Positions 1 through 64,000 of a stretch of DNA of 64,000 nt are shown one piece after another. The notes below the pieces were generated by a model. It searched no databases, had not been told where the DNA came from, and was given only the letters and a program-made list of their open reading frames with translations. The DNA comes from Methanosarcina barkeri 3 (GTDB taxonomy: Archaea > Halobacteriota > Methanosarcinia > Methanosarcinales > Methanosarcinaceae). The stretch lies in contig NZ_CP009517.1 of assembly GCF_000970305.1 (NCBI RefSeq), positions 1,240,001-1,304,000 on the forward strand, given 5' to 3'. Within the stretch, counting starts at the first letter, position 1; every line of letters begins with the position of its first letter. The position numbers were made by a program, and so were the translations under genes.

Positions 1-927
1 GTTTATTATTTCTTCTTTTTCTTCGACGGAAAAAAACTCAGGCGTTTCAGGTAGCCTGGCTTTTGCAAGGTTTACCAGGGACTCGGCATCTCCTTTTTTA
101 TGACTGTACCTGAGCGCGGATTGGAGAGTAATCGTTCCGACTCCACGGTATTCCCTGAAAAAATTTTCTGCATTCTTCAGGTCCAGGTGTCCTCTGAAAG
201 GCAGTGTTCCTGCTCCGAATATAATACCAGTTTGGGTGTCGAGTTCGGAATTTAGTTCGCAGATTCCGTTTATTGCGTATTTGCATGAAAGTGTGCTCGC
301 AACATGCCCGAAGGAAAGGGCAGAGTCAGACTTACCTAGAAATACCCTGAATTTCTCGGGATCTGTCCCGAAATGTCCTTTCCAGGCAAGAAGCGTGTTT
401 TCTGCAAGTTCTCTCGCATGCAGCAACGCAGGAGCATCCTCTATAAGAGGAATTATACGCGGAACCTCCATTGAGAAACCGAATTCTTTTTTTGCAAGTT
501 CACTTACGTCTACCATATGCTGCTGAGCTTCAATGATTTCCCTGACGCTGTCTGTCATGGGATGCACGAATTCGTTGATTGCCTGAATATCCGAGTATTC
601 AAGGGCATTGTAATTAGCCTCAGCAATTGACATCATAACCATAAGCTGTCTGAACCGGTTTTCCTGAACCGCACTCGGAGCCCGAGGAGTAATAAAAATG
701 TCTTTTCCTGGGATCAGGTCTGTTTCTTCTATGAATTTCGATACAATCTGGACATTCTGATGGTAGGGAGTTGCCTTCCCTTCATAATCCGGCATATACT
801 CATCACAGCCGAATACCTGTGCAGCCTCTATAGCTTCTTCCGGCTCTTCCTGCGTAGATATATATCTTGATGCCGAGTCCGGATGCTGGGTACACATTAC
901 TTTTGGAAAAACGGTTTTTCTATTCAT
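1..927 (-). CDS. ppcA: Archaeal-type phosphoenolpyruvate carboxylase (N-terminal 309 codons; runs off the window)
   Basis: Carboxylates PEP to oxaloacetate, feeding the partial TCA pathway used for biosynthesis in the cytoplasm. Reading from 927 gives MNRKTVFPKVMCTQHPDS, the typical start of the small archaeal PEPC family (about 500 residues, unrelated in length to the 900-residue bacterial enzyme), followed by an open frame to base 1, so roughly the last third is missing here. ATG at 927-925 is preceded by GTGAGGATTC, a good ribosome site. It is divergent from hcp. Fumarase at 55.6-57 kb belongs to the same carbon route. Recognition rests on the N-terminal family signature and continuous reading frame. 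Confidence 0.93.
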   Translation of the reverse strand, partial: MNRKTVFPKVMCTQHPDSASRYISTQEEPEEAIEAAQVFGCDEYMPDYEGKATPYHQNVQIVSKFIEETDLIPGKDIFITPRAPSAVQENRFRQLMVMMSIAEANYNALEYSDIQAINEFVHPMTDSVREIIEAQQHMVDVSELAKKEFGFSMEVPRIIPLIEDAPALLHARELAENTLLAWKGHFGTDPEKFRVFLGKSDSALSFGHVASTLSCKYAINGICELNSELDTQTGIIFGAGTLPFRGHLDLKNAENFFREYRGVGTITLQSALRYSHKKGDAESLVNLAKARLPETPEFFSVEEKEEIIN

Positions 928-1606
928 GAAATGAATCCTCACTGCGTACAGCTTAGACCTTAGTTTGCTGCTGAACTGATTCTTAAATTTACTATGGAAT
1001 CCGATACTGAATTTCTTACTGAACACCTTTACTGGATTTACTAATAGACTTGTAATTTTTTAGCTAATGATAATTAATTCGTTATTGTTAACCATTAATT
1101 TGGTGCAAATCGACATCGAACCATATTGTTTACTTTAAGATAAATGTTTCCGTTTACAATAGGTTGACATTTGCCTGAGATAACAAAAACCACTGCAATT
1201 ATAACAAAACTACTAAAAATTGTACCCTGAAGCCTCAGTTAAAAGAAGCTATTCCTTAAATAAACTGTAAAACAGTCACAAAGATGAAATTTAACAATCT
1301 GAGAGCCGGGAAAACAGGCTGATTGAGTATTTCTGCTCAATTGAGGAGCATGCCAAGCTTTTTCAAGGAAGAATAAAAATTGATTAAAGCGAGGGCAGGC
1401 CAATGTTCAATAAATAATATTTTTCCAGTACCTACTTCGAAACTGTCCCCTATATATTAGTTGATGTCTTCTATTTTATAGTATACGAAATATACCGGTA
1501 TCAAAAATATACTTTGTGTGGAATGTTTAAAAGAGCCTGGAAATAAATGAAATTTAAAGTTGGAATAGACAGGAAATCTCTTGATAGTTAAGTTTGAGGT
1601 GAACAA
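928..1606. other. Divergent intergenic region between ppcA and hcp
   Basis: AT-rich spacer that must hold both promoters. TATA-like stretches lie at 1451-1458 and 1473-1481, on the hcp side. Around 1310-1390 a short open stretch on the + strand reads IEYFCSIEEHAKLFQGRIKI before a stop; it has protein-like composition and may be a relic of an old gene, possibly a transposase N-terminus, but I cannot identify it. Confidence 0.4.
1492..1501. promoter_or_regulatory. Palindrome ATACCGGTAT upstream of hcp
   Basis: Perfect 10 bp palindrome flanked by AT-rich repeats, 106 bp before the hcp start and just downstream of a TATA-like stretch (1473-1481). Position fits an operator for a nitrosative or redox regulator; no regulator is identified and the palindrome alone is weak evidence. 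Confidence 0.3.
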
Positions 1607-3232
1607 ATGTTCTGTAACCAATGTCAGGAAGCGCTTAACGTGAAAGGTTGTACTAAAAACGGGGTTTGCGGCAAAAAAGGGGAAGCTGCAGATTTCCAGG
1701 ACAGACTGCTCTATGTCCTTAAAAGCATCTCGTTCTTTGACCTGAAGGCAAGGGAATATGGTCTTAACGAAGAAGCAACCGTTAGGTTTGTGCTCGACGG
1801 GTTCTTTGTCACTCTTACAAATACCAACTTTGACAAAAAGGCGATTGAATCTTATATAAAAAAAGGGTTTGAGATCCGGGATTCCATTAAGGCAAAACTG
1901 CCTCCGGGAACGCTGCCTTCCGAAAAAGACTTGCCTGCTGTGGCTACGGTTACTCAGGAAAATATAGAAAGTATGGATGCTGTCCATTCCACACAGGATG
2001 AGGACATCAGGTCTCTTCGGGAGCTCCTGACTTACGGCCTTAAAGGGCTGGCTGCTTATGCTCACCACGCTTATATCCTGGGATATAAGGATGAAGCGAT
2101 TTATGAGTTTATAGAAAAAGGACTGGTTTCGACTACGGACGATAGCATCGGTATGGATGCCTTGATTGGTCTAGTTATGGAATGCGGGCAAAAAGGTGTC
2201 TCCGTCCTTGCCTTACTAGATAAGGCAAATACCGAAACCTATGGAAACCCGGAGCCGACAGCCGTTAATATTGGCGTGAGGAACAGGCCAGGAATTCTTA
2301 TTAGCGGTCACGACCTGCGGGATCTGGAACAGCTTCTCGAGCAGACAAAGGGCACAGGAATTGATGTTTATACGCACGGGGAAATGCTTCCAGCAAATTC
2401 TTACCCTGTCTTCAAGAAATACGATAACTTCGCAGGCAATTACGGTAACGCCTGGTGGAAACAGAACGAAGAATTTGAAAAGTTCAACGGCCCAATCCTC
2501 ATGACTACTAATTGCATAATCCCCCCAAGAGAGTCATATAAAAACCGGATTTATACTACAGGGATAGTTGGGTTTGAAGGGCTTACCCATATCTACGAAA
2601 ACGAAGACGGCACAAAAGATTTCACCCCTCTAATCGAGCAGGCAAAAGCGAGCAAGCCTCCAGAGCCAATCGAAAGCGGAACCATAACCGCAGGATTTGC
2701 ACACGAGGCAGCTCTCTCGGTTGCGGATAAAATTATAGACGCCGTAAAAACCGGAAAGATCAGCAGGTTTATGGTTATGGCAGGCTGCGACGGCAGGCAG
2801 AAAGAAAGAACTTACTATACCGATTTTGCAAAGGCTCTCCCTAAAGATACAGTGATCCTGACTGCAGGCTGTGCCAAATACCGATACAATAAACTCGATC
2901 TTGGTGATATCGAAGGAATCCCAAGAGTAATCGATGCCGGGCAGTGCAATGATTCCTATTCACTTGTTGTAATAGCGCAGAAACTTGCAGAGGCTTTCGG
3001 GCTTGAGGATATAAATGACCTTCCTGTCTCATACAATATAGCCTGGTACGAGCAAAAAGCCGTGCTTGTGCTGCTCGCCCTGTTGAGCCTCGGTGTAAAG
3101 AATATCACACTCGGTCCGACACTTCCAGCTTTCCTCTCCCCTAATGTTGTTAAAGTACTGGTTGAAAATTTCAGTCTCAGACCTAATACAACTGTCGAAG
3201 AGGATATGAAAGTACTTCTTAAACAGGCCTGA
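1607..3232 (+). CDS. hcp: Hydroxylamine reductase / hybrid-cluster protein, class I
   Basis: 541 residues. Hybrid-cluster proteins hold a cubane and a hybrid Fe-S-O cluster and act in NO/hydroxylamine detoxification or protein S-nitrosylation chemistry in anaerobes. The N-terminus carries C3-x2-C6-x8-C15-x5-C21, the class I cubane ligand pattern of strict anaerobes and archaea. Further ligands occur in the C-terminal half (e.g. MAGCDGR, TAGCAKY, DAGQCND). Length is right for class I. ATG 1607 follows GAGGTGAACAA, a clear ribosome site. Single gene with its own long upstream region; followed by a weak hairpin and then a repeat-filled gap. Confidence 0.96.
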
Positions 3233-3277
3233 AACCAGGCAGCTAGAAAAGCGAGCCTTTTAAATCGTTTTGATTGA

Positions 3278-3296
3278 AAACTTTTAAGAAAAGTTT
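3278..3296 (+). terminator. Possible hairpin terminator after hcp
   Basis: AAACTTTT-AAG-AAAAGTTT forms a perfect 8 bp stem 46 bp after the hcp stop. It is AT-only apart from one pair and has no strong T tract, so a role in 3' end formation is only possible. Confidence 0.3.
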
Positions 3297-3500
3297 GATG
3301 AAAACAGAAAAATAGGGCAATGTTTGAGTTCTATAGCCTTATCCCTGCCCTTCTGAACGCAAATAGATGAGGTACATATCGCAATAGTTGGAACTTGTCC
3401 TTTTTTCGTTATTGAGTTTCATAGCATATTAACTGCTGGTTTTAACAGAAATTCAAAATAAAGTTGGAGATATGAGTTTATTTGGAATGTGCTTTTAAAT

Positions 3501-3604
3501 AAATCTATTAAAAGATAATTTTAAAGAAATCTATTAAAAGATAATTTTAAAGAAATCTATTAAAAGATAATTTTAAAGAAATCTATTAAAAGACAATTTT
3601 AAAG
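3501..3604. repeat. 26 bp tandem repeat, four copies
   Basis: Four head-to-tail copies starting AAATCTATTAAAAGA, at 3501, 3527, 3553 and 3579; the last differs by one base (GAT to GAC). It lies in the 886 bp gap between hcp and the convergent universal stress gene. No credible gene in the gap; short open frames there overlap the stress gene antisense. Confidence 0.9.
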
Positions 3605-4118
3605 AGCTGTGTCAAATAGATACATTTAAAGAAATATATCAAATTAGATAAGGAGTTTTAAAAGCTAATCTGAAATACTTGAGTTAAAAATTCTTCAAGA
3701 GAGTAAAGTTTATTTGGTGTTAAAAGTATAGGTGAAGTTTCCTGAGGCTTACTCATTAATGTTTACTCTCTTAAACTTAAGATAAATCAACAAAATTCCA
3801 ACGAAAGTTCCTAAAATTAAATATTTTATAATCTTTTTTGATTTTTCCACGGTCATCATCCCCAATTTCCGTGTTTAGTAAATATGTCGTGCACATATTA
3901 CAAACTTTCTATAGATATTTCCAATAGCTATTGTTTAGTCTTATTGGCATTTATATACTTAAAACATGGATATTTTATACTCGAATTCAGATATGATGTA
4001 GGTTATGAATTTGGAAAGAAAGTTTTTGAATTGAGATGGAGAGGACGGATAATAAGAAAGAAGCCTGAAAAAAAGCAAAATTTAAAGGTTAAAAATTATA
4101 GTTTACTTGAGTTCAGCC

Positions 4119-4592
4119 TCATGCTTTATGTTTTTTCCTTACAACCACAACAGGAACTTTTGAGTACCGAACCACATTTCCAGCAACGCTGCCTAAAAGC
4201 AGCCGTTCAATTCCTGTTCTGCCAAGAGTACCCATAACAATAATATCCATTCCGTTTTCCTCGGCATAATGAATAAGTTCATCTACAGGAACTCCTTCAA
4301 GCACGATGGACTCCACATTGATTCCTTTTTTCTCTCCTAAACCTTTTACATAATCTACAGCCTGTTGAGCCTGGATTTCCAATCCTTCATATATCAACTC
4401 CCAATTAGGACTCACACCAGTAGAAGAAAGATAATCCATATACATAGACAAGGAAGTATTTGACACCACACAGACTGCAAAAACCGTCCCTCCACTCAAT
4501 CGAGCAAGTCCTATTCCTTTTTCGGCAGCTAGCCCGGAGTAGTCTGAGCCGTCGGTTGCAATCATTATTTTCTTAAAATTAACAGTTGCCAT
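4119..4592 (-). CDS. Universal stress protein (UspA family)
   Basis: 157 residues, one Usp domain. Begins FKKIMIATDGSDYS, the usual first strand and loop, and ends with GTLGRTGIERLLLGSVAGNV, the G-x2-G-x9-G(S/T) loop of ATP-binding UspA proteins, followed by the PVVVV strand. Probably a soluble ATP-binding dimer in stress response; the ligand and partner cannot be told from sequence. Stands alone and is convergent with hcp across a repeat-rich gap. Confidence 0.92.
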   Translation of the reverse strand: MATVNFKKIMIATDGSDYSGLAAEKGIGLARLSGGTVFAVCVVSNTSLSMYMDYLSSTGVSPNWELIYEGLEIQAQQAVDYVKGLGEKKGINVESIVLEGVPVDELIHYAEENGMDIIVMGTLGRTGIERLLLGSVAGNVVRYSKVPVVVVRKKHKA

Positions 4593-4887
4593 GAAAACTC
4601 AATCATATTATGAGTCTGTCCTAAAACCTATTTGCTTCTTCATCATAATTTTTCAGGATCATTTTAGTAATTAGCTATTCAACTGACTGTTCCGAATACC
4701 AAATTCAAAAATCAAATTTTAAGTTTCAGAATAGACTTATCAAATATTCAGTAGGAAAAAATATTATCATTGAAGACGATTTTTACATATTCTTATTTTT
4801 TGCATTATTTATTTGTTTTCGCATAAGTAAGAACATGAACTTTCATTAATTGTTTTTGTGTTTTGTAGACATACAAAGAGGGAAACT

Positions 4888-5559
4888 ATGAAAGTAGTTG
4901 GTATACTGTCAAGCCCACGAGGCAAAAAGAGTAACACTCTAAAACTAATGGATGCAGCCCTCCAAGGAGCTGCAGAGGCAGAAGCTGAAGTTGAAGCTAT
5001 TGACATTGCAAAGTTGAAGATCAAATATTGTATTGCATGTGATTCGTGTCATGAGAAAGGTGAATGCACAATAAAAGATGACTTCAATTTAGTAATGGGA
5101 AAACTACTAGCTGCAGACGGAATTATCTTGAGTAGCCCTAACTACATAACAAATGTTACAGCACAACTCAAGACACTGTTTGATAGAAGTCCACTCATGG
5201 TTCATGAACAGCTCTTTGAAGGGAAATATGGTTTTTCATTGACTACAGCAGGTAGTCGTGAAGTCGATTTTGTACTTGATATTATGAACAACTACATGAA
5301 AATCTGCGGGGGCAATACCATCGGGGGAGTTGGCTGTGCAATGTCGCAGGGCCCTTCAGCATTGGAAGCAGCTATTGAAAAATCTCGTGAAATGGGAAAA
5401 GACCTTGTTAAATCAATAAACGAGAAAAGGCAATATCCTGAACAGGAAGCTGCACAGAAAACCTGGAGAGAGCGGTTCAAGTATGTCCTTCTTGCCAATA
5501 AAGACCACTGGACGCATAACTGCGATTACTGGATGGAAAAAGGCTGGATTCAAAAATAA
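4888..5559 (+). CDS. Iron-sulfur flavoprotein-like NAD(P)H-dependent FMN reductase
   Basis: 224 residues from ATG 4888, which follows AGAGGGAAACT; an upstream in-frame TTG would add ten poorly conserved residues. The N-terminus KVVGILSSPRGKKSNT is the FMN phosphate-binding loop of the flavodoxin-like reductases. A compact cysteine motif CIACDSCHEKGEC (C-x2-C-x2-C-x5-C) matches the 4Fe-4S ligand spacing of Methanosarcina iron-sulfur flavoprotein. A role in two-electron reduction of oxygen, peroxide or a small thiol carrier is known for that family; here it is inference. First gene of a probable two-gene unit with the DUF169 protein about 20 bp downstream. Confidence 0.85.
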   Translation: MKVVGILSSPRGKKSNTLKLMDAALQGAAEAEAEVEAIDIAKLKIKYCIACDSCHEKGECTIKDDFNLVMGKLLAADGIILSSPNYITNVTAQLKTLFDRSPLMVHEQLFEGKYGFSLTTAGSREVDFVLDIMNNYMKICGGNTIGGVGCAMSQGPSALEAAIEKSREMGKDLVKSINEKRQYPEQEAAQKTWRERFKYVLLANKDHWTHNCDYWMEKGWIQK

Positions 5560-5579
5560 CCTTCTTTGAGGGTGATTGT

Positions 5580-6386
5580 ATAACATCAACAAATCTATTA
5601 AGTGTTAAGGAATTGGGGAATAAGCTTACTGAAGCTGGCAGATTAAAACTGCGTCCTCTATGTATTTACGATACGGATGAAATTCCTGAAGACGCAGTTC
5701 CGTCATACACTGTAGACCGCTGTGTAGCAAAGGCGATTTATGCATCAGCTCTCTTTGAAGAGACGCCTCCGGTCTATATTGAAGCAGGTCATGAACAGTG
5801 TTGTGCCGGTGGGATGACCTGGATGGGGTTAGCGGAACCGCACCCGAAGCTTAAATACTTCGTAACTGTGGGCACACCTGATTTCCATGGAGGTGCTGCC
5901 GAACATTTAAAAGCAACTCCTGAGCTATTCGATGAGCAGAGAAAGAGAGCAGGAGAAATCCTTCCACATGGAAAATACACAGTCATTGCTCCGTGTACTC
6001 ACAATCCGGTACCTGAAACTGTCAGGTCTTTTATTGTCTTTGCAGGCAGCGAGCAGATCAGGAACCTCTGCGGGCTGGCGCAGTTCAATAGCTCTGAGCC
6101 CTTTTTCAAAACCGTGATACCCGGAGGACCCATTTGCGCTACGATGATCGCTTTCCCGGCAGGCATGGCAGAAAATGCACCGAAAGACTCAGCTTATGTC
6201 GGCCCTGTTGATCCTACAGGAAACCCCTGGCTGCCTCCAGAATTGATGATAATGGGTATTCCTTCGAGTTTGGCACAGCAAATGGGAGCCGACTTTGAGG
6301 AATCCTTTATCTGCAAGCGGAGCAAAATCGCATATCCTGAGAATCGTATAGCTATTAATCCATATATGAAGGTCATAGAGAAATGA
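5580..6386 (+). CDS. DUF169 family protein, probable AUA start
   Basis: About 268 residues. Recognised as DUF169 from the C-terminal half (GGPICATMIAFP, then PVDPTGN and MIMGIPSS) and the early LKLRPLCIYDTDEIPE segment. Function of the family is unknown; cysteines in CCAGGMTW and ICATM could hold a cofactor. Start: the only ATG/GTG/TTG-type choice downstream is TTG 5613, but the frame is open upstream and a strong ribosome site GAGGGTGAT (5568-5576) points to ATA 5580 in the same register used by other genes here. That start restores TSTNLLSVKELGNKL, a helix plausible for the family. Follows the flavoprotein gene by 20 bp, so probably co-transcribed and functionally linked to its redox chemistry. 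Confidence 0.85.
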   Translation: MTSTNLLSVKELGNKLTEAGRLKLRPLCIYDTDEIPEDAVPSYTVDRCVAKAIYASALFEETPPVYIEAGHEQCCAGGMTWMGLAEPHPKLKYFVTVGTPDFHGGAAEHLKATPELFDEQRKRAGEILPHGKYTVIAPCTHNPVPETVRSFIVFAGSEQIRNLCGLAQFNSSEPFFKTVIPGGPICATMIAFPAGMAENAPKDSAYVGPVDPTGNPWLPPELMIMGIPSSLAQQMGADFEESFICKRSKIAYPENRIAINPYMKVIEK

Positions 6387-6838
6387 TAATACACAGGGAA
6401 CGGATTTTAGACTACAGAGTGTAAATTTTGAATAACAGATAATAAAATACTCAAGTTGCGAACCAGATATTTGAAAGCTGCTGAACAAATACCAACATAA
6501 GCATCAACCAGCTAACTGTCTGGCAATTTTCTCAGTAATTTATTATTTTCGTGAAAAAAGAGAGTTTTAGCTAGAAGTTCACCTTTTATTTAGCTTACCT
6601 TTTATTGCCTTTAGAGACTCAGGCTTCTCCGGCAATTGTCTAACCCGTTTCATGTCAGACAATACTTTCAAAAATTATGAGAATTTCCCTTTCCTACCCT
6701 AAACCACTTTCTTACTCTGATCCATTTTTCGATCCTAAACTTTTTACTTCCCTAAACTATTTTTCGATCCTAAACTTTTTATTTGTCTAATCTATTTTTC
6801 TACCCTAAACAACTTTTTATCCTTGGATTTTACCTACC
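6387..6838. other. Intergenic spacer with degenerate CTAAAC...TTTT repeats
   Basis: Between the convergent DUF169 and DUF4405 genes. From about 6695 to 6830 imperfect units of the form CCTAAAC-TTTTT recur five or six times with spacing near 30-35 bp. No coding potential seen. Confidence 0.5.
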
Positions 6839-7363
6839 TCAGTCTACAGGCATATAGTTTGCTTCGATAACTTCACCCTCTTTCATCTCTCTTTGTATAC
6901 TGAATAAGCTCCTTGTGGTGAATATTATCCATCTCCAATGGAGTGCAATGTGAGCAACAAAGAAAAACAGCATAAGGATTCCGATTTTATCATGAATAAG
7001 CCTCAAGATTGGGCCTGCTGCATGGTGGTTGAAAAACATTATAAAACCTGAATAACCAACTAAAGCAAATTGAACGAAAAATGCCAAGTCCACAAAATAG
7101 TTAAGCTTTGTTTTTTTTGTCTCTTTTATTTGTCCTTCTTTTCTGAAAAGATTCTTTGTGCGAAGTAATATCCATCTCCAGTGCAGTGTAACATGAACGA
7201 CAAAGAAAAGAAGCATCAGAACCCCAACTTTATCATGGATCAGTCTTAAGATCGGACCTGCTGCACGGTGATTAAAATACATTATAAGACCTGAATAACC
7301 GACTAAGACAAATTGAACAAAAAATGCCAAGTCTAATAGATAGTTGAGCTTTATTTTTTTCAT
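6839..7363 (-). CDS. Internally duplicated DUF4405-type membrane protein
   Basis: 174 residues made of two near-identical halves (about 1-80 and 86-165). Each half has LNY-DLAFFVQF-LVGYSG, NH-AAGPILRLIHDK, a second hydrophobic helix, and H-(V/I)-LHWRWI. That is two membrane helices per half with three or four conserved histidines (NH, IHDK, VH, LHWRW), the layout of DUF4405 proteins related to cytochrome-b-like membrane domains. Heme binding is plausible but not shown. A very strong ribosome site GGAGGGAGGAA precedes ATG 7363. Monocistronic by context. Confidence 0.82.
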   Translation of the reverse strand: MKKIKLNYLLDLAFFVQFVLVGYSGLIMYFNHRAAGPILRLIHDKVGVLMLLFFVVHVTLHWRWILLRTKNLFRKEGQIKETKKTKLNYFVDLAFFVQFALVGYSGFIMFFNHHAAGPILRLIHDKIGILMLFFFVAHIALHWRWIIFTTRSLFSIQREMKEGEVIEANYMPVD

Positions 7364-7853
7364 TTCCTCCCTCCATTTTGATGTTTATAGCTACACTATT
7401 GTAAGATTCTTAATTTCAATTCATTTTATTAATTTTCATTGATGATCTTGTTACATCAATCATCCACTACAGCAGTTTTGCTGATTTCCGGCGAATACTG
7501 CACTCTCCCGAATTGGCAGAAAAAGAAATAAAGATACTTGCAAAAAATGAAGGTAAAAAAGGACTTACTTTTTATTTAAAAATGAAATAAACCATTTGTT
7601 TTCGAATAAAACTTAATTATGGAATATTAATTTTAATTAGAGACCTTTAACCTATATTTGTTAATTGTCTATGTAATAAGAACTAAACATGCAAGGGAAG
7701 GTAAAAAAACTGTCCTGTAGCTGAAGTACTCCAAGAATTATGGCAAAATCATGTTTATTCCTGTTAAGCACCCAATATCCTCTTTCCTGAATGCAGGATT
7801 CCCTACGTTATGTCTTCACATATTAAACTTTTGAAAATAGATCCTGATGAGCC

Positions 7854-7926
7854 GTTCCAGTTTTAGATGTTCCAGTTTTAGATGTTCCAATTTTAGATGT
7901 TCAATTTTAGACGTTCAATTTTAGAT
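7854..7926. repeat. 14-15 bp tandem repeat, five copies
   Basis: Five consecutive copies of GTTCCAGTTTTAGAT; the last two have lost one C (14 bp). Related degenerate GTTC units continue to about 7950. Confidence 0.88.
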
Positions 7927-8323
7927 GTTCTGTTTAGCTGTTCCACTTTCAAGCATATCCTGCTGGCTCTGTTAAGAGTTTAAAAAACCTTATAAGTCTC
8001 GAAGAGTTCTTTCCTCTCAATGTCAGGTGAAATTCCTGAGACCGGGTCAAAACACTGAAAAAATAATCTAAACTTTAGTTTTGTCGGTGGAAATGGACTT
8101 AATGGCAGGTTTGAAGGATCTTTTGAGAAATTCCCAGCAGATAATACTTTACTGAGATTTAATTTTTTATTTAATATCTGATTAAAGATTAAACTTAACA
8201 AAAAACCTGTAGAAAAGCTTCATTGATAAGTTAGTTCTGTATATCTCCTGTTTTTGCTAAGTATGCTTTTATTATTAAACTCCAATGAAGGAGATGACTG
8301 CCTTCTCCTGGAAACTGAAAAGT

Positions 8324-8600
8324 AAGGCATCTGTCAGATGCAGAAGCCTTAACCTTAGAGAATTCAATGGGAAATAAACTGATAGAGATAGGATACCTCG
8401 CCACTCTTAGGAACTCTTAAATCAGCACAAAAGTTCTCCCATTTGAAAAGTGATAGAAGGAAGCAGTCAAACCTGCACTCCAGAAAATGAGGCACTGTAC
8501 ATTTTACAGTGTCTCAAAACACGGAGCGGCTATCAACCCCTACTCCAAATGTGAGGCACTTCGCATCTTGCAGGTGCCTCAAAAACGTAGACTGCTATTA
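8324..8600. repeat. Cluster of three stem-loops, two of them direct repeats
   Basis: Stem A 8324-8350 has palindromic core GCATCTGTCAGATGC inside AAGGC...GCCTT. Stem B 8489-8515 pairs GAGGCACTGTA with TACAGTGTCTC (one G-T). Stem C 8553-8580 pairs GAGGCAC with GTGCCTC. B and C also share flanks (ACTCCA before; TCAAAA-ACG-AG--GCTAT after), so they are two copies of a roughly 64 bp unit. They lie 170-450 bp upstream of the ABC transporter ATPase. Could be REP-like elements or leader RNA structures; not a known family to me. Confidence 0.7.
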
Positions 8601-8768
8601 TGTTACTAATCCTGCAATTCTAGAAGGATAATAAAATAGCAGTAAACCTAAATAACAGTATGATAAATATTAATATGTGCCTTTAGATTAGATGTTTCAG
8701 GTAGAATACGGACAAAATAGAAATTAGTCCGATAACGCTGAAGCATGGATATAGTTTAGAGGGTATGT

Positions 8769-9677
8769 ATGACACTTATCAAGATTATAGAGACATTTAA
8801 AAAGAAATTAAATGCCTCATACGTTTTAAAGTCGCTTGAGAAAGCAGCAGATTTCTACGGCGAATCGGACAATGATTCCGAAATAAATAATCCAGGGGTG
8901 ATCACGAAAAACAGCCCGTATGGCGGTCCAGCTCGTAATTTTGCTAAAAATTTGGGTTCAGAAAATACCTCCAGGAATGGGGAGGTTCCACTTATCAAAC
9001 TGACTAATGTCTGGAAAATTTATCAGATGGGGGAAATTGAGTTTGCAGCCCTGAAAGGAATAAACCTGGAAATTTACGAAGGGGAATTTCTGATAATTCT
9101 CGGGCCCAGCGGAAGTGGGAAAAGCACGCTTATGAATTTGCTAGGCTGCCTGGATATACCATCAAAAGGCACGGTTTGCCTGAATTCGAAGGACATCTCA
9201 GAATTGAACGAATCGGAACTCGCCGTTGTCCGAGGACAGATGATTGGTTTCATATTCCAGAGCTTCAACCTTCTTCCAACTCTGAACACTGAAGAAAACG
9301 TGCTTTTACCTATGGAATTTCAGGAAGAAAATCGACAAATTGCCCGACAAAAAGCCTCATATCTGCTTGAAATCGTCGGACTTTCAGATAAGAAAAAGAA
9401 CCTTCCCTCCCAGCTTTCCGGCGGGCAGAAGCAGAGAGTTGCAATAGCCCGTTCTCTGGCTGTAAACCCGCCTATAATCCTTGCAGATGAACCTACAGGA
9501 AACCTTGATACCAAGACTGGAGATTACATTTTAGAGTTTCTTGATGGACTGCAGAAAAGTGAAGGTAAGACTATTATTATTGTTACCCATGACCTTGAAC
9601 TTGTAAAATATGCAACAAGAATCGTGTACATAAGAGATGGTGAGATTGAAAAAATCGAGACATGCAAGGAAAAGTAA
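8769..9677 (+). CDS. ABC transporter ATP-binding protein (MacB/LolD type) with N-terminal extension
   Basis: 302 residues; the ABC domain occupies about 73-300 with Walker A GPSGSGKS (112-119), Q-loop [10 protein letters not shown], signature LSGGQKQR, Walker [13 protein letters not shown] and switch VTHD. This is the MacB/LolD-like subfamily that pairs with FtsX-type permeases. The first 70 residues are an unusual hydrophilic extension (starting [18 protein letters not shown]) not normal for the roughly 230-residue family; ATG 8769 is preceded by GAGGGTATGT, supporting it as real. First gene of a three-gene cassette with the surface protein (9800) and permease (11316). Substrate unknown. Confidence 0.93.
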
Positions 9678-9679
9678 TG

Positions 9680-9774
9680 AGGTATGAAAAAAGAACCAAT
9701 ACGAAAAAGAATCGGTATGAAAAAACCAATTATGAAAAAACCAATTATGAAAAATAACGAGGTATGAAAAATGA
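9680..9774. repeat. Degenerate tandem repeats between ATPase and surface-protein genes
   Basis: Short repeats of the form GGTATGAAAAA-CCAATTATGAAAAA recur through the 120 bp gap. Each unit contains ATG with a weak purine run, but all frames close quickly; the real start is at 9800. Confidence 0.7.
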
Positions 9775-9799
9775 AGTAAACATGAGTTGAGGAGTCAAA

Positions 9800-11206
9800 A
9801 TGAAAAAGTTCTCTTTACTAAAAATACTACTGTTGTATTTAGTGTTCATATGCCTTGGAGCTGGAACGGCACTTGCCTCTAATGGCAATATACAGTCTTC
9901 ATTTTTGGAAGTAGACCTGACCAAGCAGAACCCTGACGCTGCTCGTCCTGGAGAACCTGTTGAGCTCACTGTCAGCATACAAAATGTAGGAAATGCTGAC
10001 CTGAAGGACATTGTTGTCACAGTGAACCCGAAATATCCTTTCAGTAAGATTTCCGGAGAAGACCTGACAAAAAAAGTCTCCTACCTGAATGCACGGCAGG
10101 ATGATGACGATGCAGCAGTCCTTAAATTCAAGCTTATGACAGATGCCAACGCTTCAGAAGGCACATACGATATAGATATTACTACCACTGCTAAAGAAAG
10201 CGGTTCCTCGTCAAACGTGATTACCATTACAAAAACCATCCAGCTCGAGGTAAGGGGTAAAGAGTACGCGCAGATTGTTACCATAAACAAGGCAAGTATT
10301 GACCTGGCAAAGGAAGAACCTCTGGAATTTATAATAACAAACACCGGAAACTCACCTCTGAAAAATATGGTAATTTCCTGGAAAGACCCAAAAGGGGTAA
10401 TTCTGCCGGTTTATTCGGATAACACAAAATACATCAAATATCTGGCTGCAGGTGACTCCGTAACCGTATCTTACTCGGTAATGGCAGATGTAAACGCAGA
10501 TCCCGGACTCTACACTCTGAATGTAAACCTTAGCTTTGAAGACTACAATTCCAATGAAAAAAATATTGCGACCACAGCAGGGCTTTTCGTCGGTGGAGAA
10601 ACCGATTTTGATGTTTCCTTTTCTGAAAGTGACCAGGGAGAAATTTCCCTTTCAGTTGCAAACGTTGGTAACAACATGGCATATTCCGTGAAAGTCTCGG
10701 TTCCTGATCAAAACGGGTACAGGGTCTCAGGAAGCTCTTCAACAATTGTTGGAAACCTTGAGAAAGGAGACTATACAATTGCATCTTTCAATGTTGCAAG
10801 CACACAGGGCGTTGGAGGAACTGAAAGTAGTGCAGGGACATCAGGGGAGGCTGCAAGAGCAAGAGAGAAAGATGAAAATGTAACTTCAAAAGGTTCCAAT
10901 CCTCTAAAAGTCCAGATTGAATATACGGATGCAAGAGGAGAAAGAGTGACAGTTGATAAGGAAGTAAAACTCGAAACGACTGCCGGAAGTATGACTGCAC
11001 AGGGACGAGCAAGACCAGGAGCAGCAGGTAACAGCAGTGGCTTCAGTTCATACCTAGTTTATATTGTTTTAATAGCTGTTGCGGGAGCAGGTTTAATCAT
11101 ATACCGCAAAAAAAGGCAGACAGAAGGTGAGAAACAATCCGAAAATAAAAAGCCTGAAGACCAGAAGCATGGCTCAGGAACAGGTTCAGGGACAATTCGA
11201 GATTGA
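9800..11206 (+). CDS. Secreted CARDB/NEW3-like (S-layer domain, COG1361-like) protein with C-terminal membrane anchor
   Basis: 468 residues. Signal peptide about 1-26 (LLKILLLYLVFICLGAGTAL). The middle consists of three Ig-like beta modules with the CARDB/NEW3 pattern (GEPVELTVSIQNVGNADLKD, EPLEFIITNTGNSPLKN, GEISLSVANVGNNMAYS). A low-complexity Gly/Ser/Ala stretch leads to one membrane helix (YLVYIVLIAVAGAGLIIY) and a basic tail. So it stands outside the cell anchored by its C-terminus. It lies between the ATPase and permease of a MacB-like exporter, where bacteria carry a membrane fusion protein, so a role as extracytoplasmic partner of the permease is inferred. Ribosome site GAGGAG before ATG 9800. 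Confidence 0.88.
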   Translation: MKKFSLLKILLLYLVFICLGAGTALASNGNIQSSFLEVDLTKQNPDAARPGEPVELTVSIQNVGNADLKDIVVTVNPKYPFSKISGEDLTKKVSYLNARQDDDDAAVLKFKLMTDANASEGTYDIDITTTAKESGSSSNVITITKTIQLEVRGKEYAQIVTINKASIDLAKEEPLEFIITNTGNSPLKNMVISWKDPKGVILPVYSDNTKYIKYLAAGDSVTVSYSVMADVNADPGLYTLNVNLSFEDYNSNEKNIATTAGLFVGGETDFDVSFSESDQGEISLSVANVGNNMAYSVKVSVPDQNGYRVSGSSSTIVGNLEKGDYTIASFNVASTQGVGGTESSAGTSGEAARAREKDENVTSKGSNPLKVQIEYTDARGERVTVDKEVKLETTAGSMTAQGRARPGAAGNSSGFSSYLVYIVLIAVAGAGLIIYRKKRQTEGEKQSENKKPEDQKHGSGTGSGTIRD

Positions 11207-11315
11207 AAAGGGATGTCTCCATAAAAAACGGCGTGGTCGGCGTGAAAAACAGCGAAATGGTTTACGCAACCCTTTTCAAAAAAGTCTTGATTGAAAAAGA
11301 ATGGAAGGATGCAAG

Positions 11316-12554
11316 ATGAGACAATCGACCTATTTGAAGATGGGTTTGAACATGCTTGTGCATAGCAAGCTCAGAAGTTGGCTGACCATTATTGGGATAG
11401 TTATAGGAATTGGGTCTGTTGTCGGCATCCTCTCCCTTGGAGATGCCATGCAGGAGCAGGTGCAGAGCAGGCTCGCCGAAATGGACCTGACAAAAATAAC
11501 CATAAGTCCAGGATATACCAAAGCATCATCTAACATGCCTGGCTTTCCTGGGATGAGGGGTTCATCAACAGACTCTGAATTGACAGATGACGACATTGAA
11601 GCTCTTCAGGGTCTGGATGGAATACAGTACATAGCTGGCCAGATCTCAGGCAGTGAATCAGTGATTTATGCAGCGCAAAATGCCACTCTCTCTATTACAG
11701 GTGTGGATCCTCAGGTCTGGAAATACATGACTACTCTGAAAACGCAATCAGGAAGATTACTCGAACCTGCTGATAAGTATGTTGCAGTCATAGGAAGTGG
11801 GATTGCAAGTGGAGTTTATGACCAGGAAATAGGTGTCAACCAGGTAATAAATATAAACGGCAAAGCAGTGCGCGTTGTCGGAATCCTGGAAGAAGAAGGT
11901 GAGCGTGGGGACCGAAGTATTTACATGCCGATCGATGGAGCAGTAAACCTGCTTGATGACGCAGAAGAAGGTGTTTATGATTCAATTACTGTGAAAGCAA
12001 AGAGTGAAGATCTGGTTGATGGATTGATGGAAGACATAGTGGATAAGCTCATGGTTTCGAGACATATAGTTCAGGAAGATGATAGGGACTTTTCCGTGAC
12101 AGCTTCCAAATCGATGGCAGAGTCCGTTACTGAAATGACGAGTTCAATGACTCTATTCCTTGGTGCTATTGCAGCAGTGTCCTTGCTTGTGGGAGCCGTT
12201 GGGATTGCAAACACCATGTTTACCTCGGTCCTTGAAAAGACAAAGGAGATAGGAACTATGAAAGCCATTGGAGCGAAAAATCGAGATATTCTCATGATTT
12301 TTCTCTTTAATTCCGCAATGGTTGGTCTTGTTGGTGGTATCCTTGGAGATATTCTGGGAGCTTGTGTTTCAACTCTTTTCCCTATGCTGGGTCTGCGAAT
12401 GATGAGAGGAGGAGGCTCTTCAGACATATATCTTGCTCCTGACCTGATGGCTTTTGGGCTCATCCTGGCAGTTTTAATAGGAGTGATCTCAGGAGTAGTC
12501 CCTGCGTACAGGGCTTCAAAGTTAAAACCAGTAGATGCACTAAGATACGAATGA
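11316..12554 (+). CDS. MacB-like ABC transporter permease (FtsX domain)
   Basis: 412 residues. An N-terminal helix (SWLTIIGIVIGIGSVVGILSL) precedes a large extracytoplasmic MacB-PCD domain (about 45-270), then three helices of the FtsX domain (FLGAIAAVSLLVGAVGIANT; IFLFNSAMVGLVGGILGDIL; MAFGLILAVLIGVISGVVPA) and the closing ASKLKPVDALRYE motif typical of MacB. Start chosen at 11316 because GGAAGGA lies 6 bp upstream; ATG 11301 has no ribosome site. Forms a transporter with the 8769 ATPase. MacB proteins are mechanotransmitters for export of peptides, lipids or toxins rather than classic channels; cargo here is unknown. Confidence 0.94.
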   Translation: MRQSTYLKMGLNMLVHSKLRSWLTIIGIVIGIGSVVGILSLGDAMQEQVQSRLAEMDLTKITISPGYTKASSNMPGFPGMRGSSTDSELTDDDIEALQGLDGIQYIAGQISGSESVIYAAQNATLSITGVDPQVWKYMTTLKTQSGRLLEPADKYVAVIGSGIASGVYDQEIGVNQVININGKAVRVVGILEEEGERGDRSIYMPIDGAVNLLDDAEEGVYDSITVKAKSEDLVDGLMEDIVDKLMVSRHIVQEDDRDFSVTASKSMAESVTEMTSSMTLFLGAIAAVSLLVGAVGIANTMFTSVLEKTKEIGTMKAIGAKNRDILMIFLFNSAMVGLVGGILGDILGACVSTLFPMLGLRMMRGGGSSDIYLAPDLMAFGLILAVLIGVISGVVPAYRASKLKPVDALRYE

Positions 12555-12643
12555 TTCATATTATGAATGGAAAAGAAAGAAGAAAGGCAATCAACCTTTT
12601 CTTAATCTTCTGCTTCTTTGGAAAAATAGAAGTCGGACAAAAA

Positions 12644-12981
12644 ATGAGTATGATTGACTTAGCAGTTTTTTCTGAAAAAAGAAGGAATTTTCTCTTACTT
12701 ATAGTAAAGGAGCCAAGAAGAATAGAGCAAGCAGTTCAAGGATTACTTATCAGTAATTACGGTAAGACAAACAGGTTGGTAGAGCCGAAAGTTCAAAATT
12801 ATTTGTTTACTGCAGGAACGTGAATTTACCTTTTTTTGATAGTAACAGACCGATTTATGGCATGGAACTTTTCCGAATTGATAAACGACTAAGCAACTAG
12901 CTAATGATGTGCTCAGAAAAAGAGGCTTTGCATCGGGGAAAAGAACTTTATACATATTATTATAATGTTTTAAACCTATAG
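12644..12981 (+). pseudogene. Relic of a winged-helix/DUF1724 (COG4742-type) regulator with the middle deleted
   Basis: The start MSMIDLAVFSEKRRNFLLLI matches the beginning of Methanosarcina winged-helix regulators (compare the related protein at 52452: LLSSEKRTDLLLLLKEKPRT). After about 30 residues similarity is lost and the frame ends at 12823. Further on, in another frame, GMELFRIDKRLSN-stop-LMMC followed by SEKEALHRGKELYTYY resembles the C-terminal end of the same family. The normal protein is about 260 residues; here barely 100 codons separate the two ends. So this is an internally deleted, frameshifted copy that should not make a working regulator. Confidence 0.65.
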
Positions 12982-13075
12982 CTTTAAAAGCGGAGCTTTT
13001 GGACTTATTGAGTTTTCGATAGGAGAAATCAGTTTGAGGAAATTAAAAAATTATAAAACAAAGGTAGATGGTTAA

Positions 13076-14134
13076 ATGAAAAGAAGTAATGCGATTTTGA
13101 TAGCCGTCTTTATACTGGCTATCTTTCCCTGTACTGGCGCAAGCGCTAAAGATGGAAATATCGGAAGCAGCCCGGAATATAAGAATACTACAGATTGGTT
13201 ATTTATTGAACCCCCGAGTCTTGAGGTCCAGTACTGCAGTTTTGTAAGTACCATTGAAAGTAGAGTTAATGATTTTCAAAATTTAAATTCGAAATTTCCT
13301 TTGTTTCCCGGGGAAAGAAATAGAAATATGCCACAAAATTTCCAACCCACGAATAACGAAAGAAGGTACCAACAGTCATCTCCGGCTGTCACCAGAGAAG
13401 AACCTTCGGAAGATGTACCTCCTGACATGAGATCAAGGAGTTTTCTGGATGAACAATACATAACGCAGCAAAATACTTCCTACTATCAATCCTGTGTTAC
13501 CCCATATGCAGACGCTGTAACCTCTTACCTTAAAGAAAATAGTCTTGACGATAAATACGAGATCTATGAAGCCGCTTTATCGTGGATCTGGGTCTCAGAT
13601 GAGACTCTGAACGGCGTGGATGAAAAGTGGCTTACTCCAACAGAGTTCCTTGAAAAAACTCCTACTTATTCCAGCAGTCCGGATTACGGAGAGCCTGTCA
13701 GTGACTGTGAGGAGCAGGCAAATACTCTTGCATCCCTGCTGATCACCTCAGGACAATATAATGAAAGTACTGTACGTGTAGCTATAGGAAAAGTAGATTT
13801 CGGAAATGTTAGTGGTGGTCACGCCTGGGTAGAAGTTTATGAAAATGGGGAATGGTTCCCACTTGACCCGACTGAAGGACCATACTATGACAATGAAAAC
13901 TGCTCTATAGTACCTGCGGACGTATCGGAAATCAATTATGACGAGTACCTGGAAAGTACATATCCAGCTGCTAAAGTCTGGTATTATTACAATAACAAGT
14001 ATTTTATGGAAGTGGGAAAGCAGAATGAAAATGTTCCGGTGTTCTGGAACGAGCAACCAGAAAGTTATCCAGAAAAACAGAATGGAGATAATCAAGCGTT
14101 CCGAAACAAGCGGCTGGAAAGCTATCCGGACTGA
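13076..14134 (+). CDS. Secreted transglutaminase-like (cysteine protease fold) protein
   Basis: 352 residues. Signal peptide about 1-25 (AILIAVFILAIFPCTGASA). The C-terminal half is a transglutaminase-like domain with the catalytic triad in order: C211 (SDCEEQANTLASLL), H249 (SGGHAWVEVY), D264 (FPLDPTEG). The 30-140 region is Asn/Gln/Pro/Arg-rich and without known domain, and the last 30 residues are polar. Archaeal proteins of this type are usually predicted to be surface proteases or amidases. The ribosome site AAGGT sits before ATG 13076. It follows the MacB-like cassette and could be functionally related, but a relic and 95 bp of spacer separate them. Confidence 0.85.
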   Translation: MKRSNAILIAVFILAIFPCTGASAKDGNIGSSPEYKNTTDWLFIEPPSLEVQYCSFVSTIESRVNDFQNLNSKFPLFPGERNRNMPQNFQPTNNERRYQQSSPAVTREEPSEDVPPDMRSRSFLDEQYITQQNTSYYQSCVTPYADAVTSYLKENSLDDKYEIYEAALSWIWVSDETLNGVDEKWLTPTEFLEKTPTYSSSPDYGEPVSDCEEQANTLASLLITSGQYNESTVRVAIGKVDFGNVSGGHAWVEVYENGEWFPLDPTEGPYYDNENCSIVPADVSEINYDEYLESTYPAAKVWYYYNNKYFMEVGKQNENVPVFWNEQPESYPEKQNGDNQAFRNKRLESYPD

Positions 14135-14259
14135 ATACTCGTGGGGTAAGATATTTTCAATCCCATTAAACCTCTCAGGTTTTTAACCTTGAAAACGGTG
14201 CCTGGAGAGAGGAAAAGTACCTCCGAAACTTTCATTCCTGTTTAAGGGAATTGAAAATC

Positions 14260-14290
14260 GAGAGGTATGTCATTTTCCTACCTCTCTTTT
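14260..14290 (+). terminator. Hairpin plus T tract after the transglutaminase-like gene
   Basis: GAGAGGTA (14260-14267) pairs perfectly with TACCTCTC (14279-14286), followed by TTTT. It lies 125 bp after the stop codon. Reads as a plausible transcription stop. Confidence 0.5.
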
Positions 14291-14836
14291 GAGCCATAGT
14301 TACTCTCTTGGGTCAAAAAGTTTCTTTTATCGGATTCGCTTTTCTATGTGCTTTATTGAATGCAGTTTCTTCTATATTCAATATATCTTGGTTTGACAAG
14401 TTGACATTATGAACTGAATGCAAAACTACTTTTACAACAATTTTTACGGACAGTAATGTGCTTTATATGAAAAATGCACCAGGTAAAATTTCTTAAAAAT
14501 GGAGCTTCTCAAAGTTTTTCATTATAAAAAATTTCAATTTCGTTCAGGATTTAACTCATTATACTTTATTAAACCTTAATGCCTCAAAAGCAATATTATC
14601 TTATAAAATTTTTATAGTATTTATTTTTTTCGCAAGATTAGCACTTTTGAATCGTTTACTTAAAGTCTAACCTATTTTTATTTTTTTGAATCTCAGAAAT
14701 GTTAGCACAATCATGCATACATGTAAATATTACTTATTAAAAATATATGCAATGGAAATGCCGTAGGAGTGGGTTTTTAGGTCGATTTCAGGAAAATAAA
14801 ATAAAAATGTATAAATGATTACAAAGAGGTTTTTAG
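14291..14836. other. AT-rich gap
   Basis: No gene or repeat family seen. The last 100 bp must hold the promoter for the cysteine-cluster gene at 14837. Confidence 0.4.
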
Positions 14837-15508
14837 GTGTTATACAAGAAAATATCTATGCAAAAGTACGAAAACTTACACAAGATATTCAGTGGAAGTA
14901 ACAGGAATACTTTTAAAATCTGCCGTGAATGTGGGGGAGCATGCGAGCATAATAAAATCGGAACTTTATTGCCCGGAGAAGAAGAATATATGGCAGAAAA
15001 AATGGGTATAAATGTTTCGGAATTTAAAATTCGCTACCTTGATGTTCTGAAAATGGACGATGGAACTTTAATACATGTATTAAAATTAGGAAAGTTGTGC
15101 CCATTTTTAAGTGAAGAAAGTAAAGAATGTAACTGTCGAGAGTTTAAGCCTGTATTCTGTAAAATCTACCCATTAGTCCTTACACTTGAAAATGAAAAAA
15201 TAAATTTCAAAATAGATAATTCGTGTAAATTGTCAAGAAAAAAAGCTTGCAGGCTTTATTTCGAAACTGCTATCCCGCTTTTATTAAATCTAGCAATTCC
15301 AGTAGATTGGTTAAGATATGTAACTAGCTATGATAATCTCTGCTTCGACTACGATCAATTGAAAGAATACAGGAGAAGAAAAAATAAGTATGCAGTTTTT
15401 TCACTGGAAGAACTGTTGAGTTTGCAGAAAACCAAGATCGAGCCTATCAATCTATGTGTTGATTTCGGTCACGGTTTCGTTCAGAAAGTTGAAGAACCGG
15501 TTTTCTAA
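14837..15508 (+). CDS. YkgJ-family cysteine cluster protein
   Basis: 223 residues. The N-terminal half carries the cysteine pattern of the YkgJ/CxxCxxCC-type zinc or iron cluster family: CRECGGACEHN near 27-37, then CPFL, CNCREFKPVFCKIYP. That last block (C-x-C-R-x-(Y/F)-x-x-R/K-P-x-x-C-x-x-(Y/F)-P) is the family hallmark. The rest is unremarkable alpha-rich sequence. Function of the family is not established; a metal-binding role is likely. GTG 14837 sits 6 bp after AGAGGT; ATG 14858 is the alternative. No operon partner. Confidence 0.82.
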   Translation: MLYKKISMQKYENLHKIFSGSNRNTFKICRECGGACEHNKIGTLLPGEEEYMAEKMGINVSEFKIRYLDVLKMDDGTLIHVLKLGKLCPFLSEESKECNCREFKPVFCKIYPLVLTLENEKINFKIDNSCKLSRKKACRLYFETAIPLLLNLAIPVDWLRYVTSYDNLCFDYDQLKEYRRRKNKYAVFSLEELLSLQKTKIEPINLCVDFGHGFVQKVEEPVF

Positions 15509-15716
15509 CTTTAAGCTAGAGAGAACGAATTCAAGTAATTATAGAGACCTGAGTTAGATATAACAAAGTTAAACTTCTATTTTTCAACATTCAAATTTTC
15601 AAATTTTTTAATCTTTCAGCTTTCTATTTTTCAGCTTTCTATTTTTCAGCCTATTATTTTTCAATTTTTTATTTAATAACTTTTTTATTTATCAACTTTT
15701 TATTTTTTCCGTAGTT

Positions 15717-17930
15717 TTATCTTTTACCCTGTGTTTTACTGTTTAGTCCAATCGTTCCATGTTCACTGTTATTATTACCTTTTATCGGAATAGCGAAAGC
15801 AAAAGTGCTTCCCTCTCCAGGATTGCTTTTGAACCAGATATATCCGCCATGCAACTTGACAATCTGTTTAACCAGCGAAAGCCCCAGCCCGGTTCCCTGA
15901 AACTGTTTGGACAAAAAGGAATCAACCTGGCTGAAAGGCTTGAAAAGTTTACTTTGGTCCTCAGGTTTAATCCCAATTCCAGTATCCATGACCGTTATTT
16001 CTACCATATCTCCTTTTTTTCGTGCTCCTATTTTTACAAGCCCGTTTTCAAAGGAGAACTTTATCGCATTATCAACAAGGTTATACATTATTTGAACGAA
16101 CCTTGCTTCGTCAGCACATATAGTGGAAAGACTGCTATCTATATCGATTTCAACTTGAATATTTTTTCGGTCAGCTATAGGAGACAGAAGATTTCTCAGT
16201 ATGTTAAACTTACCGGCAAGCTCAAACTTTGTATAATTGAGCTCCATTTTTCCAGCTTCTACTTTCGAGAGATCAAGGATGCCATTTATCAGATTAAGAA
16301 GGTGTTTTCCACTCTTTGAGATGTTCCCAACGGACTTTAACTGTTTTTCGTTAAGTTCACCGTATACCTGTTCATATAAAAGGTCAGAAAAACCTATTAT
16401 AGAATTAAGCGGGGTTCTCAGTTCATGGCTCACATTCGCCAGAAACTCGCTTTTGGTGCGATTTGCGGCTTCTGCTATTTGTTTTTCCTGCAGGAGGGTT
16501 TCTGCTGCTTTCCTTTCCGTAATGTCCCTGCACATTTCGAGGACTCCTATAATTTTTCCGCCCTCTTCGGTTACAGGTATTGCCTGAACAAACCAGACTT
16601 TACCGTCTTTTGCAGTAAACTCTTCTGATTTTTTGTTGCCTGTAGTGAAAACTTGCTCAAGTTGAAGGTAATCGGATAACGGGCTATTTATATCAGGAGT
16701 ATTCTTGAGGCATAGACCCACTGCTTTTTGGAGATCTATCTTCATAAATTCCAGGGCAACTTTGTTTGCCCAGATAATATTACGTTCAGGACTTACGAAA
16801 ATTGCCAGTTCATTCAGAGAATCAAGCAGGACTTTCTTTTCTCTTTCCTGTGCCTTTAACTCCTGCTGTGCAAGATCAATTTCGTTTAACATTCCGTTTA
16901 TTTCCCTGGAAAGACGGTAAAGTTCATCATTGTCCTTGAGAGACAATCTTCTGGAAAGATCCTTTTCCGATCTTACCTGGGTAACAAAATTATCAATTCC
17001 TATTAGCCTTGAGATGAATAACTTATCAAGAGCAAATTTAACCCCAACCATGGTTATCAGACCGATTAGCAAAAGGAAGAGATACATGTTATTCAGGGTT
17101 CTCTCGCCATACAGATAGAGTTCTCTTGGAAAATCCGCCCTAATAACAAGAGCAGGTTTACCTGAAATATCCGGCAGTTCAAAATAACCAGCTATTCTGC
17201 TGTCATTAAGAGGTTCGACAATAGTATGTTGCGGACTATGTGAAAAGTTGTTAAGCTTAGCCTGGAAATCAGGAGGAAGATTGTCATCAACACTATACAT
17301 CAAAAGTGAAGAACGGGTGGTTTCTTTAAAGGATTCAAGGAGATTGTCATCAAAATATCTGCCGAAAATCACAGTTCCTCTCACAGGACCTGTATAATTT
17401 GTAGTAAGGATAGAATGACACGAAATAAACATGGGTTTTCCATCGAGCAGGACAAAACCACTTATATTTCCGTTTTCTCCTTTTGTAAGGAGGGTCCCGT
17501 CTTCCACTAATCTAAGGAGTTCCTCAGGAACCAGTGTTTCCTGTGAGGTATCGATATTAACCGATTTTGCATAAACAAGAGACCCGGAATTGTTCACAAA
17601 AAGCATTACATTAATTTTAAGCTTGGCAAGAGTATGATTCTGAATGTTTTTCCGTATAAACGTCTCATTTCCGTCTTCAATAAATGAATAAGTATCGTTC
17701 CAGCAAGCCCAATCCTGTGCTATATAATTAAGATATCCTTGCTGGGTTGAAATGGCATTCTGTACTCTTTCTACATTATTCAGTGTATCCAACTCTTCAA
17801 GATCTAAAAAATTTGAAAGCTGCATGTTATGGGTGAGGGTAAACGAAGCTGCAAGAACACCAAAAATTATGAGAGTTATTAAAAGAACTTTTTTACTAAT
17901 ATCTATTCCGGACACCCCCAGGGAATTCAA
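15717..17930 (-). CDS. Membrane sensor histidine kinase (CHASE4-HAMP-PAS-HisKA-HATPase)
   Basis: 737 residues from TTG 17930. Two membrane helices (about 14-32 and 281-299) bracket an extracytoplasmic CHASE4 domain with its DWACWNDTYSF motif. Then come HAMP-like residues, a PAS domain (360-475), the H-box with H502 (NVSHELRTPLNS), N-box around N621 (MYNLVDNAIKFS), and G boxes DTGIGIKPED and GTGLGLSLV. A classical orthodox kinase without receiver domain; no response regulator is adjacent. Start is uncertain: no ribosome site precedes 17930, whereas GGGGGTGTCC lies just before ATA 17906, which would give the more usual short N-terminus DISKKVLLITL. Confidence 0.93.
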   Translation of the reverse strand: MNSLGVSGIDISKKVLLITLIIFGVLAASFTLTHNMQLSNFLDLEELDTLNNVERVQNAISTQQGYLNYIAQDWACWNDTYSFIEDGNETFIRKNIQNHTLAKLKINVMLFVNNSGSLVYAKSVNIDTSQETLVPEELLRLVEDGTLLTKGENGNISGFVLLDGKPMFISCHSILTTNYTGPVRGTVIFGRYFDDNLLESFKETTRSSLLMYSVDDNLPPDFQAKLNNFSHSPQHTIVEPLNDSRIAGYFELPDISGKPALVIRADFPRELYLYGERTLNNMYLFLLLIGLITMVGVKFALDKLFISRLIGIDNFVTQVRSEKDLSRRLSLKDNDELYRLSREINGMLNEIDLAQQELKAQEREKKVLLDSLNELAIFVSPERNIIWANKVALEFMKIDLQKAVGLCLKNTPDINSPLSDYLQLEQVFTTGNKKSEEFTAKDGKVWFVQAIPVTEEGGKIIGVLEMCRDITERKAAETLLQEKQIAEAANRTKSEFLANVSHELRTPLNSIIGFSDLLYEQVYGELNEKQLKSVGNISKSGKHLLNLINGILDLSKVEAGKMELNYTKFELAGKFNILRNLLSPIADRKNIQVEIDIDSSLSTICADEARFVQIMYNLVDNAIKFSFENGLVKIGARKKGDMVEITVMDTGIGIKPEDQSKLFKPFSQVDSFLSKQFQGTGLGLSLVKQIVKLHGGYIWFKSNPGEGSTFAFAIPIKGNNNSEHGTIGLNSKTQGKR

Positions 17931-18152
17931 TCGTTAGAAAGAGTTTGAAAGTAACATATAAAAGTTTGAAAGTAATATATTATTGATTAAAAAGGTGAGA
18001 AAGTATATAAATTTTAGTAAATGTTAGACAGATTTAAAACCAGTTAAAGCTTGTTCTCTTTTTTATGTTTTAGTCTCCTAAACTTCCCCATAGTCTATCG
18101 CAAGTGAGAACATAAGTTAAATGAACTTTCAATAAAAACTTAAATTGGTCCT

Positions 18153-19007
18153 TTACTGTTTTTCGTTTATGCCGTTTCGGGCGTTCAGGTATGACTGTTC
18201 GGTAATTTCCAGATTTCCTCTGAGATTCACAACTTTCATATCAAACGTGCAGGCGAACTCTTTAACATTTATATGGAAATCTGGATCAGCTACAAGCCCA
18301 CTATCGATTTTTGCAGCCAGGCAGTAGAGTGGATTTTTCAGGTAACGATTGTTGAAATCTCTGCTTCCGTTTTTATTTTCAAGCTGCTTCCAGCTTGAGG
18401 CCCACATAGGTGTCAGGTAGATAGTTCCCACACCCTGAAAATTGGTCATGGCCCTGGCATAAGCTTCATTTCCTCCAAGCGCCAGACTAATGCAGTCCTC
18501 TATGGTTTCTCCATCTCGGTCTTTCAGGAAAAAAAGCGGGCATTTAAGATCAGCTAAATCTTCTTCCAGTTTTCCAAGTGCATGTCCGCAGATACCATAA
18601 AAAATCAGGATTCCATCCGAAAAAAGAGACATCTCACGGATATTTCTGTAAACCTCCGTCTTTAAAATATCAAGATCGGCATGTAAGTCCAGGCTTAATA
18701 AGTTTACTACAATATTTACCTCTTCTCCAAGTTTCCGTTTCCTGCAAAATCTATTGAAGATAGGAAAACTGGAAAAGAATCCTGCAGGAATTCTTAAATC
18801 ATAGCTGGAGTAACCTTTGAGAAGCATTGGGATCCGATCCAGAAAAACTGTCTTTGGGTTGCAGTTTCTTGACCTGAGCTTACGAAGGAACCCTGAGATT
18901 TCCCGATTTTCTACAACGATTAGCTGCTGTAGCTCACGGTCTTTTGATAATATATGTACAAGCTCATCTTCGAGCATCCTGCAGGCAACAATGCTCAGTA
19001 CAGGCAT
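18153..19007 (-). CDS. DUF1638 family protein
   Basis: 284 residues. Recognised by LSIVACRMLEDEL at the start, ILIFYGICGHALGKLEEDL, and DCISLALGGNEAYARA, which together define DUF1638, a family common in methanogens and often near methyltransferase genes. Conserved cysteines (C9, and those in GICG and EDCIS) suggest metal or cofactor binding. Biochemical function unknown; nothing in the neighbourhood fixes it. Start ATG 19007 has AGAGGAAGG about 11 bp upstream. Confidence 0.82.
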   Translation of the reverse strand: MPVLSIVACRMLEDELVHILSKDRELQQLIVVENREISGFLRKLRSRNCNPKTVFLDRIPMLLKGYSSYDLRIPAGFFSSFPIFNRFCRKRKLGEEVNIVVNLLSLDLHADLDILKTEVYRNIREMSLFSDGILIFYGICGHALGKLEEDLADLKCPLFFLKDRDGETIEDCISLALGGNEAYARAMTNFQGVGTIYLTPMWASSWKQLENKNGSRDFNNRYLKNPLYCLAAKIDSGLVADPDFHINVKEFACTFDMKVVNLRGNLEITEQSYLNARNGINEKQ

Positions 19008-19049
19008 AGTTTGAATGTCCTTCCTCTTAACTTTGTTAGGATTTTTTCT

Positions 19050-19160
19050 GGAATCATTTCTGGTAAGCTTCTATTTTCAGAGTTCCTGAATCATTTCTGG
19101 TAAATTTTTATTTTCGGAATTCTTGGAATCATTTCTGGTATTTTTATTCTCGAAATTCAT
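19050..19160. repeat. Three imperfect copies of a roughly 40 bp repeat
   Basis: GAATCATTTCTGGTA followed by a T-rich run and TTTTC-GAATTC recurs three times upstream of the DUF1638 gene. The remaining gap to 19529 is AT-rich with no gene seen. Confidence 0.7.
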
Positions 19161-19529
19161 TCATGTATTTTATATTTAGGCCTTCTTCATAGATCTTTAC
19201 TTCTGGATTGTATTTACGGATAATCTTGCACAATAAATCTAAGGTATTGACAAATTTACCTATGAAAGCAATATAAAATTTACAGCTATATACAGATAAA
19301 AATTATGTTTAAAAGAAATCCTCGAAAAAACGAAAGATAGTAAATATGAACAAAAAAGAATAGATATCTGTCCGTTCTCAATTCTGTTCAACTAATTATG
19401 TTAGTTTCAGTTACCTATTTTCTCTTAATTTGTTATTATTAGAGATTACATTACACTATATCTCTTTATATCACTGAACTTTATTTCCTATTCCTTTCCT
19501 TCTACCATTCTGCTTTTGTCTATTTTTGT

Positions 19530-19760
19530 CTATTTTTTTCTTGAATTTACAGGGAGTTTTTTATCAGGAGTGACTCCGTAATATTTTGTCCTTGCGGCTC
19601 CCCAGATACAGCCGTTTTTCCCGAAGATTTTCAACTCGATATTCTGGATAGCCTTGCAAATTTTATTTCCTTCTCTTGCACCCTTGCAGACTATGCAGAA
19701 CTTTTCACAAAAAACAGGGACATTTTCCTTATTTTCAGCCATTTCGACACTCTCAGCCAT
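19530..19760 (-). CDS. Small cysteine-rich conserved-type protein
   Basis: 76 residues with six cysteines: VFCEKFCIVCKGAREGNKIC, then C in KNGCIWGAAR. The C-x3-C-x2-C-x9-C spacing and the conserved look of the GNKICKAIQNIELKIFGKNG stretch suggest a metal or Fe-S binding small protein. I do not recognise the family. Start may be ATG 19742 (after GAGAGTGTCGAA) rather than 19760, shortening it by six residues. It lies 80 bp downstream of a flavin-binding split-barrel gene on the same strand, so the two may be co-transcribed. Confidence 0.65.
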   Translation of the reverse strand: MAESVEMAENKENVPVFCEKFCIVCKGAREGNKICKAIQNIELKIFGKNGCIWGAARTKYYGVTPDKKLPVNSRKK

Positions 19761-19839
19761 AGTTTGTTCTTCTTATCGGCACTTATGGGTGCTTATCCAG
19801 ATACGGTGCTGATATGATATGATATGATCAAAAACTTGA

Positions 19840-20244
19840 TTAGAGTAACTTCTTTCCTGCGTCAGGGCCGGGAGCACACTGGAACACATCGCTAATTCTT
19901 ACTTCTATTAGGCTCTTTGCAGGAAGTCCGGGTTTTGCCGCATGCACAATTGCTTTCATTTTTTCAAATTTTTCCCCAGAGTCAATAATATCAGCTTTAC
20001 CTTTTATCTGAAAACAGCCGCCTGTATCTGGTCCCCACACATAGACTGCCACGTTTGGATTTTCCTTAAGGTTTGCCAGGGATTTAGCCATGAAATTATC
20101 TGCAATCCATATTGTTTCATCATCTACAAGCTGGCAGAACCCTATAGGCACTACGTTAGGAACTCCTTCTTTTGAGGCCGTAGCTACGGGAAAAATCTTT
20201 ACCTTCGAGAATGCAGTCTTCATCTCTTCGCTTAATTTTACCAT
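19840..20244 (-). CDS. Pyridoxamine 5'-phosphate oxidase-like split-barrel flavin protein
   Basis: 134 residues, a single FMN-binding split barrel. Landmarks: FPVATASKEGVPNVVPIGF, IWIADNFMAKSLANLKENPNV and VYVWG. Proteins of this size usually bind FMN or F420 and reduce or sense small molecules; they are not the vitamin B6 enzyme itself. GGTGATATC lies directly before ATG 20244. A second, different member of the family is at 22847. Probably upstream of the small Cys protein at 19530. Confidence 0.85.
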   Translation of the reverse strand: MVKLSEEMKTAFSKVKIFPVATASKEGVPNVVPIGFCQLVDDETIWIADNFMAKSLANLKENPNVAVYVWGPDTGGCFQIKGKADIIDSGEKFEKMKAIVHAAKPGLPAKSLIEVRISDVFQCAPGPDAGKKLL

Positions 20245-20635
20245 GATATCACCATCAAATGGTCGCAGTATAAATTTATATATTTAAGCGTCAGAATTCT
20301 GTATCGAAGGCTGAGTTTGTGTATTTTAATAACCTTTCTGGAAAAGGATTATCTTGGACTTTTAAGCAAAAAATAGAAAACATTGAGTCTGAGCAACAAT
20401 ATAAAGAATCTGGAATAAAATATTCGAAAAAACCGGATATGAAAACGAGAAAATTGTCAAATAGAAAAACTGACTGCAAAAATATGATTTTCTTCTCGAG
20501 TATACAGATTAACCTTATTCCAGATTACTGACACTCGTGCCCTGAAGTCCACGGATTCCTTGATAATGAGGTGGGTCTTGTCGAGGCAGATGGCAAACCT
20601 GAGGTTATGGACAATAACCTTTTGCCTCATAATAT
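20245..20635. other. Intergenic region without supported gene
   Basis: Open stretches on both strands (for example LDIMRQKVIVHNLRFAICL reading leftward from 20642) look partly protein-like but lack ribosome sites and family similarity I can name; they may be decayed coding sequence. Confidence 0.35.
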
Positions 20636-21313
20636 CTAACAAATTCTTAACATCATGTTCCCGCCTTTTTGAAACTCGTATGCTACTTTTATTTCTTTTA
20701 CATTTCGATTTCTCATCCTTAAAAAATCGATTATAGGCTCAACGTATGACGATCGGTCAGTATTTAAGTCCAGCAACGGAAATATTCTGACTTCATTTGA
20801 AACCCTGCACAACTCCTCTATCGATTTCAAATGAAACTCCAGTGACAAATTATCCGTGTATAGAAATAACAAGTGCGAGCACAGTGCCAGATCAAACTCT
20901 TTATCACTAAAAGGCAGAAAGGGCAGTTCACCCGGTATATATCTTTTTTGCATCAAGCCTTCCGAAAAATCATTCAGGAATTTCTCCATAGCTGACATTC
21001 TTATATTTCCAAGTTCTTCAACTGAGCCGATTTCTTGCCAGATAAACTTATCCTGATTTTTCTGAGTCTGGTCAATAATGTCATTATAGGTTTCATAAAT
21101 TCTCTGTCTTATCTCGTCAGCACTGAAAATGTAAACAGGGTCGACTGATGTTACATTTCCTCCTCGTTCTGTAAGTTCTGCATTGAAGCTTGCAGGTCCA
21201 TCTCCACAACCCACTATCTTTCGTCTGAGATCGGCAGGTGTTAAATCAAACATTCTGACATATTCGTTGAAAGACCTGCCCCATGGCTTGATATCACTAT
21301 ATGTTATTGTCAT
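20636..21313 (-). CDS. SAM-dependent methyltransferase-like protein
   Basis: 225 residues from ATG 21313. Motif I is recognisable (KIVGCGDGPASFN) with the acidic strand end (VTSVDPVY), and a later FDLALCSHLLFLYTDNL fits motif IV/V of class I Rossmann methyltransferases. Substrate unknown. A longer start at 21349 would overlap the TATA box TTTATATG (21347-21354 reversed), so the shorter start, 33 bp downstream of that box, is preferred and implies a very short leader. Confidence 0.78.
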   Translation of the reverse strand: MTITYSDIKPWGRSFNEYVRMFDLTPADLRRKIVGCGDGPASFNAELTERGGNVTSVDPVYIFSADEIRQRIYETYNDIIDQTQKNQDKFIWQEIGSVEELGNIRMSAMEKFLNDFSEGLMQKRYIPGELPFLPFSDKEFDLALCSHLLFLYTDNLSLEFHLKSIEELCRVSNEVRIFPLLDLNTDRSSYVEPIIDFLRMRNRNVKEIKVAYEFQKGGNMMLRIC

Positions 21314-21346
21314 AATCTGCACGCTATGGCACATAAGTGCACAAAG

Positions 21347-21354
21347 CATATAAA
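21347..21354 (-). promoter_or_regulatory. TATA box for the methyltransferase-like gene
   Basis: TTTATATG on the minus strand, 33 bp before ATG 21313. The archaeal start point is normally 22-27 bp downstream, giving a leader of about 8 nt. Confidence 0.5.
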
Positions 21355-21542
21355 TAATATTCTTTAGTAACCAGCTAATCCTAAGACAAACTTAAGAATG
21401 AAATTAAAAATTGGTGCTTAAATTGTAGTTTCCGGATCAGTGAGCACTAAAGTAAATAAGAGTCGACTTTTCACCGACCTATCGTCTTTTTAACAGAAGT
21501 TTTTCTGCAAATACAGATAAGATTATATCAAAGGAACATGTA

Positions 21543-22310
21543 TTGAGAAGTGAAATTAATCATAAAGTATATCTTCTAGATATATATTTGGGGGGAAAAG
21601 ATATTAGAAAATCTGGGACTCTTGTAGTTTTACTTTTAACAATATTAGTTATTTCTGGCTGTGCGGAAAATGCCCAGGACAATAAAACAGGACCTGAGAA
21701 TGAAGAAAGGATAACTCCAGTGGAAGATGCTACTCCTAATGTAACAGAACAAGTTACAGAACCGGCAAGCGAAAATACTGGAGAAGGATCAATGTCTGGT
21801 CAGGAGGAAACCTCCATGGATGAAGGAAAAGAAGTCATAATACCGGATGAAGAAAACTCCGACCAGGGCAATGAAACTTCTTCGGAAAATTTAGACAACA
21901 ATTTGACAATTATTCAAACTGCAGAAGGGGCAGGATATACCACCTTTGCTTCACTTGCAAGGGATGCAGGACTTGAGGACATTCTTAGTAAAGGAGGACC
22001 TTATACTGTCTTCGCTCCTACTGACATAGCCTTTGAGAGCCTTCCAGAAGGCACGCTTGATGACCTTCGTAATGATAAAGAGAGGCTGAACCGTGTACTG
22101 ACTTGTTATGTAATCAACGGAGAATACATGGCCTCAGATCTTAAAAATGTTGATACCCTGGATTCCCTGGAGACCGAAAAACTAACTGTGAATACCACAA
22201 CTGAAGGACAGATAATGGTAGAAGACGCAATTATAACAGAGCCTGATATCGTTGCAGGTAATGGAGTAGTACATGGAATTGATAAATTAGTGATTCCATT
22301 AGAAGTCTAA
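21543..22310 (+). CDS. Fasciclin (FAS1) domain lipoprotein
   Basis: One FAS1 domain in the C-terminal 130 residues: TIIQTAEGAGYTTFASLARD, GPYTVFAPTDIAFE, LTCYVINGEY and the end NGVVHGIDKLVIPLEV. A lipobox-like LVISGC follows a hydrophobic stretch, then an acidic, Ser/Glu-rich linker, so it is a lipid-anchored extracellular adhesion-type protein. Start is unresolved. TTG 21543 and TTG 21588 lack ribosome sites; GGGGGG (21590-21595) points to ATT 21603, which would give a textbook 14-residue signal sequence (RKSGTLVVLLLTILVISGC). Confidence 0.88.
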   Translation: MRSEINHKVYLLDIYLGGKDIRKSGTLVVLLLTILVISGCAENAQDNKTGPENEERITPVEDATPNVTEQVTEPASENTGEGSMSGQEETSMDEGKEVIIPDEENSDQGNETSSENLDNNLTIIQTAEGAGYTTFASLARDAGLEDILSKGGPYTVFAPTDIAFESLPEGTLDDLRNDKERLNRVLTCYVINGEYMASDLKNVDTLDSLETEKLTVNTTTEGQIMVEDAIITEPDIVAGNGVVHGIDKLVIPLEV

Positions 22311-22439
22311 AATGAAACCCGGAACAGAGGCAAAACTTATGAAGCAAAACTTACGCTGATTTAAAGATCATATGACTTGAAACTATATTGATTTAAAGAT
22401 TATATGACTTAAAAATCATGGTAATTCAGAAACCACATT

Positions 22440-22592
22440 GATTTGCTTCTTTCATTCCTTTTTACCTTACTCTTATCATTTTTACCTTAATTCTATCATT
22501 TTACCTTACCTTATCGTTTTTACCTTAATTCTATCATTTTACTTTACTCTTATCATTTTTACCTTAATTCTATTATTTTACCTTAATTTTTA
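22440..22592. repeat. About 20 bp tandem repeats (TTTTTACCTTA-TCTTATCA type)
   Basis: Alternating units TTTTACCTTAATTCTATCA and TTTACCTTACTCTTATCA repeat six or seven times in the gap between the convergent fasciclin and split-barrel genes. Two copies of a 32 bp TGATTTAAAGAT(C/T)ATATGACTT unit lie just before (22356-22420). Confidence 0.8.
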
Positions 22593-22846
22593 GATTTTAT
22601 ATCCTGTCAGTCAGCTTCCTGTCAGTTTAACTTTTGTTCAGTTTTGATAACTAATTATTGTTCTGCTCTACTAGTCAAGCTTTATCTGGTTTCGTCAATC
22701 AAACATTTGTTTCATTTAGTTATCTACAAAAGTTAAGACAGTTGCGTGGAATAACAGGATATCTTCAAATCATAGAACAGCGACCACATTAAGTATAAAG
22801 GAATTATTTTCAACACTGTTTTTTACCAAAAATCAAAATGAGGGTT

Positions 22847-23287
22847 TCATAGGTTCACCTGCTCTCTGTACCCGAACTTAATGCTGTAATCGAGATAATA
22901 GACAACTTCTGGTTCAATTTTTATCATGATACTATCCGGATCTGGGGGCATGTCTGCCGCAATCGGAAATTTGGCTACCAGTATTTCCCCAATTTCTCGT
23001 AATTCATTTTCATCAGTAACTATTGATGCCTTGCCTTCAATCTGAAGAGCCTGCATCTCAAACCAGTCTGGATCGTCCTCGTCGACAGTATATGCTACAT
23101 ACGGATTCTGCATAATATTCTGGACTTTCCGAGTATTTTTATCAGTTACCATATATACAACAGTGCCTTCGGATACATATGCCATTGTATGGGCCATTGG
23201 TCTGCCTTGCGGGCTTACTGTTGCAAGGTTCAGATAGTAATGATTTGAAAGGTACTCGTAAACCTTATCTTTAAGCTCTTCTGCCAT
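22847..23287 (-). CDS. Pyridoxamine 5'-phosphate oxidase-related flavin protein
   Basis: 146 residues from ATG 23287, which follows AGGTGGGGACT; the in-frame GTG 23296 lies inside that ribosome site. Split-barrel landmarks: YLNLATVSPQGRPMAHTMAY, VVYMVTDKNTRKVQNIMQNP and LQIEGKASIV. Likely FMN or F420 binding, cytoplasmic, with unknown substrate. Stands alone. Confidence 0.87.
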   Translation of the reverse strand: MAEELKDKVYEYLSNHYYLNLATVSPQGRPMAHTMAYVSEGTVVYMVTDKNTRKVQNIMQNPYVAYTVDEDDPDWFEMQALQIEGKASIVTDENELREIGEILVAKFPIAADMPPDPDSIMIKIEPEVVYYLDYSIKFGYREQVNL

Positions 23288-23346
23288 AGTCCCCACCTAA
23301 ACATTTATAGCTCTAAGCTAAAACCCGTTTTATTGGATTTTATTCT

Positions 23347-23430
23347 AGTGTCAAGTCAATTATCAAGGATTTAATGATCCCTAATAACTGCACTCGATTT
23401 TATACGACGTTTTGTGTTTGACTCGACACT
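23347..23430. mobile_element. Possible MITE: 84 bp with 13 bp inverted ends
   Basis: AGTGTCAAGTCAA (23347-23359) and TTGACTCGACACT (23418-23430) are inverted repeats differing at one position. No open frame inside. I see no clear flanking target duplication, so a short non-autonomous element or relic IS end is only a candidate. Confidence 0.45.
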
Positions 23431-23846
23431 GGTCTGCCAGGATAATGTAAATTCTCTACAGGCTTTCTAATCCTGTGATATAATTTCCAATTTTTATACA
23501 ATTTTTAATTTTTTAATAAATTTTAGCCATGTAGTAAACTAAGTCCTGCAACAACTTATAGTTTTATAATACAAAAGGAAAAAATGCGTTTATACTATCT
23601 TTCCCCATACAGTTTAGAGGGACAAAATTTATAAACTTTACCTATATCTGCAATCAATAGGGATATGAATATTGTAGATTTATGATTTTTTCCATATTAT
23701 GTTAGAAAAATAGTGGAAGTTGACTTAAATAAGTAATGAATGATTTAAAAAACTAAAGTACGACAAAAATGAGTCAAAAAATAGCCAAAATAAATTGGAA
23801 AAGCAAATGAAAATAGTTGAAAATAACTGAAAGAGTAAAAAACTAT

Positions 23847-24836
23847 TTATGATTTTCTCTTCTTTTTACATTCTATTAGTTTTTCTTCCAGACGGATGCG
23901 AGAGATAAAAACTCCGAATTGCGTTGCGATAGTTTCGATGACAGTGCGCACGCTATCCGGAATCTCGAATTCAAGGTTCGAAGCAAGATAAAAAGCTGCA
24001 ATAACATTTTTTCCGGATTTTACGGGGATTATTGCGGTAGCCCTGAGATTTTCATGCCTGAGTGCATCATCTCTTGAAGTGAGAAGCAGGTCTATATGCT
24101 GTTTATAAACCGGCTGCCCTATCATAACAAGTTTAGTATTTGGGGAATTCGCACCGTAATGGGAAGCATGCTCGACAAAATTAGTGGAAAAGCCACTGTG
24201 AATGGCAAGCGTCATATCTCCTGTTTCTTCATCTATGAGATAAATACCTCCAACATTGATTTCATCTATTTGCAGGCAGGAATCCAGTAGTTTCTCAAGA
24301 GTTTCGTTCAGGGAACCGGAAGTGCTGAGTGCAATGCCAAGGTCTCTCTGGATATAGAGCAATTTTTCTTTCCTCTTCCGCTCAGTAATATCCAGGACTA
24401 TTCCCTTAAGGTACTTTACCATTCCATTTTCATCAGCTTCAATGAAAGTTCTTTCTTCAACCCAGCGTATTTCGCCTGACTTAGTCAGGATGCGGTACTC
24501 CTGAGAAAAATCCACGTAATCTTCTTCTATTCTTCTCAAAAGTTCTCTTTCCACTCTTTCCAGGTCGTCAGGATGCACAATATTACCATACATGAGTTTT
24601 CTTGATGTAAACTCTTCTACGGTATACCCGAATTTCTTTATGTTTTCTGAGACAAACTCGGCAGGCCAGTACTTTTCCGGCTTCCATAGGAAAACCGTGA
24701 CAGGAACTTTATTTATTACTGAAATCAGCTCCTTTGCCATCTCAAGAGCGTTACATAACGCTACTTCATTCAGGTATTTACAGGCTTTCTGCCTGCCGTT
24801 TCCATTTTTAGCCGAGTTTGAAGCCACTTTAGACAT
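23847..24836 (-). CDS. PAS-GAF domain sensor protein without kinase domain
   Basis: 329 residues. A PAS/PAC module at about 38-155 (FVSENIKKFGYTVEEFTSRK, REYR-type IRWVEERTF, GIVLDITERKRKE) is followed by a GAF domain (165-320; GGIYLIDEETGDMTLAIHSG, AIIPVKSGKNVIAAFYLAS). The protein ends with a basic tail and has no HisKA, HATPase, GGDEF or output domain, so it is a ligand-binding signalling protein or a truncated kinase. No adjacent kinase gene. Confidence 0.87.
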   Translation of the reverse strand: MSKVASNSAKNGNGRQKACKYLNEVALCNALEMAKELISVINKVPVTVFLWKPEKYWPAEFVSENIKKFGYTVEEFTSRKLMYGNIVHPDDLERVERELLRRIEEDYVDFSQEYRILTKSGEIRWVEERTFIEADENGMVKYLKGIVLDITERKRKEKLLYIQRDLGIALSTSGSLNETLEKLLDSCLQIDEINVGGIYLIDEETGDMTLAIHSGFSTNFVEHASHYGANSPNTKLVMIGQPVYKQHIDLLLTSRDDALRHENLRATAIIPVKSGKNVIAAFYLASNLEFEIPDSVRTVIETIATQFGVFISRIRLEEKLIECKKKRKS

Positions 24837-25266
24837 CTCATTCTCCGTATATTAAAATCTCTTACAGGAAGCTTTGAATACATTTCGGATATTTACATTT
24901 TTTGCTTAGCAAACATAGAAGTACGCAATAAATTAAAAAGCTTGTGATTCGAGATTCCAAATGTATCAGAATGCAGAGACTTGAAAGTCAGAATCTATAA
25001 AAAGATTCTGCAAAAAAGAGCAAACAAATATGAGATCACCTAAGAGAAAAATATATATACAGTATCGAGCTCATAGCCATTATGGTCAATAACAATTCAA
25101 TTTTTTGACCTATTTCCTTATTTCACTTTTCTAAAGATTCTTTACTCTCTGTATCTCAGGTATAAATCCCGTTTCAAAATGAATTTTCGAGGTCAACTTG
25201 ATATATAACCGATGATATATTTTTGGTATAACTCTACAAAAAATAAAAAGAGACGAGTTTGAGAAT
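24837..25266. other. Divergent promoter region of the PAS-GAF and glycogen phosphorylase genes
   Basis: AT-rich. A TATA-like AAAATATATATACAG lies at 25049-25063. GGTCAA/TTGACC inverted repeat at 25083-25109 could be a weak hairpin or operator. No gene seen. Confidence 0.4.
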
Positions 25267-26943
25267 ATGGATGGCCTTCAGGGAGTATTGAAAGGACAGA
25301 AGATTGCCTATTTTTCTATGGAAATAGGGCTTAGCAGTGAAATTCCGACTTATGCTGGAGGGTTAGGCATACTTGCAGGGGACACTATTCGTTCGGCAGC
25401 TGACCTCAATATTCCACTGGTAGCAGTAACACTGGTAAGCAATAAAGGCTATTTCAGGCAAATTCTTGATTCTTCCGGAAACCAGGTCGAACACACCGAA
25501 GAGTGGAATCCTGCCCGGTTTATGACACTTCTCTCAGAAGAGGTAAGCGTAAAAATCCAAAATCGGGATGTTAAAATCAAGGCCTGGCTGTATAATTATA
25601 AAAGCCTTACAGGAGGCTGTGTACCTATTATTTTCCTTGATACCGATGTCGAAGGAAATTACTGGGAAGATCGCAGAATTACGGATTTTCTCTATGGGGG
25701 AGACCAGCGCTACAGACTCAAGCAGGAAATAGTACTTGGAATAGGGGGAGTAAGAATGCTTGATGCATTGGGCTTCAAGCTTAGGAAATATCACATGAAC
25801 GAAGGTCACTCAAGCCTGCTCGGCCTGGAACTCCTGAGATGTAACGGCACTGACCCTCTGAAAGTCAAAGAGCTATGTATTTTTACAACACATACCCCTG
25901 TTGAAGCAGGGCATGATAAGTTTGATTACGGGCTTGTAGAAGACCTCATCCAGGACAAAAACTGTGTGGATATCCTCAGAAGATTCGGAGGAACCGATCG
26001 CTTTAATACAAGCCTTTTTGCCCTTAACCTGTCAAACTATGTCAATGGAGTCACAAAGAGGCACAGCCTTATCTCAAGCGAACTCTTTCCGGGCTACAAA
26101 ATCCAGGCAATCACAAACGGTGTTCACTCATATACCTGGACTTCTCCTTATTTCAGGAAACTTTACGACCGCTACTTGCCTGGCTGGGCAAACGAACCCG
26201 AACTTCTGGTAAGAATAGACGGAATTCCGGACACTGATATCTGGGAAGCTCACTGGAACGCAAAGAGAGCCCTTATTGACGAGGTGAACAAAAGGACAGG
26301 TGTGGGTATGGATTACGAGACCCTGACAATTGGCTTTGCACGGCGCATGACCGCATACAAACGAGCAAACCTGGTCTTATCTGACCTTGAAATGCTTAAA
26401 AAAATAAATAGACTGGGCAAAATTCAACTTATTTTTGCAGGTAAAGCTCATCCGAATGACGGAGCCGGAAAACAGCTTATCAGGGATATCTTTAAAAATA
26501 TTGGGATTTTGAGGGAAGAAATAAAGATTGTTTTTCTGGAAAATTATGATATGGATCTTGCCTCGAAAATGGTTTCCGGGGTCGATCTCTGGCTGAACAC
26601 ACCTACTCGCCCTTATGAAGCCTCAGGTACGAGCGGTATGAAAGCTGCCCATAATGGAGTTGTAAACTTCAGCGTACTGGACGGATGGTGGATTGAAGGC
26701 TGGATTGAAGGTGTAACAGGATGGGCAATTGGTCCTCAGCCCGAAGAAAAACTTTCTGAAGAAGATGCAAAAGCAGCAGAACTCAGCGACCTTTACAATA
26801 AGCTGTATTATGTTATAATCCCCATGTACTACAACCGCAAGGATGAGTGGATTAAGCTAATTAACAATTCAATAGGTATGATAGCTTACTATTTCAACAG
26901 CCACAGGATGATGAGGCGTTATGTCACACATGCATACCTGTAA
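25267..26943 (+). CDS. glgP: Alpha-glucan (glycogen) phosphorylase, GT35, archaeal short form
   Basis: 558 residues. Releases glucose 1-phosphate from storage polysaccharide using PLP phosphate. N-terminal KIAYFSMEIGLSSEIPTYAGGLG is the family signature; PLP lysine K459 lies in EASGTSGMKAAHNG; FTTHTPVEAGHDKF and ITNGVH are also conserved. About 250 residues shorter than the E. coli type, as is normal for archaeal/thermophile-like phosphorylases. Single gene with a clear terminator hairpin behind it. Confidence 0.94.
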   Translation: MDGLQGVLKGQKIAYFSMEIGLSSEIPTYAGGLGILAGDTIRSAADLNIPLVAVTLVSNKGYFRQILDSSGNQVEHTEEWNPARFMTLLSEEVSVKIQNRDVKIKAWLYNYKSLTGGCVPIIFLDTDVEGNYWEDRRITDFLYGGDQRYRLKQEIVLGIGGVRMLDALGFKLRKYHMNEGHSSLLGLELLRCNGTDPLKVKELCIFTTHTPVEAGHDKFDYGLVEDLIQDKNCVDILRRFGGTDRFNTSLFALNLSNYVNGVTKRHSLISSELFPGYKIQAITNGVHSYTWTSPYFRKLYDRYLPGWANEPELLVRIDGIPDTDIWEAHWNAKRALIDEVNKRTGVGMDYETLTIGFARRMTAYKRANLVLSDLEMLKKINRLGKIQLIFAGKAHPNDGAGKQLIRDIFKNIGILREEIKIVFLENYDMDLASKMVSGVDLWLNTPTRPYEASGTSGMKAAHNGVVNFSVLDGWWIEGWIEGVTGWAIGPQPEEKLSEEDAKAAELSDLYNKLYYVIIPMYYNRKDEWIKLINNSIGMIAYYFNSHRMMRRYVTHAYL

Positions 26944-26959
26944 GTCTAATCGCTTTTTA

Positions 26960-27000
26960 TGGAAACTCGAGAGTTTGAGTTTTATTTCCATTTGTTTTTT
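26960..27000 (+). terminator. Terminator hairpin after glgP
   Basis: TGGAAACTC (26960-26968) pairs with GAGTTT...TTTCCA (26977-26990, three-base bulge), followed by TTTGTTTTTT. Seventeen bases after the glgP stop codon. Confidence 0.65.
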
Positions 27001-27600
27001 GGGGAGGGATAAAGATAAGTAAAGTTTTTGTCAGTTATTGCAAAATTTATCAGTACTCTTTTTGAAATTACCTTGATAAAAATAAATTCCACATTTTCAT
27101 AAGTTTGCTTAAGAAAGGATTTTGTTTCTGATAACTAGGCAACATGTTTAGGTAGTATTACTTTTCAGGTAATGTTACTTTGTGCCTTTCGTTAGCTTGA
27201 TTCCTTTCGTCAGCTTGATTATATTAAAAGAACCCTGACTGCTTACTGGAAATTGAACTAATAAAACTACTGTTAATTACATGTTAAGATTTAAGAAAAG
27301 AAAAGACTGCATAGGCAGTTTTATGAACACTTTCGCCATTCAAATGATTAGAAAAGAAAACCCGAAAAAGCTAACCAAAACAGTGTAATGTGTTTAAAGT
27401 ATATTGTATTTAACTATAAACAGTATAGTATGTTTAACTAAAACGGTATAATATATTTAAATATAAAAAGGTTTCTCCGAGGAAGAAAGTACAATCCCGA
27501 TTCAATGAAGAGCATATTTTTTAATATTCCATTATCTTTGCAAATAGTGTTAAGATCATATTAAAACCAAAATTTAACAATCTCAGAGAAATATAAATTA

Positions 27601-27674
27601 TAAGTTAGACCGTTAATAAGTTAGACCGTTAATAAGTTAGACCGTTAATAAGTTAGACCGTTAATAAGTTGGAC
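27601..27674. repeat. 16 bp tandem repeat, four full copies plus a partial
   Basis: TAAGTTAGACCGTTAA repeats exactly at 27601, 27617, 27633 and 27649, with a diverged partial copy from 27665. It ends about 35 bp from the stop of the 27708 surface-protein gene. The rest of the 27001-27600 gap is AT-rich without a gene. Confidence 0.95.
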
Positions 27675-27707
27675 AGCGGGATCAATTATCCCACTATCTA
27701 ACCAGAT

Positions 27708-30656
27708 TTATCTCCTTGTATATCGAAAGGCTCCAAGCAGCCCGACAATACAGTAAATCACTCCAAAACCAGGCATACCATTAGTTTTTTCCTTCTGCTC
27801 AGGAGTATGTTCAATATCAGCTGCCATATTTTGAGTGTTATTTTCTGAATTCTCGACTTCAGGTTCAGGCAGTATTTCAACCACTTTTTCTTTCTCTACA
27901 GTTTTTCCTGTTATTGCAAAGAACGAGAATCCAGGTGTTTCTGCCGTGAAGTACAGATATCCATTATCTTCTTTTAAGCATTTCACAGGGAGCTGTGACC
28001 ATTTTTTGTCACTGTACCTGTTAAGTGTAATTGAATTCTGGTCGATCTTCTTATCCTGCAGCCAGGACTTTTCAACCTTGAAGCATACTACAGGGTTTCC
28101 AATGTTCTTTTCGCTTGCAAATCCGCTGTTTCCGACCCAGAGGTTGAAGTACTTATAGACCTCGCCCGAATCCAGTACTGAAGTAAGAGTGGATTTTGTT
28201 TTGAGCTGTTCGGCAATGGTTGTGATCTTACCTGCAGTCTTCTTTGCATCAAAGCTAACGTATACAACACAGGTTGCATTGTTTGTAAAATCAAACTTTA
28301 CAGGCTTTCCGTTTGTAACCTGTGCCTGTGAAAGTTCCTTGACCTGGACATTAGTTTGAGGTTCAGGAGAACCACCTGCTCCACCGCCCCCACCGCCTCC
28401 ACCGCCGCTGTCGTGGCTGCTTTCTTCACTTGAACCATCGCTTCCGCTGTTTGGATCCCCGTTTTCACATGCGTTTATTGTAGCTGTCTTTGAAGTGATC
28501 CCGTTGATGTTACTCACTACAAGGGTGACATTATAGGTTCCTGCTGAAAAATAAGTGTGTATTGGGTTCTGCTCAGTTGAATTCGTTCCATCTCCAAAGT
28601 TCCAGTTCCATGAAGCTGGGGATCCGGTACTGGTGTCAGTGAACTGAACGGTCAACGGGATATTTCCACTCGTTATATTGGAATAGAAATTAGATAACGG
28701 AGGTTTTGTCGATACTGTTATGTAATTAATTTTTTGAGTAGAATTTGATCCTTTGCTATTCGTAACTTTCAACGTAACAGTGTAAACTCCATCACTTGAG
28801 TACACATGTACCGGATTCTTGTCTGCTGAGGTATTTCCGTCCCCGAAATTCCAGGACCAGGAATCTGGAAGTCCGGTTGATATGTCCTTAAATGCTATAT
28901 TTAGCGGCCGAGATCCTTCTGTACGATTACTGGTGAAATCAGCAGATGGAGGTGTCGCCTGAATAACCTTAATCGTTTGAACCATTGAATCGGTTGAAAC
29001 TTCATTTGCTGCTGTTAGATTAACCTTATAAACTCCTGGTGTTGCATATGTATGAATAACATTTGCAGTACTGCTCGCAGGCGAATTATCACCAAAGTCA
29101 AGTAGTTCAATAGCCTGATTGGTGCTGTGATCCACAAACGTCACGTTTTCTCCGGCAAATAGATTATTTCGGGAAACCGTGTAATTTGCAGTTACTTTGG
29201 AGAATCTGGGTACCTGTTTCCAGGACGAATTTCCAAGCTCTCCCATGAGATAAAAGGTTCCACCATTCTGATAGGTATAATTTAAAATTGAGTCAAGTCT
29301 TGAAGTCGAAGTTTGGTATGGCCCCGTAACATTTGGAGTAATTGCATGCCCGAATAACACAAGCACGCTCCCAGTTTTTATTGCACGATCGATACCATAC
29401 TCGATAGACGGTAGACTGGCACCAATTGACTGGTCATCGATTTCCACACCATATAGAAGTTGAGTATCGTCCCAGTTGTAATAAGCCAGGGTTGTTTCAT
29501 TTATGTTTCCATTTATTATCGTAGGAGTTCTCGTTCGGAGTGTTCGGAAGTATGGAGCTACTGCTGCATCGGAAACTGAATTTCTACTTGAGTAAGGATA
29601 TGCTAAGGTACAAACCGGGTAACCATAACGGGTAATTTCAACGATATTCGGAAATATTTCCTGGTTTAACCATGCTACAGGAGTATTACCATTTAGAAAT
29701 TGAACTGAATCTATATGGTTATTCCCATGCAAAGCTATTTCCCAACCAGCCGAATGTAATGCATTGAGTTCTTTTAATTCAATTTCAGCTTGCCTTCGAT
29801 TACTTACATTATTTACGTTTATAGTACACTTAGCATTATATTTCTGGAAAATTGACAAGTATTGATAACACGATTGAATATGCCCTGAATCGTCCCAGGA
29901 TAAAGCAATGCCTCCACATTTGCTTAAACTCTTTACGCTGCGGAGGTCACTCTCATATAGATCTAAAATTTCGGATGAACTCAATGTCCTGTTATATAAA
30001 TAAAAAGCATATATTGCCCCGTTTAGCCCATATGCAGTGTCAGAGGATGAGCCTATTGTCCAATTTTCCGTTATATAGCTCGGACCTAAAGCTGCAGCCG
30101 TATAATTCACACCTTCTCCATTAGCAAGTCCGTTAATGTAAAGTTGAGCGTGAGAACCATCGTATGTCACAATAGCTTCATAATCCGTATCAGGCTGTAT
30201 GCGAGTTGCACCTGAGCCGTGAATGTTCTGTCCATCTGCATAAACTTCATATGTAAGCAGAGAATTCGTATGGTCAATACTGATTCTGAATGCAGTATTT
30301 CCTTTGGAAACCAGGTATGTATTACGAGCCGGATTGCTTGAATCGTACCTGAAAAAGACTCCAAACGTTATATGTGGGTCAGTAAATGCCAGCTCTTCAT
30401 TATTAGGTATTGTTATCCGGCTTTGTCCGTTAAATTGTCTTGCTATTTGTCCGGTTGGCAGAATAAAGGTTGTACTGCCATTATTTACACCATTATTTCC
30501 ATGTCCTGAATTGTCAACTATAGTATTTCCAGTATCTTCAGACCAGTTATAATACACAAGTTGATTTGTATCTGCATGAGCACTGCCGACCAGACCAGTT
30601 ATTAATATAATAAATAAGCCATATTTTACATATGTCTTAAAATTGTAAAATTTCAT
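27708..30656 (-). CDS. Large surface protein: LamG, NodB-type polysaccharide deacetylase, three PKD domains, PGF-pre-PGF, PGF-CTERM
   Basis: 982 residues from ATG 30656 (after AGAGGTCTGACATA). Signal peptide 1-28. LamG/concanavalin-like domain about 32-225. NodB deacetylase-like domain about 240-480 with metal motifs in place: SWDDSG (Asp), ALHGNNH (His pair), LAYPYSS and LFGHA. Three PKD domains follow (WNFGDG in two, DFGDNS in the first), then a Gly-rich linker, a PGF-pre-PGF domain and a C-terminal PGFGVIYCIVGLLG helix with Arg tail, the archaeosortase A sorting signal. So it is likely lipid-attached at the cell surface and acts on an N-acetylated glycan. Substrate unknown. Confidence 0.88.
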   Translation of the reverse strand: MKFYNFKTYVKYGLFIILITGLVGSAHADTNQLVYYNWSEDTGNTIVDNSGHGNNGVNNGSTTFILPTGQIARQFNGQSRITIPNNEELAFTDPHITFGVFFRYDSSNPARNTYLVSKGNTAFRISIDHTNSLLTYEVYADGQNIHGSGATRIQPDTDYEAIVTYDGSHAQLYINGLANGEGVNYTAAALGPSYITENWTIGSSSDTAYGLNGAIYAFYLYNRTLSSSEILDLYESDLRSVKSLSKCGGIALSWDDSGHIQSCYQYLSIFQKYNAKCTINVNNVSNRRQAEIELKELNALHSAGWEIALHGNNHIDSVQFLNGNTPVAWLNQEIFPNIVEITRYGYPVCTLAYPYSSRNSVSDAAVAPYFRTLRTRTPTIINGNINETTLAYYNWDDTQLLYGVEIDDQSIGASLPSIEYGIDRAIKTGSVLVLFGHAITPNVTGPYQTSTSRLDSILNYTYQNGGTFYLMGELGNSSWKQVPRFSKVTANYTVSRNNLFAGENVTFVDHSTNQAIELLDFGDNSPASSTANVIHTYATPGVYKVNLTAANEVSTDSMVQTIKVIQATPPSADFTSNRTEGSRPLNIAFKDISTGLPDSWSWNFGDGNTSADKNPVHVYSSDGVYTVTLKVTNSKGSNSTQKINYITVSTKPPLSNFYSNITSGNIPLTVQFTDTSTGSPASWNWNFGDGTNSTEQNPIHTYFSAGTYNVTLVVSNINGITSKTATINACENGDPNSGSDGSSEESSHDSGGGGGGGGGAGGSPEPQTNVQVKELSQAQVTNGKPVKFDFTNNATCVVYVSFDAKKTAGKITTIAEQLKTKSTLTSVLDSGEVYKYFNLWVGNSGFASEKNIGNPVVCFKVEKSWLQDKKIDQNSITLNRYSDKKWSQLPVKCLKEDNGYLYFTAETPGFSFFAITGKTVEKEKVVEILPEPEVENSENNTQNMAADIEHTPEQKEKTNGMPGFGVIYCIVGLLGAFRYTRR

Positions 30657-31386
30657 TATGTCAGACCTCTTTAATGAAGACAATGTTAATTGTTTTCCTC
30701 ATTTTCAGGGTTGAGAAGCGCATTTTTTCTAATTTTGGTGAAAAAATTGTTTCTTTCAGTATAATCAAGAATTTCCCATTTTATTACTATCAATTCGCCA
30801 TTATTTTTCACCTGCTCTTACTTATTCTTCAAATTTGTAAATAGCATAAGCCTGGTGCCTGAGATCTGATATATCCAAAAAATCCACATTCAAAAAATCC
30901 GTATTGATCAGAAGATTTGACTTTAAAATATTCGCACAGTATGGATTTGAGAGGGCAATCTAACGGCAAACCAATATAAAGGGAAACAGCCTCATAACTA
31001 TTTAACAGAGGTATTACAACTTTCTAATATTTATACTTAAGTCAGCCTTGCTTATAGCGTCCTCTATAAGTGATTGTACTACAGAAGTTGATACAGCTTT
31101 GAAAAAACATATCAAAAATGAACGGTTTCTCGAATGTAAACATTCACACTAAGTAGCCTGAAAGTTTATTATTACTGTCAGCAAAGAAAATAAAATGTAT
31201 TCAAAAAGCTGGTTCGAGTCTCGAATAAATAATTTAATTAAAATAAAGATTGATATTTATTATTGGCGAGTGTAACTTATTTTGACATAATTGGACAATT
31301 TAGTTATATAAGAATAACATAATTAAGTTTACGTTTTAAAAAATTTATTAACAACTGTTATTAAAATTTGCTATGTGGTGAGTTAG
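30657..31386. other. Divergent intergenic region
   Basis: 730 bp, AT-rich. A TATA-like TTATATAAGAA near 31303-31313 would serve the 31387 gene. No gene, tRNA or repeat that I can support. Confidence 0.4.
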
Positions 31387-32256
31387 ATGAACAAAAAGGT
31401 TATTCGTAATACTATCATATTTATTGTCCTTGTTATTCTCAGTGGGTGGATAGGTGTTCTTGTAGACTCTACCTTTCCCGAGCAACCAAATGGTGATTCT
31501 CCCGGTATGGGAATATGGCTGATACTGCCTATGTTGACTGCAGTTGCAATCACTATATTCTCAAAAAGCGGCTGGAAAGATTTCGGTTTCAAGCCGAATT
31601 TCAAAGGAAACATAAAATGGTATTTGATTGCTTTTTTGATTTTTCCTGTCATAACAACAATCGTTCTGATAATCGGAGCTACAACAAGATGGATTGATCT
31701 GTCAGCCTTTGACCTCAGACCTTTTATTTTGTTGTTTTCCAGTACTCTGTTAATCAATTTTATTATAGATATTTTTGATGGGACTCCTTTACATGGATAT
31801 CTAACTTCACAACTCATAAAATTAAACCTTAGTGATTGGAAGATATATCTCATTGTTGGTAGCCTCTGGGGAATATGGCATGCTCCGTATTATCTGGTAT
31901 TTTTACCCGAAGCAGATATACAAGCAGTGTTACCGGTTAATCGAGCTATATTTTTTGTTATTTCTGTTGCAACAATGGTATGCTGGGCGGTGATGTTTAT
32001 TGAGCTCTTTAGGATAACAAAGTCAATTTGGCCGGGTGTTATACTACATATGGTAGAGGACTCCCTGATAAATCCTTTAATTATATTGGGTTACGTCAGT
32101 ATTGCAGCAGGAAAAGAGATTCTTATTTCACCAATCAATGGAATTATTACTACAGCTCTTTACTTATTAATTGGGCTTGGAATAAGAGCTTATAGAAGAC
32201 AGGCAAATCAAATAACGTTTTACGAATCAAAGGAGGAAAGAAGTTTTCCTCAGTAA
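31387..32256 (+). CDS. CPBP (Abi/CAAX protease-like) membrane protein with altered catalytic motif
   Basis: 289 residues, about seven membrane helices. Two of three family motifs are visible: WGIWHAPYYLVF with H165 and LHMVEDS with H221. Motif 1, normally EExxxRGYL, reads DGTPLHGYL at 131-139: both glutamates and the arginine are replaced while GYL is kept. The first Glu is thought to activate the water in these intramembrane metalloproteases, so this copy is probably not a protease, or uses another residue. Start ATG follows GTGGTGAGTTAG. Possible roles include membrane protein binding or immunity-like function; unproven. Confidence 0.8.
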   Translation: MNKKVIRNTIIFIVLVILSGWIGVLVDSTFPEQPNGDSPGMGIWLILPMLTAVAITIFSKSGWKDFGFKPNFKGNIKWYLIAFLIFPVITTIVLIIGATTRWIDLSAFDLRPFILLFSSTLLINFIIDIFDGTPLHGYLTSQLIKLNLSDWKIYLIVGSLWGIWHAPYYLVFLPEADIQAVLPVNRAIFFVISVATMVCWAVMFIELFRITKSIWPGVILHMVEDSLINPLIILGYVSIAAGKEILISPINGIITTALYLLIGLGIRAYRRQANQITFYESKEERSFPQ

Positions 32257-32363
32257 AAAAAGGAAAGAGTTTTTTCTTATTTAAGTATTTCAAGTTCTTT
32301 ACCCAACGAGCCATGAGCAAAAACCCATGAAGAGAATAATCCTCGTTTTTAATTTTTGGAAGT

Positions 32364-33632
32364 TTATTTTTCTCCAGAGCCAGGATTTTTAACCCTTGTA
32401 CGTGAAGCTTCAGCATTTGCTTTGAATCCCTTACTCTCCCATAGATCAGCTGCAATTTTAAAAGCGTTTTCTGCCCCTTTAGGGTTCCCAAGTTTCCAGA
32501 AAACCCTTCCTTTCTCGTACCAGGCTTCAGAAAAGTCAGGCTTCTTCCTGATTGCCATTTCGAAAGCATGCAGAGCTTCTTTTTCAGAGCGGGTTTCAAA
32601 AAGTACTTTTCCTCTGAGATACCAGGCCTCTGCGTTATCGGACTTTTCCTCAAGGGCCTTTTCAAAAGCCTCTCTGGATTTTTCAAGTTCTCCAAGTTTT
32701 AAATGCAGCTTACCTTTCTCAAACCAGATACCTGCATCCCCGGGACTCATTTCCAGTGATCTTTGAAGTTCTTTCAGTTTCTCTTCGCACTTACGCACCC
32801 GAACAAGCACAGCTTCCTTTCCTTCCCAGGCATTTTTCTGTACAGGGTTAAGGGAAATAGACCTCTCGAAAGCTTCAAGAGCCTCCCTGAGATGCTCGAG
32901 CTTTACCAGTGCAAACCCGGTGTTGGTCCAGAGCCCCGGATGATCCGGATTTATCCTGGAGGCACTTTCAAACATCTCAAGAGCTTCTTCATAACGTTTG
33001 AGTTTTAACAGGGTGTTTCCTTTATAAAATAAAGCTGGAAAATGCCTGGGATTTTCGGAAAGTACAGTGTCAAAAACCTCAAGTGCAAGCCTGAGCCTAC
33101 CCTGCCTGTAAAGAGTTACTCCTTCCTCATATAGACTTCCAGCACTTTTCAGGTTATTTTCTTCAGGACTTTCATCTTCAAGATAACTTTTCCTAAGTCC
33201 GGTTTCTGAAAGGTATCTGAAATCCAGGGAGGTCTCCGAACCAGACCTCGAATCGAGGTATATGAATTCTTCTTTTGGCACAAAAGACTTACAAATCCAT
33301 CCTGGCTCAATTTTCCTGTTCGTAATAACGCAGTATCCGTTAACATGCTTGGAACAGACCTCACAACAGTAAATTCTTCTTTCCAGCCGGTACCGAATCT
33401 GGTCAAGTTCAGTTGTAACCAGCCCCTCGTTTAGCCGTGCTTTGAAAGTCTCGTACGGTATGTTTTTGATCTTGATATAAACTGTTGAAGGGGCAGGTGG
33501 GTCCCATTCCGAAGGGTTTGAAGTCGATTTTTTGCAAATCATAGTTCTGGCAGGAATTTTTCTTATGGGTTTTTCCGGAAATTTTTCGTTTTTGGGAAGT
33601 TTCTTTTTTACTGGATATGTTCCTCTACTCAA
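32364..33632 (-). CDS. TPR-repeat protein with N-terminal cysteine cluster
   Basis: 422 residues. An N-terminal basic region is followed by a Cys-rich segment (YCCEVCSKHVNGYCVITNRK, then WICKSF) that looks like a small metal-binding knuckle. From about 165 to 405 run seven tetratricopeptide repeats of 34 residues (e.g. ALFYKGNTLLKLKRYEEALE). A scaffolding protein, cytoplasmic since no signal sequence is seen. Start TTG 33632 is the only candidate in frame after an upstream stop but lacks a good ribosome site. It lies 60 bp downstream of the Ig-like surface protein gene and may be co-transcribed. Confidence 0.85.
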   Translation of the reverse strand: MSRGTYPVKKKLPKNEKFPEKPIRKIPARTMICKKSTSNPSEWDPPAPSTVYIKIKNIPYETFKARLNEGLVTTELDQIRYRLERRIYCCEVCSKHVNGYCVITNRKIEPGWICKSFVPKEEFIYLDSRSGSETSLDFRYLSETGLRKSYLEDESPEENNLKSAGSLYEEGVTLYRQGRLRLALEVFDTVLSENPRHFPALFYKGNTLLKLKRYEEALEMFESASRINPDHPGLWTNTGFALVKLEHLREALEAFERSISLNPVQKNAWEGKEAVLVRVRKCEEKLKELQRSLEMSPGDAGIWFEKGKLHLKLGELEKSREAFEKALEEKSDNAEAWYLRGKVLFETRSEKEALHAFEMAIRKKPDFSEAWYEKGRVFWKLGNPKGAENAFKIAADLWESKGFKANAEASRTRVKNPGSGEK

Positions 33633-33692
33633 AGTTACGCATCGAAGTTAAATGCTTGTCTCAGATTAGAGATTAATAATAGATTAAATTTT

Positions 33693-34937
33693 TTACTGCG
33701 TCTCATTTGTGGAGGATCCAGTCCCTGAGCCAGAACTATTGAGTTTTGTCTCATTAGTCGACGAGGGTTGTTCTTGCGTTGAAGTTGACGTATTAGAGTT
33801 AGAGTCAGTTTTTTGAGAAGAAGATGCAGAAGACTCCTGTACGAGTACGACTTTGGTAGCCTCCGCGCTTCCGAACTCATTTGTGGCTGTTAGAGTATAT
33901 GTCATGGTTTTACTTGGAGATATACTCTGGCTGCCAGTTAAACCTACGGTTCCTATTCCGGGTTTGATCGAAACTTTTGAGGCACCAGAGACTCTCCAGA
34001 CAAGTTTCGAGCTCTTTCCTTCCTCAATGGTATCCGGATTCGCATTAAACGAGTTGATAGATGGAAGGCTTTCTTTAGATGTTTGATTCTCCTGAAGTGC
34101 CGAATCATTTTGTGATGTCTGGCTTTCCTGAGATGCCTGATTATCTTTGGAAGCCTCATTGTCGTTAGAAGCCTGATTATCTTTGGAAGCCTCATTGTCA
34201 TTAGAAGCCTGATTATCTTCCGATGTAGGATTTTCCTTAATCGATGAACTCTCCTGAGACGTCAGACTTTCTTCCGTAGACGGAAGATTTGATGCGGAAA
34301 CGTTTTCGGAGGAGGCAGCATTTTCTTCAACTGCAACAGTACAGTAAGATGCATCTTCTTTCTCACCACTTGAAGCTGTAAGTTTGTATGTTGTAGTGCC
34401 GGTAGGAGACACACTCAATGTTCCGGTAGGTTCTACAACTCCTATATCAGGTTCAATAGTAACATTCGAAACCCCTGAGACATGCCAGTTCAGAATAGCA
34501 CTCTCGCCTGGTTTTATGGTATCAGGGCTTGCATCAAACGAGCTGATGAGAAGAGGCTCTTGAGATCCATTATTAACCGTAACCGTGCAGAGCGCTACTT
34601 TTTCGTTTCCTTTATCATTCGCTATCAATTTATAGGTTGTAGTCTCTAAAGGGGATACAGACATGGATCCATTTGAACTTACAGGTCCTATGCCAGGCTC
34701 TATTGTAATATTGTTAGCTCCGGAAACTTCCCAGTTCAAAACTGATGATCCTCCGGATCCGATAATTTCCGGACTTGCATCAAAATTGCTAATTCCTACT
34801 GCAGCTGCAGGAAAAAGAGCTTTTAGGGCAATAGCTATACTCAGTATGGTACCTAATAATTTTAGAAGTTCTGGTAATGAGTTCCACATTGACTTAACTC
34901 GTTTCCAGATTGAATTATTACTATCCTCTTTATCCAT
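33693..34937 (-). CDS. Membrane-anchored surface protein with three Ig-like repeats and low-complexity linker
   Basis: 414 residues from ATG 34937, after GGAGTTTGATT. One membrane helix near the N-terminus (LLKLLGTILSIAIALKALFP). Three repeats of about 85 residues share the pattern FDASP-I--G-S--L-W-VSGA--V-I-PGIG-V followed by SP--T-TYKL-A, an Ig-like fold often found in archaeal surface proteins. Repeats 2 and 3 are separated by a Ser/Asn/Asp/Gln-rich linker containing two copies of DNQASNDNEASK. The C-terminus is Ser/Thr-rich. Probably extracellular adhesion or spacer; no enzyme domain. Confidence 0.8.
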   Translation of the reverse strand: MDKEDSNNSIWKRVKSMWNSLPELLKLLGTILSIAIALKALFPAAAVGISNFDASPEIIGSGGSSVLNWEVSGANNITIEPGIGPVSSNGSMSVSPLETTTYKLIANDKGNEKVALCTVTVNNGSQEPLLISSFDASPDTIKPGESAILNWHVSGVSNVTIEPDIGVVEPTGTLSVSPTGTTTYKLTASSGEKEDASYCTVAVEENAASSENVSASNLPSTEESLTSQESSSIKENPTSEDNQASNDNEASKDNQASNDNEASKDNQASQESQTSQNDSALQENQTSKESLPSINSFNANPDTIEEGKSSKLVWRVSGASKVSIKPGIGTVGLTGSQSISPSKTMTYTLTATNEFGSAEATKVVLVQESSASSSQKTDSNSNTSTSTQEQPSSTNETKLNSSGSGTGSSTNETQ

Positions 34938-35321
34938 AATCAAACTCCGTACCTATAAATTAAACCAAACAACCATACATGGCAGGTTGAAAAATAACGT
35001 TTTTCAGAAATTTTACCTAAAACGTTAAGTTAAACAGTCAATTCTTTTTTGGATTGCAGTTGAGATATATCTCATAGTTTAATAATATATATATTTATTA
35101 ATTTTGGGATATATTTTCAAGAAGTTGGATGAAAGGATCGAACTTAAAGATTAAAGCTAAGGATTCAACTTAAGCGTTCAATTTGAGAATTTTTCAATTT
35201 ACTGCCAAAAATCATTGTAATTTTCAAAAGAGAATGTCTGCAAGTTAAATTATTTATATTCGCTATCAATATATTTTATAAAAAACTATTATTCTGCCAT
35301 TGATAATAAAAAGGTGGTTAT

Positions 35322-35534
35322 ATGAACTCTTACTGCAAAAAAACCCATGGAGTTCCAGCGTTATTCTCTTTTTTCATTCCTGGTCTGGGACAGCTTGTAA
35401 AAGGACAGGTATCCAAAGCAGTTGGCATCTGGGCAGCTTTGTTAATCAGTCTGTTCATGAGCGTCATCGGAATCGGGTTCTTAATTGGAATAATCGTCTG
35501 GATAGCACAAATATACGATGCCTATAATGCATGA
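35322..35534 (+). CDS. Small TM2-like membrane protein, copy 1
   Basis: 70 residues. Starts MNSYCKKTHGVPALFSFF, then PGLGQLVKGQVSKAVGIWAA, a second helix, and ends IYDAYNA. The P-G-x-GQ--KG turn between two helices and the YDAY end are the TM2-domain pattern. Function unknown. Ribosome site AAGGTGGT precedes ATG 35322. A close paralogue follows at 35721 with its own promoter-like TTTATATTC and own ribosome site. Confidence 0.85.
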   Translation: MNSYCKKTHGVPALFSFFIPGLGQLVKGQVSKAVGIWAALLISLFMSVIGIGFLIGIIVWIAQIYDAYNA

Positions 35535-35720
35535 AAAGTAGGTTAAGAAACTTTTATAATAAAGGTTAATTTGTTTTAGAGGATGCTTAACTCGTTTTAG
35601 AAAGTGTACTTTTAGAGAAAGTCTTTAAAAACAAAAATTTTTATATTGAAGGGAAAGGTCTTTTTATGTTAAACAATTTATATTCACTCTCTTATTAAGT
35701 ACTTAAAGAAGGTAAGTTCT

Positions 35721-35927
35721 ATGAACTATTGCAGAACGCACGGAATTCCAGCCTTATTTTCGTTTTTCTTTCCTGGCCTGGGCCAGCTTGTAAAAGGACA
35801 TCTGTTCAAGGCATTAGGCATCTGGATAGCCTTCATTATCACAGGGACAATGCACATTTTTGGGGCTGGATTTTTATTATGGCCGCTTATATGGATCTGG
35901 CAGCTCTATGACGCCTACAATGCCTGA
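35721..35927 (+). CDS. Small TM2-like membrane protein, copy 2
   Basis: 68 residues, clearly a tandem duplicate of the 35322 gene: MNYCRTHGIPALFSFFFPGL, GQLVKGHLFKALGIW, and LYDAYNA at the end. The second helix has diverged (GTMHIFGAGFLLWPLIW). The upstream 45 bp resemble those before copy 1 (AATTTATATTC), so the duplication seems to include the promoter and the genes are probably transcribed separately. Confidence 0.85.
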   Translation: MNYCRTHGIPALFSFFFPGLGQLVKGHLFKALGIWIAFIITGTMHIFGAGFLLWPLIWIWQLYDAYNA

Positions 35928-36315
35928 ATAAAACAAATTTGAGAGCAATCCAAAAGGATAACCTTGAAAGGATAATCTCTAAAGGATAACCTTAAAAGAT
36001 AATCTGTAAAAGATAAAACGAGTGTATAGTAAGCTAAGTTACTTAGCTATACATCAAATTTTTTCTAAAACTTAGAGGATGCATCCTTATTCTTTCAATT
36101 GTTCTTTATGAGTCAGCCTTATTTGGTTAAGCCTAATCTGCCTATTTTCAGTTTGCCTATTTTCAGTTTGCTATCATATCTATCAGTATCTGTCAAATTG
36201 ATAGCAATCAAAACTATCGATATCTATGAAATCGATAGCACCAAAAACGAGAAAGGTATCAGGAAGCTAGTCTTACATAGACCATCAAATAATTTTTTAA
36301 ATATGTTAAAATGTG
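35928..36315. other. Gap with short tandem units
   Basis: Units of the type AAAGGATAA-CCTTGAAAGGATAATCT recur at about 35953-36018, then AT-rich sequence. No gene seen. Confidence 0.4.
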
Positions 36316-36837
36316 TTAATACCTGCGTACCATCTCCTCCTGCCATTCCGTCTCCGGCCATCCTCTAAAGCCTCTGAGCTTGTTTATATCATCCAGATAA
36401 TTTATCACTTCATTAGCCTGAAAACCAAGACCCTTAAGCACACATCCAAGAACGGTTCCGGTTCTGCCTATACCTCCCACGCAATGGACAACAATGCCTT
36501 TTCCTGCATCCATTTCTGTTAGTATTATATCAGTTGCCTTTCTTACAAGCCATTCAAGTGTATCAGGATCATACGGATAATTACCATAATGCAGGTCTTC
36601 TAATTCTGCAGAAAAGAGAACCTCAAGAGGATAAGGATTATAAGATACTTCAGGATCACAAAGACAGACAACACTTGAGAAACCCGCTTTCCCTATTTCC
36701 TCCCAGGGCGTGTGTACTCTGGGATAAGACATACCAGCCAGAGGTACAGGCTCCTTAAGTATAACATAAAAGTTCAGCGGGACTCGGATGCCTTCTATTA
36801 CAGGCATCGCCATAGGACTCAGTAAAGAAGACGCCAT
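36316..36837 (-). CDS. Dual-specificity/tyrosine-type protein phosphatase
   Basis: 173 residues. The P-loop HCVGGIGRTG (118-127) carries the Cys and Arg of the cysteine-based phosphatases, and DPDTLEWLV just before suits the upstream helix. PLNFYVILKEPVPLAGMSYP at the N-terminus resembles the start of archaeal DSP proteins. Cytoplasmic, probably removing phosphate from Tyr/Ser/Thr or a small molecule. No ribosome site: TATA box TTTATATC ends 21 bp before ATG 36837, so the mRNA is likely leaderless. Confidence 0.87.
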   Translation of the reverse strand: MASSLLSPMAMPVIEGIRVPLNFYVILKEPVPLAGMSYPRVHTPWEEIGKAGFSSVVCLCDPEVSYNPYPLEVLFSAELEDLHYGNYPYDPDTLEWLVRKATDIILTEMDAGKGIVVHCVGGIGRTGTVLGCVLKGLGFQANEVINYLDDINKLRGFRGWPETEWQEEMVRRY

Positions 36838-36858
36838 GCTAAGAATATGAGGTTAGAA

Positions 36859-36866
36859 GATATAAA
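36859..36866 (-). promoter_or_regulatory. TATA box giving a probable leaderless mRNA for the phosphatase gene
   Basis: TTTATATC on the minus strand ends 21 bp before the ATG. That places the archaeal transcription start at or next to the start codon, and no Shine-Dalgarno site is present. Confidence 0.5.
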
Positions 36867-37200
36867 TTTCGTTTAAAGAGTCGAACATATGAGTATAAGT
36901 GTAACAGTATTTCGTGGCCCAATTGTTTCAAAACAGTCCTAACTTTTTCCGGAATTCTTCCAGATCCTTAAATGTAGAAGATACATATATTCGAGCCATT
37001 CTATCTACCAATCTTCCAGCCAATTATTCCAGAAACACATTAAAATACTAGAAGTTAAATCTTTTGAATTAATTTGATTATCTTAAAATAAAAAATAATT
37101 GGACAATTCCCACTTTACCTACATCCCATACCTTTTAATATTCCAAACTCCGTAACTATGCTCACTTACGCATGCCAATCATCTTCAGGTGACGTTATCA

Positions 37201-38358
37201 ATGTATTCCGACCGAATCAACGCATTACCCCCATACCTTTTTGCTACTATAGACGAAGCGAGGGACGAACTGATTGCCAGGGGAGTCGACGTTATCGACC
37301 TTGGCGTAGGAGATCCTGACCTGCCGACGCACCAGCATATTGTCGAGGCTGTGCAGGAAGCTGTCTGCGACCCGAAAACTCACCAGTATCCTTCTTATGC
37401 AGGGATGCCGAAATTCAGGAAAGCGGCAGCGGATTGGTGTAAGAAATACAAGGGTATTGAGCTTGACCCTGCAACTGAAGTCCTTGCCTTGCTCGGGTCA
37501 AAGGAAGCAGTTGCACATATTCCGCTCGCTTTTGTCAACCCTGGAGATATCGTGCTCTATACTGAGCCAGGGTATCCGGTTTACAAAATCGGGACAATGT
37601 TTGCTGGTGGAGAGCCATATCCACTGCCGCTGACTGCCGAAAATAATTTCCTGCCGGACCTTGACTCAATTCCTGAGGATGTCCTGAAAAAAGCAAAGTT
37701 ATTCTTCTTTAACTACCCGAACAATCCGACTGCTGCAACTGCTGACATGAAGTTTTTTGAAAAGGTCGTTAAATTCTGCAAAAAGAATGACATCATTGCA
37801 GTGCATGACAACGCTTACTGCCAGATGACATACGACGGGTACGAATCTCCTTCTTTTCTTGCTGCCGACGGAGCAATGGATATTGGCATGGAACTCTATT
37901 CGCATTCCAAGACCTATAACATGACAGGCTGGAGGCTCGGGTTTGCAGTAGGAAATAAAGATCTTATAAAGGGACTCGGCAAGGTCAAGTCCAATGTGGA
38001 CTCAGGTGTCTTTGACGCTATCCAGATCGCAGGAATTGCAGCTCTCTGTTCTTCCCAGGCCTGTGTCGAAGAAACAAACAAAATCTATCAGGAGAGACGA
38101 GATGCCCTGATAGAAGGACTTACCGCAATGGGCCTCAAAGTAAAACCGCCAAAAGCCACCTTTTATATCTGGGCTCCGGTACCTGAAGGTTTTACCTCAA
38201 TGAGTTTTGCAAAACTCCTGCTCGAAGAAGCCGGAATCATTGCAACCCCTGGTGTCGGGTTTGGAGAAGCCGGCGAAGGTTACATCAGGTTTGCCCTCAC
38301 AAAACCTGTCGAGAGGATTAGAGAAGCTGTCGAGAGGATGAAAAAACTGAAATTTTAA
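37201..38358 (+). CDS. dapL: PLP-dependent aminotransferase, LL-diaminopimelate aminotransferase-like
   Basis: 385 residues from ATG 37201; GTG 37189 lies within the ribosome site AGGTGACG, so it is not the start. Fold type I aminotransferase: PLP lysine K237 in SHSKTYNMTGWR, FFFNYPNNPTAATA, and VHDNAYCQMTYD. The N-terminus (YLFATIDEARDELIARGVDVIDLGVGDPDLPTH) is typical of archaeal DapL, which converts tetrahydrodipicolinate directly to LL-diaminopimelate in lysine synthesis. Other amino-donor specificities are possible. Single gene. Confidence 0.87.
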   Translation: MYSDRINALPPYLFATIDEARDELIARGVDVIDLGVGDPDLPTHQHIVEAVQEAVCDPKTHQYPSYAGMPKFRKAAADWCKKYKGIELDPATEVLALLGSKEAVAHIPLAFVNPGDIVLYTEPGYPVYKIGTMFAGGEPYPLPLTAENNFLPDLDSIPEDVLKKAKLFFFNYPNNPTAATADMKFFEKVVKFCKKNDIIAVHDNAYCQMTYDGYESPSFLAADGAMDIGMELYSHSKTYNMTGWRLGFAVGNKDLIKGLGKVKSNVDSGVFDAIQIAGIAALCSSQACVEETNKIYQERRDALIEGLTAMGLKVKPPKATFYIWAPVPEGFTSMSFAKLLLEEAGIIATPGVGFGEAGEGYIRFALTKPVERIREAVERMKKLKF

Positions 38359-38461
38359 GTGTTTATTTCAAAAAGAATCTGGCCCGCGAATGGGATACCA
38401 GGCCAGAAAAATTTTCTCTTTCTACAGCAATCCTGTCTTTTTAATAAGCTCTATGTGAACT

Positions 38462-39007
38462 TCATTTTCTATCAAAAAAGATATTTTTCCCGGTTGCACT
38501 TAGCGGAATTCCAAAAACAACATCTGCATCCAGCAAGCCTGAAACCCTGGCGGCTGCACCGATTGAGTACATCACTCTATTATCAATGCAGAAATCCTTG
38601 GCTTTTGCAACGGCTGCTCCTACAGCAATTCCCAGGTCTACATATTTGAGCATGCAGTTCGGGCCACTGAAATCTACTTCTACCTTTTGCCGGTTCAGCA
38701 TCTCAGCACAGGTTTCAAAACCACAGGCTCCACAGTCCAGGCCTGCAGCTCCTCTGGTTTTAACACCAATCAGGACAGTAGCCCCTGCATTTCGAAGATT
38801 TGCAGCATCCCTTTTTAAAAAAGCAAAGCCTGCACCTTTTTCCTCTGCCAGTCTTTCCATTGTCGAGGCAAGCAATTCTACATCAGATTTTTCGACAAGG
38901 GCAGTCACTATATCGTCTACACCTTTTGCTTTAGGGGCAGTCCGTGCAGCTAGAAGTACGCTCTTTGCAAGTATGTTAAGGACTTCGGATTCAGGATTGA
39001 GAATCAT
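38462..39007 (-). CDS. DUF2148 ferredoxin-domain-like protein
   Basis: 181 residues. Contains GLDCGACGFETCAEM plus a later SGPNCMLK, a four-cysteine arrangement like the Fe-S region of DUF2148 proteins, and the conserved DLGIAVGAAVAKAKDFCIDN and GLLDADVVFGIPLSATGKN segments. Probably binds one 4Fe-4S cluster; function unknown. Convergent with dapL, and 73 bp upstream of the beta-CASP relic on the same strand. Confidence 0.85.
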   Translation of the reverse strand: MILNPESEVLNILAKSVLLAARTAPKAKGVDDIVTALVEKSDVELLASTMERLAEEKGAGFAFLKRDAANLRNAGATVLIGVKTRGAAGLDCGACGFETCAEMLNRQKVEVDFSGPNCMLKYVDLGIAVGAAVAKAKDFCIDNRVMYSIGAAARVSGLLDADVVFGIPLSATGKNIFFDRK

Positions 39008-39079
39008 GCCAGCTAATTAGATCCATCCGGGTTTAAGCATTTCGCAGGCTAAAAAGGCTATTTGTTTTTCTTTCCTTCT

Positions 39080-39667
39080 TTAAAAGGTAAATAACTCCCC
39101 ATTTGCAGGCGCATAAGCATCCACGCCGATTTCTTCCGAAATCCACTGTGCAAAGCTTTCGGTTTTGTCCCCATGCATTACAAAGACTCTTTCCGTATCT
39201 TTCTTGCAGAAATCCTTCACAACCTTTTTGAGCTCGCTATCGCCGCTATGTGCGGAAAAGTCATACTGTTCCACTCTGGGCTTGAGAGTGAGAATATCTC
39301 CTCTGGTCTCGACAAACCTGTGATCAAGGGCCAGCCTGCCGTTTGTGCCTTCTACCTGGTAGCCAGTAAGCAGGATTCTTGAATCAGGATCTTTGTAAAG
39401 CCGGCTGAGATAATGCATTACGAACCCTCCATTCAGCATTCCGGCTGTAGTGACAATAACTAACGGTTTTTTAAGGACTGGCTCCCCTGCCTGTCGTTTA
39501 CGGAAATAGCATGTTCGAAAGCCCTGTCCAAGAGGTCTGGATTTTTCAGGTATTCAGGATACTTTTTTAAGATTTTTGTACACATCTCTGCACATGCCGT
39601 CCACGTAAGCCTGAATTCCGTGGGCATCAAGCAGCATAAGTATCTCCTGGGTTCTGCCTATTACATT
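39080..39667 (-). pseudogene. Truncated, frameshifted copy of the beta-CASP nuclease
   Basis: Close copy of the C-terminal half of the gene at 41819-43060: IGRTQEILMLLDAHGIQAYV, then MLNGGFVMHYLSRLYKDPDS, QYDFSAHSGDSELK and VMHGDKTES. The frame is broken at least twice: one extra base in the T-rich run near 39570 and one base missing near 39500. Similarity ends sharply at about 39667, leaving no metallo-beta-lactamase metal site. The stop codon is preserved at 39080. Arose by duplication of the intact gene 2.1 kb away. Confidence 0.9.
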
Positions 39668-39970
39668 TCGGCTCAATACAACTGTAGAGGATATTCTGAA
39701 ACCTCGACTAGATAACGTCTGGTTTTCATTAATATAGAGTAATGTTTTCAATATTCATCTCCTTATTTATAATTCTTACTATATTATATTCTCTAGATAC
39801 TAATGTTGCTATAATTTAGACCCATTTCTTCGACATACAATATGGAGATAGAATTTATCCAATACTAATCTTCTAAAAAAATGTGTCTTGATGATTAATT
39901 GATAAAGCAAAATCTGCTTAACGAATTCATAAAGCAGGCCCAATTGTCTATTCGCATACGGGGGTAAAGA

Positions 39971-41365
39971 ATGAAAATTGGATTGAAAATTGGATTGATA
40001 GTTTCTCTACTATTTCTATGCTTAGCTATTCCTCTTAACGCCGCGCAAGCATCAGAACCTGCAGGAACCATCGCAGTCAAAGTAGATAATGAAACTTCAA
40101 TGAACACAACAACTTCGGCCCAAGGATCCGCACCGTGGCTCACAAGCCCAGGGCTGAACACGGAAGAACAGGGACTCTACCACTTTCCCAGGGACCACCA
40201 GTGGCATAGCGGACCTACCTACCACTTCAACGATTTCGATGAGTGGCACTACTTCACATTCCTGGGCAAGGACCTGACGACAGGCCACAACATATCTTTG
40301 TTTGTGTGCAATTTACAACAGGGTTGGCGCAATGACATACAAAGGCCCCACACCAGGGTTCTCGTAGCCTACCTCGACAAAGATGAAGCCAAGTTTTACA
40401 GTCATGCCATTGACCCGACGGGCAAGTTTGTAACCACGGGATCCAATGGGGATTTTAATTATACGGTAGGTGAGGTTGGTAAGGAGCAGGGTTTGGCCAC
40501 GAACTACAGCTATTCCCAGGAAAGGTGGAATTTCAAAGGGTGGGCGACAAACGAGAGTAATATGACCGTCGGCACTCCGTACAACTTTGACGTCACCGGG
40601 ATCGTAAAGGTCCCAGGCTACATTCCAATGGCCTACTGGGGGCTGGAAAATATCGGATTCAACAACCAGTACGACCAGAACCCTTCGACTATGTACGGTC
40701 TTTCATATTACTACGTAGCCCCGGAGATGGAAATGAACGGCATGGTAACCCTTGATGACGGCGTCGTCCATGAGATTGAAGGCATAGCCTGGTTCGAACA
40801 CCAGTGGGGTAACTTCCAGTCACCTGAACAGCTCCGATACTTCTGGGGATATGCCCGTTTCCCCAATGGAGATTCATTCACCTGGAGACAGTATTACGGC
40901 AGTCCTGCGGGAGTTGTACCTACCACCATACCTTTCAACATAACAGCCGCCATGATGGGTTGGGACTCTCCGCAGATTCAACAAAACCGGTTTGCTTTTG
41001 TACCCAGGGGCCAGCCACCGCAGTATGCATTCGGACCGTCCATGGTGTACACGCCGACAAAGTGGTGGACATCACCTATAACGAATATGTCGTACCCGTG
41101 GTGGGGCGAACTAAAGACGCCGAAAGGAACGTTCTACGTATCCCCATCCGCTACTCCTTCTCAGGAGAGCGCGGGCGCTGCGGGTCCATTCATAGAGGGA
41201 GCGTTGGAGCTCCATAGTGGCTCGATTGATGGACCAGTGGTAGCAGAAGGATTCTGTGAACTGGCACAGCTACCTCCACTAGGAGCGCCAATCTCCCGTG
41301 GGCTTCCCGAAGCTACTGCTCCGGGACACATCCGCTTCGACGGCGGTCTGAACCACAGCGTATAG
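39971..41365 (+). CDS. Secreted AttH/CrtC-like lipocalin-fold protein, probably acquired
   Basis: 464 residues. Signal peptide 1-27 (LIVSLLFLCLAIPLNAAQAS). The body matches the AttH/CrtC (carotenoid hydratase-like, tandem lipocalin) family: HSGPTYHFNDFDEWHYFTFL and the hallmark GIAWFEHQWGNF at 271-282. Homologues hydrate carotenoids or act on lipophilic compounds; here the export signal suggests an extracellular substrate, not known. Codon choice is visibly richer in G and C at third positions than neighbours, which suggests horizontal transfer. It interrupts two copies of a beta-CASP gene. Ribosome site GGGGTAAAG precedes ATG 39971. Confidence 0.83.
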   Translation: MKIGLKIGLIVSLLFLCLAIPLNAAQASEPAGTIAVKVDNETSMNTTTSAQGSAPWLTSPGLNTEEQGLYHFPRDHQWHSGPTYHFNDFDEWHYFTFLGKDLTTGHNISLFVCNLQQGWRNDIQRPHTRVLVAYLDKDEAKFYSHAIDPTGKFVTTGSNGDFNYTVGEVGKEQGLATNYSYSQERWNFKGWATNESNMTVGTPYNFDVTGIVKVPGYIPMAYWGLENIGFNNQYDQNPSTMYGLSYYYVAPEMEMNGMVTLDDGVVHEIEGIAWFEHQWGNFQSPEQLRYFWGYARFPNGDSFTWRQYYGSPAGVVPTTIPFNITAAMMGWDSPQIQQNRFAFVPRGQPPQYAFGPSMVYTPTKWWTSPITNMSYPWWGELKTPKGTFYVSPSATPSQESAGAAGPFIEGALELHSGSIDGPVVAEGFCELAQLPPLGAPISRGLPEATAPGHIRFDGGLNHSV

Positions 41366-41645
41366 AAACAGAACTGAACCTCTCGTGTGGGAACTGAACA
41401 GGTAACCGCGTCGCCGATATGGAACGTCGGCGATGCTAAATCGACTGGGGCAGCTTGTCCTTCCGTGGTATGGGAGGCTTGAAGACCTGGAAATCTCCAG
41501 TGACAGGACTTGGTTGCCTGACCGAGGGCCTTATAATGACTGGGTTAAGGGCTGTCCGACTCACCACCGGACGGCAACCCTGTTGATAGCGCCCAGCAGA
41601 CATCCAACCTTCTTTAAGGAGTAGTTCTCCCTCGTGATGATCCAT
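41366..41645. other. GC-rich segment with two strong stem-loops behind the AttH-like gene
   Basis: Composition matches the AttH-like gene, not the host spacers, so it probably came with it. Stem 1: GCGTCGCCGA (41408-41417) with TCGGCGATGC (41427-41436), 10 bp. Stem 2: GCTGTCCG (41551-41558) with CGGACGGC (41568-41575), 8 bp with a 9 base loop. Open frames of 60-70 codons on both strands show no family similarity. Could be a structured RNA or terminator remnant of the donor DNA. From 41646 to 41818 normal AT-rich sequence resumes. Confidence 0.5.
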
Positions 41646-41818
41646 CAGTGCTCGATGAGTGTTTTCTAAAATGGATGGTTATCAAGCCCTTGTTGATAAT
41701 GAAGATATCTGGATGATTTAAATGCCAAAAATTCTGTCCAAAGAGTGCAGTAAAACCACAAATAGAAAAAGATGTTTAAGAATCTTTTTTAATAACTGTT
41801 CATCCTTTCATTTTATTT

Positions 41819-43060
41819 TTAAAAAGTAAAAGATTCCCCGTTTGTGGGTGCATAAGCTTCCACACCAATTTCCTCTAAAATCCACTCTGCAAAAGCTTCG
41901 GTTTTATCTCCATGCATTACAAAGACCTTTTCAGTGCCTTTATTGAAGAAATCTTTCACAAGCTTCTTGAGCTCACTGTCTCCACTGTGTGCAGAAAAGT
42001 CGTACTGTTCTACCCTGGGTTTGAGGGCCAGGACATCTCCGTTGGTTTCTATCATCCGGTGTTCCAGAGCCAGCCTGCCATTTGTGCCTTCAACCTGGTA
42101 GCCAGTAAGCAGAACTTTGGAACTGGGATCTTTGTAAAGCCGACTCAGGTAATAAAGTACAGGTCCCCCGTTCAGCATTCCGGCTGTAGTAACAATGACG
42201 GAAGGTTCTTTAAGGACTGAGTCCCTCTGCTGGTCTTTTACGGGAATGGCACGTCCGAAAGCCCGGTCAAGAAGTTCGGGATTTTTAAGGTATTCTGGGT
42301 ATTTTTTAAGAATCTTGTAAACATCCCTGCCCATGCCGTCCACATAAGCCTGAATTCCGTAAGCATCAAGTAGCATAAGTATTTCCTGAGTCCTGCCTAT
42401 TGCAAAGGCAGGGATAAGGGCAGTTCCTCCTCTATCGAGAGTATTAAAGATCGATTCGATAAACCTCTCTTCGGTTTCTTTTCGTGGGATATGTTCTTCC
42501 CCAAAGTACGTGCTCTCGAGAATAAGAGTATCGGCCTCGGGAAATTCGGCTGCACCGGGCACAAGTCTTGTTTCCTTAAGGTTGAAATCTCCGGTATAAA
42601 ACAGGCTTTCTCCGGATTCCGATTCAAGGAAGACTCCGGATGCTCCGGGGATATGGCCTGCGTTGTAAAAACAGATTCCGTACCCATGACTTTTGAAAGG
42701 CTTGTCATAATCGATTTTTTGTGTTCGCCTGGCGAGCTTCTGGAGGTCATCGGGATCAAAAGGAGATATTCCTGACAGCGTACTTTCTGCAAGTTTCAGG
42801 GTGTCTTTTCCAAGCAAAAAAGTAAAGTCTGCAGTCGGAGGAGTCATGAAAACCTCAGGATTCTGATACATAAGGTTGGGGACAGCTCCGCAGTGGTCAA
42901 GATGCCCGTGGGAAATAAGCACGACCTTCGCTTCCATGCTATTAAGAGGGTACTCTGGAATGTCCCCTGTTTTTATCCCGTAATCGAGCAAGACTTCCCC
43001 ATTTACAAGCAAACCCGAACGTCCTACTTCCCTGCATCCGCCTTTAAAGGTAAGTTCCAG
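41819..43060 (-). CDS. Beta-CASP metallo-beta-lactamase-fold RNase (CPSF/Ysh1-like), probable CUG start
   Basis: 413 residues from CTG 43060. Zinc motifs: SHGHLDHCGA, AGHIPGA, YTGDFN, ESTYF; beta-CASP motifs FAIGRTQE, and SAHSGD with final VMHGD. Members are endo/5'-exonucleases for RNA processing; this is the form without KH domains. The nearest ordinary start is TTG 43012, which would remove ELTFKGGCREVGRSG, the conserved first strand of the fold. The frame is open upstream, and AGAGG at 43068-43072 sits 7 bp before CTG 43060 (ATT 43063 is the alternative). A decayed duplicate lies at 39080-39667. Confidence 0.9.
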   Translation of the reverse strand: MELTFKGGCREVGRSGLLVNGEVLLDYGIKTGDIPEYPLNSMEAKVVLISHGHLDHCGAVPNLMYQNPEVFMTPPTADFTFLLGKDTLKLAESTLSGISPFDPDDLQKLARRTQKIDYDKPFKSHGYGICFYNAGHIPGASGVFLESESGESLFYTGDFNLKETRLVPGAAEFPEADTLILESTYFGEEHIPRKETEERFIESIFNTLDRGGTALIPAFAIGRTQEILMLLDAYGIQAYVDGMGRDVYKILKKYPEYLKNPELLDRAFGRAIPVKDQQRDSVLKEPSVIVTTAGMLNGGPVLYYLSRLYKDPSSKVLLTGYQVEGTNGRLALEHRMIETNGDVLALKPRVEQYDFSAHSGDSELKKLVKDFFNKGTEKVFVMHGDKTEAFAEWILEEIGVEAYAPTNGESFTF

Positions 43061-43558
43061 AATAAAACCTCTTGAAAATTTATGAATTTATTTAATTTAA
43101 AAAATTCTATCGGATTTATTAAGCTTATTAAATTATTAAGCTTAATAGTTTAATAAGCTTGGTTCTCAATAATTTTGCTTATTTTATTATTTCAGGTGGT
43201 TCTCTGGTTGTTCTCAACTCAGTCACTCTTGAAAAAGCAAAGTTCAGTTTGGTTATTTCACTTCAAGTACTTGTTCTAATTTTAAGAGAACTTTGAATTT
43301 TAAGGTGAGACCTGAAACCAGTAAAAACAGCATTTTGATAATCCTAATATGATAGTAAGCACATAAAAACTTGCAAAAACTTTGTTACTCTGTTACTCTG
43401 ATTTGGGTCTAAAATCAGGGTTCGAAAACGTTTAGCGCAGTTAAAGGTTTTACAGATAGTAAGATAAGACTATTCATTTCATATTCAGTTCTAAAAAGCT
43501 GCAAGATCAAAAGTCTGTAAAAATTATAATTATGCATAGTTAAAATAAAGGTGGTCAC

Positions 43559-43768
43559 ATAGCTAAAATAAGGCGATCAATTAGAACCGAAAAGAAAATA
43601 ACTAATTTTACTGCAGAAGACTTTTTAACAACCATATCGAGAAAGACAGAGTTCCATTTTCTGTATTTACCAATATGGCATGTAACTTTCAAGCTGGAAA
43701 CTACACTTTGTCTGCAAAAGCTGGTAAACTGCACCTGGCCTACAAAAAGTGAAGACCAGCTTAAATGA
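43559..43768 (+). CDS. Possible small protein with AUA start
   Basis: Open frame of 69 codons with no ATG/GTG/TTG near its 5' end, but AAGGTGGTC lies at 43548-43556 in the usual register before ATA 43559. Reads IAKIRRSIRTEKKITNFTAE and so on, basic at first then hydrophobic (FHFLYLPIWHVTFKLE). No family recognised. It ends 24 bp before the amine oxidase start. May be a real leader gene, a decayed gene or chance. Confidence 0.3.
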   Translation: MAKIRRSIRTEKKITNFTAEDFLTTISRKTEFHFLYLPIWHVTFKLETTLCLQKLVNCTWPTKSEDQLK

Positions 43769-43792
43769 ATTGTGGAGATGGGGAGAGATAGA

Positions 43793-45382
43793 GTGTCTGA
43801 TATTATAAGTTCCGATACGGTAATAGTAGGGGGAGGCATCACAGGTCTTTATACCTTTTACAAACTAAAACAGTTAAAAGGCGTTAATCATACCGTTTCT
43901 CTGTTTGAAGCTACAGGTCGCTTTGGAGGTCGAATCGAGACTGTAGAAATGGGAGGATTTTTAGCAGAATATGGTCCAATGCGATTTGAGAAGCTTGCAC
44001 AACCCCTACTTATGGATCTCATAACCGAACTTGGTCTGGAGACAAAACCTTTCGTACCCTATACAGCGGCAAAAGATCCTGATTCTCTTTTTGATTTAAC
44101 TTTTGACGAATCCGGAGGTAAATGCTCTGGGAGTAAATTGACAACACTTGAGTTATTGAAACTGGGAATTCTACGCCTATTAAATGCAAGCGGTGGAGAT
44201 ATGAACGACCCTAATGACCCCAGGCATCGGGCATGGTGGGCTACTCTTGACGAGGAGTACTACAGCTATGTACGTAATGAGGCGAGCTACAACGGAAAAC
44301 ATCTCTACGAGATCGGCTTCTGGAACGCACTCAGTCTTGTTCTTAGCTACCGTGCAGTGAATAAAATCATACATTATGGGACTTTCTACCATCTTATTCA
44401 TTTTAACCCCAATGCAGCAGAATGGATTATTTTCTGGCTGCGCGGACTGCATCCTGACGATGAACTGGTTGGCATAAAACAGGGTACTGAGTCTCTTGTT
44501 CAGGAGTTAGTCCGTAAATTGGACTCTGGACCTGAACTCTCAGGCTCGTTACATCTTAATCACAGGTTAACAGCTCTTTTTTCCCAGCCTGATGGAAGAG
44601 TTTTACTGGAATTTAAGGCTGAAAATAAGGCTGAAAATAAGGCTGAAAATAAGGCTGAAAATAAGGCTGAAAATAAGACAGAAAATAAAATTGGCAATAA
44701 AACTGACAATAATGTAGTTAAAGTACTGGCAAAAAATGTTGTGCTTGCATTACCTCGTTGTCCTCTGATGCAACTTCGTCCTCAGTTACCTGAGTATATT
44801 GGAGAACTGGTAGACTCTGTAATTCCTATTCCACTGGTAAAATGTTTCTTTGTTAATGAGAATCCTTGGTGGAATGAATTCACACCGCCACAAACACGAG
44901 CCTCATCTACTCCAGCAAGGGAAATCCATTATGCCTTCAGGAAAGACGGAAATCAAAAACGTGGGATTGTAATGGTTTATGGTGACCCGCCAAGTATGCG
45001 CTACTGGATGCCATTTGTACGGCAACCGGAACATCTAAAGGCAGAACTAAATCGCGATAAACGTCTTGTTGAAGGCTACCTTCAATATCTACGGTCAAAC
45101 CCTGACAATACAGACGTTGAAGATATAGAAGCAGAGGCTGAACTAATAAGTTGTTTCGGCATAAGGGACTGGAGCCGTGAACCATTTGAAGCGGGTTGTC
45201 ATATCTGGAAAGCTGGCGTTCGCGCTGAAGAGGCAATAAAAGAGTTAACTGCATTCTCATTACAGGGTTCACAGCTATCAAATAAAAATATCCATATATG
45301 TGGTGAAGCTTATTCGGATTTCCAGGGTTTTATCGAAGGTGGTTTACGAACGGCGCTGCAAGTTATAAAGCACATTACTTGA
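43793..45382 (+). CDS. FAD-dependent amine oxidase (flavin monoamine oxidase family)
   Basis: About 529 residues from GTG 43793, which follows GGGGAGAGATAGA; ATG 43778 and GTG 43772 are alternatives. Dinucleotide loop DTVIVGGGITGLYTFYKL, then FEATGRFGGRIETVE, and the C-terminal FAD contact ICGEAYSDFQGFIEGGLRTA. Oxidises an amine or acts as a desaturase-like flavoenzyme; substrate unknown. An inserted low-complexity stretch (AENK repeated) at about 276-305 comes from a 12 bp DNA repeat and probably forms a surface loop. No operon partners. Confidence 0.88.
   Translation: MSDIISSDTVIVGGGITGLYTFYKLKQLKGVNHTVSLFEATGRFGGRIETVEMGGFLAEYGPMRFEKLAQPLLMDLITELGLETKPFVPYTAAKDPDSLFDLTFDESGGKCSGSKLTTLELLKLGILRLLNASGGDMNDPNDPRHRAWWATLDEEYYSYVRNEASYNGKHLYEIGFWNALSLVLSYRAVNKIIHYGTFYHLIHFNPNAAEWIIFWLRGLHPDDELVGIKQGTESLVQELVRKLDSGPELSGSLHLNHRLTALFSQPDGRVLLEFKAENKAENKAENKAENKAENKTENKIGNKTDNNVVKVLAKNVVLALPRCPLMQLRPQLPEYIGELVDSVIPIPLVKCFFVNENPWWNEFTPPQTRASSTPAREIHYAFRKDGNQKRGIVMVYGDPPSMRYWMPFVRQPEHLKAELNRDKRLVEGYLQYLRSNPDNTDVEDIEAEAELISCFGIRDWSREPFEAGCHIWKAGVRAEEAIKELTAFSLQGSQLSNKNIHICGEAYSDFQGFIEGGLRTALQVIKHIT
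44618..44701 (+). repeat. 12 bp in-frame tandem repeat inside the amine oxidase gene
   Basis: GCTGAAAATAAG repeated five times exactly (44618-44677), then two diverged copies. Because the unit is 12 bp, copy-number change lengthens the AENK loop without breaking the frame. Confidence 0.93.
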
Positions 45383-45610
45383 ACTAAAGCACATTACTTG
45401 AACTTAGAGACAGTTCTCTGGCTTTGTAAAAACCTCTATTTTCTTGTTATTCTTTTTCTCTCTTTAACGAATCCACATACAGGCTGACGACAACAGGCAA
45501 GTTTTCAGGTAAGATTTCTGTTTTGGCCAGACTCCAGAGAAAAGATCTTATCTGTTGGCAACAGTATAAACATATTATATCAGTTTTATATCACAAGGAG
45601 TTGAACCAAG

Positions 45611-45769
45611 ATGACAAAATTATGTCCACTGCGTCCGAATTCTCCCTTAGGAAACAGAGCGCCCGATTTTGCAGCGTGCCTTGAGGAACAATGCGCATGG
45701 TTCGATAATGGAGAATGTGCAGTAAGATCGTCTACGGGCTGGCGCATTCAGGTGAGAAATGGCTTGTGA
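45611..45769 (+). CDS. Small cysteine-containing protein, 52 residues
   Basis: MTKLCPLRPNSPLGNRAPDF, then CLEEQCAWFDNGECAVRSS. Four cysteines with C-x4-C-x7-C and an earlier CP, a pattern of small zinc-binding proteins encoded in archaeal genomes and viruses. AAGGAG ends 9 bp before ATG 45611 and a TATA-like TTTTATATC lies at 45579-45587, so promoter, ribosome site and ORF line up. Function unknown. Confidence 0.7.
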   Translation: MTKLCPLRPNSPLGNRAPDFAACLEEQCAWFDNGECAVRSSTGWRIQVRNGL

Positions 45770-45868
45770 AATATCCTTCATCTAAACAGATTGCTTTCTG
45801 AGCCATATCGAGCAGGATAAGAGAGAACAGACAGAGAGAACAGACCTCATAAATGCAACAGTTTTCCC

Positions 45869-45924
45869 ATAAAACCACTACATTTTGTCAAATTATATAA
45901 AACCACTATATTTTGTCAGATTAT
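45869..45924. repeat. 28 bp direct repeat, two copies
   Basis: ATAAAACCACTACATTTTGT followed by CAAATTAT, then a second copy with two substitutions, immediately adjacent. Lies in the gap after the small Cys protein. A strong purine run GAAGGAGGGAGA at 46038-46049 has no start codon behind it. Confidence 0.85.
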
Positions 45925-46246
45925 ATAGAACAATCTATGTATCTGATTACATTTCACACGAAAATTAAATTCTGAATAACTGGCACAAATAAATGAAAAT
46001 CATTTCAATATTTTCATGCTAACGAAGTACACACACTTGAAGGAGGGAGAAAAACAAAAGAGAAGCCTGGAATAGTAGTAAAAGGTAGTACAAAAGAGGT
46101 AGATTACTATTTGCCAATTTTTTCTTTTTCTCTTTTCAGGTAAAAACCGCTCTCCTTCGTCGAGCGTAATAAAAACGACATGGATGGAGAGTAAGGTTTT
46201 AGGGGTCAGAACTTAGATAAATTCTTCAACCGTCTACTTTTACCAG

Positions 46247-46365
46247 ATATATCAATTATATAGTGACATCAATTATATAGTGACATCAATTATATAGTGA
46301 CATCAATTATATAGTGACATCAATTATATAGTGACATCAATTATATAGTGACATCAATTATATAG
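46247..46365. repeat. 17 bp tandem repeat, six exact copies plus one
   Basis: TGACATCAATTATATAG repeats exactly six times from 46264, preceded by one diverged copy at 46247. It ends 43 bp before the topA stop codon, on its downstream side. Confidence 0.96.
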
Positions 46366-46407
46366 TAACAGGCAAAAGCAAAAATCAGACGTCAGTGAGG
46401 ACTATTT

Positions 46408-48699
46408 TCATGCGTCCTCAGCTGTACAGTTGTCCTTGACCGTGCTGTTGCCTTCAACCGTACCGTTGCACGAAACCTGCCAGCTTTTGACCTTCTTCAC
46501 GCTGGTCTTTATTATTTTCGCGAGCTCTACGGGGTCGGCTTCTGCCAGGGCTTCCACGCTTGTAATTCCGGCTTCTTCCAGTTTTCCTGCTGTGGCTTTT
46601 CCAACGCCTTCGAGGTCCGTAATCGATTTTGGCCTTTCTTTTTTGGGCAGCTGAGCCTGTTCTTCCTGCTGGGTTTTCTGCCATTCAATGAAATTGCACT
46701 GAGGGCAGCCAAGGTCCCAGGGCCGTTTTCCTGCATTGATTATACGGATATGGTGCAGGCCGTGAGTCTCACAGACCTTGTCAGTAACTATGATCTGTCC
46801 GCTTCTGGGCAGAGGAAGGGAAAAGGTACAGTTCGGATAATTGTTGCAGCCAATAAAACGGCCTCCTCTTTTCGAGCGCCGAATTATAAGCTCGTTTCCG
46901 CAGCCTGAGCAGATGCCTATGATTTTATCTTCCCTGAGGCCTGCCTGAAGAGATTCTACGATTTTTTCCCGGTTTTTATCAAGTTCCGAGAAGACCTGCT
47001 TTAATATCTCCCGCGACTCTTCAAGAACAGTAGACTCTTTGATCTTGCCCTCAGCAATCCTGTCCATGTTTTCTTCAAGCAGCTTTGTCATGTCCGGTTT
47101 TGTAATAGTAGGGGAGTACTTCTCAAGAGTATCCATTACTGCAAAAGAAGTATTCGTAGGCTGCACAGGATTTCCGTGGATGTAAGCCCTGGAGTACAGC
47201 TTGCTGATTATCTCATGCCGTGTCGCCTTTGTTCCAAGCCCGAGCTCTTCCATAATATTAATAAGTCTTCCCTGTCCGTAACGGCCTGGAGGCTGGGTTT
47301 CTTTATCCGGCATCTCTTTGTTTGTAACCTTCAGGGAATCGCCTTCATGAAGTTCAGGGAACAGTCTGTCTTCAGGCGCATTGTAAGGATAGTACCATCT
47401 CCAGCCATGTTCTACAAGCCTTGCCCCGTTTGCCCTGAACTCTTCTCCGTTGATGTCGAGTTTCAAGCGCATAGTTTCCCACTCGCTTGGCCCGGCAAAA
47501 GTTGCAAAAAAGCGCCTGACTACAAGTTCATAAACCTTCCACTCTTCCTCTTTTAAGTCGGACTCTTTTGCAAGGGAAGCCGGAAAAATAGGCGGATGGT
47601 CGGTAGTCTCCTTTTTTCCTCGCGTAGGAATGAGTTCGGCTTTCTCAAGAAGGGACTCTGCATATTCTTTAAAGGAACCTTCTTTGAAAATCTCAATCTG
47701 CGCCCTCAGGTCAAGAGTGTCGGGATAAACCGTATTGTCGGTTCTGGGGTACGAAATATAACCATTGGTATAGAGGGCTTCAGCTATGCGCATCGCATTT
47801 GCAGGACTGAGCCCGATTGAGTTTGCTGCGCTTATGAAACCTGTGGTATTGAAAGGAGTCGGGGGCTGGTCAGTCTTTTTCCCTTTTTCAATTTCTTTTA
47901 ATTTGGCCTGTTTCCCCAGTTTCTTGAAGACTTTTGTTGCCTCCTTTTTATCCAGGAAACGGCGAGTTGAATGTTGAGCCGAGAAGGTTTCTTCTTCTGC
48001 ATTTTGGAGTTCTACATGGATCTCCCAATAAGGAGTAGGGACAAAAATATTCCTCTCTTTTTCCCTGTCAACAATAAGAGAAAGAGTTGGCGACTGTACC
48101 CTGCCCACAGAAAGAAACATCTTTCCAAGCCTGCCTGCGGCAAGAGAAATATAACGGGTAAGGGCTGCACCCCAGACCAGGTCAATGACCTGCCTGGAGT
48201 GACCTGCATCCGCAAGATTAAAATCAACATCTGTCGCGTTTGAAAATGCGGCTTCTATTGCTTTTGGGGTTATTGCACTGTAGCGCACCCGGTCAAAAGG
48301 AACATTTGGATTCACCTGTTTTATAATATTGAGAGCCTCGACTCCTATCAGTTCTCCTTCCCGATCGTAGTCAGTAGCAATTGTAACCCTGTTTGCTTCC
48401 TTTCCCAGGCTTCTAAGGGCAGTTACAATCTTCCGGTTGATAGGAGTTGTTATTATATCGGCGTCGATAAGGGTTTTAGCCTCCACTTTCTGCCAGTTGT
48501 TGTATTCTTTGGGAAAATCGATCCCTACGATATGGCCCGACAGCCCTATAACTACAGTCTCCTGCTTCTCTTCATCGGACACAATTTCATACCGGTATAC
48601 GTCTACTCCACTGACTCTATCCTTCTTCGGGTTTTTTGGAGCCAGAATTGCAGCTATCCTCCTTGCTGCTATATTTTTTTCCGTTACAATAAGGTGCAT
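46408..48699 (-). CDS. topA: DNA topoisomerase I, type IA
   Basis: 763 residues. Relaxes negative supercoils by single-strand passage. Toprim domain 1-150 with TDYDREGELIG; active Tyr Y317 in NGYISYPRTDN; AGRVQS-type SVGRVQSPTL. C-terminal part has a four-Cys zinc finger (CSGCGNELIIRR...CNNYPNC), a second Cys/His element (CETHGLHHI...CPQCNF), and a helix-hairpin-helix (DLEGVGKATAGKLEEAGITS) that should bind DNA. The last 20 residues are a Thr/Asn/Asp-rich tail with near-repeats VEGNSTVKDN. GGAGTTTTAA precedes ATG 48699. Confidence 0.96.
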   Translation of the reverse strand: MHLIVTEKNIAARRIAAILAPKNPKKDRVSGVDVYRYEIVSDEEKQETVVIGLSGHIVGIDFPKEYNNWQKVEAKTLIDADIITTPINRKIVTALRSLGKEANRVTIATDYDREGELIGVEALNIIKQVNPNVPFDRVRYSAITPKAIEAAFSNATDVDFNLADAGHSRQVIDLVWGAALTRYISLAAGRLGKMFLSVGRVQSPTLSLIVDREKERNIFVPTPYWEIHVELQNAEEETFSAQHSTRRFLDKKEATKVFKKLGKQAKLKEIEKGKKTDQPPTPFNTTGFISAANSIGLSPANAMRIAEALYTNGYISYPRTDNTVYPDTLDLRAQIEIFKEGSFKEYAESLLEKAELIPTRGKKETTDHPPIFPASLAKESDLKEEEWKVYELVVRRFFATFAGPSEWETMRLKLDINGEEFRANGARLVEHGWRWYYPYNAPEDRLFPELHEGDSLKVTNKEMPDKETQPPGRYGQGRLINIMEELGLGTKATRHEIISKLYSRAYIHGNPVQPTNTSFAVMDTLEKYSPTITKPDMTKLLEENMDRIAEGKIKESTVLEESREILKQVFSELDKNREKIVESLQAGLREDKIIGICSGCGNELIIRRSKRGGRFIGCNNYPNCTFSLPLPRSGQIIVTDKVCETHGLHHIRIINAGKRPWDLGCPQCNFIEWQKTQQEEQAQLPKKERPKSITDLEGVGKATAGKLEEAGITSVEALAEADPVELAKIIKTSVKKVKSWQVSCNGTVEGNSTVKDNCTAEDA

Positions 48700-48969
48700 T
48701 TAAAACTCCGGCATAATTTTTTAAATATTATGGAGGAATACTAGCGTACCCCAAAACTCCTTCCAGTCTGAGACAAAGCCTGCCTCCTAATCCTAATTCT
48801 TTGAAGTTTCCTTTTCCAATATATATTTTTGGATTAAATCTTAAAATACGCTGTCATCCGTAACTAAAATTAGGCTTAAAGCTCTTCACATGCCCTTTCA
48901 GGAGACTTCATACACCCGTTAAACTTTTCTACTCATCTGTTCATTTTCCTCTTCACAAATTCTCCGTTG

Positions 48970-49077
48970 GATACGATTTTCTGTGAGATATACGATTTTC
49001 TATGAGATACCATTCTCTGTGGATACCATTCTCTGTGGATACCATTCTCAGGATACATTTCTCTAGGATACATTTCC
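48970..49077. repeat. Degenerate short tandem repeats (GGATACCATTCTCTGT type)
   Basis: Units GATACGATTTTCTGTGA, GGATACCATTCTCTGT and GGATACATTTCTCTA follow one another six times with gradual change, in the gap between topA and the LOG-like gene. Confidence 0.75.
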
Positions 49078-49136
49078 GGTTGATTTTTCAATATTTTAAG
49101 CTTTTCAAGTTTTTCTGAGTTGATTTTTAGCTGTTT

Positions 49137-49652
49137 TTAGTATTTTTCCTTAATACTTTCCTTTAAGGACTTTTTCTCTTCAGTCAGCTTGAAAGCAAGT
49201 TCTACGGCTTCTTCCGGACTTTCTACTCTATGAACGCCTTCGATTTTCCAGCCTGGTTCAAGCACGACTACAGGTTTTCCCATCTTCAGACCAAGAGCTA
49301 TCTCCGAAAGTGTTCCATATTCTCCGTTAACTGCAATTAATGCATCCGATGACTGCGCTATAAGAACATTTCTGGCATGCCCCATTCCGCTAACGACTGC
49401 AATATCTATCCAGAGATTTGCTTCTTCTCTTAGGGTTCCGGGCAAAATTCCCAGGGTTATTCCTCCTTCTTTCTTTGCTCCGCATGCAGCAGCCTCCATA
49501 ACTCCGCCCAGACCTCCGCAGAGCAGAACAGCCCCTCTTTTTGCTATCTCTCTTCCCACCCTTTCTGCAAGAGCCCTGACCTCGATGCCGCAAGTACCTG
49601 CACCTATGACTCCTATCTGTTTTCTGGCCTCTGCTTTTACCGGTGTTTTCAT
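49137..49652 (-). CDS. LOG-like Rossmann-fold nucleotide-binding protein (TIGR00725 type)
   Basis: 171 residues. IGVIGAGTCGIEVRALAERV, LLCGGLGGVMEAAACGAK and VNGEYGTLSEIALGLKMGK follow the LOG/lysine-decarboxylase-like fold; the last is a variant of the PGGxGTxxE motif with NGEYGT, as in the TIGR00725 group. Proteins of this group bind nucleotides or molybdopterin-type ligands; activity here is not known. Upstream of tsr3's 3' side across a repeat region. Confidence 0.8.
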   Translation of the reverse strand: MKTPVKAEARKQIGVIGAGTCGIEVRALAERVGREIAKRGAVLLCGGLGGVMEAAACGAKKEGGITLGILPGTLREEANLWIDIAVVSGMGHARNVLIAQSSDALIAVNGEYGTLSEIALGLKMGKPVVVLEPGWKIEGVHRVESPEEAVELAFKLTEEKKSLKESIKEKY

Positions 49653-49802
49653 TGCACAAACATCCTATTTTTCATATTAAGTCTTTTGTGAATGTTTTTT
49701 TCGAGTAAGCCTTAATTGCTAATTTTTGGAAGTAATTAGAGACAATAGACAGTCAAAAATGATGAAAAGTGAAAATTAAGAGATTCTGGACAGTGAATAT
49801 CA

Positions 49803-49922
49803 GAGCTAATGGACAATGAATAGTCAGAGCTAATCGACAACGAATGGTCAGAAGTAATGGACAACGAACAGTCAGAGCTAATCGACAACGAATAGTTAGA
49901 GATAGTAGATAATAGAGAATTA
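49803..49922. repeat. 24 bp tandem repeat, five copies
   Basis: GAGCTAATGGACAATGAATA and variants recur every 24 bp from 49803; the last copy runs into the stop of tsr3. Weaker related units extend back to 49740. As 24 is a multiple of 3 the array stays open antisense (SLSISSDY repeats) but I do not consider that coding. Confidence 0.88.
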
Positions 49923-50441
49923 AATGTAGTGACTCTGAATTTCCACGATCTCAGTACTGTTCTTTGCGGTTGCGTACTCTTCAAGAGGTTCCTGATTGAG
50001 TTCAAGAAAGCTGTGCCCCCAGTTAAACTTGGAGAGGACTTTTTCAGCCTGTTCTTTGTGCCCCAGAATGTATAGAGCTGCTGCAAAAGCTTCAGCTGAA
50101 TTGAGTTTGAAGGGCCTTCCGAAATTAACAGGATTGCCTGCAAGTAAATAAGGAAGGGCCCTGTGCTCAAGGTTTAATTTAGTAAGTTCTGGAAAAACCC
50201 TTTCTACTTCTTCCCAGGAACAATCGAGTACGATGATCCCTTTTTTGTAATTGTCGGCAGGAGAGAGAGCTTTTTCTGCAGTAGGATCAAGAAGGATTGC
50301 TGACCTTGGCAGCCTTGATATCCTGTCATAAAGGCGAGCAAGGTCAAAGCGAGCCAATTTCCTTCCGGTGCACTTTTTCGGGTCACACTGCCCGGCATGG
50401 TATATGTAAAGGGGAATATCCCGTTGATCTGTTGGATTCAT
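49920..50441 (-). CDS. tsr3: Tsr3-type rRNA aminocarboxypropyltransferase (DUF367)
   Basis: 173 residues. Transfers the aminocarboxypropyl group of SAM to a modified uridine of small-subunit rRNA. Family segments: [19 protein letters not shown] at the N-terminus, [29 protein letters not shown] and [20 protein letters not shown] with [13 protein letters not shown]. Normal length. GAGGATAAGTA before ATG 50441. Ends inside the edge of a tandem repeat. Confidence 0.92.
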
Positions 50442-50485
50442 TACTTATCCTCTGGATGATGGGATCCTATTTAAACAGCTTCCTT

Positions 50486-50630
50486 ATTTACCTGTTTCTT
50501 TGTCTACTTGCTTCCTTATTTACCTGTTTCTTTGTTTACTTGCTTCCTTATTTACCTGCTTCCTTGTTTACCTGCTTCTTTGTTCACTTGATTCCTTTTT
50601 TCCTGCTTCCTTGTTTACCTATTATTCTCT
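50486..50630. repeat. Degenerate tandem repeats upstream of tsr3
   Basis: TTTACCTGTTTCTTTG and TTTACTTGCTTCCTTA units alternate about eight times. The rest of the gap to 50932 is AT-rich and should hold the divergent promoters. Confidence 0.8.
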
Positions 50631-50932
50631 TTTATTTCCGTTTTTAGATATTGTTATTAAACACTTACTTTTAACTAAAAAGTTTTTTAAGAATTAATAA
50701 TAAGTTAATTTATATTTAATAGATCATATATAATTACACATACCACTACTTTGTCTGTGGTCAAGTGTGTGAAAGGAGAAGGCTACACTCTCTTTAACTC
50801 TGGCTATTCCTGAGTGTAAATAGGTCATCCAGAAACATCAAAGCCTCTCAGGATAATGATACTTCCTTATCTGTGTTTACATCTATATTGTGGCCACAAA
50901 AAGTAGGGTTGAAGAACTAAATATTTGGGGAA

Positions 50933-51511
50933 ATGGACTATATGGAACAACCAGCTGATATTACGGAACAATCGATTGAATCTGATTATGAGATCGGGTA
51001 TGAAATACTGCAGGTACCCTGGTGGGTAGTTCTTCTGGAAGGGATCATTGCCATCCTTGTAGGCTTATTCCTCTTATACAGGCCTGCAGCGACCACTATC
51101 TTTCTTGTACAGATTCTTGGTATTTTCTGGCTAGCAGAAGGAATTCTTTCTGTCATAGGAGCGTTTATATTTTCGGGGAATAGGGTATGGAAATTGCTTT
51201 CGGGTATCCTGAGTATTATTGCAGGAGTTGTTATACTAACGTACCCAATCTACAGTCCTTTCATAGTCCTTACACTATTTGTTATTTTCATAGGAGTATG
51301 GGCTATTATCAATGGGATAGTGAAAATTGCCCTGGCGCTTAAAGGAGGAGGATGGGGAATAGGAATAATCGGTATTCTTACCGTAATTTTAGGTCTGCTT
51401 CTTCTAACCAATTCTCTGGTGGGAGCCCTGTTTTTGCCATGGATATTCGGCTTTTTCCTTATTATCGGGGGAATCGGGTCACTTATCTGGGGACTAAGAA
51501 TGAGAACCTGA
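50933..51511 (+). CDS. HdeD-family (DUF308) membrane protein
   Basis: 192 residues with six predicted helices in three hairpins (VVLLEGIIAILVGLFLLY; ILGIFWLAEGILSVIGAFIF; LLSGILSIIAGVVILTYP; FVIFIGVWAIINGIVKIALA; and two more). The repeated G-I---GI--L--P pattern is that of HdeD/DUF308. E. coli HdeD is tied to acid resistance; role here unknown. ATG 50933 is close behind TTTGGGGAA, with ATG 50942 as alternative. Probably co-transcribed with 51544, 32 bp downstream. Confidence 0.87.
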   Translation: MDYMEQPADITEQSIESDYEIGYEILQVPWWVVLLEGIIAILVGLFLLYRPAATTIFLVQILGIFWLAEGILSVIGAFIFSGNRVWKLLSGILSIIAGVVILTYPIYSPFIVLTLFVIFIGVWAIINGIVKIALALKGGGWGIGIIGILTVILGLLLLTNSLVGALFLPWIFGFFLIIGGIGSLIWGLRMRT

Positions 51512-51543
51512 CATAGAGCTATCACAGAACAGGAAGGGGAAAT

Positions 51544-51930
51544 TTGAGTATGGAAAGACCTATTGGTGTCACTATACTGGCCTTTGTAGCTATTGTTCTG
51601 GCATTTTTAAACGCTATTGTAATGCTTCGATTTCTCGGCTTTTTGCCTTTTTTAGGGGTAATTGAAGGCCGTATTTTCAGTCTCTGGTATGCATTACTTT
51701 ATGGCCTGCTCGCCTACATATGGGCATGGCTGGCTCAAATGCTCTGGCAGGTTGACAAGGAAGCCTGGATGTTTCTGGCCGTCATTACGATATTCAACCT
51801 GTGCATCGATTTTGTGTTACTGGTCACAGGAGGTACATGGTATGATGTAAATTTGTCAGTTATTGTGAATGCCCTTGTTCTTATCTATATCATGCTGCCG
51901 GGTGTAAGGGGGGCATTTAGAACAGATTAA
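51544..51930 (+). CDS. Small membrane protein, four helices
   Basis: 128 residues: ERPIGVTILAFVAIVLAFLN, GRIFSLWYALLYGLLAYIWA, EAWMFLAVITIFNLCIDFVL and VIVNALVLIYIMLPGVRG. The RPIGVTIL start is seen in several archaeal small membrane protein families, none characterised to my knowledge. TTG 51544 follows GAAGGGGAAAT; ATG 51550 is the alternative. Likely second gene of an operon with the HdeD-like protein. Confidence 0.75.
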   Translation: MSMERPIGVTILAFVAIVLAFLNAIVMLRFLGFLPFLGVIEGRIFSLWYALLYGLLAYIWAWLAQMLWQVDKEAWMFLAVITIFNLCIDFVLLVTGGTWYDVNLSVIVNALVLIYIMLPGVRGAFRTD

Positions 51931-52205
51931 CGAGCGAAGATGCAGGTGGCAGAGATATTATTCTTAAGTATATTATTAAGTAATGAAAAAATTCACGCCT
52001 TCCTGCTCCTTCTTTAATTTCTGGGTTTCCTGTATGGAAACAGAATGATGTGAGCTTGAATACCTTTTTCTCTTTTTGACCCGCTTTGTTCGAGGTAAAG
52101 ACCTGTTTATCCAGTTCCCTGATAGATATATTAAAAGACAGAATCTTTCTGTCAATTAAAACCCTTAAGTCCTTTTGTCAGGAAAATAATAATCATAGAA
52201 TAATC

Positions 52206-52396
52206 GTAAGAATAATAGTAACAATAACAGTAACAATAACAGTAACAATAACAGTAACAATAACAGTAACAATAATAGTAACAATAACAGTAACAATAAC
52301 AGTAACAATAACAGTAACAATAACAGTAACAATAATAGTAACAATAATAGTAACAATAACAGTAACAATAATAGTAACAATAATAGTAACAATAAT
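52206..52396. repeat. 12 bp microsatellite-like array (AATAACAGTAAC), about 190 bp
   Basis: Units alternate between AATAACAGTAAC and AATAATAGTAAC with almost no other change. All six frames stay open, which creates long spurious ORFs (Thr/Val/Ile or poly-Leu). It ends about 55 bp before the start of the winged-helix protein at 52452 and lies upstream of its TATA box. Confidence 0.95.
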
Positions 52397-52414
52397 TATA
52401 ACAATATTGAGAAT

Positions 52415-52424
52415 GAAAAAGTAT
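52415..52424 (+). promoter_or_regulatory. TATA-like box before the winged-helix gene
   Basis: AAGTATATAT, 27-36 bp upstream of ATG 52452 and directly after the repeat array. If used, the transcript would be leaderless or nearly so; no Shine-Dalgarno site is present. Confidence 0.4.
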
Positions 52425-52451
52425 ATATTAACAGTTTTTGCAGTAGAAATA

Positions 52452-52721
52452 ATGAGATCTAACCTGATCACAATTCTTTTGTCCTCCGAAAAAAGAACCG
52501 ATCTTCTTCTTCTGCTCAAAGAAAAGCCCCGAACAATTGAAGAGATTAATAATGAGCTTGATACAAACTCGGTTGCGATTCTCCCCCAGCTTAAAAAACT
52601 AAAAGAAAATGGGCTCGTGGTTCAGGAGGAAAAGATATATGAGCTTTCCCTTCTCGGAAAAATTATTGTCCGAAAAATGGAGTCTCTTGTAAAGGCTTTA
52701 AGGCAGCTTGAGGAAAACTAA
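52452..52721 (+). CDS. Winged-helix DNA-binding domain protein, truncated COG4742-type regulator
   Basis: 89 residues: LLSSEKRTDLLLLLKEKPRT, IEEINNELDTNSVAILPQLK, KLKENGLVVQEEKIYELSLL. This is the N-terminal winged helix of the Methanosarcina regulators that normally continue with a DUF1724 domain to about 260 residues. Here a clean TAA follows at 52721 and nothing downstream resembles DUF1724, so it is a DNA-binding domain alone: a truncation, or a natural small repressor. ATG 52452 chosen from domain alignment and TATA spacing; the frame is open further up only because of the repeat. Confidence 0.72.
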   Translation: MRSNLITILLSSEKRTDLLLLLKEKPRTIEEINNELDTNSVAILPQLKKLKENGLVVQEEKIYELSLLGKIIVRKMESLVKALRQLEEN

Positions 52722-53581
52722 AATTAGAACCACTGTATTGGATAGAAGATAAGATCGAAGATTAGATGCCTGTAAACCTGATGAGGGCAATAGATAAAAA
52801 GCTAGTTTCAAAATTACATCCATTTATGCTTTTGACCAAAACCAGATATCCCATTTAGTTATGTTGATCTTGATTTTCTACTTAGAAATATTGATCCGGA
52901 GGGATTGAAGATAGTTTCGAAACAAACTCAAATAAAAAATGCGAGAATTTTTTGTGTACTTCTTACATAACAGTTAATTTTAAAGAGGACTTCGATAAAC
53001 CTCACTTTTTGGCTACCTGCTTATAAAGGATATATAAATGATTTGTTGAAATCAGAGGTTTATCGAAATTCTCTAAAAGTTGTTTTCTTTAAAATAAGTT
53101 TTCTGCTCTTATAGTAAATGCATAAAGAAATAAGTTGACTTTATAATTTTGCAATTTTTTCATACATTAGTGTAATCAAAATTTACTGTATTCTTTTAAA
53201 CTGCTTATTTAAAGAAAATAAGTTAATTTTACCCCAATATGAGATAGTTAAATTATAACAGATATAAAAAATATCCATATAAATACAATATTTAATATAT
53301 TTAAAAAAAGAAATATTTTTCTCAAAATAAGTAACAATAATGAAGATCTTTTCTTATATGAGACTGAAATAATTTGTTTGCCAAAAGAGAGTTATTTCTA
53401 GGTATGTTAAAAACTATATGAGAACTATTAACATTTAAAAACATGTTATAAATATATTTAATCAGAATCGACTTTGTTTATAATCAGAAAATTATAGAAG
53501 CACGTGAAGTAAAAATCGTGTTAAAACTTTTGGAGATAATTTTCTGATAAGTTCGTAATAACAAGCTGAGGTATTTAATTT
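52722..53581. other. Gene-poor gap containing a probable MITE
   Basis: AT-rich. A frame at about 52834-52970 ends SYVDLDFLLRNIDPEGLKIV and a few more codons, protein-like but startless, perhaps a relic. The inverted-repeat element at 52985-53073 is listed separately. Confidence 0.4.
52985..53073. mobile_element. 89 bp miniature inverted-repeat element (MITE-like) with TAAA target duplication
   Basis: Left end GAGGACTTCGATAAACCTC and right end GAGGTTTATCGAAATTCTC are inverted repeats with 17 of 19 positions matching. Both ends are flanked directly by TAAA (52981-52984 and 53074-53077), as expected for a 4 bp target-site duplication. The 51 bp interior is AT-rich and non-coding. Would be mobilised by a transposase elsewhere in the genome. 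Confidence 0.75.
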
Positions 53582-54655
53582 TTATATTATATAATCCTTA
53601 AACCATATCGTAAATTCTGTTCCATTATTTCTTTTAAGCTCTATACAACCGTCTATTTGTTCGACTAAAATATTTACAAGTTGAAGTCCAAGAGAATCTG
53701 TGTTCTTGAAGTCAATTTCCCTGGGAAAGCCCTTTCCATTATCTTTTATTATAAGTATAAACGGTAGATCTTCTATATTTTGACATTCAAAGTCCGTCCT
53801 GAAATCCCTGGATTTTTCGAGATACTGCTTGTAATTTTCATTCCTGCAAAGAATGATGCTAATTTCTCCTTTGCTTTCGTCCACAAAGGCATACTTCAGA
53901 GCATTAGAAATAAGTTCGGTAACAATATTCCCAAGGGGAATTGCAGTATCCATGTTTAAACTAACTTGTTCAAGGTTCAGCTTCAGGGAAATATTGTTAT
54001 TTTTTATGTTATATGAATCAAAAAGATATGTAGCCAGATTTGTGAGATACGCAGAGAAATCAAGAATTTGGGCAGTTGAGTCTGTGGATCTATAGAGTTC
54101 TTCATGAATAAGAGCCATCGAAGCTACACGATTCTTACTTTCCTTAAAAGCTTCTAGGACTTTTGAAGTATCGCAAACAGTATTTTCAACTAAATTTTCC
54201 GCTTGCAAATCGAGAAGTGATGAAATAACCTGCAAGTTGTTTTTTATCCTGTGATGAATTTCTTTTTTTTGTGCTTCTTCAAATTTCATCTTGCTCTCTT
54301 GAGCTTTTTTCTGTTCATTGATGTCATAGACAAAACTATGGAAGACACCTTGATATTTCTGATTTTCAGGAACAACATGTATAATTTCCTTGACCCATCT
54401 GGTTTCTCCGTCCTTTCTTCGTATCTGATATTCGATTTCTGCATAAATATTGGGGTTCAACTTAACCCACTTTATATGTTCAAGAACCAACGGCTGGTAC
54501 TCAGGTATAACCAGATCAATCCACTTCAGGTTCATTGAGTCAAAATCATCCTTAGCATAGCCAGTAATTTCTTCCACAGCTCCGTCTATATACATCGGAG
54601 CAAGATTATCATCAAGCCAGAGCCCAATGGATTTCCTAATATTTTTCATGAACAC
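53582..54655 (-). CDS. Histidine kinase (PAS, HisKA_2, HATPase), C-terminal part of a frameshifted gene
   Basis: 357 residues. PAS/PAC module 8-120 (PMYIDGAVEEITGYAKDD, YQIRRKDGETRWVKE), then HisKA_2 phosphoacceptor IHHRIKNNLQVISSLLDLQ, and a HATPase domain with N box LISNALKYAF, DNGKGFP and SLGLQLVNILV. GTG 54655 has no ribosome site, and the same frame stays open upstream to about 54829 with plausible sequence (FLRDELGHIYGKLGVNKEIS). A run of eight G/C there separates it from the frame at 54805-55185, so both likely belong to one gene. Cytoplasmic or membrane-tethered depending on that junction. Confidence 0.88.
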   Translation of the reverse strand: MFMKNIRKSIGLWLDDNLAPMYIDGAVEEITGYAKDDFDSMNLKWIDLVIPEYQPLVLEHIKWVKLNPNIYAEIEYQIRRKDGETRWVKEIIHVVPENQKYQGVFHSFVYDINEQKKAQESKMKFEEAQKKEIHHRIKNNLQVISSLLDLQAENLVENTVCDTSKVLEAFKESKNRVASMALIHEELYRSTDSTAQILDFSAYLTNLATYLFDSYNIKNNNISLKLNLEQVSLNMDTAIPLGNIVTELISNALKYAFVDESKGEISIILCRNENYKQYLEKSRDFRTDFECQNIEDLPFILIIKDNGKGFPREIDFKNTDSLGLQLVNILVEQIDGCIELKRNNGTEFTIWFKDYII

Positions 54656-54804
54656 ATTATAACTTTCTATGTCCCTCTCCAGATCTTCTTCTGAGCGTTT
54701 CCCTCTAGCTGGTTCATTCTTGAGTAATTCCTCTTGAGAGATTTCTTTATTTACTCCAAGCTTCCCGTAGATGTGCCCTAATTCATCTCTAAGGAAAAGA
54801 GAGG

Positions 54805-55185
54805 TTAATGTTGAAGCAATGCCCCCCCCTCTTCTTTATTTTCATTGAACTGTTTACCGATATACTTTTTAGTTTTTTCTTCCTTTATTCTTAACAGTCT
54901 GTCATGTATATTTGACGCATCTTCGGCAATTTCCTCTAGTCCTATTCTCAACAGCTTATCATGTAGTTTTAAGGCATCTCCCACAGTTTCTTCAAACTCT
55001 TCACGTTTGTTTAAAATATCAACTAAATTCTTTTTTCTATTCACCAAACCACTAAACCCCTTTAATAGCTTCGTATAAATCCTGAAATCTAAAATTATTA
55101 AAAATGTTTTAATAAAACGTTTCTTCAATTTTCTACCACAAAAATAGAGAAGCAAATAAATTATGTGCGCAAATAAAAATAGCAA
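54805..55185 (-). CDS. N-terminal membrane/coiled-coil part of the frameshifted kinase
   Basis: 126 codons. A hydrophobic start (MLFLFAHIIYLLLYFCGRKL) is followed by charged helical sequence with two similar segments, LKLHDKLLRIGLEEIAED and ASNIHDRLLRIKEEKTKK, suggesting a coiled coil. It reads through KQFNENKEEGG at the G8 tract, then stops after five codons (ALLQH). With one more G it would continue directly into the kinase frame. Best seen as the 5' half of a split sensor kinase gene. Confidence 0.6.
   Translation of the reverse strand: MLFLFAHIIYLLLYFCGRKLKKRFIKTFLIILDFRIYTKLLKGFSGLVNRKKNLVDILNKREEFEETVGDALKLHDKLLRIGLEEIAEDASNIHDRLLRIKEEKTKKYIGKQFNENKEEGGALLQH
54822..54829 (-). other. 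G8 homopolymer at the kinase frame break
   Basis: Eight C on the + strand (G on the coding strand) at the exact point where the upstream frame must shift to enter the kinase frame. Nine G would restore one continuous gene. Fits slipped-strand phase variation, frameshifting, or a base-calling error. Confidence 0.7.
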
Positions 55186-55581
55186 TAATAAGATATTAAT
55201 TTATTGAAATTAGTCTCAAGACTGTTGAGTCTTTCAGACGGAATCTTTACTTATATAAGTTCTCAAAACGAAATTATACTCAGCAAAAAATAATTTAAAA
55301 TTCCATAAACTTTAAAAATCGATATTGTAAATATTTGTCAGTAGTGTCGCACTTTTTCCTACTTTCTGAATATCTGTAATCCTTGTAAATCTAGCTGTCT
55401 CATAAAATCTATTTTCCTGAAACTGCAAATCTGACAGACTATCGAAATATTGAGGACTAAGACTCGGGATATGAATCCCTGTTGCCTTTAATCCCTGCTA
55501 CCGTCTAACGAAAATATTGGCTTGATATTGCTTTTCAAGCTACTTTTGAGTTTATTCCTGTCTTTCAAGCTACTTTTGAAT
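55186..55581. other. Intergenic region
   Basis: Mostly AT-rich. Three imperfect copies of TTTCAAGCTACTTTTGA(G/A)TTTA-TCCTG occur at about 55534-55615, running into the end of the fumarase beta gene. Confidence 0.45.
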
Positions 55582-56160
55582 TTATCTCTGCTTTTCAAGC
55601 TGTTTTTGAGCTTTTTCCCTTACCTCGGCAAAAATGTCCTTTCCTTTTGTGTCAATCCCTACAATAAGCGGCCCGAATTCTTCCACTCTGAGCACCCAGA
55701 CAGCTTCAGGCATTCCAAGATCAAGCCAGTGGACAGCTTTTACTTCCTTGATTAACTCTGCAGCAAGAGCTGCACACCCGCCTGTATAAGCAAGGTAGAC
55801 GGATCTGTTCTTCAAGGCATCGACAACGTCTTTCATCCCGCCTTTTCCTATGATTGCCCGGATTTGATGCGCTTTCAGGAGAGGAGGTGTCATTTTTGAC
55901 ATCCTGCCGCTGGTTGTAGGGCCGGCGGACACTACTTTCCAGCTGCCGTTTTCAGTTTTCTGCATCAGGGGGCCGCAATGGTAGATTACAGCACCTTCCA
56001 GGGAAAAAGGAAGTTCTTCTTTCTTTTCTCCCATCTCAAGAATTCTGGCATGAGCCTCGTCCCTGGCTGTCAGGATTTCTCCTGAGAGATAAACAATATC
56101 TCCTGCATTGAGTTTCTCGATATCTTCTTTTTTCAACGGGGTTTTCAGGTGATATTCCAT
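55582..56160 (-). CDS. Fumarate hydratase class I, beta subunit
   Basis: 192 residues. Together with the alpha subunit interconverts fumarate and malate. Landmarks of the C-terminal class I domain: [41 protein letters not shown] and [11 protein letters not shown], and [20 protein letters not shown]. The ATG overlaps the stop of the alpha gene (TAATG), so the two are translationally coupled. The coding end overlaps a short repeat. In methanogens this belongs to the partial TCA route from oxaloacetate. Confidence 0.93.
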
Positions 56161-57002
56161 TATTCATCCCCTCCAAACACAACCGAAGCATGTCGATTCG
56201 CCCAGCACTGGATATTTACTGCAACCGGAAGGGACGCAGTGTGGCAGTGAGCAGTTTTCACGCGTACTGCAAGGGCAGTTGTGCTGCCGCCAAGCCCCAT
56301 ACAGCCTATCCCAAGGGCGTTTACAGCCTCAAAGATCTCTCTTTCAAGTCCTTCCATCGGGACGTCAAGAGGCTCAAGCAGGGCTTCTTTTGCAAGCCTG
56401 GCTGCCGCATCAAACGAACCCCCTATACCGACTCCTATGGTCAGAGGAGGACAGGGCATTCCTCCGGCATTCACTACGGTTTCGAGCACGAAGTTTTTGA
56501 TGCTTCCGGTTTCAGTAGGGTTAAACATACGCAATACACTCATATTTTCCGAACCTGCGCCCTTAGGAGCAGCCGTGATCTTCAACCGGTTTCCGGGAAC
56601 AATTTTCCAGTGAATATCCGGAATTCCAACCCCTAAATTATTTCCGCTGTTCTTTCGGGTCAGAGGATCAACTGCATTCGGCCGAAGAGGAATTTCAGCT
56701 GTTGCAAGGACTACTGCTTCCCTGATTGCAGCCTCAAGGTCAAAACTCGACTGAAATTCGCTCCCGATTTCCGCAAAAAAGATCATGATGCCAGTATCCT
56801 GGCACATAGGAACCCTGTACTTTTTTGCAATTTCAAGGTTCTTCAGGATTGCCTGAAGCTGGGATTTTGCAACCTGATTTTTTTCTGCAGCCTCAGCTTT
56901 CCTGAGCGCATTCACTACATCATCAGGAAGCTCGATTTCCGCTTTTCTTAAAAGGTCTGCTATAGACCGGATAAAACTTTCACGGTTAATTTTTGTAGAC
57001 AA
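56160..57002 (-). CDS. Fumarate hydratase class I, alpha subunit
   Basis: 280 residues from TTG 57002. Cluster cysteines lie in [18 protein letters not shown] and the C-terminal NIQCWANR, matching the three ligands of the oxygen-sensitive 4Fe-4S fumarases; [14 protein letters not shown] and GIGCMGLGG are also typical. A longer frame starting at 57080 exists, but GGTGATC sits just before TTG 57002 and a TATA box (GGATATATATTC, about 57054-57065 reversed) lies between the two, so the short start is preferred. Forms a two-gene operon with the beta subunit. Confidence 0.92.
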
Positions 57003-57275
57003 AAGATCACCATTGTATAGGAGAAATGAATTCTTTAGAACAAAGGACAGGCATGAATATATATCCTGCACAGGATACACAGTGAGCGCTTTATGAGATG
57101 GATTCCAGGGCGCTTTTTTTGTTTTTAATGTTTAAATATCGAGCGGCCCAGATTCTGGAACTGTGCAGTTGGCTGGTAAAAGGAAGTTAGGTTAAAATTG
57201 TTTATATGTTTCAGGCATTAAGTGAGTAAAACAGGAATAAATATATCGTTGACTGATTACTAAAGATAACCTACT

Positions 57276-57543
57276 TTAAATTAACTGCTCAATAATGTCT
57301 TCTCTGTTTTTAAGTAATAAATAACCTTTAATTTTGTTAGCCAACCTTTTTGGAAGATCAGACAATTTGCTAATATGTTCTCCTCTTATCCTTTGCAAGA
57401 AAAAATTCATAGAACTAGAAAAAATTTTCAGGCTTTCTTCGTTTTTCCAAAAACCTATAAAGTAATTGGATATCTATCTCCATACTTTGTGGGTCAATAA
57501 ACTCAAGTGTTCTTGAATAACATACGTTTTCGATAAAATACAC
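57276..57543 (-). pseudogene. Small broken gene of unknown family
   Basis: Reading left from GTG 57543: YFIENVCYSRTLEFIDPQSM, then EIDIQLLYRFLEKRRKPENF and a stop. One base later the frame resumes SSMNFFLQRIRGEHISKLSD, LPKRLANKIKGYLLLKNRED and a stop at 57276. The pieces look like one 85-90 residue charged helical protein broken by a single-base deletion in a T-rich run near 57425. I do not recognise it. It is divergent from the DUF2254-like gene. Confidence 0.45.
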
Positions 57544-57579
57544 AAATTTTATTTAACAGAATTTAGAAAATAATATAAA

Positions 57580-59139
57580 ATGGGTTCGCTATCTTTTACT
57601 TTTGATAATAGTTTTTATAATAAAGCATTCTCTTATAAAATGGTAGACACAATATTTCATGATGTGTGTTTTTCCCAAACAGATGTGGAGAGTGCAAGGT
57701 CCTTAATAAGTACAATAATACAAGGCGAAGCGGCAATAATTGCTATAGTCTTTACATTAAGCCTCATTGCTGTTCAACAAACGACTTCAACTTATTCTCC
57801 ACGTGTTATTGATATATTCAATGATTACAAGAAAAATAAGCCCTTTTTCATGCTACTTTGTGCATACACCTTTTGCATTGCGTGTAGTGCATTACTGCTA
57901 AAAGTTATCACGAGTGAAAAGAATGAGAACATAGTTACTCCATCTATTGAACATTACATTTGGATAGTATGTGCACTATTTATTTTATCAATTATTGTCT
58001 TGCTACCTTATATTAATTTCACGCTTAATATGTTTAAGCCTACTACTTTAATTAAACTGCTATCAGAGAACATAAGTAAACAATCTATCGAATTTGCCAT
58101 AGAACTCGAAAGCTCAAGAAATATAGATCAAAGTGGTCAAATTAAACCTATTGATGATACGATCCAACCTATTGTGGATGTTTTACAAGGTGCGATGAAG
58201 TCTTATGATTATGAAACAACCAGATATGGATTGAAAATAATTGAAGCTAAAGCAATTCAAATTCTTAGCGATGAAAGATACAATACTGGTAAGGAAGCTA
58301 TAGCAAAAAGAATTATTGATAACATAAGGATTATAGGCATTATTGCTACAAAACAGGAAATGGAAAAGGCGGTAAATGATACAGTAGATACTTTTTTTGC
58401 AATATTTGAATGTTTGATTGATAGAGAAATTTATGAACCTATAGATACCCTTATTTCAGCTCTTTTCACTATTGGAGAACAAACAATAAATGAGAATATA
58501 GATACATCCACAGTTTATATATTCAAAAAGTTAACCGAAATCGGGATAAAATCAACAGACTCAAATCTTAAAAATGTAACTGAAAATATGATTCATTTGA
58601 TAGCAAGAATGACATTAGAAAAAATATCAATGGAAAATAAGCAAGGAATTTATCAAATTTTATGCTCCGGTGTTTGCCTAGAAGCATTTGACTCTCTTGG
58701 TAGTATCTGTGAAAAAACCGCTGAAAAAAAATGGGAATTTGAGACATCAAACTTGATATATATGCTTAAAATAATTGGAACATCACTATTCGAAAATACA
58801 GATATAAAAGGAAACGCGGATTATTTATTGGATAATCTGTTAAGCACACTTGAATCAATAACTCAAAATTTAATAAAAAACGACCTCAAAAAGTTAGTAT
58901 ATAATACGACTTCAATAATACATCTAATCGGAAAAGAAGCATTTGTAAAGAATAAACGTCTAACAGAAGTATCTTGTAACTTACTTGATAACATAAGTTC
59001 TGAAATAACTCACTGTTCACCAGAAGTAAACGGTGAGCGTGATACATTGCGTGATAAATTAATTCTTAATATTATGACTTGGGAAGGAGAATTAAACAAA
59101 CTCCTATATACAAGTAGTGGAACAAACTATGCCCAATAA
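57580..59139 (+). CDS. DUF2254-like membrane protein
   Basis: 519 residues. Three N-terminal membrane helices (about 48-66, 85-105, 124-145) include STIIQGEAAIIAIVFTLSLI and AVQQTTSTYSPRVIDIF, the DUF2254 hallmark (long helix followed by Q--S--YSPR). The remaining 350 residues are a cytosolic alpha-helical domain rich in Asn, Lys and Ile, unlike typical DUF2254 C-termini. AT-rich codon use stands out against neighbours such as the fumarase genes. No ribosome site before ATG 57580; ATG 57640 is possible. Function unknown. Confidence 0.72.
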   Translation: MGSLSFTFDNSFYNKAFSYKMVDTIFHDVCFSQTDVESARSLISTIIQGEAAIIAIVFTLSLIAVQQTTSTYSPRVIDIFNDYKKNKPFFMLLCAYTFCIACSALLLKVITSEKNENIVTPSIEHYIWIVCALFILSIIVLLPYINFTLNMFKPTTLIKLLSENISKQSIEFAIELESSRNIDQSGQIKPIDDTIQPIVDVLQGAMKSYDYETTRYGLKIIEAKAIQILSDERYNTGKEAIAKRIIDNIRIIGIIATKQEMEKAVNDTVDTFFAIFECLIDREIYEPIDTLISALFTIGEQTINENIDTSTVYIFKKLTEIGIKSTDSNLKNVTENMIHLIARMTLEKISMENKQGIYQILCSGVCLEAFDSLGSICEKTAEKKWEFETSNLIYMLKIIGTSLFENTDIKGNADYLLDNLLSTLESITQNLIKNDLKKLVYNTTSIIHLIGKEAFVKNKRLTEVSCNLLDNISSEITHCSPEVNGERDTLRDKLILNIMTWEGELNKLLYTSSGTNYAQ

Positions 59140-59313
59140 GCAAGAGCGACTCCTCAGAAAGATTAATGTCAGTTTATCCACAGATGGAGATTCGAGATCT
59201 CAGGTTTTTACATAACCTGAAATTTCTGAAAACAAAATCATTTTTCTAGGAGATATTATTTTATTCTGTAACTCAAAAGTATTAACCTTTGTATTTTGGG
59301 AAAGTTATTAAGT

Positions 59314-59600
59314 TTAGCCCTTCACTTTGATGTAATCTTTCTTTGTAACTGTGTAATTTCCATCATCATTTTCTACAGTTAAGGCACTGTATATACCGAG
59401 CTCATTGAACGTATGCCGCGCTGTTGTATTGTTTTTCGAATTCTAATTTTTATCTGGATACTCAAATACTCAGAAGTACTTGGTAGGATTGCCAGTGGTT
59501 TTGCTTGTAAACCAGACTCTAAGTGGGGCTGAGCCACTTGTTACGTCAGCTGAAAAATCCTCTACAACCGGAACTTTCAAAGAAGAAAAAGTAAAGGAGT
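59314..59600 (-). pseudogene. PKD-domain relic with two in-frame stops
   Basis: Reading leftward, LKVPVVEDFSADVTSGSAPL and RVWFTSKTTGNPTKYF begin a PKD domain (WFTS--TGNPTKYFW type), then TGA where Trp is expected, EYPDKN, TAG, and the remainder NTTARHTFNELGIYSALTVE with a normal PKD end (TVTKKDYIKVK). Everything is in one frame. Leftover of a surface-protein gene like the one at 27.7-30.7 kb. The TAG could in principle encode pyrrolysine in this genus, but the TGA and the lack of a start argue for decay. Confidence 0.7.
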
Positions 59601-59646
59601 AACAAGAACTACTGGAGTGTCCCCTTCAGATTAATGATATTTGCTT

Positions 59647-60591
59647 TTAATGACCAACCTTTTTTTTGTTTCGGTCCCAGCTCCAGGGCTCATCAAGGAT
59701 ATTGACATTAACCTTTTCTACCCCTTCCGCACTCAGGACTTTTCGCCGGATCTGTTCCTTAAAGTACTCGATCATAGGGCAGGCGGTTGTTGTTAATACA
59801 AGATTTACTTCTACATTTGGGCCGTCGACTATTATTTCCTTGACCAGACCCAGTTCGACAATATCCATCCCTACACTTGGGTCGATCACGTCTTTTAGCA
59901 GGGAATAAATTTTCTCATCCTTAAGAGCTGTTCCTTGTGGAATTTCCTCATGTCCGGAAACTGCCTCTTCATGTGCCTTAAACTGATCTTCTAGCCTGCT
60001 CAGCCGGTCAAGTATCTGGCTTATCACAATAAGTCCGGGATCAGGAAGCTTATCGTGGTCAAGTTGCCCTACAGAATCCGGGGTATGTGGCTCTGCAACC
60101 CTTGCAGGGACTCCAACAACCGTAGCTCCGGCTGGAACCGGCCGGATGACAACCGAGCCGGCACCGATTTTAGCTCCTCTTCCGACAGTAATCGGTCCAA
60201 GTACGGCTGCTCCTGAACCGATAACAACATCACTTTCAATAGTAGGATGACGCTTTACCCTTTCCAGAGCTGTCCCCCCCAGGACAACTCCCATGTATAT
60301 CAGAACGTCATCGCCTACCTCGGCAGTTTCTCCGATCACAACTCCGGACCCGTGGTCTATGAAAACTCTCCTTCCGAGCTTTGCCCCCGGATGGATTTCA
60401 ATACCTGTCAACATCCTGGAAACGTGAGAGAGGAGACGGGCCAGAAAATAAAAGTGTCTCTCCCAGAGCGAATGAGATATCCGATGTACCCAGATAGCAT
60501 GCAGGCCCGGATAGCAGCAAATTACCTCAAGCGTAGACCTTGCTGCAGGATCTTTTTTAAAAACTGTCCTGATATCTTCCCTGATTCCCAT
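59647..60591 (-). CDS. cysE: Serine O-acetyltransferase fused to a MIP18/DUF59 domain
   Basis: 314 residues. The first 170 form the short, EpsC-like CysE: catalytic [13 protein letters not shown] (His80), left-handed helix repeats, [17 protein letters not shown] and GVPARV. After a helical linker (170-220) comes a MIP18/DUF59 domain (226-306; [40 protein letters not shown]) with the conserved Cys271 seen in Fe-S assembly factors such as SufT/PaaD. So one chain joins O-acetylserine formation with a putative Fe-S assembly module. Lies 97 bp downstream of cysK on the same strand. Confidence 0.92.
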
Positions 60592-60688
60592 TCGAAATCT
60601 TCCGGTATTAATTGTAAAATATAATGGTCAGCTATTTTTGATAAATCAGTCACAATTACTGGTAAACAGCCACACAGTTGCTGACAAA

Positions 60689-61615
60689 TCAGTCAAAGAG
60701 GTCAGTGCTCAGATAACGTTCTCCCGTGTCCGGCAAAATTACAACAATTGTCCTTCCGCTCATCTCTTCCCTGGCTGCAACCTGCAGAGCAGCATAGGTA
60801 GCAGCACCTGAAGATATGCCTGCAAGGATGCCTTCTTCCTTTGCCAGGCGCCTGGATGTGGCAGCAGCGTTGTCTCCGGTTACTTTGATCACTTCATCTA
60901 CAAGGTCAAGCCGGAGTACATCAGGAACGAAACCTGCACCGATACCTTGAATCCTGTGTGGGCCCGAGCTTCCACCACTGAGCACAGGAGATTCGGCAGG
61001 TTCGACTGCGATCGCCTTAAACGCAGGTTTTCGTTTTTTGATGACACTGGCAATGCCTGTGATGGTTCCGCCTGTCCCCACGCCTGCTACAATGACATCT
61101 GCTTTGCCGTCCGTGTCTCTCCAGATTTCTTCGGCCGTTGTCCGTCTGTGAATTTCAGGGTTTGCAGGATTCTGGAATTGCTGGGTTATGAAATAAAGTT
61201 CAGGGTCGTCAGCAGCCATCTGCTCGGCTTTATTGACTGCTCCTTTCATTCCTTCCGTTCCAGAGGTCAGGACAAGTTCCGCTCCAAGCGCTTTTAAAAG
61301 TTTTCTTCTTTCTACCGTCATTGTTTCAGGCATAACCAGTATGAGCTTGTAGCCACGGGCAGCACAAACGCCTGCAAGTGCAATACCTGTGTTGCCGCTA
61401 GTGGCTTCAATAACAGTAGTACCTTTTTTGATTTTCCCTTCAAGTTCGGCTTTTTCAACCATTGCCAGCCCTATTCTGTCCTTCACACTCCCCATAGGGT
61501 TAAAGGACTCCACTTTAGCTAACACATCAGCATGCAGACCTTCTGTTATATGGTTTAACCTGACAAGAGGTGTATTACCAATTGTCCAGGTTATATCGGA
61601 ATATATTTGTCCCAT
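60689..61615 (-). CDS. cysK: Cysteine synthase (O-acetylserine sulfhydrylase)
   Basis: 308 residues. Makes cysteine from O-acetylserine and sulfide with PLP. K45 in [11 protein letters not shown] holds [23 protein letters not shown] binds the substrate; [10 protein letters not shown] cradles the PLP phosphate; SGAATYAAL follows near the end. Full length. GGAGACGGTAAAAGT precedes ATG 61615. Forms an operon with cysE downstream. The upstream 650 bp hold a tandem repeat, a perfect palindrome matching the one at nifS, and then the regulator gene. Confidence 0.95.
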
Positions 61616-61672
61616 ACTTTTACCGTCTCCTGCAACTTGCTTTTTTCAGGTTCCACATACTTTAATTTAATT

Positions 61673-61728
61673 GGATTATATTAATTAGATTATATTAACC
61701 AGATTATATTAATTAGATTATATTAACT
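61673..61728. repeat. 14 bp tandem repeat, four copies, upstream of cysK
   Basis: GGATTATATTAATT, then AGATTATATTAACC, AGATTATATTAATT and AGATTATATTAACT. Each copy contains a TATA-like ATTATATTAA, so the array sits where the cysK promoter is expected (58-113 bp upstream of the start). Confidence 0.88.
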
Positions 61729-61894
61729 CAGAGCTATATTACAAGCTGTCAATTGTGCGTGTTTTGCACTCAAACCTTTTCAGGCCTGATTATAGTTGAT
61801 CGGATGACTTTTCATTTAGCCGGCTGGTATTTTAAACGGCAAACGCGACTGTAATATACAGCGAGATGCGGAAACATACAGATAATTCACAGGA

Positions 61895-61912
61895 AATTCA
61901 CAATTGTGAATT
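61895..61912. promoter_or_regulatory. Perfect 18 bp palindrome AATTCACAATTGTGAATT
   Basis: Lies between cysK (start 61615) and the 62268 regulator. The core TTCACAATTGTGAA recurs, with small changes, twice over the nifS start site (62960-62993). Probable binding site of a dimeric regulator of the cysteine/sulfur locus. Confidence 0.6.
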
Positions 61913-62016
61913 AATCTTATGTTTAATATAGTTATCGAGAAATTTCTTTACTGAAAACGTACATAAGAATGAAAAAAATCCGACAACAGGATGTAAAAAA
62001 GTGAAGAAGCGGAAAA

Positions 62017-62205
62017 GCATTAATGGAAAAACAGTAAAAGGACTAAGAAGCAATAAAAGGACTAAGAAGCAATAAAAGGACTGAAAAGCAATAGAAAGAC
62101 TGAAAAACAGTAAAAGGACTGAGAAGCAATAAAAGGACTGAAAAGCAATAGAAAGACTGAAAAACAGTAAAAGAACCGAAAAACAATAAAAAAGCTCTAA
62201 AAGCA
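62017..62205. repeat. 19 bp tandem repeat, about nine copies, with a 57 bp higher-order period
   Basis: Units AAAAGGACTGAAAAGCAAT, AGAAAGACTGAAAAACAGT and AAAAGGACTGAGAAGCAAT alternate so that a three-unit block (57 bp) appears twice. Since 19 is not a multiple of 3 the array is not coding, although a Phe/Leu/Ser-rich antisense frame stays open. Confidence 0.9.
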
Positions 62206-62267
62206 GTAAACGAACTGACAAAGTCCGGCTTTATGCTTCAGATTCTTCTTTATTATCAACTTTACCT

Positions 62268-62624
62268 TCAAGTTTTATCTTCTGTTTCATCCTCTGCATG
62301 TTCTTCCTGACTACAACCGTTGTTGCACTTATTTTCAATTCCTCTGGCACTTACACAGATCTCACAGATTCTTGCTACAAAGTCATCAACTCTGTTCTCA
62401 ATCAGGTCCTGAGCAAGCTTTTCGATCAGTTCTTTAGTTTCGCCCTGAAACTCGATTCTGTATCCTCTTTTTCCCGAAATATACTGGGAAACTGCCGATG
62501 GAGCAATCTCCAGCAACTTTGCAGATGCTGCCTGTGACTGTCCTTTTTTTACGAGTTCGATTGCAAGACTGGCCCTTATTGCGGGGACCAGATCCCACAC
62601 AATCTTCTGACACGGAGTTTCCAT
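62268..62624 (-). CDS. Helix-turn-helix regulator with C-terminal cysteine motif
   Basis: 118 residues from ATG 62624. HTH of the XRE/lambda-like type: LVKKGQSQAASAKLLEIAPS followed by AVSQYISGKRG. The C-terminal part carries C-x2-C...C-x3-C (ICEICVSARGIENKCNNGC), suited to bind a metal or Fe-S cluster, then an acidic tail. It stands between cysK-cysE and nifS and next to three palindromic sites, so a sulfur- or Fe-S-responsive repressor of this locus is the natural inference. Upstream, TTTTACAATTGAAA (62663-62676) resembles the same site and could allow autoregulation. Confidence 0.82.
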   Translation of the reverse strand: METPCQKIVWDLVPAIRASLAIELVKKGQSQAASAKLLEIAPSAVSQYISGKRGYRIEFQGETKELIEKLAQDLIENRVDDFVARICEICVSARGIENKCNNGCSQEEHAEDETEDKT

Positions 62625-62711
62625 AATTACCATCACTTTTTGAGATATTACAATTTTTGAAATTTTACAATTGAAAGCAAATATGTCTGGTATACATATA
62701 AATTATTATCA

Positions 62712-62924
62712 TTGGAAAAAACAATAATGAGATCCCTGGACAGCTTTCTTGGAAATGAAACTTTGAGAAAAATGGCTCGATTTTTAGCAATTAAAAAAGT
62801 TTCCGAAAAGATTCAAAGTGTTTCTGAAAAGATTCAAAGTGTTTCTGAAAAGATTCAAAGTGTTTCTGAAAAGATTCAAAAAAGCTCCTGGAAAGATTTC
62901 TGGACTCTTTCTGTATATCTGTGA
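62712..62924 (+). repeat. Heptad-repeat mini-ORF made by a 21 bp tandem repeat
   Basis: Four copies of a 21 bp unit (62799-62882, GTTTCTGAAAAGATTCAAA plus GT) lie inside an open frame of 70 codons. In frame it reads VSEKIQS four times, an amphipathic heptad, after FLGNETLRKMARFLAIKK. It lacks a good ribosome site and sits between divergent promoters, so it may be only a repeat; if translated it would be a small coiled coil. Confidence 0.5.
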
Positions 62925-62951
62925 TTTTTTTCCTGGTGTCTTACGATAAAA

Positions 62952-62993
62952 CTTATATATTCACAATTGTTATTGTTTATTCACGATTGTGAA
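62952..62993 (+). promoter_or_regulatory. nifS promoter with two overlapping operator-like sites
   Basis: TATA box CTTATATATT (62952-62961) is followed at once by TTCACAATTGT (62960-62970) and by TTCACGATTGTGAA (62980-62993), 20 bp apart start to start. The second site covers the expected transcription start, so binding should block initiation. Same motif as the palindrome at 61895. Confidence 0.68.
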
Positions 62994-63002
62994 GGTGTGA
63001 GT

Positions 63003-64000
63003 GTGACCACTGAAAAAAAGACCGTTTACATGGACAACTCGGCTACAACTCCTGTAAGAAAAGAAGTTGTCGAAGAGATGCTTCCGTACATGACTGAAAA
63101 TTTCGGAAACCCTTCTTCGATTTATGAGATCGGAAAAATCTCAAAACATGCAATAGACAAAGCGAGAAAAAAGGTTGCGGATGCTCTCGGAGCTGAAGAA
63201 AACGAGATCTATTTCACATCAGGAGGTACTGAATCCGATAACTGGGCAATTAAGGGGATAGCTTTTGCAAACCGGAATAAAGGAAAACACATAATCACCT
63301 CTTCTATCGAACACCATGCAGTCCTGCATACCTGTGCCTGGCTTGAAGGGCAGGGCTTTGAGGTAACATACCTTCCTGTAGACAAATACGGAATGGTATC
63401 CCCTGATGAAGTGAAGAAGGCAGTTCGAGCCGATACCATCCTTATTTCCATAATGCTTGCAAACAATGAAATAGGGACAATCCAGCCTGTAGAGGAAATA
63501 GGAAAAATCGCTAAAGAGAACCGGATCTATTTCCATACGGATGCAGTGCAGGCAATAGGCCATGTCCCTATTGATGTCAATAAAATGGATATTGACCTTC
63601 TGTCACTTTCAGGTCATAAGTTCGAAGGTCCAAAAGGCTGCGGAGCTCTCTACATTCGAAAAGGGACAAAAATAGATATTCTTCTGCACGGCGGAGCTCA
63701 GGAAAGAAAGCGCAGGGCCGGAACCGAGAACGTCCCTGCCATTGTGGGCCTTGGAAAAGCTATAGAGCTCGCAACAGCCGAAATTGAAGAATCAAATAAA
63801 ACCCTGCTTGAACTGAGAGAGCGCCTTATTAAAGGCCTTCTGAAAATCCCAAAAACTCACCTCAATGGGCATCCCACACAGAGGCTTGCAAATAATGTGA
63901 ATATCACTTTTGAATACATAGAAGGCGAATCGCTTCTGCTGCTATTGAACGCAAAAGGAGTTTTTGCATCTACTGGGAGTGCATGTAACTCTTCTTCTCT
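63003..64000 (+). CDS. nifS: Cysteine desulfurase NifS/IscS (C-terminal end beyond the window)
   Basis: 332 codons seen. Takes sulfur from cysteine for Fe-S cluster assembly using PLP. Starts at GTG 63003 behind GAAGGTGTGA. Family landmarks: VYMDNSATTPVRKEVVEEM, FTSGGTESDNWAIKG, SSIEHHAVLHTC, HTDAVQAIGH, PLP lysine in LSGHKFEGPKGCG, RAGTENVPAIVGLGKA and, at the very end, the catalytic Cys in STGSACNSSS. The usual partner gene is probably just downstream, outside the window. Its promoter carries the operator-like sites. Confidence 0.96.
   Translation, partial: MTTEKKTVYMDNSATTPVRKEVVEEMLPYMTENFGNPSSIYEIGKISKHAIDKARKKVADALGAEENEIYFTSGGTESDNWAIKGIAFANRNKGKHIITSSIEHHAVLHTCAWLEGQGFEVTYLPVDKYGMVSPDEVKKAVRADTILISIMLANNEIGTIQPVEEIGKIAKENRIYFHTDAVQAIGHVPIDVNKMDIDLLSLSGHKFEGPKGCGALYIRKGTKIDILLHGGAQERKRRAGTENVPAIVGLGKAIELATAEIEESNKTLLELRERLIKGLLKIPKTHLNGHPTQRLANNVNITFEYIEGESLLLLLNAKGVFASTGSACNSSS

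Follow-up and report, generated by a model that had tools for sequence, protein, structure and literature searches.

The window analysed here, 64,000 nucleotides of the Methanosarcina barkeri 3 genome (G000), contains two copies of a beta-CASP nuclease gene, one intact and one broken (39080-39665, 586 bp), with a 464-codon AttH/CrtC-like gene between them (Table 1). The copies form direct repeats, as a sequence-only reading of the region had noted: one pair of segments is 79% identical (39067-39366 and 41806-42105) and another 87% (39563-39665 and 42302-42404), both aligned in the same register, 2739-2740 bp apart. A tblastn search recovered the intact gene over 41822-43012 and the decayed copy over 39083-39688, the latter matching residues 196-397 at 70% identity with one internal stop. 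Relative to the intact gene, the broken copy displayed two frameshifts, +1 near nt 709 and -1 near nt 784, in line with the "at least two" counted by that reading. Its description as decayed fits these lesions and the internal stop, and not its end, where the final 119 codons form an open frame and roughly 280 terminal bases are native host sequence. The adjoining DUF2148 gene is found in most relatives about 65-185 bp behind the nuclease. No RNA family exceeded its gathering score at 36000-46500, where two chance matches were seen.

Table 1 Features of the nuclease/AttH locus (positions are those of the window)
Feature	Position	Strand	Basis or remark
Intact nuclease, aCPSF2-type beta-CASP by domain content, 397 codons from TTG	41819-43012	-	Pfam, ORF
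Native 5' part of intact nuclease (nt 1-861)	42152-43012	-	Diagnostic sites, tree, dS
Donor-type 3' part of intact nuclease (nt 882 to stop, RMMBL end)	41819-42131	-	Sites, tree, dS
AttH 3' flank and donor nuclease 3' flank	41366-41818		GC-rich to about 41650
AttH/CrtC-like double-lipocalin protein (predicted), 464 aa	39971-41365	+	PF07143, structure match, dN/dS against G004
Native leader (end of 5' UTR and AttH signal-peptide codons)	39950-40074	+	DNA identity to secreted-protein genes of the genus
Bacterial-type AttH body	40118-41362	+	Pedosphaera MAG match, tree
AttH upstream region adjoining broken-copy junction	39666-39970		Colinear with G004
Junction of 519-bp deletion (5' half of broken copy gone)	39665-39666		G004 comparison
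Donor-derived decayed part of broken copy (about nt 612-901)	39373-39665	-	Tree with G004 broken copy; frameshifts
Native 3' end of host nuclease within broken copy (nt 912 to stop), open frame	39080-39362	-	Tree with G025 and G027; native 3' flank
DUF2148 protein, native nuclease neighbour	38462-39007	-	Pfam 4.6e-32

The intact nuclease matched the Lactamase_B_2, Beta-Casp (7.7e-17) and RMMBL (2.4e-13) families of Pfam and displayed no KH domain, and the aCPSF1 model scored far below its cut-off (249 vs 580 bits). This domain content identifies it as an aCPSF2-type nuclease, with a predicted 5'-3' exoribonuclease activity. Archaeal aCPSF2, likewise a short beta-CASP protein without KH domains, was reportedly an exoribonuclease in one study; the window nuclease differs in having a donor-type RMMBL end, and its activity is predicted from sequence. 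The sequence-only reading had extended the gene to 43060. The earliest conventional start is the TTG at 43012, but the in-frame extension upstream of it, to about 43060-43063, is kept in 12 of the 12 sequences read, and either ATT 43063 or CTG 43060 is the probable start of translation.

The AttH protein matched PF07143 over residues 243-281 only (5.3e-7; 30.9 bits against a curated cut-off of 22.5), and its score against PF17186 fell under the family cut-off. Its predicted model (pLDDT 66.7) displayed two lipocalin-like barrels and aligned with 2ICH_B over 305 residues (range 62-435; Z 30.5, rmsd 3.0), which places the protein, as modelled, in the AttH/CrtC-like double-lipocalin family. Structure 2ICH is that of AttH NE1406, described as a PF09410/DUF2006 protein with a double lipocalin-like fold (PMC2954199). 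The window protein shares this fold, but it is only 18% identical, belongs to another Pfam family and carries a signal-peptide-like leader that recurs within its genus. Its likeness to CrtC (PF07143) lies in the end of the Pfam model, with an HxW at 277-279. The CrtC motif is described as His-x-Trp followed by Tyr-x-Asp, with the Tyr and Asp 25 and 27 residues beyond the Trp (Tyr266/Asp268; PMC4717167), whereas AttH has Thr304 and Arg306 at this spacing, as compared by eye without structural alignment. Kievitone hydratase (Z 27.7), the CghA/Fsa2/Phm7 pericyclases (about 21) and the 25-phosphosteroid lyase (18.9) are similar in overall fold, but differ in their 8-16% identity and in substrates not expected in a methanogen. 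AttH may be an exported hydratase/lyase-like enzyme or a carrier for a hydrophobic substrate, both putative roles. The neighbours of bacterial AttH genes (19 proteins at 10 loci) included AraC regulators, MscS channels, BCCT transporters, Phenol_MetA_deg outer-membrane proteins, a dehydrogenase, an esterase, an RND pump and an OpuAC domain, with two having no match. This gene content suggests osmotic or envelope stress and is too mixed for a function to be assigned.

Among the 38 window ORFs scored, AttH had the most atypical codons and the lowest codon fit. Its GC3 was 0.565, whereas the other 37 averaged 0.384 (SD 0.059; z 3.08), as anticipated from its GC-richer appearance. Within AttH, GC3 was 0.26 in codons 1-35 and 0.59 in the remainder. 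The leader DNA (query bases 285-409) displayed 81% identity to a repeat-protein gene of G011 and 77% to one in G029, and is common to unrelated secreted proteins of the genus. Among the best 80 of 264 relatives retrieved by a contig search with an alignment query, the closest full-length match came from a Pedosphaera MAG (53% over residues 32-461); a contig search with the AttH sequence alone retrieved no relative. The body took a sister place with Pedosphaera in the tree (96/86), a place that rests on this one MAG, which the tree includes and whose contig could be contamination. This tree of 48 rows (the first 48 of the 80 best matches, of which 45 had a frame of at least 300 residues, plus L059 and two proteins of the genus) contained long branches, including that of L112, as well as five joins flagged with warnings. 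Judged by sequence, AttH is a chimera of a native leader with signal peptide and a bacterial-type double-lipocalin body; the foreign look ascribed to the gene belongs to the body, while the leader is native. Vertical inheritance from Methanothrix relatives was also considered and rejected, as six named Methanothrix-type sequences and G208 are found across long, fully supported branches.

We compared the locus across 30 genomes of the genus, one per species. Full-length AttH was present in only two of them, G000 and G004, with an identical layout; the genus as a whole does not share the arrangement, a point on which the sequence-only reading had made its case depend. The same two genomes are the only ones with the 41366-41818 flank (92% identity), part of which aligns with G273 beyond the nuclease stop, and with a full-length match to 39666-39970 (91%). 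A tblastx hit to G273 (E 0.001) that hinted at an AMP-ligase remnant, at about 41550-41620, had no Pfam match and was taken as chance. Between G000 and G004, AttH displayed a dN of 0.025 and a dS of 0.204, under all 14 comparison values kept (0.25-0.61); DUF2148, at 0.25, is not far above it. These comparators were 11 of 15 ORFs tried (Topo included), to which DapC, DUF2148 and the 5' part of the nuclease were added; those left out were 63222-63563 (dN > dS, unlikely to be a gene) and three without a match in G004. A pooled test against 13 of the values, leaving out the nuclease 5' part, gave p 2.8e-5. G025 and G027 have a single nuclease and no AttH. In the species tree, G000 and G025 are sisters (99/98) and a sisterhood of G025 and G027 was rejected (AU p 7e-5); divergence between G000 and G027 corresponds to a dS of 0.19 for Topo and 0.21 for DapC.

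Both nuclease copies are reciprocal native/donor hybrids rather than an original and its duplicate. In the intact gene, diagnostic sites were 64 native to 8 donor before nt 880 and 9 to 37 after it (Fisher p 1.6e-14), and in the broken copy native sites made up 8 of 17 before and 42 of 51 after (p 0.009). The switch points, nt 861-882 in the intact gene and nt 901-912 in the broken copy, lie within about 50 bp of each other without being identical. The segment trees displayed the same pattern: the intact gene joined the G025 and G027 clade in its 5' part (100/99) and G004 and G029 in its 3' part (91/96), while the broken copy grouped with that of G004 in the middle part (99/96) and with G025 and G027 in the 3' part (99/95). 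For the 3' part, a grouping of the intact gene with G025 and G027 was rejected (AU p 0.003), and its dS to G025 was 2.5, vs 0.189 in the 5' part. The 3' flank of the broken copy into DUF2148 is the native one. The dS of the intact 3' part to G004 is 0.56 and the last 100 or so bases of the gene resemble G003, which indicates that later patches occurred; native-type sites 912, 915 and 942 also lie inside the donor part. On these comparisons, G004 itself is not the donor. Reciprocal mosaics are also expected if AttH is older and G025 and G027 lost it when their nuclease copies recombined.

The decayed copy of G004 covers codons 24-397, nearly full length, within the same layout, and G004 has 519 extra bases at the 39665/39666 junction, the sole large gap across the block. 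Hence, the half-length copy of G000 results from a later 519-bp deletion and not from the insertion. In their overlapping part, the broken copies of the two genomes have no disabling lesion in common, so that the decay may have preceded or followed the transfer.

Based on these findings, we consider it probable that the AttH-bearing block was gained via homologous recombination inside the nuclease gene, followed by the deletion. A block of about 2.8 kb (about 39363-42152), made up of a donor nuclease 3' end, AttH and a decayed donor nuclease 5' part, would have entered the resident aCPSF2-type gene after the lineage split from its closest relative, G025. Since the junctions on either side map to about nt 870-905 of the nuclease, the simplest form would be one crossover with a circular donor, although a double crossover with a linear piece could also have served. 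The outcome would have been an intact hybrid nuclease, AttH, and a hybrid broken copy retaining the host 3' end, which the deletion would finally have halved. Campbell-type single-crossover ("pop-in") integration is used in gene targeting. The locus resembles it in that two direct copies of the recipient gene bracket the insert, both of them half recipient and half donor with the switch at nearly the same position. It differs in being a natural event with a donor homology of only about 80-97%, one copy already decayed, and a circular donor that was not seen. Accessory genes are also acquired by homologous recombination in shared flanking genes. Here too gene content would be swapped between relatives with no integrase, but both arms come from one duplicated gene, so that the arm gene is doubled and hybridised.

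The main rival, which we regard as unlikely, is that the ancestor of G000, G025 and G027 already had AttH and that each relative lost it by recombination between its nuclease copies. Such losses would leave one gene that joins the 5' part of the intact copy to the 3' part of the broken one, so the mosaic pattern is predicted as well, and the AttH dS to G004 is about as deep as the split of G000 from G027. However, as G025 is sister to G000, with G027 outside this pair, two separate losses are required. In each, the crossover must fall between nt 955 and the decayed middle part of the broken copy, just past the latter. Gain rather than loss is the more probable direction. The mosaic 3' end of the intact gene could also be an ordinary interspecies recombination patch, independent of the arrival of AttH, and mosaic nuclease 3' ends do occur in several genomes (G029, G003 and G004). 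We find this improbable, as the donor part runs past the stop codon into the foreign flank common to G000 and G004 only, and its switch lies so close to that of the broken copy.

The sequence-only reading tied AttH to the duplication of the nuclease, and this link is supported. Its further proposal, that part of the nuclease was duplicated by an insertion in this lineage and that the copy next to DUF2148 then decayed, would account for direct repeats with one broken member. It is nevertheless very improbable: G004 has a nearly full-length decayed copy, the G000 copy was cut by the deletion, the middle and 3' parts of the broken copy have different affinities, and both copies are hybrids.

The block contained no integrase or transposase, AttH being the sole domain-bearing ORF between the nuclease copies. 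A virus or plasmid carrier was likewise rejected, with no close match in the collections searched: viral contigs scanned for AttH and the nuclease had no relative, phages gave none, the plasmid collection gave just two weak Variovorax matches (29% over 43% of AttH) and no match at the DNA level. No circular donor thus emerged from these collections. A more speculative possibility, which we consider doubtful, is that AttH is an integrase-free mobile cassette. A circle with AttH and one nuclease would be released when the two copies recombine, and one crossover could then insert it into the lone nuclease gene of a different species. If so, AttH would come and go in the genus through host recombination alone.

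The locus would represent a base-level record of the spread between archaeal species of a gene with a native leader and a foreign, bacterial-type body, which entered by way of homology to an RNA-processing housekeeping gene and not by an integrase. Such an event can replace the RNA-specificity end of the nuclease. Genetic tools exist for the genus, and the locus offers a testable pop-in/pop-out system. In G004, the 3' ends of the two nuclease copies are nearly alike (96%), which suggests that gene conversion also acts at this locus.

Both nuclease stretches and the AttH/CrtC-like gene (AttH) between them lie where the sequence-only reading had placed them. The two nuclease copies run in register, 2739-2740 bp apart, with block identities of 76-87%. 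Since the intact gene matched Beta-Casp and RMMBL and scored far below the cut-off of the aCPSF1 model, it encodes a short aCPSF2-type protein; the genome holds one more beta-CASP gene, a 643-codon open frame 37% alike. No ATG, GTG or TTG stands ahead of the conserved 16-17 residue N-terminal stretch of the nuclease, and ATT CTG upstream is kept in all 12 of the 12 sequences read, suggesting a non-canonical start codon. Also upstream lies an AT-rich near-palindrome, with overlapping 22-nt arms that are 95% complementary.

Features of the locus and of related loci in other genomes (nuclease nt and codon numbers in the text count from the TTG start of the intact gene)
Feature	Sequence	Positions	Strand
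Broken nuclease copy	window	39080-39665	-
Site of missing bases	window	39665/39666	
AttH leader (5' UTR end and signal peptide)	window	39950-40074	
AttH	window	39971-41365	+
Intact nuclease	window	41819-43012	-
Stretch ahead of nuclease N-terminus	window	43012-43063	-
AT-rich near-palindrome	window	43121-43160	
12-bp tandem repeat	window	44597-44716	
DUF2148 gene to nuclease	G025, L039	2113-4781	
Rearranged nuclease	G013, L053	9252-10276	
Rearranged nuclease	G013, L054	3-743	
AttH remnant	G273, L111	7321-7866	

The codons of AttH are as atypical as had been proposed, with the highest GC3 and the worst codon fit among the 38 window ORFs scored. GC3 is 0.26 in codons 1-35 and 0.59 in the remainder. 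The leader shares 81% identity with the beginning of an NMTG-repeat protein gene of another genome (G011), and a stretch overlapping it shares 77% with such a gene of G029; weaker matches sit ahead of other unrelated secreted proteins. The body shares 53% identity with a Pedosphaera MAG protein and ~39-42% with a bacterial set (best 80 of 264 matches). The tree makes the two genus proteins sister to the Pedosphaera protein (paired supports 96/86), within a 25-row clade in which all 23 rows besides these two are bacterial; Methanothrix homologues fall apart from them. Long branches in this tree call for caution. Taken together, leader matches, GC3 contrast, body identities and tree position indicate that AttH is a native leader joined to a bacterial-type body, perhaps via another archaeon such as G273. 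A single signal-peptide leader stands before unrelated secreted proteins at five loci (L007, L096, L097, L098, L107) from several genus genomes, and several of these proteins are rich in NMTG repeats; this leader may be shared or shuffled among secreted-protein genes in the genus.

The arrangement is not conserved across the genus, as full AttH matches occur in only two of the 30 genomes, the window genome (G000) and G004. Two further genus genomes match over 44 and 48 residues only, the former match being the leader alone, and no additional AttH was found in 111 family genomes. The 392 phylum genomes added two matches: G208 (26% across the body) and G273, a same-phylum archaeon with a C-terminal remnant (43 residues at 74%), whose similarity runs on weakly beyond the stop codon into the flank. 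In 28 of the 30 genus genomes a nuclease match outscores the distant aCPSF1-type paralogue, some copies being broken; G020 and G023 match the paralogue only. In G004, the order is intact nuclease, AttH (95%), decayed nuclease over codons 24-397, then the DUF2148 gene that neighbours the nuclease 3' end. This block is colinear with that of the window save for 519 extra bases, so the half-length broken copy in the window is a deletion product. The broken copies of the two genomes share no disabling lesion in their overlapping part.

Both nuclease copies are mosaics. Compared with G025, the closest relative of the window genome, the intact gene has an identity of 93-99% for most of nt 1-600, 87-96% up to ~nt 900 and 73-76% thereafter, while the broken copy shows the opposite trend (66-84%, afterwards 93%). 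At diagnostic sites, where G025 and G027 agree (native) and G004 differs (donor), and with sites set aside where the intact gene has a letter of neither type, the intact gene shows 64 native and 8 donor letters ahead of nt 880, but 9 and 37 beyond it; the broken copy is native at 8/17 and 42/51 sites, respectively. The segment trees group the intact gene with G025 and G027 at the 5' end (100/99), the two broken copies with each other in the middle (99/96), and the broken copy with G025 and G027 at the 3' end (99/95), where the intact gene lies amid G004 and G029 (91/96). Constraining the intact gene to G025 and G027 in the 3' part was rejected (AU test, p 0.003), and its synonymous divergence from G025, which at 0.189 is close to the genomic level in the 5' part, rises to 2.5 in the 3' part. 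Together, the native pieces of both copies make up a nearly complete host gene. The switch points (nt 861-882 in the intact and 901-912 in the broken copy) are ~50 bp apart or less.

The locus records a real and informative event. The earlier proposal that an insertion duplicated part of the nuclease gene was right in spirit in linking duplication to insertion, but the mechanism differs, being most likely homologous exchange through the nuclease gene that produced the reciprocal hybrids. A circle with one crossover would necessarily leave both switches adjacent; for two independent crossovers over ~1 kb of homology, we roughly estimate, without computing it, switches this close ~1 time in 10. 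Nuclease 3' ends are recombination-prone throughout the group (G029, G003, G004). One event suffices for a gain in the window lineage. It is also possible that AttH was present anciently and then lost in relatives, since loss produces the identical mosaic pattern; however, this requires two losses with nearly identical crossovers. In the nine-gene chromosomal tree, G000 and G025 are sisters (99/98), and pairing G025 with G027 was rejected (AU test, p 7e-5). Between G000 and G004, AttH dS (0.204) is under all 14 retained comparison values (0.25-0.61), and pooled synonymous differences amount to 56/313 sites, against 675/2339 in comparison genes (p 2.8e-5), which points to an exchange of AttH after the two lineages split.

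The dN/dS of AttH between these genomes (~0.12) argues for constraint. Its PF07143 match is weak, yet over the cut-off, and comparison of the predicted fold (mean pLDDT 66.7) with known structures gave Z 30.5 for AttH (2ICH), 27.7 for kievitone hydratase, ~21 for fungal pericyclases and 18.9 for 25-phosphosteroid lyase. We infer that it may be an exported hydratase/lyase-like enzyme, or a carrier, for a hydrophobic substrate. Judged by eye against the motif given in PMC4717167, the Tyr/Asp pair of CrtC does not seem to sit where its spacing would predict.

Across the 18 other genomes with mapped loci, nuclease and DUF2148 gene are mostly ~65-185 bp apart; gaps are larger in G025, G029, G006 and G005, and the mapped stretch of G008 has no DUF2148 match. 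The G025 gap contains another insertion at the same place, made up of TetR and DUF3795 genes and an inverted 51-bp nuclease 5' fragment. In G013, the nuclease is broken past codon 21, and codons 153-397 occur a second time, inverted, at a contig end. Elsewhere in the window, the tandem repeat lies within an amine oxidase gene and encodes a KAEN-type repeat.

Follow-up and report, generated by a model that had tools for sequence, protein, structure and literature searches.

A probable palindrome-marked sulfur regulon in Methanosarcina barkeri 3 that includes tRNA-Cys genes, and a small cysteine-bearing HTH protein as its likely repressor

Genes for sulfur assimilation and sulfur transfer in Methanosarcina, tRNA-Cys genes among them, are likely to form a genome-wide regulon marked by a 14-bp palindrome, TTCACAATTGTGAA, with binding and repression at these sites being inferred. 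The likely repressor of this regulon (with a probability of roughly 0.8) is a small helix-turn-helix (HTH) protein encoded at positions 62268-62624 of the window, the 64,000-nucleotide stretch of DNA that was analysed (positions 1240001-1304000 of a genome of 4,560,446 bp in one contig). Its binding to DNA, its action as a repressor and the signal to which it would respond are likewise inferred. The palindrome is a perfect dyad of the half-site TTCAC/GTGAA (TTCAC-N4-GTGAA), and this symmetry is suggestive of binding by a dimer.

On the minus strand, the HTH gene is followed by cysK and then cysE, and the gene is divergent from the promoter of nifS, creating the following arrangement of genes, putative operators and promoter elements (window coordinates):

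59647-60591, minus strand: cysE, serine O-acetyltransferase with a C-terminal FeS_assembly_P domain (PF01883), from Pfam and NCBIfam TIGR01172
60689-61615, minus strand: cysK, cysteine synthase A (NCBIfam TIGR01139, 464 bits)
61897-61910, no strand: perfect putative operator at the promoter of cysK-cysE, AATTCACAATTGTGAATT if its flanks are included (from 61895), from the sequence
61920-61931, minus strand: TATA-like box of cysK, reading ctatattaaaca on that strand, taken from the sequence and an inference
62268-62624, minus strand: candidate regulator, the 118-aa HTH protein, with no family match at a curated cut-off
62663-62676, no strand: weak putative operator TTTTACAATTGAAA at the regulator's own promoter (autoregulation site), from the sequence
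62692-62703, minus strand: TATA-like box of the regulator gene, read from the sequence and an inference
62951-62959, plus strand: TATA box of nifS (acttatata), from the sequence
62960-62973, no strand: nifS putative operator 1, TTCACAATTGTTAT, between the TATA box and the expected transcription start, from the sequence
62980-62993, no strand: nifS putative operator 2, TTCACGATTGTGAA, over the expected transcription start and adjoining the start codon, from the sequence
62997-64000, plus strand: nifS cysteine desulfurase, running off the window (NCBIfam TIGR03402)

The sequence-only reading had placed a perfect palindrome beside cysK-cysE, two near copies over the nifS start and a weaker copy before the HTH gene, and all of these elements held. 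The perfect site lies approximately 280 nt upstream of the cysK start codon, and a site before cysK, positioned behind a TATA-like box, is found in 13 of 16 Methanosarcina genomes. In the case of nifS, there are two possible GTG starts, at 62997 and 63003, with operator 2 ending 3 and 9 nt before them, respectively; the sequence and spacing of operator 1 are kept in most Methanosarcina species, and nifU follows nifS at genome position 1304284.

The intergenic regions of this locus also carry three tandem repeat arrays (62026-62218, 62799-62880 and 61667-61741, with periods of 19, 21 and 14 bp), one of which falls in the inferred 280-nt cysK leader, and CysE, with its C-terminal domain, is a fusion of an uncommon kind for a serine acetyltransferase. 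A second copy of the HTH-nifS-nifU block lies approximately 160 kb away, with genome positions 1142590-1144815 corresponding to window positions 61897-64000. The duplicate encodes a 98% identical HTH protein and has the same two-site nifS promoter, and it keeps the cysK-type promoter site (1144802), cysK itself being gone.

The enrichment of the palindrome is not random. Ten perfect copies are present in this genome, as compared to none of the reversed control and to 0.06 expected under a first-order Markov model of the window (0.0008 per 64 kb), and 31 Methanosarcina genomes together hold 108 perfect copies versus none reversed. All ten copies in this genome are confined to two zones, 1.143-1.187 Mb and 1.302-1.306 Mb, and three or more copies at two or fewer mismatches within 1.1 kb were seen in none of 60 simulated windows. 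At three or fewer mismatches, there is no enrichment over the whole window (5 found versus 6.7 expected), and loose copies elsewhere are therefore meaningless, with only close ones counting. The absence of excess among loose copies is a point in favour of regarding the palindromes as chance occurrences, or as a repeat family without a regulatory role. Against this stand the more than 100-fold excess of perfect copies over expectation, the recurrent promoter geometry of the sites, and the conservation of the site before orthologous genes in another order, which together leave almost no room for such an explanation.

With respect to promoter geometry, 72 of 131 gene-oriented sites have a TATA match of at least 7/8 on their upstream side and 20 have one on their downstream side, and the upstream TATA-to-site distances cluster near 8, 23 and 31 bp. 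For cysK and the regulator gene, the expected transcription start, as inferred from the TATA position, falls inside the site. The putative operators are positioned downstream of, or overlapping, the TATA box and transcription start, including at the regulator's own promoter, although the starts are inferred from TATA boxes and are unmapped. Such placement is typical of a repressor acting by obstruction of the polymerase, an inference for which there are no expression or mutant data. It is also conceivable that the same regulator is an activator, whereby bound sites help to recruit the transcription machinery at low sulfur, as many promoters carry two or three sites and the distances to the TATA box vary. 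However, archaeal activators normally bind upstream of the BRE/TATA, whereas here most sites follow the TATA box and cover the expected start, at nifS coming almost as far as the start codon. Activation is thus considered unlikely, and repression is the preferred mode of action.

Sulfur genes among the targets of the putative repressor were confirmed with NCBIfam and Pfam. In this genome, sites lie before cysK-cysE and nifS-nifU of the window, LarE and a divergently encoded MoaD/ThiS protein, the second HTH gene copy (98% identical) with nifS-nifU-thiF (genome 1141273-1144525), an operon for a radical SAM protein, an ABC ATPase, a CobW-like protein, an Fe-S protein and methanogenesis marker 16 (MMP16), as well as tRNA-Cys-SepCysS, tRNA-Cys-metY-metX, and an orphan 95-aa gene. 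In M. acetivorans, MMP16 reportedly serves as the main coenzyme M synthase (PMC12068725). Further targets found in relatives include SufS-FdhD-ThiM, NadA and others. When sites with at most one mismatch are considered, 94 of 127 sites in 16 Methanosarcina genomes are within range of an automatically recognised target, and in five Methanomicrobiales genomes 22 of 36 sites were assigned to one; the gene classes common to both orders are nifS, SepCysS, cysK, radical SAM, LarE, tRNA-Cys and the HTH gene. Approximately one quarter of the Methanosarcina sites could not be assigned automatically, and some targets are not obviously sulfur genes. Rfam searches of the regulon stretches returned tRNAs only, with no riboswitch.

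A regulon defined by the shared palindrome, with a Cys-containing repressor, was the central claim of the sequence-only reading, and it would have been refuted had the motif occurred at random genome-wide or lacked conservation before nifS orthologues. Neither is the case, given the excess of perfect copies described above and the conservation of the site before nifS orthologues in 12 of 16 sampled Methanosarcina genomes and in 5 of 5 Methanomicrobiales genomes. The claim is supported, with the regulon being far larger than nifS and cysK, and the accompanying description of a self-contained switch is too narrow.

Two further groups of site-bearing genes are of note. In two genomes, a perfect site (L135:3131 and L166:2978) lies approximately 150 bp upstream of a gene resembling the catalytic subunit of carbon monoxide dehydrogenase, which adjoins an SsuA-like ORF; the family is confirmed only for the L135 copy. 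The orphan 95-aa protein is conserved but has no Pfam match (L018:3386-3673, equivalent to genome positions 1187385-1187672, and L181:8780-9124). Strong sites accompany its gene in six Methanosarcina genomes, and in a Methanoregula relative the gene is found inside an SsuA-SsuC-SsuB-like ABC transporter operon.

The tRNA genes found directly behind sites are tRNA-Cys(GCA) in every case, as identified by ARAGORN, and no site accompanies the handful of tRNAs of other kinds (Arg, Leu, Ser and Pyl) in the stretches examined. The gap between the end of the site and the tRNA-Cys is approximately 5-16 nt in one type and approximately 20-63 nt in the metYX-linked type. The housekeeping tRNA-Cys genes, a tandem pair present in 9 of 9 tested genomes, have no site, the best matches having 5-7 mismatches. 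This tandem pair is all that is found in the four HTH-lacking genomes tested (G008, G015, G024 and G025, the last being 79% complete), and from the absence of the extra tRNA-Cys genes in such genomes it follows that these genes travel with the regulator and the site. One metY-type tRNA-Cys in this genome, at approximately 1556446, is without a regulation site.

Several tRNA-Cys isoacceptors are known in M. mazei (cited in PMC8762117), and it is from these isoacceptors and the linkage to SepCysS that the regulated tRNA-Cys copies are inferred to serve the SepRS/SepCysS route. A bolder reading, which could as readily prove wrong as right, is that a new archaeal sulfur-sensor family controls both the sulfur enzymes and a dedicated, conditional set of tRNA-Cys genes for tRNA-dependent cysteine biosynthesis (SepRS/SepCysS) under sulfur scarcity, apart from the constitutive housekeeping pair.

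Some of the regulated tRNA-Cys copies score low as tRNAs, for instance 35-36 bits in L017 (L017:17713-17783), and one stretch (L149:4628-8199) holds four copies of the single type, each with its own site; some regulated copies look decayed. The perfect sites at genome positions 1152105 and 1156808 have no obvious gene, and are read here as promoters of decayed tRNA-Cys copies. The site at genome position 4550812 was considered as a methyltransferase target and rejected, since it marks the promoter of a tRNA-Cys gene on the opposite strand.

That the HTH protein itself binds the palindrome is very likely, although this is an inference made without binding data. Most Methanosarcina HTH orthologues have a site at approximately -35, TTCTCAATTGTAAA or better, and the orthologues of the Methanomicrobiales (Methanoregula and Methanofollis, 54-62% identity overall and 55-62% for Methanoregula) have a perfect copy at approximately -55 to -61. 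In another genus group, TTCACAATAGTGAA is found at approximately -97 before the HTH gene. In three Methanospirillum-type loci, the site takes the form of a 3-bp-spacer variant, TTCAC-N3-GTGAA, that occurs once per locus and directly upstream of the HTH gene, a spacing wholly absent from Methanosarcina loci totalling 159 kb. The autoregulatory site in the window is a weak match and unconvincing alone, but its position matches that of the better copies in orthologues.

A second line of evidence is co-occurrence across 101 genomes of the family, with sites counted at no more than one mismatch. The 70 genomes with a close HTH orthologue have a mean of 5.29 sites (control 0.64), as compared to 0.58 sites (control 0.39) for the 31 genomes without one (Mann-Whitney p = 8e-14, within-genus permutation p = 0.0002), and the difference between HTH-bearing and HTH-lacking genomes still holds within genera. 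Genome size, completeness and joint loss of gene blocks are partial confounders; the HTH gene, nifS, cysK and metYX often form one block, and the co-occurrence therefore partly reflects joint loss. One HTH-lacking genome, G024, still has four copies with one mismatch, with no perfect ones. The link between palindrome and regulator, initially only inferred, is now well supported by the orthologue sites and by co-occurrence.

It could be argued that another protein binds the sites and that the HTH protein is merely a fellow target, a candidate being wHTH84, an 84-aa winged-helix protein (genome 1187955-1188206) encoded within a site-bearing operon in both orders. In support of this, wHTH84 adjoins sites in several genomes, including one Methanomicrobiales genome where it lies between the sites and cysK. 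However, wHTH84 is missing from 36 of the 70 HTH-bearing genomes, which still carry sites (mean 3.86, control 0.78), and is present in six HTH-lacking genomes with background sites only (0.5). Such a distribution rules out wHTH84 as the sole binder, and makes binding by a protein other than the HTH protein very unlikely. A separate paralogue of the HTH protein, 38% identical and with its own conserved cysteines, is encoded at genome positions 4025942-4026220, with counterparts in nearly all genomes of the family. This paralogue is unlikely as the binder, since in genomes that encode it but lack the HTH gene the sites do not exceed background.

The HTH protein has helices at residues 4-26, 31-38, 42-50, 61-75 and 82-94, and an AlphaFold2 model (pLDDT 82.8) is all-helical, with helices 31-38 and 42-50 placed as the HTH; the model is confident over the five helices and of low confidence past residue 102. 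Five cysteines are present, C5, C87, C90, C100 and C104 (C87-x2-C90 and C100-x3-C104), and among 40 homologues C5 is invariant while C87, C90 and C100 each occur in at least 90%. Searches of Pfam and NCBIfam identified no family at the curated cut-off, the best Pfam match being HTH_3 (PF01381) of the XRE/Cro-C1 superfamily, below threshold (17.3 bits for the HTH protein of the window and at most 21.6 bits for relatives, versus a cut-off of 23). A fold search of the PDB with the model found nothing below E = 0.9, and a PDB sequence search found only weak HTH matches (best E = 6e-4). No ligand-binding or effector domain was found in the protein. It is plausible that the conserved cysteines sense Fe-S clusters or sulfur species, an inference without metal or cluster data. 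In one genome (G003, L128, G003:C2:1656000-1667000), the HTH gene is apparently interrupted, with residues 1-86 and the cysteine tail (84-117) approximately 1.2 kb apart and a 330-aa ORF between them; this may be a natural case in which the sensor part has been lost.

In the proposed mechanism, the HTH protein would bind TTCACAATTGTGAA as a dimer and block RNA polymerase. With plentiful sulfur (sulfide, cysteine or Fe-S clusters), its cysteines would hold an Fe-S cluster, a metal or bound sulfur, and the genes would be repressed; when sulfur is scarce, the protein would release DNA and the whole gene set would be switched on, including a second tRNA-Cys set that would feed the SepRS/SepCysS route. 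The opposite sign of the sulfur response, or an iron signal, remains possible. Less probably, the regulator senses iron or redox state rather than sulfur supply, acting as an Fe-S homeostasis switch, as suggested by the conserved cysteines, and by the presence in the regulon of nifS-nifU, NadA (an Fe-S enzyme) and the window CysE with its FeS_assembly_P domain. Against this possibility, most targets use sulfur without iron (cysK-cysE, metYX, SepCysS, tRNA-Cys, LarE, MoaD/ThiS and the coenzyme M synthase), and no iron uptake gene was recognised beside a site in the stretches examined, where not every neighbour was annotated. The Fe-S homeostasis role first suggested for the locus is just one arm of the regulon, and the target list better fits a response to sulfur or cysteine supply.

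Functionally, the HTH protein is like bacterial sulfur and Fe-S regulators, but by the tests made it is a member of none of their families. CymR and CysB are bacterial master regulators of sulfur metabolism, CymR acting in complex with CysK and CysB with N-acetylserine. As with these proteins, a single factor would preside over cysteine synthesis, methionine/homocysteine synthesis and sulfur uptake; however, CymR and CysB belong to other protein families and use other effectors, whereas the present protein is archaeal, small and of HTH type with a cysteine tail, and its putative targets include tRNA-Cys and SepCysS. IscR and SufR are Fe-S sensing repressors of the bacterial isc and suf operons, and share with the present case a small, cysteine-bearing, autoregulated repressor beside a cysteine desulfurase gene, with operators over the promoter. 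Unlike theirs, the archaeal regulon is wider, and cluster binding has not been shown for the HTH protein; no match to the Rrf2 family, that of IscR, was found among Pfam matches up to E = 10.

SurR, a sulfur-responsive ArsR-like regulator of sulfur and hydrogen metabolism genes in the Thermococcales, is similarly archaeal, linked to sulfur and in possession of a CxxC motif, but it recognises a different site, in contrast to the all-helical HTH protein with biosynthetic targets and TTCAC-N4-GTGAA. The N-terminal HTH (PC..I....LPAIR...AVSQYISGKRG) may resemble that of ThiR and relatives, archaeal HTH proteins that are COG2522-like. Unlike ThiR, the HTH protein ends at 118 aa, with no room for, or match to, a thiamine-phosphate-synthase domain. 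IscS2 and IscU2 of M. acetivorans (MA2718 and MA2717) have been studied before (PMC7585200), and from gene order we take their genes to be those beside the orthologous HTH gene in that species (G001). Sulfur-source proteomics also exists for M. barkeri (PMC10846266). No such regulator was found in the literature searched, from which most subscription papers were excluded, and an earlier description of it remains possible.

The need of methanogens for sulfur and Fe-S clusters is exceptionally high, and the regulation of their sulfur assimilation is essentially open. The present analysis names one gene, a precisely defined site and a set of targets linking cysteine, homocysteine and coenzyme M with sulfur relay and with the tRNA-dependent synthesis of cysteine; the genus concerned, Methanosarcina, is genetically tractable. 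If the reading is correct, the switching of one tRNA species by the repressor of a nutrient regulon would be uncommon, and might go some way to explaining why some methanogens have two Cys-tRNA routes and extra tRNA-Cys isoacceptors.
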